Origin: a virus
Virus record (IMG/VR): IMGVR_UViG_3300032242_000213
Span: 1 to 26,967 of that record
Strand: one strand, 5' to 3'
DNA length: 26,967 bases
Of the stretch, positions 1 to 26,967 are shown one piece after another (positions within the stretch are counted from its first letter, which is position 1; every line of letters begins with the position of its first letter). The position numbers were made by a program, and so were the translations under genes. The notes below the pieces were generated by a model. That model was not told where the DNA came from, did not search any database, and saw only the letters and a list, made by a program, of their open reading frames with translations.

Positions 1-464
1 CTGCGATTAGCGTCTTCCCTATCTCGCTTTACCAATGCCTGCTCAGTCGACCATTCTGCTAGTGCCCTTGCATATTCAAAGGCATCAGTAAATTGGCTCG
101 GCTGTGGCTCTGCGTTCGCTTGCCGCACCGGTTGGGGCGCTGCTTGCTGACGGTAAGCCGCTAACTCAGTTTCCAGCTTTTGCCTGGCTTCACGTTCTTG
201 CGCTGCTTCTTGTTTGGCAAGTTCGCGTTGCTTGGTTATCTCTGAAAACCGTTTTTCGAGTTTCGGATTCTGCTTCCGTTCCTCTGTCGGTTTGGCATCA
301 TCGTCTGCTGACTGTTCACTCTGTTTCGTATCCTCTGACGGCTCTGAGGGAGTATTCTCAACCCCAGCCTCGTCAGTATCACTAGCAGCTAAACCAAGTC
401 GATTTGCATAAAAATCTGCCGAATTCTCACTGGTCAAAACATGACCGGCTTCTTTGTCACTCAT
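1..464 (-). CDS. Probable head scaffolding protein, N-terminal part (runs off left edge)
   Basis: The reading frame is open from an ATG at 464 to the window edge, giving about 154 residues. It starts MSDKEAGHVLTSENSADFYA, continues through an acidic, Ser/Thr/Glu-rich segment (about residues 30-65), and then a charged Lys/Glu/Gln/Ala helix (about 70-115) that looks like a coiled coil. AGGGA lies five bases before the ATG. It follows the portal gene in the same direction, where phages of the P22 type carry scaffold before the major capsid protein. Low complexity, acidic N-terminus and long charged helices fit a scaffolding protein that directs procapsid assembly and then leaves. Function is inferred from composition and position; no signature motif was seen. 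Confidence 0.65.
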   Translation of the reverse strand, partial: MSDKEAGHVLTSENSADFYANRLGLAASDTDEAGVENTPSEPSEDTKQSEQSADDDAKPTEERKQNPKLEKRFSEITKQRELAKQEAAQEREARQKLETELAAYRQQAAPQPVRQANAEPQPSQFTDAFEYARALAEWSTEQALVKRDREDANR

Positions 465-527
465 AGGTTTCCCTAAGTATTTTCCCCATGAGCCTCACGG
501 GTAAGGTTTGTGGTTTATACCACGAAT

Positions 528-2609
528 TTATATGGCACGCTCAGTTGTTTCCAACGATGCCGCGTGCGTCGATGCCTTGTCCAAATGCGCCAACATAAGG
601 GCGATTTCGCCTTTCATGCGCTCAATTTCCAATTGCGTCTGAGTTTTAAGGACAGTATCGTGCGCCTGGGTGCTTGTCCGCATTTCCATGTCTTTATGGC
701 GTTCTTCGTTCCGCAATTCAATATCGTGGGCGCGGTTGGTTTCTTTGATAAGAACCCGTTTAGTTTCAGCGTCCTGCTTGATTTGCTCAACATCTGAACG
801 GTCTTTAATCATCTGCTGCAACTTCTGAATAGCCTGCTGCATCTGCTGCATTTGCGCCTGATTTGCCTTGAGTTGCATCTGAACTTGGGGCGGCACAGGT
901 GATTTTTCGTCAATCTGCGCCATCGGGTTGGCGGCGGCCAGCCGGTCGGCAATGATGTCCGCGCCAGGAAAGTCCATATTGCGGAAGATAAGGTCGCCAG
1001 CTTGCTGCATGAGTTGAGGGTCAACGTTAAGCATTTTGACCATTGAATCTACGGCCTCTTGACGCTTGCTGTTGTAGCCTGGGCCGGTATCCATAACCAC
1101 ATCGTATTCGCCCACAGTCATGTCGTGCATGATGGTGTAAACGCCCTGCGCGTCTTTTTTAGGCTCGTTGATGTTCACTAGGTCAGGTTTCCCATCGGCT
1201 CCGATGATTCGCATTACCCGCTGAGAATCGTAAATCTTAGGGATAAGGTCAAGAATAATCGTGCCGGTCTGCGCGATGGATTTGGTCAGGTTGTCGTAGA
1301 AATCAAAGTTGGTCAGGTCAACTTGTTGCTGTTGGCCGTTAAGTGCCTTACCCGAAATGTTTCCAGGCAGTTGTTGACTTGGGTCAAAGATACCCATCAG
1401 CGTCGCAATGTCTTGGTTAATCATTGCAGACGCGGCCATTACGCCACTTGGAGGCGGTTCGGGCTGTAAACGCTGTGGAGGCGGTGCGGGCTGCCCGTCA
1501 ATATCGGTTTGCTTGTAGCGCAGCAGCGGGAACGACTTGATGTTCGCCGCAGCCCATTCGGTTTCATGGCCCTCGTCCTGCCCTTCGGCCATCAACCACT
1601 TAGCTTTGGGAGCCAGCGCAACGCTTTCGGTGACGGTTGTTTGCCAAAAGTTATACATCCGCTGCGCGTCTTTAGCGTGGCGCACCATGCCAAACTTTTT
1701 GCGTTTGTCGCCGATGACGATATGGCGGCCATAAACTGGAACGACGGGAATGTAAGAGCCAGGCCAATCGCGCTCTTCAATAACCTCGATGGCGGTCAGT
1801 TTCTTCCACTTTATTACTTTTTTGTATGAATCACGCTCATCAACTACGGTCAAACCGGATAAGGCCATGCGCTCTTTCATGTCTTTATTCATGAATCCCT
1901 GAGTGCCATCGGACAGTTTGACCAGCTTGGCAGGCTCCCGACGGGTGTAGAAATACTCCGCAATGCGGATGTCCTCTTTAGTAATCCATTCGGATTGGCT
2001 GTCGCCCGTACCGCGCTGGGTAAAGCTGCTGCCATCGTCGCAATCAGGGTATAACTCGCGGAATTTAGCTTTGCTCATCATGGTGGTGATGAGACAGCGG
2101 TCAGCGTCCGAACCGTTTACGGCCTCAGAATTGGGGTCAAAGTAGACAGTGAACGGGTTTTGGATAGCCTCAATAAAGATTTCTTGGTCGAAGCTGTCCT
2201 GCTTTACATAGTCGGTTGTAACGCGCCAATAACCCCAGCCCATCCGCACGGCGTGGTCAAAAGCGATGTCATAGGCGTTGTCAGCATTGGAGTTAATCTC
2301 GATATGGCGGCAGATGCCTTCGATGATTTCGGCGGTCGTAACGTCTGCAGGGGTGTTTGTCGGGTGAACCTTGATGCGCGGGCGCTGCTGGCGTTGCTGA
2401 TTGGTCACCTGGCGGCAGTATCCATCCAACTTATTGATTGTCAGGACAGGGCGCGATTCAAGATTGCGGGAGTTTTGTAGGTCAACCGGCCATTGGTCGC
2501 CGCCTGAGACAAATTTAAGGTCTTCGAGCGCCTCTTGGCGGTTCATTGTGTCCGCGTCGTTGCAAAGTTTGAGAAAGTCCTTTGCTTCGTCAATGATTGA
2601 TTCGTCCAT
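528..2609 (-). CDS. P22-type portal protein
   Basis: This 693-residue protein resembles the P22 gp1 portal family and has the usual length. The N-terminal region (about residues 1-120) contains the GGDQWP and RPVLTINKL segments typical of the family, followed by the long alpha/beta body. The last 120 residues are rich in Gln, Met, Glu and Lys and should form a long coiled coil, like the C-terminal helical barrel of P22 portal. As a dodecamer at one capsid vertex it would be the channel for packaging and ejection and the docking site for terminase and the gp4-like neck protein. Its ATG directly abuts the terminase stop codon, so the two are probably translationally coupled. Confidence 0.93.
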   Translation of the reverse strand: MDESIIDEAKDFLKLCNDADTMNRQEALEDLKFVSGGDQWPVDLQNSRNLESRPVLTINKLDGYCRQVTNQQRQQRPRIKVHPTNTPADVTTAEIIEGICRHIEINSNADNAYDIAFDHAVRMGWGYWRVTTDYVKQDSFDQEIFIEAIQNPFTVYFDPNSEAVNGSDADRCLITTMMSKAKFRELYPDCDDGSSFTQRGTGDSQSEWITKEDIRIAEYFYTRREPAKLVKLSDGTQGFMNKDMKERMALSGLTVVDERDSYKKVIKWKKLTAIEVIEERDWPGSYIPVVPVYGRHIVIGDKRKKFGMVRHAKDAQRMYNFWQTTVTESVALAPKAKWLMAEGQDEGHETEWAAANIKSFPLLRYKQTDIDGQPAPPPQRLQPEPPPSGVMAASAMINQDIATLMGIFDPSQQLPGNISGKALNGQQQQVDLTNFDFYDNLTKSIAQTGTIILDLIPKIYDSQRVMRIIGADGKPDLVNINEPKKDAQGVYTIMHDMTVGEYDVVMDTGPGYNSKRQEAVDSMVKMLNVDPQLMQQAGDLIFRNMDFPGADIIADRLAAANPMAQIDEKSPVPPQVQMQLKANQAQMQQMQQAIQKLQQMIKDRSDVEQIKQDAETKRVLIKETNRAHDIELRNEERHKDMEMRTSTQAHDTVLKTQTQLEIERMKGEIALMLAHLDKASTHAASLETTERAI

Positions 2610-3893
2610 TTAGCCCATCCAATTCTGTGGTTGAACGAAAGTTGGCTTTGACACTCGTTTACGCGGCTCATTTACAACAAGGCCGAGCATCCGAAAAGCA
2701 TCGGCTCCGTGCGAAAACTGGTCGTGCAGCGGGTTTTTGCTGAACATTTTGGTGTCGGGGTCAACCTCGTAGCGGTAATGCCGCAAGCATTGTAGCCCAT
2801 CGTAACAGTTTTCCCTATCAAACCAGCAATTCCTAAACAGGGTACGTGCCGCGTTAATACTGTCCACAATCGGCGTTCTAGGAATGATTTTGGTCTTATA
2901 GCCTGCTCCGCGCACGATTTGGTCAATGCTTCGGCCTGCAGCGGCCAGCGTTTTGTTCTCAGCGTCATGCGGCAACCATAGAGTATCGTAGACGTAGCCG
3001 TAGGTTTGCATCTTGGCTAAGTAGTCGGAGATGGTCTTTTGGTTGTCCTCATGGTAGCGGATTAGCCTGGTCTCCATGCCGATGAACTGCACAAACCATA
3101 TCGCAGTCGCATCCGACCAGCCAAGGTCAAACACGGCGTGAACCGGCTTCATGGGGTCATATCCGACCTTGGTGATGCGGCCTTCCAACTCGGCCATTTG
3201 CATCTCGCGGGCAAAGATAGCCCCGTCCACAGTTTGGCGGCAGATTCCTTCCCATACGGTGTTATATGCCTCGATGTCGCGCATCTTGAGCGCGTCTTTC
3301 TCTAGCATCAACGTCTCAGGGAACCAGGGATTGTCCGACCAATTAATCTTTTGGACAACAGAGTTCTCGGGCGGGTGCAGCACAAACCGCTGGTAGGTCT
3401 CGTCGGTCTCCAACTCAGGGTTAAACGTGACCCATATCTCGCTGCCTTCTTTGCGGATGGTTGGAATTAAGATGTTCCACGACAGGCGGCTGGTGGTCTG
3501 CGCTTCCTCTACCCAGCAAATATCCACGCCCTCGTAGGATTTGACATTGGCGACATTATTCTTGAGGCCGACAAAAGCGAACTCAGTCCCGTTTTTGCCC
3601 CGAATGCTGGCCTGGGTGATTTCGTAAAAGCCCTCTAGCCCTAAGTCAATGATTTGGTCGCACAGCAGCTTGTGGACGGAATCTTTGATGGAAGTCTGAA
3701 ACTCACGGGCGCAAAGGATACGCAAGCTGCGTTGTGCGCCTTTTATAAGCAATGCTCGAGCCACGCCCCAAGACTTAGCCCCACCGCGTCCACCATGCAA
3801 AATTCGGTAACGGCTTTTCTCAGGCTGAAACAAGCACTCCAGCTTGACCGGAAACTGTGCTTTTGCTACTGCGTCTTTAACTTGGCTTGACAA
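2610..3893 (-). CDS. terL: Terminase large subunit (packaging ATPase/nuclease)
   Basis: This is a 427-residue terminase of the PBSX/Terminase_3-like group. Walker A reads GGRGGAKSW (residues 34-42) and Walker B VDICWVEEAQ (123-132), ending in the two acidic residues expected for ATP hydrolysis. VTFNPE (155-160) is the usual motif after Walker B. The C-terminal RNase H-like nuclease shows FDLGWSDATAIW (D256, D261) and DQFSHGADAFRM near residue 398, supplying the acidic metal ligands. It pumps DNA through the portal and cuts concatemers. The start overlaps the end of the small subunit gene by 17 bases, and the TAA is immediately followed by the portal ATG. The protein looks complete with no frameshift. 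Confidence 0.96.
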   Translation of the reverse strand: MSSQVKDAVAKAQFPVKLECLFQPEKSRYRILHGGRGGAKSWGVARALLIKGAQRSLRILCAREFQTSIKDSVHKLLCDQIIDLGLEGFYEITQASIRGKNGTEFAFVGLKNNVANVKSYEGVDICWVEEAQTTSRLSWNILIPTIRKEGSEIWVTFNPELETDETYQRFVLHPPENSVVQKINWSDNPWFPETLMLEKDALKMRDIEAYNTVWEGICRQTVDGAIFAREMQMAELEGRITKVGYDPMKPVHAVFDLGWSDATAIWFVQFIGMETRLIRYHEDNQKTISDYLAKMQTYGYVYDTLWLPHDAENKTLAAAGRSIDQIVRGAGYKTKIIPRTPIVDSINAARTLFRNCWFDRENCYDGLQCLRHYRYEVDPDTKMFSKNPLHDQFSHGADAFRMLGLVVNEPRKRVSKPTFVQPQNWMG

Positions 3894-4278
3894 AGCTAAC
3901 TTCGATGCCGGTTAGTAAAGGTGCGCCATCTGCGCCTGTAATCTCTTGTTTGACACTTTCGCGGTACTTCTTAGGGAATCGTGCAGCCATTGAGCGTGAC
4001 CAGATTGAGGCGTTAATCTTGTCCGATTCTTTGTTCTCAATCATGTGCGCCTGGGCAATGTCTTCCCACCATAGAAGTTCATGTTCCTTTGCCAACTCCA
4101 TGGCGTGTAAAAAATCGGGATGTTCATCCCTCCAGTTATATAGAGTCTTAGTGCCTACACCCAAAATAGCAGCAATCGCCTCAGTAGACTTACCAATCTT
4201 GCCAAGTTCTATTACTTGGTCAATGTAGGCGGGGTCGTAGAGACTAGGGCGACCTCTTGGACGTGTTTCTTCGGTCAC
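3877..4278 (-). CDS. terS: Terminase small subunit
   Basis: This 133-residue protein has an N-terminal helix-turn-helix (about residues 20-52, including AIAAILGVGTKTLYNWRDEH), a central helical region that would mediate oligomerisation, and a C-terminal tail with FPKKYRESVKQ. This order matches DNA-recognition subunits of phage terminases, which bind pac/cos and load the large subunit. The likely start is GTG at 4278, overlapping the TGA of the preceding 45-residue ORF (GTGA). There is no strong Shine-Dalgarno site, so translation probably depends on coupling. The gene lies directly upstream of terL and overlaps it by 17 bases. Confidence 0.88.
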   Translation of the reverse strand: MTEETRPRGRPSLYDPAYIDQVIELGKIGKSTEAIAAILGVGTKTLYNWRDEHPDFLHAMELAKEHELLWWEDIAQAHMIENKESDKINASIWSRSMAARFPKKYRESVKQEITGADGAPLLTGIEVSFVKPS

Positions 4279-4412
4279 TTTTTCTTTTTCTCTGCTTCGC
4301 GCTTTACGGCGTAACCAATCGCAACCGCTTGCTTAGGCGGTTTGCCAGCCTTAATCTCGGCTTTGATGTTCTCACTCAGCGCTTTGGGTGTCGGTGATTT
4401 CTTGAGGGGCAT
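4275..4412 (-). CDS. Small basic phage protein, 45 residues
   Basis: A short frame from ATG 4412 to TGA 4275 encodes a 45-residue Lys/Ala-rich protein starting MPLKKSPTPKALSENIKAEI, with a GKPPKQAVAIGYAVKREAEK segment and a poly-Lys end. The KPPKQAVAIGYA pattern resembles a widespread family of tiny phage proteins (DUF6496-like), which supports real coding. It overlaps the coiled-coil ORF upstream by 41 bases in another frame, and its stop overlaps the GTG of terS. The net charge suggests nucleic acid binding, but function is unknown. Confidence 0.7.
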   Translation of the reverse strand: MPLKKSPTPKALSENIKAEIKAGKPPKQAVAIGYAVKREAEKKKK

Positions 4413-4542
4413 CTTGCTTCTCCAGTTCGGTTAGCGTCCATTGGCATTGTTGCAGCGCACCATTAATTTGGTGAATCTGCGCTTCCAGTTCGCGGCCTTT
4501 AGCCATGAGGTCTTGGATTCTTGCGGTAATTAGGTCTTTCAT
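4372..4542 (-). CDS. Small coiled-coil protein, 56 residues
   Basis: The chosen ATG at 4542 overlaps the TGA of the GroES-like gene (ATGA) and is preceded by GAGG at suitable spacing; an in-frame start ten codons earlier has no comparable support. The protein begins MKDLITARIQDLMAKGRELE and is almost entirely a predicted helix with heptad-like spacing of Leu/Ile, so it probably forms a coiled coil. Similar small proteins are common next to phage morphogenesis genes. No enzymatic motif is present and the role is unknown. Confidence 0.7.
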   Translation of the reverse strand: MKDLITARIQDLMAKGRELEAQIHQINGALQQCQWTLTELEKQDAPQEITDTQSAE

Positions 4543-4817
4543 ACTTCCTCTACAAAGCAAATGTCCTGCCAACTCATGCGGAGATGGCGCTGGTCGTCAA
4601 TGGTAATAGTATCAAATTTAAGGTATTCGTTTTGGTAGTCTTTAGCCAAAGTACCAAAATAGACCTTATCGCCGACTTTTAAGCCCTCGGCGGCTGCTTC
4701 GTCACCTACGGCGGTAATGTAACCAATGGTGTCCGCTTCTGCGGTTTTGACCCATAAATCGCTCTTGATGCGCGTTTCGGGCCTGACGATGATTTTGTCT
4801 CTAAGCGGCTTGAACAT
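4539..4817 (-). CDS. Phage GroES-like co-chaperonin
   Basis: This 92-residue protein has a GroES/Cpn10 fold signature: FKPLRDKIIVRPE at the start, GYITAVGDEAAAEGLKVGDKVYFG in the middle, and a C-terminal SWQDICFVEEV strand matching the last beta strand of GroES. The mobile loop (about residues 15-30) lacks the usual Ile-Val-Leu anchor and has Leu-Trp-Val instead, with no Gly-Gly before it. A heptameric lid for host GroEL is the expected role, as for T4 gp31, most likely to help fold a capsid or other structural protein. Two ATGs occur at 4820 and 4817; AAAGGA is two bases before the first and five before the second, so 4817 is preferred. No GroEL is in the window. Confidence 0.88.
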   Translation of the reverse strand: MFKPLRDKIIVRPETRIKSDLWVKTAEADTIGYITAVGDEAAAEGLKVGDKVYFGTLAKDYQNEYLKFDTITIDDQRHLRMSWQDICFVEEV

Positions 4818-4995
4818 CATTGTCCTTTCGGAGTTTGAGTGTTTTTGTCTGCCGTTTGGCTACTGGCGGGTCTTTTCGGAACTCGCCGCACCATTCAGTT
4901 TCGTGTTTGGTGACGAAACGCGGATAACGCCGACATTGACCAATTCGGTCAGTTTCAGCGAAATAGACGCATATCTTACAATTGCTCTCAGCCAT
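4801..4995 (-). CDS. Small cysteine-containing (putative zinc-binding) protein
   Basis: This 64-residue protein has four cysteines arranged CxxC near the N-terminus (C6, C9), then C21 and C36, followed by a Lys/Arg-rich tail. The spacing would suit one structural metal site. AAAGGG lies four bases before the ATG. The end overlaps the start of the GroES-like gene by about 17 bases in another frame, so the two belong to one transcript. The tail suggests nucleic acid binding, but the family is not recognised. Confidence 0.72.
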   Translation of the reverse strand: MAESNCKICVYFAETDRIGQCRRYPRFVTKHETEWCGEFRKDPPVAKRQTKTLKLRKDNDVQAA

Positions 4996-5016
4996 ATAGC
5001 CCTTTCTATGTGGTCA

Positions 5017-5050
5017 GGGAAACCGAGAAGTTACCGCTTCTCGGAGACCC
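5017..5050 (-). promoter_or_regulatory. Intergenic RNA hairpin
   Basis: Between two leftward genes lies a perfect 8-base inverted repeat, CCGAGAAG (5023-5030) and CTTCTCGG (5037-5044), with a 6-base loop. It is extended outward by GGG/CCC across a symmetrical 3x3 internal loop. No T-run follows on the leftward strand, so it is not a classical intrinsic terminator. It could be an RNA processing or 3'-end-protecting structure separating expression of the 110-residue gene from the GroES-like cluster. Confidence 0.55.
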
Positions 5051-5052
5051 GC

Positions 5053-5385
5053 TTATTTGTCTTGCTCGTGTTCCATGCGCTCGTGGGTGTAGCACTCATG
5101 TTCACGGCTACCGCCCTTCATCTCACCCATGCGGCCATCGTGCATACCCATATGCTTGGCTTCGCGCAGACCCAGGCCATCAGCCTTGCCCATGCCGACA
5201 CCGCCTTCGATGGGCATCTTGCGCTCACCGGAAGTGTCAGATGCGGTTGCGCCCTTGGGAGGGGTAGCGCCGGTCATGCTCTTTGCGCCGCCGTATTCGC
5301 GGTCAACTTTAGACACACCGACCTTCTTCATGCCCGACATATCAGCTTTTCCGGCATTCGGAATGCTTTTAGCTTCGTATCCCAT
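5053..5385 (-). CDS. Gly/Met/Lys-rich hypothetical protein, 110 residues
   Basis: The protein starts MGYEAKSIPNAGKADMSGMK and is hydrophilic throughout, rich in Gly, Met, Lys and His, with a C-terminal segment of His, Glu and Met (HMGMHDGRMGEMKGG, then HECYTHERMEHEQDK). It looks intrinsically disordered. AAGGA stands eight bases before the ATG. It is the first leftward gene after the divergent region holding a perfect palindrome and a TATAAT box, so its expression is probably controlled there. The Met/His content could bind metal, but this is only a composition remark. Family unknown. Confidence 0.75.
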   Translation of the reverse strand: MGYEAKSIPNAGKADMSGMKKVGVSKVDREYGGAKSMTGATPPKGATASDTSGERKMPIEGGVGMGKADGLGLREAKHMGMHDGRMGEMKGGSREHECYTHERMEHEQDK

Positions 5386-5412
5386 AATTTTTTCCTTGCA
5401 AGGTTAAAATGT

Positions 5413-5427
5413 CATTGTGCCACAATG
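5413..5427. promoter_or_regulatory. Perfect 15-bp palindrome, candidate operator
   Basis: CATTGTG-C-CACAATG is a perfect inverted repeat of 7-base arms around one base. It sits in the 69-bp gap between divergent genes (leftward 5053-5385 and rightward 5455-5670), just downstream of a TATAAT box on the leftward strand. A one-base loop makes an RNA hairpin unlikely, so a dimeric DNA-binding protein is the better guess. The binder is unknown; no second copy was noticed. Confidence 0.5.
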
Positions 5428-5435
5428 GGCATCTC

Positions 5436-5464
5436 ATTATAGGAGTTTTTTGCTATGGCTACAA
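5436..5464 (-). promoter_or_regulatory. Candidate leftward promoter
   Basis: A perfect TATAAT -10 box is read on the leftward strand at 5441-5436. At 17-base spacing the -35 position (5464-5459) reads TTGTAG, only a half match to TTGACA. Transcription would start near 5429, immediately before the palindrome, so a repressor there would block it. The same bases overlap the AGGAG of the rightward gene. Confidence 0.4.
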
Positions 5465-5670
5465 ATTTCAAGTTTACGGCTGAAAAGGCCAAACATACCC
5501 AGCCTTCCAACTACGTCATCGAGCGCGAATACAAAGCCGAGCGCCGCAAGGTCATGGAACTTGAGAAAGAACTGCAAGCCCATGAGCGTACGGACGCGGC
5601 CCATGCCCATCCTATGCATCGGTCTCATGAAACTCAACCGGATGCCCCGCTGCCTTCAATGCGGAAATAG
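5455..5670 (+). CDS. Small charged hypothetical protein, isolated rightward gene
   Basis: This 71-residue protein begins MATNFKFTAEKAKHTQPSNY and has a Lys/Glu-rich helical centre (about residues 22-45) and a His/Pro-rich end. AGGAG precedes the ATG by nine bases. It is the only rightward gene inside the leftward block from 1 to 8505 and faces the 110-residue gene across the palindrome, so the pair may be co-regulated. Its last 59 bases overlap the 3' end of the YbcO-like gene on the other strand. No known family; coding is supported by RBS, composition and divergent arrangement. Confidence 0.65.
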   Translation: MATNFKFTAEKAKHTQPSNYVIEREYKAERRKVMELEKELQAHERTDAAHAHPMHRSHETQPDAPLPSMRK

Positions 5671-5956
5671 TCCTCTCGTGGGCGGCTTGCCACATGGCTT
5701 GTCGCTCATGCTTGGACAAGGTAGCGCCCTGGTCTAAGTTAAAGTGACACCGAAAGCACAGGCTGGCGATTAAATCGTCGGATGCCTTAATTCCCCGTCC
5801 CTTACCGCCGCCCCAATTTGTGTGTGCGGCCACCACAGTCCCATCATCCAGCCCGCAATGCTGACAAGGCAGGCTTCGCGCTGCTTTTAACAGGCTTTTG
5901 CTTCTGACATAGGATTGTTTCGCCCGTCCAAAACCGGTGTTCGTTAGCGCATTCAT
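5612..5956 (-). CDS. YbcO-like HNH-type nuclease (DUF1364 family)
   Basis: This 114-residue protein matches the YbcO/DUF1364 nuclease family: CQHC (residues 31-34), AAHTNW (44-49) with the histidine of the first motif, KGRGIKASDDLIASLCFRCH (52-71) and a following LDQG segment, with a helical end. These residues would form a beta-beta-alpha-metal nuclease site with a structural zinc. The ATG at 5956 is preferred over one eight codons earlier because AAGGA stands nine bases before it and none precedes the other. In lambdoid phages such proteins sit near NinB and recombination genes, as here. The first 113 bases overlap the zinc-ribbon gene in another frame. Confidence 0.85.
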   Translation of the reverse strand: MNALTNTGFGRAKQSYVRSKSLLKAARSLPCQHCGLDDGTVVAAHTNWGGGKGRGIKASDDLIASLCFRCHFNLDQGATLSKHERQAMWQAAHERTISALKAAGHPVEFHETDA

Positions 5957-6035
5957 AGCGTCGTTTCCTTGAGTTGTCATTTTTCAAAACCGTCTGTTTC
6001 ACAAAAGTCCATGCGCCGCATACAGGGCATTTCAT
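5844..6035 (-). CDS. Zinc-ribbon protein
   Basis: The protein of 63 residues starts MKCPVCGAWTFVKQT and has RRYECANEHRFWT at residues 25-37. C3, C6, C29 and H33 are arranged like the N-terminal zinc ribbon of NrdR-like and related small phage regulators. The ATG overlaps the NinB stop codon (ATGA). Its C-terminal third lies over the 5' end of the YbcO-like gene in another frame, and that end is less conserved-looking (Lys/Ser/Ala-rich). Probably a nucleic acid-binding accessory factor. Confidence 0.75.
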   Translation of the reverse strand: MKCPVCGAWTFVKQTVLKNDNSRKRRYECANEHRFWTGETILCQKQKPVKSSAKPALSALRAG

Positions 6036-6433
6036 ACGTCAATTCCTTTATTAGTTGCCCAGGCAATTAAAAATTCAATGAATTCGGAAGAATCTTCCAC
6101 CGTGAATTTGTGAGACTGCAGGCCAAGCTGCACCACCCGTTCACCATCCAGGCTTGGCGCGACCTTGCCAATCTTGCGGCCGGTCTCATGCGCCCATTGG
6201 TCTATCAGCAGGCGTTTCCAATCGTCGGCTGTCCACGTTGACCCCGCGGTCGCCATTTGCTTGGCGATTTTCTCAATGATGCTGTGGAACATATCGTTTT
6301 GCTCGGTGCTGCGCCTGCTTTGCTTTATCTCTAAACGCATTTTTTTGCCAAGCGCAAGCGATTCCTTGACCTTGGGCCATAGGTCTTTCATCACTGTAGT
6401 GGCCTGGGTTGGGCTATACAGGTGGACTATCAC
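6032..6433 (-). CDS. ninB: NinB-family recombination protein
   Basis: This protein of 133 residues resembles lambda NinB (Orf), a recombination mediator that binds single-stranded DNA and SSB. Family features include KKMRLEIKQSRRSTEQNDMF (30-49), followed by IIEKIA, then DDWKRLLIDQWAHETG and the LGLQSHKFTVEDSSEFIEFL segment. The start is GTG at 6433, with AAGGA six bases upstream, inside the end of the preceding nuclease gene (20-base overlap). Its neighbours, a YbcO-like nuclease and a small PD-(D/E)XK protein, form a recombination set as in lambdoid nin regions. Confidence 0.92.
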   Translation of the reverse strand: MIVHLYSPTQATTVMKDLWPKVKESLALGKKMRLEIKQSRRSTEQNDMFHSIIEKIAKQMATAGSTWTADDWKRLLIDQWAHETGRKIGKVAPSLDGERVVQLGLQSHKFTVEDSSEFIEFLIAWATNKGIDV

Positions 6434-6707
6434 TCATGTTCCTTATAAGGTTTTGCGCGGCTTCAACCGAATCAATCAAAGCCACTGTCCCACCATTCCA
6501 GCCCATCAGAAAAGCGCTTTGCTTAACGTTTAGCCCTTTTTTGCCATAGGCGCTAGTCGGGTCTTTGACTTCAACTAGGGCCGTTTTTCCCGCGTAGCCT
6601 ACCAAGAGGTCTACCGGCAGCTTTAGAACGAATACAGAGGCTCCTGATGCCCTTAGTGCGGCAACTATTTCACCTTGATTCGCGTCCGAACGTGCTGCGT
6701 ACCTCAT
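6414..6707 (-). CDS. Small PD-(D/E)XK-type nuclease (VRR-NUC/resolvase-like)
   Basis: The protein of 97 residues shows the core of the PD-(D/E)XK fold: a helix with E13 (QGEIVAALRASG), a strand ending in PVDLLVG (D33) and LVEVKDP (E46, K48), then a glutamine-bearing helix (VKQSAFL). D33, E46 and K48 would make the metal-dependent cutting site. Such stand-alone short nucleases in phages are often called VRR-NUC or Holliday junction resolvase-like. The ATG at 6707 overlaps the TGA of the HNH gene (ATGA) and has GGAAG five bases upstream; an earlier in-frame ATG at 6719 lacks this. Confidence 0.8.
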   Translation of the reverse strand: MRYAARSDANQGEIVAALRASGASVFVLKLPVDLLVGYAGKTALVEVKDPTSAYGKKGLNVKQSAFLMGWNGGTVALIDSVEAAQNLIRNMSDSPPV

Positions 6708-7246
6708 AAATGCTTCCAATAAATTCCACGAATTGCTTTTTGAATCGTATCTTTACAAACTCCGTATTGTTGAGCCAATTCTTTGTAAGTAAAATTTTTT
6801 GTTTTGTATTTTTCTCTTGCTTCCAAAACTTGTTCTTGTGTTAACAATGAAGTCCCAACTTTTTCACCCTTTGCTTGTCTATTTTTTTTAACTTTATCGG
6901 CTTGATTGTCTGCGTGTGTTCCAATCAAAATATGACTAGGATTGCAACAACATGGGTTATCACAAATATGCATAGCAATCAACCCTTTGATGCTTTTGTT
7001 AAAAATTAATTCGTATGCTGTTCTGTGTGCTTGTTCACAAAATCCATTTTTATTGAATCTTCCATAACCCCATTGATTTAATTTTCCAAGCCAAGGCCAA
7101 CAATCAGCTTCCGATTTTTTTTCTACCAATGACCAAAATTCAGGACTTTTAACGCCAGGTTTTTGTTTTGGTACATCAAAACCGTTTTTTCTAGCTTTGT
7201 ACCTTCCGGTGCGCGTTGTTAAGTCAAAATTTTCTAAAGTTTTCAT
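6704..7246 (-). CDS. Free-standing HNH homing endonuclease
   Basis: This protein of 180 residues has an HNH_3-type core: AHRTAYEL (73-80), AMHICDNPCCCNPSHILIGT (91-110) and HADNQADK following, i.e. the His-Asn-His metal site and zinc-like cysteines. A C-terminal helix-turn-helix (about 150-175) would give target specificity. GGAG precedes the ATG by five bases. The gene is strikingly more AT-rich than both flanks and favours Lys/Asn/Ile codons, as expected for a recent mobile insertion between two early genes. Its stop overlaps the ATG of the downstream nuclease, so it has become integrated into the operon without breaking it. Confidence 0.9.
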   Translation of the reverse strand: MKTLENFDLTTRTGRYKARKNGFDVPKQKPGVKSPEFWSLVEKKSEADCWPWLGKLNQWGYGRFNKNGFCEQAHRTAYELIFNKSIKGLIAMHICDNPCCCNPSHILIGTHADNQADKVKKNRQAKGEKVGTSLLTQEQVLEAREKYKTKNFTYKELAQQYGVCKDTIQKAIRGIYWKHL

Positions 7247-7299
7247 GCTATCTCCACAAATTTATATGATGATAGCATCAATTTGTTATCCCATCAACC

Positions 7300-7473
7300 C
7301 TAGCTGCGTGGCGCATTCATTTCTTTCAAAACGTGGGCTTTAATGCCCGCAAACAAGTCATCTTCATCCATGCGCTGCACTTCGCGCCAGGCCCATTCTT
7401 TCCAAGCTGGCAGATGGCATAAGCGCACCATGTCAGCAAAGACGCGCTCACGGATTGCAATAGGGTCATACAC
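7300..7473 (-). CDS. Small conserved-looking phage protein, 57 residues
   Basis: The frame begins at GTG 7473, overlapping the stop of the preceding gene (GTGTATGA), and ends at TAG 7302-7300. The product reads (M)YDPIAIRERVFADMVRLCHL, continues with an amphipathic Trp-rich helix (PAWKEWAWREVQRM), then DEDDLFAGIKAHVLKEM. An alternative ATG at 7469 in another frame gives a less protein-like sequence. No strong Shine-Dalgarno site was seen, so coupling is likely. Function unknown; position after a replication-type gene suggests a replication accessory role. Confidence 0.6.
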   Translation of the reverse strand: MYDPIAIRERVFADMVRLCHLPAWKEWAWREVQRMDEDDLFAGIKAHVLKEMNAPRS

Positions 7474-7831
7474 GGCGAATTCGCAGTTCGTTCAAGCGTT
7501 CACGGATGTGGTCAGGCATAGGCGAGGCTTTTTTGTCATCTTCATAAATCTTTTGCAGCGCTGAATCCACCCGTTTTTTGTTAGGCATATCAGGCACTTC
7601 AGCCCCGTCCCAGCGTTGTTGATTAAGGTAGACAAGAGGCGCGGGAATGAATGCGCCATCTGATTTGAGCCATTGTTCAGTGGTCTTCATCCATTCAATG
7701 TGCTTAATGATTTGGTCGGCCTGAGTCTCGCAGTAAAACTTGACCCATTTTTCTACACATTTAGACTTTGCGCCCTTGCGCGGAGTCTTTGGGTAAGCAG
7801 TCCAAAACTTATCAAATCCTGATTCAAACAT
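7466..7831 (-). CDS. Putative replication protein (C-terminal-type domain of phage initiators)
   Basis: This protein of 121 residues contains FDKFWTAYPKTPRKGAKSKC at the start, then IIKHIEWMKTTEQW and GAFIPAPLVYLNQQRWDG. The WxAYP...KxA...W...PAPxxYLNxxRW pattern is shared with the C-terminal part of many phage replication initiators (lambda O/DnaT-like proteins), where it is usually preceded by a winged helix. Here that N-terminal domain is absent and the protein starts right at the motif. AAGGAG lies seven bases before the ATG. No helicase or loader follows, so host DnaB recruitment is only a guess. Confidence 0.65.
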   Translation of the reverse strand: MFESGFDKFWTAYPKTPRKGAKSKCVEKWVKFYCETQADQIIKHIEWMKTTEQWLKSDGAFIPAPLVYLNQQRWDGAEVPDMPNKKRVDSALQKIYEDDKKASPMPDHIRERLNELRIRRV

Positions 7832-7973
7832 CTGCTATCTCCTTAATTGCTTTTTGGTGAATGTTGGAGCAAAGCACAGCCTTACCGTGGTCAAAACCAA
7901 AGTTCGCTCTGTGCCGTGACTTGCTTTTCGGAGCCATGTCATCGCATCGCACTGGACAGACTATTTCAACCAC
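7824..7973 (-). CDS. Small hypothetical protein, first gene after the structured leader
   Basis: A frame from GTG 7973 to TGA 7824 gives 49 residues: (M)VEIVCPVRCDDMAPKSKSRH, followed by RANFGFDHGKAVLC and a helical end QKAIKEIADV. It contains three cysteines and two possible His ligands that could hold a metal. AAGGA stands nine bases before the GTG. An internal ATG at 7937 would give 37 residues but has no Shine-Dalgarno site. The end overlaps the next ATG by eight bases, as in other couplings here. No known family; coding is likely but not certain. Confidence 0.5.
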   Translation of the reverse strand: MVEIVCPVRCDDMAPKSKSRHRANFGFDHGKAVLCSNIHQKAIKEIADV

Positions 7974-7994
7974 CGCGCTCTATCCTTAGCCCAC

Positions 7995-8065
7995 GCTCCC
8001 TGCCTTGGCTTGCTCGTGCAGCAGGGTATCTCAGACGCAACCACCGACGTACCGCATTGCGTTGT
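7995..8065 (-). ncRNA. Two additional leader hairpins
   Basis: Between the main structured element and the first leftward gene are two more perfect inverted repeats. ACGCAA (8035-8040) pairs with TTGCGT (8057-8062). CCCTGC (7998-8003) pairs with GCAGGG (8021-8026), with a small TGC/GCA hairpin inside. No convincing ORF covers this stretch. They suggest that the structured RNA is either about 240 bases long or is followed by a structured 5' untranslated region. Confidence 0.45.
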
Positions 8066-8069
8066 CCAA

Positions 8070-8235
8070 AAGCAAAAACCCCGCAAGATGCTCTGTGGTC
8101 TTGGCTCTTGGCGAGAGCAACAGCAAGGCGATTGAACAGAAGGTCAAAAGACTCGCTTGCCGTACGACAAGACCACACAGTACCCTGCGGGGTTATTTCC
8201 ATCTGTTCATCGCCTAGATGCCACTCTAGACGGGT
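8070..8235 (-). ncRNA. Structured RNA element with long closing stem and possible pseudoknot
   Basis: On the leftward strand, 8186-8194 pairs with 8077-8085 (9 bp) and 8168-8177 with 8094-8103 (10 bp). The seven positions between stay in register with G-U and Watson-Crick pairs, giving a 27-position stem with two mismatches. Inside are a GCTCT/AGAGC hairpin (8104-8118) and a GCAAG-CGA/TCG-CTTGC stem (8123-8160). A CTAGA/TCTAG hairpin (8214-8229) precedes them. The A-C oppositions of the + strand become G-U pairs on the - strand, and GGGG is followed by a T-run (8078-8074), both pointing to leftward transcription. A strong promoter lies directly upstream. Whether it is a separate small RNA, an attenuator or an antitermination leader cannot be settled here. 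Confidence 0.65.
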
Positions 8236-8238
8236 TGG

Positions 8239-8268
8239 ATTATACATAAATTTAAGTCATTGTGTAAA
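8239..8268 (-). promoter_or_regulatory. Strong leftward sigma70-type promoter
   Basis: Read leftward, TTTACA (8268-8263) and a perfect TATAAT (8244-8239) are separated by 18 bases; the -35 differs from consensus at one position. Transcription would begin near 8232, a few bases before the first hairpin of the structured RNA. It lies over the 3' end of the 37-residue membrane peptide gene and points into the leftward early genes. Confidence 0.75.
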
Positions 8269-8365
8269 ACAGGTACAAAAGAAATGCCCATGCCCACCAA
8301 GGCGCGTGCCCAAAGATGCAAGCTACAAGCACCAAACAAAAGAAAAACAGTCTTAAAGAAACCAT
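8252..8365 (-). CDS. 37-residue membrane peptide
   Basis: A frame from ATG 8365 to TAA 8252 encodes a peptide starting MVSLRLFFFCLVLVACIFGH, followed by PWWAWAFLLYLFYTM. It has two hydrophobic stretches separated by a Gly-His-Ala-Pro turn, so it could cross the membrane once or as a hairpin. GAGG lies five bases before the ATG, inside the 3' end of the Cro-like gene, which it overlaps by 13 bases in another frame. Function unknown; candidates are superinfection exclusion or a toxin-like/lysis-control peptide. Its last bases overlap the promoter for the structured RNA. Confidence 0.65.
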   Translation of the reverse strand: MVSLRLFFFCLVLVACIFGHAPWWAWAFLLYLFYTMT

Positions 8366-8505
8366 TCGGGCCTCATAGCTTTTAGCTGCCACAACCTGGC
8401 TTTGGGGATTGCTTTCCATTGGGAAATGGCTGCGCTGCTGATGCCCAGGATTCGGGCTAGTGCGCTGGCTGTGCCTGCACGTTTGATTGCTTCTGCTTTG
8501 TCCAT
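8353..8505 (-). CDS. cro: Cro-like repressor
   Basis: The 50-residue protein starts MDKAEAIKRAGTASALARIL and continues GISSAAISQWKAIPKARLWQ. This matches P22-type Cro, including the helix-turn-helix (about residues 12-31) with the ALGIS-x-AA-x-SQW pattern and the conserved Ile-Pro after it. It is read leftward, divergent from the small-gene operon, as expected for an early switch protein binding operators in the gap. GGAAG directly abuts the ATG, so translation initiation looks weak. No CI-like partner was found in the window. Confidence 0.85.
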   Translation of the reverse strand: MDKAEAIKRAGTASALARILGISSAAISQWKAIPKARLWQLKAMRPEWFL

Positions 8506-8513
8506 CTTCCGAT

Positions 8514-8607
8514 GTTAACCTAGCTTACGATGTTTTTGCCATTAGGGTTAGTCCCTATAAAAAAAGCTATAAATTCCTTAAAAACAGGGTTAAGCCAGCT
8601 TACAATG
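8514..8607. promoter_or_regulatory. Divergent early control region with repeated operator-like sites
   Basis: The 158-bp gap between cro and the first rightward gene holds two near-identical 19-base direct repeats, 8514-8532 and 8589-8607, with consensus GTTAAsCyAGCTTACrATG (16 of 19 equal). The core of the second copy is TAAGC-CA-GCTTA, a perfect dyad; the first differs at one base. Between them is TAGGG-TTAGT-CCCTA (8543-8557). A possible leftward cro promoter, TTGTAA (8605-8600) and TTTAAG (8582-8577) at 17-base spacing, overlaps the second repeat. TATAAA boxes at 8556 and 8568 could serve rightward transcription, but no good -35 was seen. Confidence 0.6.
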
Positions 8608-8663
8608 CAGCTATCGCAACAACGCGATGTTTTGACCTCAACAAGGTTTTTAGGAGTAAATAA

Positions 8664-8870
8664 ATGACACGATTCACAGAAAAAACGGTTCGCACAGCCA
8701 ATCAATGGGTAAAGATTAGCCGCGACAACACCAAACGAACATTCACTTTTGCTCGCGGTTACGTTGGCCAATTTACAGCACATGAAATTGAAACGCTGAC
8801 TTTTAAGTGGGTTGCAAATTGGACTGAAGCCCTTGACCGCGCCAATCGCACTTTGGCTACTTACGCTTAA
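8664..8870 (+). CDS. Hypothetical protein, first gene of rightward operon
   Basis: A 68-residue basic protein starting MTRFTEKTVRTANQWVKISR with several aromatic residues (WVKI, FTFARGYVGQF, TFKWVANW) and a C-terminal amphipathic helix. AGGAG stands seven bases before the ATG. Being first behind the operator region, it is probably expressed earliest of the rightward genes. No family recognised; a small DNA- or host-protein-binding role would fit but is not shown. Confidence 0.75.
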   Translation: MTRFTEKTVRTANQWVKISRDNTKRTFTFARGYVGQFTAHEIETLTFKWVANWTEALDRANRTLATYA

Positions 8871-8885
8871 CCAAGGGGCAACAGC

Positions 8886-8978
8886 ATGACTAAAGAAACA
8901 TGGGATTCCATCATCACAACGGCAGCCATTGCCATCATTGCCTACACCATTGGCTACTTTGTCGGAGGCGGCGTATGA
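8886..8978 (+). CDS. 30-residue single-span membrane peptide
   Basis: ATG 8886 to TGA 8978 encodes MTKETWDSIITTAAIAIIAY followed by TIGYFVGGGV. Residues 8-30 form one hydrophobic span with a short charged N-terminus. AAGGGG lies seven bases upstream and the stop overlaps the next ATG (ATGA), so the gene is embedded in the operon. Function unknown. Confidence 0.65.
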   Translation: MTKETWDSIITTAAIAIIAYTIGYFVGGGV

Positions 8979-9169
8979 ATGAAACTCAGTTCACATACGA
9001 AGGTGCGGTCTTTGACATCGAATATGACATCAACCGCCTGGATGAGCCTACTGAAACATGGACAAGCATTTGGTCTATCAAGCACCAAGGCGTTGAATTC
9101 ATCGACATCTTGAGCAAAGACTTGCTGAAGTGGATTGAAGAACAACTCAACAAAACGCTGGAGAACTAA
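8975..9169 (+). CDS. Small acidic protein, paralogue A
   Basis: The protein of 64 residues starts MNETQFTYEGAVFDIEYDIN and ends in an amphipathic helix LLKWIEEQLNKTLEN. The ATG at 8975 overlaps the stop of the membrane peptide (ATGA); an upstream in-frame ATG in other-frame sequence is rejected. The order of a Tyr/Glu-rich beta region, (Q)G(V/L)E(F/W)ID and a helix ending LNK is repeated in the next gene, so the two are tandem paralogues. The acidic, all-small fold could mimic DNA or bind a host protein, but this is conjecture. Confidence 0.75.
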   Translation: MNETQFTYEGAVFDIEYDINRLDEPTETWTSIWSIKHQGVEFIDILSKDLLKWIEEQLNKTLEN

Positions 9170-9382
9170 ATGCCTACCTTACACACTTTTATGGAAGTAG
9201 AGTGGGACTTGAAGGCAAACGGCGAATTTGCCAAGCTGTTGGTTGCTTATGAAAAAAGCAGCATTGATGGCATTGTAACCATTTATTCAGTCATACAAGA
9301 CGGGCTAGAGTGGATTGACTACCTTAACGGCCGCACCCGCGCTTACATCACCAAATACATTTCAGAAAGGCTTAACAAATGA
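9170..9382 (+). CDS. Small acidic protein, paralogue B
   Basis: This protein of 70 residues starts MPTLHTFMEVEWDLKANGEF. It shares with the preceding gene the pattern of paired strands, then DGLEWIDYL and a final helix ending ERLNK. The ATG follows the previous stop without gap and GGAG is six bases upstream. The pair probably arose by tandem duplication followed by strong divergence. Function unknown. Confidence 0.75.
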   Translation: MPTLHTFMEVEWDLKANGEFAKLLVAYEKSSIDGIVTIYSVIQDGLEWIDYLNGRTRAYITKYISERLNK

Positions 9383-9576
9383 ACGCTGACGAACTTATCA
9401 AAGCTGCCGAAACGCACTCCATGAAATACAACGCTGACCCTGCTGACCGGCTGGCGTACGAAGTCGGAGCGCTGCGGGCCTATCTCCGCGACGTTTGCGA
9501 CATCTTAGACAACACGCGCCATGAACTTAAAACAGTCCAGGCCGAACTGATGTGGGAGCAAAAACATGGTCACTAG
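9379..9576 (+). CDS. Small helical hypothetical protein
   Basis: This protein of 65 residues starts MNADELIKAAETHSMKYNAD and is mostly helical, with the charged second half (LRAYLRDVCDILDN onward) likely to form a coiled coil. Its ATG overlaps the previous stop (ATGA), and its end overlaps the next ATG. No known family. Confidence 0.7.
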   Translation: MNADELIKAAETHSMKYNADPADRLAYEVGALRAYLRDVCDILDNTRHELKTVQAELMWEQKHGH

Positions 9577-9745
9577 CAACAACGCCAATGAAATCATTGC
9601 CGACTGCAAAACCAAGCTAGACCCCGCGGGTTGTTTAGAAATTTATGTCCGTTACTTGTGTGACCAACTGGAGTTAAAAGATGAACGAATCAGATTCAGA
9701 GACGAACAAATTAAGTGGCTCCACGCTCAATTCCCCAAAGCGTGA
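9566..9745 (+). CDS. 59-residue hypothetical protein
   Basis: ATG 9566 to TGA 9745 encodes MVTSNNANEIIADCKTKLDP followed by a charged helix ending WLHAQFPKA. GGGAG lies seven bases upstream inside the previous gene. The last 65 bases overlap the zinc-ribbon gene that follows, in another frame. The helical, charged character and clean RBS argue for real coding. Function unknown. Confidence 0.6.
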   Translation: MVTSNNANEIIADCKTKLDPAGCLEIYVRYLCDQLELKDERIRFRDEQIKWLHAQFPKA

Positions 9746-9872
9746 AGACTACGAATGCCCTGAGTGTGGGCGTGATTGTGGCGACTTAACCCGCCACGCT
9801 TTTGACGATGTGACTGTGCTTTGGTACTTCACTTGTGAACATTGTGGAATTGATTTTGGAGGTGACCTATGA
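9681..9872 (+). CDS. Small zinc-ribbon protein
   Basis: The 63-residue product has a Ser/Asn-rich N-terminal stretch and then YECPECGRDCGDL and YFTCEHCGIDFGG, i.e. two CxxC pairs plus an extra Cys, forming a zinc ribbon. GGAG is seven bases before the ATG at 9681. The ATG of the ERF gene overlaps its stop (ATGA). The N-terminal 21 residues are coded over the end of the upstream gene in another frame and may be a later extension. Likely a nucleic acid-binding or protein-binding accessory factor. Confidence 0.7.
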   Translation: MNESDSETNKLSGSTLNSPKREDYECPECGRDCGDLTRHAFDDVTVLWYFTCEHCGIDFGGDL

Positions 9873-10477
9873 AAAACATTGCATCAGCGTTAGTACGCGC
9901 CCAGCGCGGATTTGCACCGGCGTTAAAAACGTCTACAAACCCGCATTTCCGGTCTAAGTACGTTGACCTTGCCGGTTGCATTGAAGCGGTTGTAGATGCC
10001 TTAAACAGCGCAGGAATAGCCCTTATCCAACGCACATCTGAGGACAGCACCGGCGTAACTGTGGAAACGGTGTTTGTCCATGAATCGGGCGAAACTTTGG
10101 AGTGCGGCAAGCTGCACGTTCCTGCCAGCAAACAGGACGCGCAAGGGTATGGCTCGGCTTTGACTTACGCCAGGCGCTATAGCCTGATGGCGGCTTGCGG
10201 GATAGCACCCGAGGACGATGATGGCAATGCGGCATCCAAGACCCCAGCGCCAAAGGTGTCGGCCACCAAGACTGACCTGGTTTCCTCACACCGCATGGCA
10301 ATCATTGCAGATGTGGCAGCGGCTATTGGTGAGCGCATGAGCGCAAATGACCTTATCGGTGCGGTTGATGAATATTCAGGCATCACCGATGTAGAGGAAA
10401 AAATGGCATTGTGGGGAATGCTTGACAGCAAGACTCGCAGCGCAATCAAAAAACAAGCTGAATCACTTAAAGGGTAA
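9869..10477 (+). CDS. erf: ERF-family single-strand annealing recombinase
   Basis: The protein of 202 residues matches the ERF superfamily. Typical elements are NPHFRSKYVDLAGCIEAV near residues 24-41, the GIALIQRT strand, and QGYGSALTYARRYSLMAACG (about 92-111), the hallmark of the fold. A DDDG linker and Ala/Lys-rich stretch then lead to a C-terminal helical domain. It would anneal complementary single strands for phage recombination, genome circularisation or replication restart. It is coupled to the upstream zinc-ribbon gene by ATGA and sits two bases before the SSB-like gene, its expected partner. Confidence 0.93.
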   Translation: MKNIASALVRAQRGFAPALKTSTNPHFRSKYVDLAGCIEAVVDALNSAGIALIQRTSEDSTGVTVETVFVHESGETLECGKLHVPASKQDAQGYGSALTYARRYSLMAACGIAPEDDDGNAASKTPAPKVSATKTDLVSSHRMAIIADVAAAIGERMSANDLIGAVDEYSGITDVEEKMALWGMLDSKTRSAIKKQAESLKG

Positions 10478-10479
10478 TC

Positions 10480-10731
10480 ATGGCAATCATTTATGAAATC
10501 ACCGTCAAAGACGGAACCTATCAAAACAAACAAGGCGAGACCAAAAACTCGTATCAGCGCATTGGCGTGGTTATGGAGACCAAAGCCGGCCTGATGATGA
10601 AGTTGCGCTCTATCCCGATTGTTGAAGGTGGATGGAATGGCATGGCGTACCTTAACCAGCCGCGCCCTAAAGATGGATTCCCTAAAGATGACGGGTTTCC
10701 TAAAGACAACGACGAAGACCTACCTTTTTAA
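10480..10731 (+). CDS. Short single-stranded DNA-binding protein-like
   Basis: This 83-residue protein has a beta-rich body (about residues 1-60) compatible with a small OB-type fold. Its acidic end, KDNDEDLPF, closely matches the conserved SSB C-terminal tip DDDxPF that recruits partner proteins. Two GFPKD repeats (66-70 and 72-76) form the linker. AAGGG lies five bases upstream of the ATG. Its position directly after ERF supports a role with the annealing protein. Identity as SSB rests mainly on the tip and context, since the body is shorter than bacterial SSB. Confidence 0.7.
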   Translation: MAIIYEITVKDGTYQNKQGETKNSYQRIGVVMETKAGLMMKLRSIPIVEGGWNGMAYLNQPRPKDGFPKDDGFPKDNDEDLPF

Positions 10732-10741
10732 GTGAGGCCGT

Positions 10742-10948
10742 ATGTCACAAACTGATTGGATATTGAACAAGCTGCGGGCTGGCATCAGCCTGACCCCGAT
10801 TGACGCGCTGAACGGATGCGGATGCTTTCGCCTGGCGGCCATTGTGTTTGACCTTAAAAAAGGTGGATGGAACATTGAGACCATCATTGAGAAACACAAC
10901 AAAAAACGCTATGCCCGTTATGTGATGCAAACACCGGAGAAGCTATGA
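10742..10948 (+). CDS. Small helix-turn-helix protein (HTH_39-like)
   Basis: The protein of 68 residues starts MSQTDWILNKLRAGISLTPI and contains DALNGCGCFRLAAIVFDLKK followed by GGWNIET. The pattern of a short helix, S-(L)-TP-x-(D)AL, then a recognition helix RLAAxxxDLKKxGWNI fits the winged HTH domain common in phages (HTH_39). GAGG lies four bases upstream. It may act as a local regulator or DNA-binding adaptor. Confidence 0.8.
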   Translation: MSQTDWILNKLRAGISLTPIDALNGCGCFRLAAIVFDLKKGGWNIETIIEKHNKKRYARYVMQTPEKL

Positions 10949-11082
10949 AATACGTTGCTGATTTTTTTGCTGCAATCGGATTGGTTTTTACGATTGTTGT
11001 AGTTGGCTTTACCATTGGATACAAGTCTTGCGAACCATCGTGCCATAGCATGAAAGCGCTTTTTACGGAGAAATGCAAATGA
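10945..11082 (+). CDS. 45-residue membrane peptide with Cys-containing tail
   Basis: ATG 10945 (overlapping the previous stop as ATGA) to TGA 11082 encodes MKYVADFFAAIGLVFTIVVV, then GFTIGYKSCEPSCHSM and a charged tail. Residues 4-25 form one transmembrane helix; the tail carries three cysteines. The next ATG overlaps its stop. Function unknown. Confidence 0.65.
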   Translation: MKYVADFFAAIGLVFTIVVVGFTIGYKSCEPSCHSMKALFTEKCK

Positions 11083-11303
11083 AAGAAAACGTACCAATTA
11101 CCGACCCCGTGTGGATGGTTGACCCAAATTGGATGCAAAAGACAGGCGGCTATGCCAAGGACATGACCCTGCGTGACCACTACGCTGGGCTGGTTATGCA
11201 AGCGCTGGTGCGTTATGACGACGTGATTGAAGTGTGGCGTGGCATCCCCGACGATGCATACGAAATGGCAGACGCAATGCTGAAAGCGAGGGACGCGAAA
11301 TGA
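11079..11303 (+). CDS. Hypothetical protein, 74 residues
   Basis: The ATG at 11079 is chosen because it overlaps the previous stop (ATGA) and has GGAG eight bases upstream; another in-frame ATG occurs two codons earlier. The protein starts MKENVPITDPVWMVDPNWMQ and contains MTLRDHYAGLVMQALV and a helical, acidic end (AYEMADAMLKARDAK). The LRDxxAxxxMxAL segment followed by the A..MA.AML.AR ending recurs in many small phage proteins of unknown role. Confidence 0.8.
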   Translation: MKENVPITDPVWMVDPNWMQKTGGYAKDMTLRDHYAGLVMQALVRYDDVIEVWRGIPDDAYEMADAMLKARDAK

Positions 11304-11428
11304 ACAATGACGATACCGACGCTGGTGGCGACTTCTTTGTGGACTTTATTAAGACAGTCATTGCCATCTTTTGCTTTGTGCTGTTTGTTTCAATAATGGG
11401 CAGTTTTGTATGGGGATTGATAGCATGA
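11300..11428 (+). CDS. 42-residue membrane protein
   Basis: ATG 11300 overlaps the previous stop (ATGA). The product starts MNNDDTDAGGDFFVDFIKTV, with an acidic N-terminus followed by a single hydrophobic helix (about residues 18-40) ending WGLIA. The next gene again overlaps by ATGA. Function unknown. Confidence 0.65.
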   Translation: MNNDDTDAGGDFFVDFIKTVIAIFCFVLFVSIMGSFVWGLIA

Positions 11429-11637
11429 TTCAAGTTATCTACATTCCCGTTCTATTTGTTTGCATGGCAGGACATTGCGAGTTCATGCAAACGCAAAACT
11501 GGTACAAGTCAGAACAGCAATGCCGCGCCACATTGGATGAACAGAAAGAAAACCTACGCAAGATGGCCTTAAAGGGCGGGCAGATGGTCACCCAACTTGA
11601 AGGCACTTGCATCACACTACGAAATGGAATGCTATGA
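11425..11637 (+). CDS. Small possibly exported Cys-containing protein
   Basis: This 70-residue protein starts MIQVIYIPVLFVCMAGHCEF, a hydrophobic N-terminus that could be a signal sequence, followed by a hydrophilic part with NWYKSEQQCRATLDEQ and one more Cys (ITLRN preceded by GTC). Two or more Cys pairs could form disulfides in the periplasm. The ATG overlaps the previous stop (ATGA). An in-frame ATG 18 codons upstream has no support. Confidence 0.7.
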   Translation: MIQVIYIPVLFVCMAGHCEFMQTQNWYKSEQQCRATLDEQKENLRKMALKGGQMVTQLEGTCITLRNGML

Positions 11638-12032
11638 AAACAGCAGAAGACGAAGCGTTTGAAGACATTGAGCGCAGACAAGGCGGCGGCTTTCCCGCTA
11701 AGAGGGGAATGGCTGCGGACAAATTGCATTGGTCTGACTGTGCGGTACATAACGGGCCAGCATACCCTGCGGGGCCGTGTGATTGCGGTGTAGCGCAGGA
11801 GCCTGTGGCGTGGATAACACCGGACGGAGAAGGATTCCGCATAAGGTTTTCAGCGCCGACAAATGATGTACCGCTTGGCTGGGATGCCCTTTACACCACC
11901 CCACCAAAACGCCCGTGGGTAGGGTTGAAACCGGAAGAAATCAATGCAGTGGATAAAGGATTTACTTCAAGTTCATCGTTTTATGCGGGCGCATTGTGGG
12001 CTCAAGCCAAGCTAAAGGAGAAGAACACATGA
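11634..12032 (+). CDS. Hypothetical phage protein, 132 residues
   Basis: The protein starts MKTAEDEAFEDIERRQGGGF, has a CAVHNGPAYPAGPCDCG cysteine/histidine segment (about residues 36-53), then QEPVAWITPDGEGF and LYTTPPKRPWVGLKPEEI. The EPVAW...LYTTPPK...WVGL pattern recurs in uncharacterised proteins of many proteobacterial phages. The ATG at 11634 overlaps the preceding stop. The mixed low-complexity start and conserved end suggest a modular protein. Role unknown. Confidence 0.78.
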   Translation: MKTAEDEAFEDIERRQGGGFPAKRGMAADKLHWSDCAVHNGPAYPAGPCDCGVAQEPVAWITPDGEGFRIRFSAPTNDVPLGWDALYTTPPKRPWVGLKPEEINAVDKGFTSSSSFYAGALWAQAKLKEKNT

Positions 12033-12229
12033 TTATGGACACCAAACTTATGCCCAACACTTTGATTGATTACGCTAGACCTTGCATGGACGCTGAAAAA
12101 GCGCTCAAAGATGCACATTGGGCCGTGCTAGAAAAGAAATACGAACTAGCTATCAGCAAGACGCTTGAGGCTATTGAAAGCGCAACGTTGATGCACGCCG
12201 CGCTAATTGAAATGTCACGCGAGCATTGA
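12029..12229 (+). CDS. Hypothetical helical protein, last gene of rightward operon
   Basis: The protein of 66 residues starts MIMDTKLMPNTLIDYARPCM and consists of two helices typical of a helical hairpin (KALKDAHWAVLEKKYELAIS and KTLEAIESATLMHAALIEMS). The ATG at 12029 overlaps the previous stop (ATGA). Its 3' end converges on and overlaps the endolysin gene by 15 bases, leaving no room for a terminator between the opposing operons. Confidence 0.75.
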   Translation: MIMDTKLMPNTLIDYARPCMDAEKALKDAHWAVLEKKYELAISKTLEAIESATLMHAALIEMSREH

Positions 12230-12739
12230 TGTTGCTGCGGTTTGTACCTGGTCTACGCGGGCCAGCCAGCCTTTGAGAAACTTTTGCTGGCTAGGGTTGG
12301 TGGTTGCGAGACCTTGGTAAAACCGTTGCTTTTGGTCAGCAAAATTGGCGAGTAGCCTTTGCTTGTTTGTTACGGCAACCTTGCCCAATGTGCCGCCGCC
12401 AATAACACCGTCGTCCACGGCCCCCACGGCCCGCTGGAGGAACTTTGCAGCGCGGCTAGTACCAGCGTTCACCGCGAAATCAAAAACGGCGTAATCAACG
12501 CCTACGGGTAGGTCATCACCCTTTACCTTATCCCAATACATGGCGCGGTAAAACGGCTTAACTGTTTCCTTGGTCAACGCTTTCATTTCGCCTGGCTCTA
12601 TTGGTCGGCCAAGAAAAGCAGCCCATGCGCCTGCGGTAACGCCTAAGTTAGTCTCACCGCCAGCGTCATCTTTGTCCCAAACGTAACCGCCTTCCGACTG
12701 CATTACTTTGTCAAAAGACGCATCAAAGTTGTCTTTCAT
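12215..12739 (-). CDS. Endolysin, glycoside hydrolase family 108
   Basis: This 174-residue enzyme has the GH108 signature near the start, MQSEGGYVWDKDDAGGETNL, with E16 as the probable catalytic acid. Then come YRAMYWDKVKGDDLP and YAVFDFAVNAG, typical of the family. The C-terminal part (from about residue 100, with FLQRAVGAVDDGVIGGGTLG) matches the PG_binding_3 peptidoglycan-binding domain. It would cleave host murein at lysis. No signal peptide or SAR anchor is seen, so export should depend on the holin encoded just upstream, to which it is coupled (ATGA). Confidence 0.94.
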   Translation of the reverse strand: MKDNFDASFDKVMQSEGGYVWDKDDAGGETNLGVTAGAWAAFLGRPIEPGEMKALTKETVKPFYRAMYWDKVKGDDLPVGVDYAVFDFAVNAGTSRAAKFLQRAVGAVDDGVIGGGTLGKVAVTNKQRLLANFADQKQRFYQGLATTNPSQQKFLKGWLARVDQVQTAATSMLA

Positions 12740-13143
12740 TTGGAGGCGACCCCATTGATTTTTTCAGCAGTACGCATACCACCAAGGCCCAACATTCCCA
12801 AAAGCAAAGGCATCATCGTGCCCATGTCCATAGGTGGAAACTTGATTGGATGGCCGTAAACCGCGCTACCCCATTCAGCCAACGGGCCAATGACAAACTG
12901 GACAGCAAAGCCTGCACCGCAGACCCAGCCTATGCCTGGCCGCCAGCCGCTGACAAAGATAGACGGGTTGGACGCTTCTGCTTTGTTGATGTCCATTTGA
13001 CCGGCAATCATGGACAACTCACCGCTTTGTTGCAGCTTAAACAGTTCCAGCTTGGCAGCCGCAGCTTGGGCAGGGTCAGGCCATAGCCTGTCCATTACTT
13101 TGCCACCAATGTCTAGCAATGCGGATACGGGGTCAAGCGCCAT
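12736..13143 (-). CDS. Holin of the GTA/3TM family
   Basis: The 135-residue protein has an N-terminal helical part, a segment SGWRPGIGWVCGAGFAVQFV (about residues 65-84) and two hydrophobic helices around 70-95 and 108-125. SxWRPxxxWV is the signature of 3TM phage holins. It would open the inner membrane for the endolysin encoded directly downstream. The start overlaps the preceding membrane protein gene by about 11 bases, as usual in lysis cassettes. Confidence 0.88.
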   Translation of the reverse strand: MALDPVSALLDIGGKVMDRLWPDPAQAAAAKLELFKLQQSGELSMIAGQMDINKAEASNPSIFVSGWRPGIGWVCGAGFAVQFVIGPLAEWGSAVYGHPIKFPPMDMGTMMPLLLGMLGLGGMRTAEKINGVASK

Positions 13144-13384
13144 TTGTTTCTCCTACTTTGATGTCATCCATGTGGCTACCAACCTTTAGACCGGACAACC
13201 ATCCAATGAGGCCACCGACGATGGTCTGAAAGGCTGGGCCGATGATTTCAAAAATCTTGGTGTTGTCCACTTCTTTAACAAACAGGCCGTGGACTAATGC
13301 CCCAATAAGGACAACGACAACGGAACAAAGTGTGGCGGTCACCATCATGGTCACCATGTAAATCAGCTTGTCTTTTGGTTCCAT
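13133..13384 (-). CDS. Two-span membrane protein of the lysis cassette
   Basis: The protein of 83 residues has a hydrophobic helix at about residues 8-33 and a second at about 45-65 (IIGPAFQTIVGGLIGWLSGL), with a hydrophilic tail. Two starts are possible, GTG 13387 and ATG 13384; ATG is preferred because AAAGGG is seven bases upstream of it and it overlaps the previous stop (TGATG). It could be an antiholin or second holin. Confidence 0.7.
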   Translation of the reverse strand: MEPKDKLIYMVTMMVTATLCSVVVVLIGALVHGLFVKEVDNTKIFEIIGPAFQTIVGGLIGWLSGLKVGSHMDDIKVGETNGA

Positions 13385-13656
13385 CACTTTGCCCTTTCGT
13401 ACAGTTTTTCTATCTTTGAGCGAATCTTTACGCTGTCAACCGTGCCTAGCGTTTGCGCCAAATTGTTGTAAATAAGTCCAAGACTTTGCTTAGTGCAGTA
13501 TGGGCCTGATTCATCAAGCCATTCAAGTATTCTTTCATATCGTTCCTTTGGGTCTGTTGTTGATGCAATGTTTACAAAATCAGAAACGCTGCACTCATGC
13601 CGCACCGTTGCCGTTGCCATCAAGGACAACACAAACAAGGCGACAAACCATCTCAT
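13384..13656 (-). CDS. Exported hypothetical protein of the lysis cassette
   Basis: This protein of 90 residues begins with a signal peptide-like MRWFVALFVLSLMATATVRH, cleavable around residue 17. A mature part follows with two cysteines (C22, C54) that could form a disulfide, and a helical, charged end (IRSKIEKLYERAK). No lipobox is present. In this position a periplasmic lysis helper or spanin-like function is possible, but the mature part is not recognisable. The ATG overlaps the previous stop (ATGA). Confidence 0.7.
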   Translation of the reverse strand: MRWFVALFVLSLMATATVRHECSVSDFVNIASTTDPKERYERILEWLDESGPYCTKQSLGLIYNNLAQTLGTVDSVKIRSKIEKLYERAK

Positions 13657-13823
13657 TTAGCATGGGTCAACAATGAATAGATGATGCCTGCCATACCGGT
13701 CAACATGGCTCCAGCAAACCAAATAATGACCTTTTCCAAGCGGTCAAGGCGCATTTGAATTTGCTCATAACGCTCCGCGCAAACGGCTTCATGGCTGTTC
13801 AGTTTTGCAAGTGTTTCGTCCAT
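13653..13823 (-). CDS. XhlA-like small coiled-coil/membrane protein
   Basis: ATG 13823 to TGA 13653 encodes 56 residues starting MDETLAKLNSHEAVCAERYE, an amphipathic helix, followed by QMRLDRLEKVIIWFAG and one hydrophobic span ending at SLLTHAK. This resembles XhlA-type lysis accessory proteins, which pair a short coiled coil with one transmembrane helix. The stop overlaps the next ATG. It is the first gene of the lysis cassette after the collar fibre. Confidence 0.75.
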   Translation of the reverse strand: MDETLAKLNSHEAVCAERYEQIQMRLDRLEKVIIWFAGAMLTGMAGIIYSLLTHAK

Positions 13824-13826
13824 GAT

Positions 13827-14369
13827 TTATGACTTCTGAATAAACGCCAGGGCGTAATAAGTTGGAAGATTTGTGCCGACGCTCGATGTCACCGAACTGG
13901 TGAAGCCTCCGGTGTTGCCGACTGAGTAGGTGTTACCCGCACCAACAACGAAGCTATCTTTAAGGTTGGGCGTGCCATTTGTCCCGTCGCAAAGGTAGTA
14001 GCCCGATGGGATTGACCCAATAGACCCCGACCACATGATGATGCCGCCCGATGGTACGGCGCTGACAGATGGGCTTGTTCCGATGATTCCATAAAGGTTA
14101 TCGTAGGTTTGGATTGTGACATTGGCGCTGGTGGTGAGGACAAACTTGTAATTCGTGCCAGCCGTAAGCCATATCTCTTGCGGCGGCCGACCATCCGTTC
14201 CAAGCTGGATAGGATTGGTGTTCGCAGTCGTTCCTGCCGATGTGGTGTAGGTTGCCGCAGGCGTAGTGCTACCGGCCACATAGGTGTAAATATACCCACC
14301 CGTAAGCGGCAAGCCCGTTGTGGTGAAGAATTGGAACCCGTTACCGATGGGTGATAAATTTACTGCCAT
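13827..14369 (-). CDS. Tail fibre with head-binding-like N-terminus and collar domain
   Basis: The protein of 180 residues has two parts. Residues 1-95 resemble the N-terminal, P22 tailspike-like particle-binding region (GGYIYTYVAGSTTPAATYT, then NPIQLGTDGRPPQEIWLTAG and a YKFVL strand). The second part has a phage tail collar motif: GGIIMWSGSIGSIPSGYYLC, DG, then TPNLKDSFVVGAG, ending in YYALAFIQKS. It would attach to the tail and contribute to host recognition. AAGGA stands five bases before the ATG. It is short for a fibre and may be a base part carrying other fibres. Confidence 0.82.
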   Translation of the reverse strand: MAVNLSPIGNGFQFFTTTGLPLTGGYIYTYVAGSTTPAATYTTSAGTTANTNPIQLGTDGRPPQEIWLTAGTNYKFVLTTSANVTIQTYDNLYGIIGTSPSVSAVPSGGIIMWSGSIGSIPSGYYLCDGTNGTPNLKDSFVVGAGNTYSVGNTGGFTSSVTSSVGTNLPTYYALAFIQKS

Positions 14370-14370
14370 G

Positions 14371-17154
14371 TTAGTCCTTGGTATTTGGTGGAAGCATATC
14401 TTTTAACTGAATTCCAGCAGCAGGCGAAATTATCCGCGTAACTTCTGCTCGACGTGCTGCGTCTGCAGCCTCTTGAGCCATGCGTTCTTGTCTTGCCCTA
14501 AACATGGGTTTCATTACCGATAAAAGAACGCCACTTTTACCGCCTGTCGCAACATTTGCTGCGGTTTCACCAAGACCTAATGCTACTTCTTTTACTGCAT
14601 TTACTCCTGCTTGTCGTTCACTTGTGATAGCTGTTTGCGATACATTGGCGCTACCACCACCACGATTCCTAACGTGCTCAGACAGTTCCGCTACATCGCC
14701 AATATTTCGCAATCTGTTCGCAACTTCTGAACCCGCAATCAAGTCTAAATTAGGGCCAAGTTTGTTTAATTCTTTTCGCAATGCTTGCTGACTAACATTG
14801 CCTTTATCGTCAATAACACCTGATTTTTGTTTTAAATAATCCACTAATCCCGAAATAATTTCGTGATGAGCAGGCGAGTTTTTCCCAACTAACTCAATGG
14901 CGCGGCTTAAATCAGCGGCTGTAGTTTTATTTCCTGTTACAAAATTTTCAAAGAAATTTTTTGAGGCTGGATGCGGAACATTACCAGTTTCTATTTCAAC
15001 AGGTGTTCTATTGTCTTCATATGCCAATGAATAAAGTTTGTTAAATGTTGACTTTTCAGGGTCTAACAAATCTTTTTGACGTTTAAATAAACTTCTAGCG
15101 TAATCAGCTTTGTCTTTGAATGCAACAGCGTTTTCATCTTTCATTGGCAATTCTTCAATTGCATCACGAAGAAGATTCAAAACATGAACTTGCGTTCCAT
15201 CACCTGCTTTTTGTGCTTTTCGTGTATCTGAAGCAATATCTGTTCTTAAATTTTCAAAATCAATTCCGGAACCTTGGTAGCTTCCATTTGCATAAGCATC
15301 TAACGTATCTTTAAGTTCTTTTGGAATTCTATTAGTGCGTTTTGTTAATTCAACTTTTTGCAAACCATTTAGGGCTGCTTGTTGCATATCAACAGCAAAA
15401 TTATTATTTGTGTCATTTAAATCATCATAAGCATTTTTAATATTTGCATTGTCAACATTAACGTTGTTGGTTTTTACATTTTCCAAAACATTATTAGCTT
15501 TGCCTTGTTGCCCAACTCCAGTGCTGTCAGGCGCAAATTGTTCTTTGACATTATTGAAACCTTTAATTAAATATGGGTCTCGTTCTTCAAATTTTTTCCG
15601 CAAATCTTCATATCCAGGTTTCGCTTTTAAATTGTATTCATCAGACAACTTAGTTACGTTTTGCGTTGCTTGTCCTTCAGTAGGAATAAAATCAGGGTCA
15701 ACTTGTGCAAATTTGTTGTGAATTTGTATTGCGTTTAATTCTTCAGGCGTAATTTCAGATGGCGCTTTATTAGCAAGACTTGCTTGCAAATCTGGCCGCG
15801 CTTCAGCCAATGCAGCACGCACAGCATTTTCATGCGTTACACCAGCAGCGCCAACAGAAGAAGGCATTTCTGCCGCAACAGGCTGGGCTTCTGCTGCCGC
15901 AACAGGCGCAACAGGCTCCTCACCGAATGGGCCAGGCAATGCAAGCGGTGGCTTTTCACGATAAACACCAGTTTCATCAGGGGTCAATTCAACCGGCGGC
16001 TTAAACAATGGAGGCTCTGCGGAAGCAGCATAAGCAGCACCAAAATCGGCAGGCCGTTCAGCAGCTTGTGCGGCAGCTTGTGCTTGAGTTTGTTTTGCAG
16101 CCCGAGCAGCAGCTTGTTTAGCGGCGAATTGTTGACGCAATTGGTCAGCAGCGGCGGCATTTGCGGCAGCGCGTTGTTCAGCTTGGGCAGTTGTTGTTTT
16201 TCCTGCTTTTACAGTCGGCAATTCTGCAGCGGCCCCAATATTTTTAGATACAAATCTTTTGGCCTCAGGCAAACCCATCGTTAAAGCATTGACTACCAAA
16301 TTTGCATCAACAGGGTTCATTCCTGTCGCTTGGGCAACCTTGTTTCCTAAATATTCAAAAGGTGTAGCTACCGCACTTTGCAATCCTTGATATTGTGGGC
16401 TTTCCGTTGTTCCTGTCAGCCGCCCAAAAGGACTAGCTAATGGTGCTGCTATGCGTTTCCCCATTTCTTGGGCCATTTCAGGGCTAGTGCCAGCACCAAA
16501 AATGTTAGCTATTCGCGGGGCGGCTGTTCCAATAAACCCCAACATCTGAGATGGCAAACCCGCTACAACGTCAGCCGTAGATGCAAGCAATGCGGGCTTG
16601 TTGTTTCGTATGGTGTTAAACGCATCCATGAAATGCTTTGCCACGGGCGATAGCGGTGGAGGCGGGCCTCCAAGCGTGCCAGGCGCGGGCTGCACAGGCA
16701 AATGAATGTAATCAGCCAATGTTCCTGTTGCTGGAGCAGACGCGGCAGGCGCTATTGCGGGCGCAGACGCATTTGGCATGGCAACTGGTTGGCCGCCAAT
16801 AGATTGGATTTCTCGATTGAGTGCGCCTATTTGCGCTGCCACATTGGTTGCAGATGCCGTATCACCTTTTTGTAGATGGCCTGCCATTTGTTGGGCAAGT
16901 GCTGTTGCTTGTTGGCGTTTAGATTCAGCAATTGCTCTTAAATCAGCAGCATTGTTCGCCTCAACTTCTGCCCTTTGTGCGGCAGTGGGCATGGTTCGTT
17001 GAATTGTGGGAGCCGGTCTAACGGGAACAGGCGCAGGCGATGCAGCGGCTCTTGCAAACGGCACAACACTCGGCGCAGGAGACGGTGCGGGCGGCACTAC
17101 TGGCGGGGCAGCAGGAGCCGCAGGCGTGTCTAGAAAATCAGCAAGTGTGCTCAT
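14371..17154 (-). CDS. Large ejection-type internal virion protein
   Basis: This protein of 927 residues has a Pro/Ala-rich, disordered N-terminus (about 1-60), an Ala/Gln-rich helical region (about 60-105), a Gly/Pro-rich stretch, and a hydrophobic patch (about 190-240). Another Ala/Gln-rich coiled-coil segment follows (about 320-370). A long Asn/Lys/Asp-rich helical region lies at about 460-790, and an Arg/Ala-rich helical tail closes it. This matches the architecture of the largest P22-type ejection proteins, which leave the capsid with DNA and form a transenvelope conduit. The middle is distinctly AT-rich. Function is inferred from size, composition and position; there is no enzymatic motif such as a transglycosylase. 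Confidence 0.65.
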   Translation of the reverse strand: MSTLADFLDTPAAPAAPPVVPPAPSPAPSVVPFARAAASPAPVPVRPAPTIQRTMPTAAQRAEVEANNAADLRAIAESKRQQATALAQQMAGHLQKGDTASATNVAAQIGALNREIQSIGGQPVAMPNASAPAIAPAASAPATGTLADYIHLPVQPAPGTLGGPPPPLSPVAKHFMDAFNTIRNNKPALLASTADVVAGLPSQMLGFIGTAAPRIANIFGAGTSPEMAQEMGKRIAAPLASPFGRLTGTTESPQYQGLQSAVATPFEYLGNKVAQATGMNPVDANLVVNALTMGLPEAKRFVSKNIGAAAELPTVKAGKTTTAQAEQRAAANAAAADQLRQQFAAKQAAARAAKQTQAQAAAQAAERPADFGAAYAASAEPPLFKPPVELTPDETGVYREKPPLALPGPFGEEPVAPVAAAEAQPVAAEMPSSVGAAGVTHENAVRAALAEARPDLQASLANKAPSEITPEELNAIQIHNKFAQVDPDFIPTEGQATQNVTKLSDEYNLKAKPGYEDLRKKFEERDPYLIKGFNNVKEQFAPDSTGVGQQGKANNVLENVKTNNVNVDNANIKNAYDDLNDTNNNFAVDMQQAALNGLQKVELTKRTNRIPKELKDTLDAYANGSYQGSGIDFENLRTDIASDTRKAQKAGDGTQVHVLNLLRDAIEELPMKDENAVAFKDKADYARSLFKRQKDLLDPEKSTFNKLYSLAYEDNRTPVEIETGNVPHPASKNFFENFVTGNKTTAADLSRAIELVGKNSPAHHEIISGLVDYLKQKSGVIDDKGNVSQQALRKELNKLGPNLDLIAGSEVANRLRNIGDVAELSEHVRNRGGGSANVSQTAITSERQAGVNAVKEVALGLGETAANVATGGKSGVLLSVMKPMFRARQERMAQEAADAARRAEVTRIISPAAGIQLKDMLPPNTKD

Positions 17155-18572
17155 GGAATGATTCCCAATGCTTTGGCTCGTTCACGTTTTTTCAACAATT
17201 CTGCTCGTCTTTTTTCCGACATAGTTTGCATTATTTGCGCGGCATCTTCTTTAGTCATTTCTGTAAAGAACAATGCATCTGCCGCGCCATTCCATTCACG
17301 CAAACGATTTTGATAATCTGCTTTTCCAGCATAAGGCGCTAGAAAATGTGCTTTTTCTTCTTTAAATATAGCTTGGCCTTCAAGTTGGTTAATGACCTTT
17401 TGATTGCCCGCCAATGTCATGTTAGCACTTGGATTTGCCAATTCAGCTATTGAACGTGCAGCATCGGTGTTTCCACCAACAGCTTGAAGCAATTTGCTAT
17501 TTTTTATTAATTCTTCGGTGTTAGTTGTTTCCAATGTATTAAGAGGAATTCCAATTGCTTGTGCAACCTTAGACATAAATTGTTTTTTGTCTGAACCAAC
17601 ACCAGTAAAGGCAAGTGGAAGCACGCCGCGAATTGTGTCGTAAAGAGGACGTGTTCTAGAAGCATCGTTTGCTTCTGTGACAGTTGTATTCCAATCTGCT
17701 CCACTTGTAGTTCCAAACGCTGTTTGTGCTGCTTCTGCTGCTGGGCCAATTCCTGTATATTGTTTTTGACCTTTTGCATCAACAATATATTTTTTTCCTG
17801 TATTTTCTTCTACATATTCTTGGGTTGGTGGAACTTCTGTTTTAACTCCAAAGCCAACTGGTTGACCAGCCATTTGTCCAGTAAGCGCTTGATTTCCAGC
17901 GGTCACTGGCAAAATAGCATTGCCAACATTTATATTTGTAGGCGCAGGATATTTGCTATTTAATGCAGAAATTAATTGTTCATTAGTTCCTCGCATAAAA
18001 TCAATAATATGCGGCCTCAATGCTGCACCATTAAGATTTGGAACTCGGCCCAAAACCATGTTAACGTCTTCGTCTGTAATTCCTGGCAAAAGTTTCATTT
18101 GACTTTTTAATGAACTTTTTACTTTTTCAGACGTTAATTCTGAATCAGGCAAATTTAACAATTGCAATGCAATAGGGGCTGTTTGACTTGCAAATTTAAC
18201 GGACGCATCCAATACTGCGCCCCGCGCTCCTGCTTCGGCTGTTTTTGCTTCACTTGCAGCTTTGCTAATTGCTGATGGCGCTGTTTGTGCTGCTACATTT
18301 GCTTGCGTTTTAGCTAATGCGGCTTCTGACGCAATTTTGTCTGCTAAATCAGGATAAGTTCTTGCCAATTGGTCAAGTTCTAATTGCGCCTTTTGTTGTG
18401 CAATTGGATTTAACGCTTGTGCTTGTTGAGCTGCTAATTGCTTAATTTGCAATTCCAATGGATTTACAGCTTGCGCTTGTTTGTATTGCTGCGCGGATGA
18501 GGCAAGGTTCATCATGTCCGCAAGGGACGTTTGCGGCAAAGCGTTTTGGTATCCGGTGAAATAGTCAGCCAT
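17151..18572 (-). CDS. Second ejection-type protein
   Basis: The 473-residue product starts MADYFTGYQNALPQTSLADM and has an Ala/Gln-rich coiled-coil region (about 25-135). A mixed middle follows with VEENTGKKYIVDAKGQKQYT, and a helical C-terminus ends in a Lys/Arg-rich KRRAELLKKRERAKAL. It is coupled to the next gene (ATGA) and stands five bases after the third ejection protein. The order and composition correspond to P22 gp7/gp20/gp16 as a group. The gene is AT-rich relative to neighbours. Confidence 0.68.
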   Translation of the reverse strand: MADYFTGYQNALPQTSLADMMNLASSAQQYKQAQAVNPLELQIKQLAAQQAQALNPIAQQKAQLELDQLARTYPDLADKIASEAALAKTQANVAAQTAPSAISKAASEAKTAEAGARGAVLDASVKFASQTAPIALQLLNLPDSELTSEKVKSSLKSQMKLLPGITDEDVNMVLGRVPNLNGAALRPHIIDFMRGTNEQLISALNSKYPAPTNINVGNAILPVTAGNQALTGQMAGQPVGFGVKTEVPPTQEYVEENTGKKYIVDAKGQKQYTGIGPAAEAAQTAFGTTSGADWNTTVTEANDASRTRPLYDTIRGVLPLAFTGVGSDKKQFMSKVAQAIGIPLNTLETTNTEELIKNSKLLQAVGGNTDAARSIAELANPSANMTLAGNQKVINQLEGQAIFKEEKAHFLAPYAGKADYQNRLREWNGAADALFFTEMTKEDAAQIMQTMSEKRRAELLKKRERAKALGIIP

Positions 18573-18577
18573 AATTT

Positions 18578-20257
18578 TTACCCCGTAAACGCTTTAATGC
18601 CTGTCAATAATTTTGCAAAATCGCTTATTGAAGTACCGCCGCTAGTGGGCGTTGTTCCAGCAGTCGGCGTATTTTGTCCCAACAAAGTCGCCAAGAATGC
18701 CGTGTTAGCAGCGTTTGTCACGCCACCCGCACCGACTTGAGCCTGGCCAAGAATGTTGGCCGATTGAGCGTTTGCAAGGCTAGTATTGAGTCCAGTAATG
18801 CCTTGGCCGTAATTTGTGCCAGCGGTTCCTGCACCCGTGTTGGCAATCTGTCCAATGCCTGCAATTCCCGCAAGGTCAGAATAAATGTTTTGCCGTTGAT
18901 TTTGATAGTTATTGAATGCGTTCTGATACGCATTGCCCGCGTAGTTTTGTGTGTATTGATTAAGGCCGGTCAGCGCATTCCCACCTAGCGCACCACCGCC
19001 AACATTAGCCGCCCGCTGATTGGCTTGTTGGCCCTGTTGCAGCATGAAGTCATAGTTTGGAGCCAAGCCAGCTTGTAGGTCTGCCGCATTAAATTGGTGT
19101 GTCAGATACGGGTTCATGCCCGCAAGTTGATTTACCGCACCAACGCCTGCTGCTTGGTAAGGCGCTTGGTATCCAAGCTGTTGGTTGTAGATGTTGCCTA
19201 GCGTGTTTTGCGATGCTGCATTGGCAGCTTGTGTGGCTGCTATACCTTGCTGCATTGCCTCGCGGGTCGCAGAGGCGTTGTATAGCCCTGCTGCGCCTGT
19301 TCCTAACGCGGCAAGCTGAGTGCCCGACAAACCGCCGATTGCGCTACCCGCTTTGCCAAGCAAATCAGTTAAACCGGATGAACCTTGATTGAGTAAATCC
19401 GTCAGTGAACTTGCATTTCCTGCTGTTGCCAAATCATAAAGCGCGGAGCCAGCGCCAGTTGTGCCTGCGGCAGCGGCCAATTGTTCAGCAGTTAAACCAC
19501 CAGTAGCAGCCATTTGAGCGCCAGCAGAGCCTGGCCCCATTCCTGACGCAACGGCTTCATTAGCTGACATTCCAGCGGCGGGAATAGCTGAAGACGGAAT
19601 TGCTAGAGAGCCAATACCAGCGCCAGCACCAACTGCGGCGGGACTAATTCCAAGGCTAGGTGCGGCAGCTTGGGCGGCGGCATTTACGCCGTATCCCGCT
19701 TGACCGGTTAATGATTCAAGTGCAGCGGGTGTTAGGGCTGCGGGTGCAGCACCACCGCCACCTACAGCAGCGCTTAACGCTTCACCGCCTGCATCCATTG
19801 CGGCAGGGGCTAAGTTTGACAATGATGTGCCAACACTACCAGGCAAAGTATCAAGAACGGCATTCTGAGCCGCATTAGAAACAGATGCTTGTGATGCTAT
19901 TTGAGCGCTTTTTTGGATTGCCTCAGGAGACGATAAATCAATTGCGCCTGGATTCAGCATTTTGCCTGCGCCATACGACGTAATAAACGTCTCCAAACCT
20001 TTTTCAAGGTTGCCGCCGGTCTGAGATGTTTTGTTAGCCGCTAAGAATCCTGCGGTTACAGATGGCGGCACACCATAAGAAGCTGCAATAGCCGTGATTG
20101 CAGTTTCTAATCCTGGGCTGTTGGCAATGGTTTTGCCTACGTCCGTAACGCCTTGATTAATTGCTTTTTCAATAGGCTGCAAAGCGCCCGTTAACGCATT
20201 GCTAGTGCTTTGGATAACTTGTGCTACTGGGTTTATGATTTGACTGACTGCGCCCAT
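18578..20257 (-). CDS. Third ejection-type (DNA transfer) protein
   Basis: The protein of 559 residues is dominated by Ala, Gly, Gln and Asn. Its N-terminus (about 1-110) includes helical segments around AITAIAASYGVPPSVTAGFL; the middle is a long Ala/Gly-rich hydrophobic stretch (about 140-340). The C-terminal third has NYDFMLQQGQQANQRAANVG and LNQYTQNYAGNAYQNAFNNY, a Gln/Asn/Tyr-rich motif seen in DNA transfer/injection proteins of P22-like phages. Such proteins are ejected with DNA and may form a channel. Confidence 0.72.
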   Translation of the reverse strand: MGAVSQIINPVAQVIQSTSNALTGALQPIEKAINQGVTDVGKTIANSPGLETAITAIAASYGVPPSVTAGFLAANKTSQTGGNLEKGLETFITSYGAGKMLNPGAIDLSSPEAIQKSAQIASQASVSNAAQNAVLDTLPGSVGTSLSNLAPAAMDAGGEALSAAVGGGGAAPAALTPAALESLTGQAGYGVNAAAQAAAPSLGISPAAVGAGAGIGSLAIPSSAIPAAGMSANEAVASGMGPGSAGAQMAATGGLTAEQLAAAAGTTGAGSALYDLATAGNASSLTDLLNQGSSGLTDLLGKAGSAIGGLSGTQLAALGTGAAGLYNASATREAMQQGIAATQAANAASQNTLGNIYNQQLGYQAPYQAAGVGAVNQLAGMNPYLTHQFNAADLQAGLAPNYDFMLQQGQQANQRAANVGGGALGGNALTGLNQYTQNYAGNAYQNAFNNYQNQRQNIYSDLAGIAGIGQIANTGAGTAGTNYGQGITGLNTSLANAQSANILGQAQVGAGGVTNAANTAFLATLLGQNTPTAGTTPTSGGTSISDFAKLLTGIKAFTG

Positions 20258-20643
20258 TACAACCTCACTAAAAATTTATAGGTTCGATATTCCCCATCGT
20301 CAATCTTTTCTGACTCATAAGGGTACTTGGAATGCACCAAAAGCGTCGTGATTTTGGGGTTGTCGTAATAGGTGACGGCGTACTTGTAACCCTTTTCTGA
20401 CATTTTATCAAAGAACGCATTGCAATTTTTGACCAAATTGTCGGCTCTTTCGGCATTCATGGCGTGGAATTCAACCCCATCGTCCACATCATGCGTGAGA
20501 AAAAGCGTGTTGTCCTCGCGGTACAACTTGTATTTCCCGCGCAGCGCGTCCATCAGCCCGTCGTAGTATTGTTGGGTGGTGATGGCTTTCTTAGGGTAGT
20601 TCTTACCCAAGTCGGCGGCAAGGATTTCCTGAACGGTTTTCAT
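20257..20643 (-). CDS. Hypothetical protein between neck and ejection genes
   Basis: The protein of 128 residues starts MKTVQEILAADLGKNYPKKA and appears alpha/beta, with YKLYREDNTLFLTHDVDDGV, a helix NLVKNCNAFFDKM and strands YAVTYYDNPKITTLLVHSKY. Its stop and the next start overlap (TAATG). Position suggests a virion or assembly factor. No family recognised. Confidence 0.75.
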   Translation of the reverse strand: MKTVQEILAADLGKNYPKKAITTQQYYDGLMDALRGKYKLYREDNTLFLTHDVDDGVEFHAMNAERADNLVKNCNAFFDKMSEKGYKYAVTYYDNPKITTLLVHSKYPYESEKIDDGEYRTYKFLVRL

Positions 20644-20870
20644 ACGTTGTAGTACGGAATCTTGTACGCATTCCCGTTTACGGTCACATTGATAAACCCA
20701 ACAGGGTTAGCTGGCAATGTGGCCGAGCCTGCAGTGGCCGTGGTAGCTGATGAATAATTAAGCAGATTAAGAAAAAACTGCTGCCACGAACGGGTTGGCC
20801 GGTTGGTGGTCTTATCCAAGAACTCAGCCTGTGGATAAGGGTTGATTTGTTGGGTGTTTGAGAGTGCCAT
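20640..20870 (-). CDS. Small putative neck/tail protein
   Basis: The protein of 76 residues contains an N-terminal RPTRSWQQFFLNLLNY helix and a C-terminal strand pair GFINVTVNGNAYKIPYYNV. This ending is found in short podovirus proteins encoded next to the gp10-like gene. Its start overlaps the stop of the gp10-like gene (TAATG), so the two are likely co-translated. Possibly a tail-associated adaptor, but not shown. Confidence 0.7.
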   Translation of the reverse strand: MALSNTQQINPYPQAEFLDKTTNRPTRSWQQFFLNLLNYSSATTATAGSATLPANPVGFINVTVNGNAYKIPYYNV

Positions 20871-22852
20871 TAGTTTTCTCCTGCGCTCATTTTTAGGTTG
20901 GCAGAGATGATGACCGCATTCACAGGGTCGGTGATAGACACTTCAAAAACTCTGTCCCGCGCTTGGCCTAAACGCCGCCAAATAGCACGGTTGCGGTACT
21001 TGCCTAGTTGTCCAATCGTGACCCAATATTCTTTAGACCAGGTGGAGCCGCCATCATTAGACCAGCGCAGCATGGCTTGTGGATAAGTCGTGGTCGTTGT
21101 GTTGTTAACGGATGCTTGAAGCCCAAGAATGTAAGTTTCAAGCGCACCAATGGTAAAAGTTGCATCAGGGTAAATGTAATACGGCGAATTAACGTAAATT
21201 GCGCCCGTCGGTGTGGATAGCCCTGTTGTGCCAACGCCAGGCTGGAATTGAATCTGCAATTCCTCAAAATACTGACGCTGCAAGTCTGTGGTCAGGTGAG
21301 GGGCGCGACGTAGCCGACGGACGTTTTGGCCGTTATCGGTGTAGTTCTTTTTGTCTAGTTCGTATATACAGCCATTGGCATAATCACCCACCAACACCAT
21401 GCCTTGGAAGACCGCACAGCAGTTTCCGCGATGGCGGCTGTATGAACCATCCGTATTTGTGTAAAGCCACTTGTGCCACATTTGCGTGGTGAAGTCATAA
21501 GCCCAAGTTATCCCAATAGTTGGGAATGTGCAGACATAGACTTCGTGGCCTTCAAGCTGATACGTCCAAGCAATTGCGTCATCAATGTATTGATTGGTTA
21601 GCGAATTCTCTACAGCGTGTGTAGAAATGCGTTGCGGGATGTAGCCGTTCATCTGCATCACTTGCGCCTGGCCGCGATTGTTGCGCGACACATAAGCGAA
21701 CGATGGGCCAAGGCGGGCAACAGAAAACTGCGCCGCAATGCCTTGTTGGGTAGATGTGCCTGGAATGCGTTGAAATGGAAACTGAACCGCGCCCACATCT
21801 GTCCACACTTCGGACGATGCTTCGCCCATCAAATAGACTTCACGATGGTCAACAATAAGCGCCACCAGCTTGTCGGGCGCACCGTCTTTTAGCGAATAGG
21901 ATGTGTTGGAAGAAATGGGCGACAACAGATTTGATGCGCCCCAAAGCTGAGTGCCAGGGTCGTTGTAAACAAAATAGTTGTCCACAATGTCAACAGAATT
22001 CGCACCGCTAAACGCGCCATCGGTAGAAGGCAAAACGCTGAAGTTCAGCGCATACATGGTTTCCGATGCAACGGTTTGACTAACGCTAATGGTGTAAGTT
22101 CCCGCGCCACCCAAGCCAGTGCCAAATGCGGTAATGATTGTTCCTGCCGTAATGCCAACGCCTTGAATTGTCTGCCCAAGGTAAATCGTGCCCGATGCGA
22201 CTGCGGTAACAGTTAGCACAGTCGTGCTAATGCTGGCCGTGAATTGAGCGCCGACCGCGGTGCTGCTTAAAGACCGCGCTGAGACTGTTTGCGATGTGTT
22301 TAGGGTGTAAGTACCAACCCCGCCAGTTCCCGTCCCCAAAGCCGTAATAACGGTCTCTGCGGTCACGCCCACGCCGGTCAGACTTTGGTTAGCCGTAATC
22401 GTTCCCGAACTCATGGCCGTAACAGTCAAAGTCGTGCCCGAAACAGAGCCGGTGAAAATGGCGTTAGACGGTGTGGAAATGCGCCAGGTGTACCGGTAAG
22501 CCCCATCCACAATGTAGGCGTTGATGCCGTTGTCGGTAATGCCAACGCGCCCTGTAGATGAATTAAGCGTGCCGACAATGGTTGGGGTTAGATTAGACGT
22601 AAAGACGTAAACGTAAACGCCACAGACCGCAATCATTTGCGACCCGCCCGACAACGTGCGAAGACCGCGCACTTCAGCGGTATTCAATACGGTTTGTAGG
22701 GTTAACCCTGGGGTTGGATAAAGCGCAACAATGCCCCGCGTGCCAGGCTGCTTGAGTGGGTCAATCTCGGGAAAGAAATTGATGCACTCCTGCGATTCCT
22801 GATAAATCGACGGTGCTTCGTAGGATGGGCCAACAAAACCAAAATCGGGCAT
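20870..22852 (-). CDS. P22 gp10-like neck protein (packaged DNA stabilisation) with inserted modules
   Basis: This 660-residue protein resembles P22 gp10, the hub below gp4. The N-terminus has [20 protein letters not shown] and NFFPEIDP, then [10 protein letters not shown], typical of the family. The rest contains repeating beta strands consistent with a propeller. Compared with gp10 (about 470 residues), it is longer because two about-62-residue Ser/Thr/Gly-rich modules (131-192 and 203-265) lie in one loop, between YRYTWRI and [20 protein letters not shown]. The C-terminal part carries YEVSITDP-like strands ([20 protein letters not shown]). It seals the portal and supports tail fibres. Confidence 0.9.
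22049..22462 (-). repeat. Two tandem beta-type modules inside the gp10-like protein
   Basis: Residues 131-192 and 203-265 repeat one plan: F-T-(G/A)-S-(V/I)-S-x-T-x-L-T-V-T-A, then S-G-T-I, GVGxTAxTxIT, a GTGxGGxGTYT run, and (T/V)SQTVxS. DNA identity is only moderate, so the duplication is old. A third copy is in the gp4-like protein. Confidence 0.85.
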
Positions 22853-22860
22853 TTATGACC

Positions 22861-23832
22861 TCAACGGAAGAAGCCGCCCGAAAGTATCCAGCCCGCGTCC
22901 TTACTGCGACCAACCAACAGCGCATCGGCATATCGAGCAACAGGTGGCGGCTTCATGTTTGTGCGCTTAATTGTGGCTTTGCCTTGTGCGGCAAACTTCA
23001 TAATCATTGCAATTTGGGTCTGACTTGCTTTGCCGTACATGGGCATTAAACGCTCTGCAAGACACCAGCGCAGCGCCATTGCGTAGCCTTGCGGGAGCGT
23101 AATGCTGTCGTACAAGCCGGTGTAGTTGCTGAAAATCGTGTCGGCAAAAATGTGCATTTCGCCTTGGCCTGGATTGGGCCACAGGAAAAGGTTGCCTAGC
23201 AATTCAGTCGGTTGGTAGTAAAGCGCCTTGGGCCACGGGCCGTTAAGCGTCTTCAAACCAATCATTTCGTATTCTTCAACATTCAAAACTGAAACTGGAT
23301 AGTCAAGACCGCCGCCGGTTATTGGTTGTCCATTGGAGGTCGTGTTAATCCGAACAAACGCCGAATTGATGACCAATGGCCGCTGATAGTAAGCGTTGAT
23401 TGTGGTTGACGCTACAGTCTGCGAAATGTTGAGCGTGTACGTTCCAGCTTCGTTGACGTTGCCACCAGCGCCGGTTTGGAATGCCAAAATCTTAGTTCCA
23501 GCCGTGATTCCTGTGCCACTTAGGGTTTGCCCTATGGCTATTGCGCCTGATGTAATGGCCGTAACCGTAAGGATTGTCCCTGATATAGAGCCGGTAAAGA
23601 CTGCGCCGACTTGACCGCCTGGGCCGATGGTGTATTGCGTTTGGCCTGACGTAACGGGGAAGATGATTTCCGTCTTGTAGAACGTCATCATGTCCTCATT
23701 TGACCATTGGTCAATAAGGTCATTGAGCATTTCAAACGCATCCTGCGCCGCGTCAGGCGTAGGAGTTTCACCGGCTTCTAGTGCGCCAATGTCTTTGAGT
23801 GCGCGAGAAATGATGTCAATAGGCGCTGTCAT
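22861..23832 (-). CDS. P22 gp4-like head completion protein with inserted module
   Basis: The protein of 323 residues starts [20 protein letters not shown] and [20 protein letters not shown], the N-terminal signature of gp4-like connector proteins, which dock below the portal. It is much longer than P22 gp4 (166). Extra length is partly a beta-type module (77-147) inserted between QYTIGPGGQ and [15 protein letters not shown]. The C-terminal part (about 200-300) has helical segments typical of the family. The chosen ATG at 23832 overlaps the previous stop (ATGA); an in-frame start 11 codons earlier lacks support. Confidence 0.88.
23392..23604 (-). repeat. Beta-type module inserted in the gp4-like protein
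   Basis: Residues 77-147 reproduce the module of the gp10-like protein: [18 protein letters not shown], then [29 protein letters not shown]. Flanking gp4 sequence resumes on both sides, so this is an insertion and not divergence of the host fold. The module would face outward from the neck. Confidence 0.85.
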
Positions 23833-24143
23833 GTCTGCTCCAGGGTAAACACTTGCGGTTTCCACGGAGGCACAACAGAATTCGACTTACGCGCCAGTTG
23901 TTCCTCTAGCCCTGATTTTATAACATTTATCCCGTCTTTGTAAGACTCAGCTTCAATCCAACCGGCCACCATGTCCTCGGTCACATCGGCAAACGGCGTT
24001 TTTAGGGTTGGCTCATTGAAGTACCAATTGCCCTCAGTTTCCACCGAGTCGTTGTCTACTTGGGCTGTCACATGGTATTTCGCATGAGTAATCAACCCGT
24101 CTGTAGCGGAAATCTCAGGAATTTTCCATGTGAAATTTGCCAT
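23829..24143 (-). CDS. Small virion-associated hypothetical protein, paralogue 1
   Basis: The protein of 104 residues starts [20 protein letters not shown] and has a beta-rich first half ([12 protein letters not shown]) and a helical end with [14 protein letters not shown] and [10 protein letters not shown]. It shares with the next gene the pattern W-x-I, (D/N)G(L/F)IT-x-A, PxADVTExxVxxW, and a final helix then VPPW. Lying upstream of gp4-like and coupled to it, it may be a neck or tail accessory. Function unknown. Confidence 0.75.
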
Positions 24144-24443
24144 TTATGCGCTCCAAGGTACGCCAGCGGCGGTTATAGGGTTTTTCAATGCGGCAATTTG
24201 TGCAGCAAGGTTAGCTTCAATAACATTTTTATCCACGCCGTTAGCCCAGCACCAATCTAGCACTTCTTGTTCGGTCACGCTTGCGTAAGGGATGGATGGC
24301 GTAGCAGTCGCAAAGCCGCAAGTGCCGTAAGAGCCAGCGGTGTAATCACCGTCAACGGCGGTTGCTGCCCAATGCGCTGTGGTGATAAATCCGTTTGCTA
24401 CCAAATAGTCAGTTTGTGTGATTGCCCAAGTTGCAGTAGTCAT
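24144..24443 (-). CDS. Small virion-associated hypothetical protein, paralogue 2
   Basis: This 99-residue protein starts MTTATWAITQTDYLVANGFI and shows the same layout as paralogue 1: TTAHWAATAVDGDYT, then IPYASVTEQEVLDWCWANGV and a helix ending GVPWS. Its stop directly abuts the start of paralogue 1. The two most likely arose by tandem duplication. Position next to tail fibres and neck genes suggests a structural role. Confidence 0.75.
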   Translation of the reverse strand: MTTATWAITQTDYLVANGFITTAHWAATAVDGDYTAGSYGTCGFATATPSIPYASVTEQEVLDWCWANGVDKNVIEANLAAQIAALKNPITAAGVPWSA

Positions 24444-24455
24444 AATGAGCCCTTA

Positions 24456-25274
24456 TTAAATAGAAGTGATGGTTTGCCAAGCGGAACCGGAGTAAACGCA
24501 AAGTTTTGCAAGGGTGGTGTCAAACACCATTAGGCCAGCACCAGGGCTAGAAATAGCATTTTTCTGCGTAGTGGTCATGTTGGGCATCCTCACGCCCTTG
24601 GTGGTGCTTTGCGCGTCTAGGATTGCTGACGCGCTTGGAGAGCTAGTACCAATCCCCACGTTGCCGCTGGTGTCAATACGCATCCGTTCTGTATTATTGG
24701 TGTAAAACGCTAATACATGGTTTGTTAGTGTTCCAACTACTCCACCTGTAGTAGTAGCCTGCATATAAAGCTGTATTGATGCAGTAGTATTTTCAGCCAT
24801 CAAAATGTTATCTGCGCCAGCATTTGATACAACAAATTTTTGGCTCGGTGAAGTAGTACCAATACCCACGCTTCCAGTGGCACTTTTGTAGAACTGTCCG
24901 CTGCCAAGGTTGACGATGCCAGTGCCGCCCGTCAGCGTGGTGCTGTACGACAAAGCGGTAAAAGACCCTGCCGCCGCCGCCGTGCCTCCAATGGCAGGAG
25001 GCGATGCAAGATAAGTGCTGAAGCCCGCACCTGATACCGTGCTAGACGCGCTCAATGTGGTGAATGCACCGGTATTAGCCGTTCCTGAGCCAATTGTGCC
25101 AGGCGTGTTGTACGCGCTTGCAGCAAGCATCGTATTGGTGACCGTTCCCGAATCGCCGGTGGTGACCATTGTCCCCGTTGTGGCGGGCACAGCGATGTCA
25201 AATGTGGACGCGGTGTTAGGGCCGTTCAGATTAACCTGGCCGCCGAGCGTTGCTTGAAAGACTAATGAACCCAT
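24456..25274 (-). CDS. Tail fibre protein
   Basis: The protein of 272 residues is Gly/Ser/Thr/Ala-rich and composed of fibre-type repeats: FTTLSASSTVSGAGF, AGSFTALSYSTTLTGGTGIV, SVGIGTTSPSQKFVV, and ERMRIDTSGNVGIGTSSPSA. These are common in trimeric beta-structured fibres. The end (VFDTTLAKLCVYSGSAWQTI) would form the tip. It probably contributes to receptor binding. Confidence 0.8.
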   Translation of the reverse strand: MGSLVFQATLGGQVNLNGPNTASTFDIAVPATTGTMVTTGDSGTVTNTMLAASAYNTPGTIGSGTANTGAFTTLSASSTVSGAGFSTYLASPPAIGGTAAAAGSFTALSYSTTLTGGTGIVNLGSGQFYKSATGSVGIGTTSPSQKFVVSNAGADNILMAENTTASIQLYMQATTTGGVVGTLTNHVLAFYTNNTERMRIDTSGNVGIGTSSPSASAILDAQSTTKGVRMPNMTTTQKNAISSPGAGLMVFDTTLAKLCVYSGSAWQTITSI

Positions 25275-25299
25275 GATTTAACTCCAAAAATTGGTTGGT

Positions 25300-25956
25300 T
25301 TACTCATACAAAATATTTATTGAGCCAGTGGTAAAACTATCTGTACCGGTAGTAGTGGTAAATCGAAGAGCAGTTAAAGTTCCCGATAAAGCAATAAATC
25401 CAGCAATAAGCACCACCGTTAATTCATCAGTTCTCACTGCTTGCATGGAACAAACCCACTTATTTGTTGCAGCATCCATCAGCGTAAGAATGTACATTCC
25501 CGATGTAAGGTTTCCACTTGCCAATAACCGGCTAACTTGAAATCCTGTGTTTAACGCTGCTGTGGTAGGCGTAAATGTTGTGCCCCTGATAGTCGTGGAT
25601 GTGCCGGTATATCCCGATGTGGTGTAAGTTGGAGTTGCACCAGTTCCAAGATACAAAGTTAAATTTCCGGATGTTCCATTTGTTCCTATTGATGCCATGT
25701 CAACAGTAATACGCTTAACCCAACTTGGAATGTTTGTAAAGTCAACGCTTGTTCCACTACTTGGCGTTTGAACGGTTGCCGACGTAATTACACTTGAAGC
25801 CATTGAACTTACAGACGCGCCTGTAATTGTTGGGCTGGTAAGTGTTTTTGCTGTAAGTGTTTGCGTGTCAGATGTGCCAACAACCGACCCTGCAGGATTA
25901 CCTACACCACCAGCAGGGAATGTAATGCCCGAAGTTCCGCTAATTGTGGTTGTCAT
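25300..25956 (-). CDS. Fibre-type structural protein
   Basis: The protein of 218 residues starts MTTTISGTSGITFPAGGVGN and has TSDTQTLTAKTLTSPTITGA, a typical fibre-repeat segment, then a beta-rich C-terminal domain (SWVKRITVDMASIGTNGTSG, later SMQAVRTDELTVVLIAGF). This resembles C-terminal domains of phage tail fibre components that bind receptors. The ATG overlaps the previous stop (ATGA). It may be a tip module encoded as a separate gene. Confidence 0.75.
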   Translation of the reverse strand: MTTTISGTSGITFPAGGVGNPAGSVVGTSDTQTLTAKTLTSPTITGASVSSMASSVITSATVQTPSSGTSVDFTNIPSWVKRITVDMASIGTNGTSGNLTLYLGTGATPTYTTSGYTGTSTTIRGTTFTPTTAALNTGFQVSRLLASGNLTSGMYILTLMDAATNKWVCSMQAVRTDELTVVLIAGFIALSGTLTALRFTTTTGTDSFTTGSINILYE

Positions 25957-26282
25957 ACAGTTCTATACCACGTTGTATTTGATAGACGATAGATATACAC
26001 CGCGCCACCACCGGCGGCCAAAGTTGTTACAGCCGACACAATGCTTTGCCCTGTATTTGCAGCAACACTCAGTGCAGTAATAGTTTGGCTTGTGCTAAAC
26101 CGAATGGTCATTCCATCTGCAGGCGTTACAGGCATTGTAATAGTTCCCGCAGCCAATGTACCGGCAGGATTCATTATTAGATTTTGAGTGCCAGCCGCAA
26201 ATGTATAAGTGAACCCAGTTGTTGGCACTAAATAATCATAGGCTTGAAGCAAGCCGTTTGTTCCTGATATTGAAATGGTCAT
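25953..26282 (-). CDS. Small fibre-associated protein
   Basis: The protein of 109 residues starts MTISISGTNGLLQAYDYLVP and consists of Thr/Ala/Gly-rich beta strands (TFAAGTQNLIMNPAGTLAAG, TITMPVTPADGMTIRFSTSQ) ending YIYRLSNTTWYRTV. The N-terminal ISISGTNG resembles the start of the following fibre protein (TTTISGTSG), so the two may share an attachment motif. It is coupled to that gene by ATGA. Confidence 0.7.
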   Translation of the reverse strand: MTISISGTNGLLQAYDYLVPTTGFTYTFAAGTQNLIMNPAGTLAAGTITMPVTPADGMTIRFSTSQTITALSVAANTGQSIVSAVTTLAAGGGAVYIYRLSNTTWYRTV

Positions 26283-26291
26283 AAATTCTTT

Positions 26292-26967
26292 TTAGACAAT
26301 CGTCCACACAGAACCTGAAGACACGGTAACAGTTACGCCACTTGCCACAGCAATAGGGCCAAATGAGCCAGCATTAAATGTGGTGGCAATTGTGTAGCTT
26401 GTTGAAATGGTTTTTGCGTTTAGGAATAGTCCATTTAACGCTGTAACTTCATTTGCTTGTAGTTCGCCAGTAGATGGCTTGTAAAGCAAGTTAGCATTGC
26501 CAGTGTAAATTGTTGATGCAGTTCCCGATGTGGCTGACAAAAATGTTGGGTACAGATTTGTAGCCGTAGATGTGTCATTGCTAATCGTTAGCGAACCACC
26601 ACCACCACTAGAGTTAATCGTCACCGCGCCAGTGCCACCCGTTGGGCTAATGGTAACGTTTGTCCCCGCAATAATTTGTGTTACGCCACCAGTTGCCGCA
26701 GCCCAAGAAGCCGTTGTCCCGTTTGATGTTAGGACATAGCCATTTGTGCCAATTGCCAACCTGGTTGCGCTATTTGTACCATTTCCAAGGATTAGGTCAC
26801 CAGTTGTAGTGATAGGCGATAAAGCATTAAATCCTGCTGCCGCTGTGGTTTGACCTGTTCCACCATTAGCTATAGCTACCGTGCCAGTTACATTTCCTGC
26901 AGTTCCAGCCGTGGCCGCGTTCAGATTGGCGACTTGAGTGGTGCTTGCAACTGTGAATGGCGCAGTA
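26292..26967 (-). CDS. Tail fibre, C-terminal part (runs off right edge)
   Basis: The frame is open to the right window edge and ends at 26292, so the N-terminus is missing; about 224 residues are visible. A TTG near 26759 is internal, not a start. Repeats include ANGGTGQTTAAAGFNALSP, TTTGDLILGNGTNSATRLAI and GTNGYVLTSNGTTASWAAAT, the classic phage fibre shaft repeats, followed by a beta-rich end (SGVTVTVSSGSVWTIV). It is the most upstream of four consecutive fibre-type frames. Confidence 0.85.
   Translation of the reverse strand, partial: TAPFTVASTTQVANLNAATAGTAGNVTGTVAIANGGTGQTTAAAGFNALSPITTTGDLILGNGTNSATRLAIGTNGYVLTSNGTTASWAAATGGVTQIIAGTNVTISPTGGTGAVTINSSGGGGSLTISNDTSTATNLYPTFLSATSGTASTIYTGNANLLYKPSTGELQANEVTALNGLFLNAKTISTSYTIATTFNAGSFGPIAVASGVTVTVSSGSVWTIV

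Follow-up and report, generated by a model that had tools for sequence, protein, structure and literature searches.

A mobile module with a predicted beta-barrel fold inserted in the neck adaptor and hub proteins of a P22-like podovirus lineage

The window, that is, the whole stretch of DNA that was analysed, is a virus record of 26,967 bases (G000) whose portal gene matches the P22-like portal. It encodes a gp4-like neck adaptor and a gp10-like hub protein, both of which carry a module of 65–70 aa (Table 1). When the gp4 copy was searched against the whole window, exactly three places were found, all of them on the minus strand: the single copy in gp4 and two copies arranged in tandem in gp10. 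The pairwise amino acid identity among the three copies is about 57–67%, and their alignment against each other gives scores of 174–202 compared to 54–63 for the best of 500 shuffles. Both results agree with the first-pass annotation, which had placed two copies in the gp10-like protein and one in the gp4-like protein with coordinates that proved correct. At the DNA level the copies match in short stretches only, and since this identity is so patchy they are old rather than recent duplicates. Neither Pfam nor NCBIfam holds a model for the module, and no earlier description of it was found in the open-access literature. Upstream of gp4 two small ORFs, each about 100 aa long, lie side by side (23829–24143 and 24144–24443); they are alike in layout and may be paralogues.

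Table 1. Host genes and module copies in the window.
Feature	Positions	Strand	Remarks
gp4-like neck adaptor gene	22861–23865	minus	phrog_12985, SU10_adaptor PF24175
gp4 module copy	23389–23604	minus	aa ~88–159 of the gp4-like ORF; the search query itself
gp10-like hub / head closure Hc3 gene	20870–22852	minus	phrog_578, E 3e-96
gp10 first module copy	22265–22462	minus	aa ~131–195; 59% identity to the gp4 copy, E 7e-15
gp10 second module copy	22049–22249	minus	aa ~202–266; 67% identity to the gp4 copy, E 5e-18

Both host proteins can be assigned to known neck families. The gp4-like protein scores above the Pfam cut-off for SU10_adaptor, the helix core predicted for it can be superposed on P22 gp4 (Z 14.8) and T7 gp11 (Z 10.6), and its relatives that lack the module match P22 gp4 by profile (E 5e-8). 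With the family match and the helix-bundle core both found, it belongs to the P22 gp4 / podovirus adaptor family. The full gp4 model is poor (mean pLDDT 61) and its insertion geometry was therefore left unused. Homologues of gp4 begin at the methionine that occupies position 12 of the listed ORF, which makes the ATG at 23832 the probable start. The gp10-like protein is a P22 gp10 / head closure Hc3 protein, matched in sequence over the whole core; by profile, its family reaches the Pam1 needle head (E 6.5e-37) and P22 gp10 (E 7e-18).

In gp4 the module is inserted between YTIGPGG and RPL, and in gp10 YTWRIST and NFSVLPS flank the tandem, which, as read from the sequence, comes after two blade-like units. 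At both places the homologue alignment shows the neck sequence resuming on either side, as had been proposed at first. The gp4 site is empty in the homologues of six reference phages, all of 232–238 aa (Rhodoferax phage P26218, Pseudomonas phage PAE2, Vibrio phage VvAW1, EBPR podovirus 1, ctfPj964 and ctTUS972). Likewise, gp10 relatives of 511–532 aa with 57–61% core identity lack both copies and have an empty site. Since both loops are empty in homologues that lack the module, it is an insertion and not part of the core fold. In the Xanthomonas phage PBR31 homologue (L161:3551-4504) the same gp4 loop is occupied by another insert, about 68 aa long and marked by a GDISGAGIPAGATV motif, which is possibly a distant relative of the module. 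The gp10 homologue of EBPR podovirus 1 (L162:5882-7456) carries at other loops another kind of repeated insert, of the GY..GA.VTIAGATPSDYNG type. In four loci (L076, L080, L072 and L035) gp10 is empty and the next gene, which is tail-fibre-like, has one module.

The number of copies varies from 0 to 4 in gp10 and from 0 to 2 in gp4, which shows that the host proteins can fold without the barrels. The combinations of gp4 and gp10 modules per locus were (0,0), (1,0), (1,1), (1,2), (1,3), (1,4), (2,0) and (2,3), counted with overlapping loci of one contig included; among these loci, gp10 modules never occurred without a gp4 module. The viral scans were anchored on module-bearing proteins, which biases the frequencies of these counts and leaves the empty sites beyond doubt. 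Trees built from the cores after removal of the modules require a single change of presence in each of gp10 and gp4, with several changes of copy number afterwards, and no loss of the whole insert was seen within the module-bearing clades of this anchored sample. Each insertion was gained once and then inherited vertically, gp4 being the first to receive it and gp10 the second. Modules from one position share a median identity of 0.65–0.70 compared to 0.46–0.51 between positions. The module tree (65 columns, few forks resolved) also groups the copies by position.

The model of the tandem is all beta with a pLDDT of 93.2. The best solved match to the module model is chain 1 of PDB 8eci from Arthrobacter phage Bridgette (Z 7.6, 69 residues, 2.4 Å, about 23–28% identity), followed by the domain-2 barrels of many translation factors, such as EF-Tu, eEF1A and IF2 (Z 6–7.2, 67–70 residues, 2.1–2.7 Å); all structural matches of the module thus lie under Z 8, values that are no proof of fold kinship. 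These models predict a beta-barrel resembling domain 2 of EF-Tu, a barrel of the cradle-loop, RIFT-related kind. An immunoglobulin (Ig) fold is unlikely from the same models, as antibody chains reached a Foldseek probability of only up to 0.06 and barrels ranked first. A beta-tulip was rejected because no helix in the module model reaches 4 residues. In sequence, a search of the PDB with the module gave chance matches only, with no sequence-profile match to the Bridgette chain, and among the Pfam matches up to E 1 for 44 tandem modules there was no Ig-like, carbohydrate-binding or translation-factor family. A weak Pfam match to FeoA (0.005) in 7 of these 44 was judged to be chance. A consensus of the module likewise drew no match among phages and plasmids, an outcome that is probably due to the low-complexity filter.

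The module is found well beyond the podovirus neck. It is borne by tail sheath proteins and their phrog_1876 neighbours (L210, L225 and, in Paraburkholderia elongata, L252), by baseplate wedge proteins (L250, L255 and L283), by a major head protein (L275), by the tail protein phrog_376 (L260 and also L194), by a phrog_3287 virion protein (L201) and by Sinorhizobium phage tail fibres, as in phiLM21; it was also found, in ctpbd312, in a gene adjoining a capsid gene. Among predicted viral structures it appears in a capsid protein (60% identical) and in Indivirus collagen-repeat proteins. On some bacterial contigs it is encoded within very long proteins, as in Synechococcus lacustris, where FG-GAP repeats accompany it. 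The module is genuinely mobile, as the first-pass annotation had supposed, and resides in many kinds of virion protein. In L252 (1-702 and 4797-7332) the sheath (phrog_205) and phrog_1876 genes are adjoining genes of myophage type, both with modules, and a 234-aa ORF consists of three modules; the same module-bearing pair occurs in L210 and L225 and is a counterpart of gp4 and gp10.

That phage structural proteins shuffle accessory domains is already established, mainly for Ig-like folds. Ig-like domains are described as promiscuous accessory parts of such proteins (Fraser et al., 2006, as cited in PMC10684548; surveyed in PMC7602432) and are hosted by capsid, tail, sheath, baseplate and decoration proteins. 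The module resembles them in being a small beta domain inserted in or appended to virion proteins, horizontally spread and outside the host core. Unlike them, it matches no Ig-like family model, its predicted fold is nearer to barrels than to beta-sandwiches, and it also occupies adaptor and hub proteins of the podovirus neck. RIFT-related domains are likewise known from tail and neck proteins, and exchange has been described in neck passage proteins (PMC10684548). A possible parallel in position is the nozzle protein of phage SU10, which has four domains inserted between propeller blades 2 and 3; these make the tail more stable and then straighten, so that it becomes longer, and blades 1–3 lie away from the tail axis (PMC9509320). 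In both cases tandem beta domains sit in the hub of a short tail, apparently at a matching place in the propeller if the blade position proposed here holds; on the other hand, the SU10 domains are four in number, are described as Ig-like, belong to a different nozzle family and showed no sequence similarity to the module. Dimeric capsid cement proteins have been reported for Bridgette (PMC13033339), and chain 1 of 8eci is probably one of these; it differs from the module in being a separate chain of 124 residues and no insert. Moreover, the coat proteins of P22-like phages contain an inserted I-domain, a six-stranded beta-barrel that folds autonomously (PMC11243222). It is comparable to the module as a barrel placed within a virion protein of a P22-like phage, the difference being that it sits in the coat protein; no similarity between the two was noted.

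Our preferred reading, to which we give a probability of about 55%, is that the module is a plug-in barrel acquired in single old insertions and kept by selection, which serves as an outward accessory bracing or extending the hub and the adaptor. In a freshwater lineage of P22-like podoviruses, a barrel was inserted once in the gp4 loop, in the beta region between the bundle helices, and a tandem pair was gained later in one gp10 loop, in the N-terminal part of a presumed beta-propeller. Purifying selection then retained both inserts as they descended vertically. Probably the barrels project from the adaptor ring and the hub; with the copy numbers of P22 there would be 12 of them on gp4 and 2 x 6 on gp10. 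Their exposure and the blade assignment are suggested by sequence comparison. There they may brace adjacent subunits, serve as docks for fibres or spikes, or make the tail tip longer, and they would not be fast-evolving receptor-binding parts. The outward position and the bracing or extending role are proposed by analogy: in SU10 the adaptor holds fibres by radially protruding fibre-dock loops (PMC9509320). T7-type adaptors appear to carry the fibre dock in the beta region between the bundle helices.

The selection acting on the modules bears on this reading and on its rivals. The modules have dN/dS values of 0.073 (gp4), 0.091 and 0.104 (both gp10), compared to 0.051 and 0.072 for the cores; module dN is 1.2–1.5 times that of the cores and module dS equals core dS. 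The modules are thus under strong purifying selection, with dN/dS of 0.07–0.10. Since module dS equals core dS and the copies form position-specific groups, the modules were inherited with their genes. The initial proposal that the protein pair is subject to domain shuffling does not hold against these groups, the single gain in each host tree and the shared dS, which argues against any ongoing exchange between gp4 and gp10 of the same genome. Such exchange would account for a module in both neighbouring genes, and the second gp4 modules of three loci (L227, L234 and L236) were indeed not copied from the first; that of L227 is nearest to the modules of other host proteins (0.71–0.75), and those of L234 and L236 have each other as closest match (0.77) and differ from their first modules. 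However, no within-genome gp4–gp10 pair exceeds 0.68 identity, and the gp10 modules of the window are closer to modules of unrelated proteins (0.68 and 0.71) than to any gp4 module (0.58 and 0.64). A recent duplication between the two genes was also rejected. Exchange between the pair is therefore largely refuted and we regard it as highly improbable, while occasional capture from a wider pool of modules is real.

The main rival to bracing or extension is adhesion, in which the barrels would bind host surface glycans or envelope parts weakly and so raise the chance of adsorption, as proposed for phage Ig-like domains. This is possible although the less probable of the two. The module is common in tail-fibre proteins and present in long bacterial proteins, similar domains added to sheath proteins have been proposed to help with adhesion or stability (PMC9230969), and some neck passage proteins bear carbohydrate-binding domains (PMC10684548); yet the modules are nearly as conserved as the cores (dN/dS about 0.1) rather than hypervariable, and the Pfam search of the tandem modules matched no carbohydrate-binding family. 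Given the purifying selection and a structural neighbour from a capsid entry, bracing or extension fits at least as well as the glycan or cell-surface binding first suggested. A self-folding barrel might also be a neutral or selfish passenger, tolerated in loops and spreading with little benefit to the phage. Its very broad and patchy distribution and variable copy number would suit such a passenger, whereas the strong purifying selection and the retention of the whole insert throughout the sampled module-bearing clades (a sampling anchored on module-bearing proteins) make it improbable. Bracing or extension by an inherited barrel remains the reading that we favour, and the existence of clean empty-site relatives makes the function of the module testable.

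What is new here is a distinct and apparently uncatalogued barrel family, its reach across most parts of the virion and an ordered insertion history in a lake phage lineage. The family reaches conserved neck proteins that are usually held to be constrained. More speculatively, and with rather low odds in our estimate, this undescribed non-Ig beta-barrel might be the second accessory domain to have become widespread among tailed phages, its presence in capsid, adaptor, hub, sheath, baseplate and fibre proteins being the result of independent events, and the adaptor and hub barrels might here touch to form a new outer neck collar. A curated model of the module would put a name to a portion of many phage and bacterial proteins that now have no annotation, and would also prevent false transfer of annotation through the shared module. 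Regarding the host, a contig binned with a methanotroph (L251, Methylococcales MAG AMbin126) carries gp4 and gp10 with modules, which gives a weak hint of the host group.
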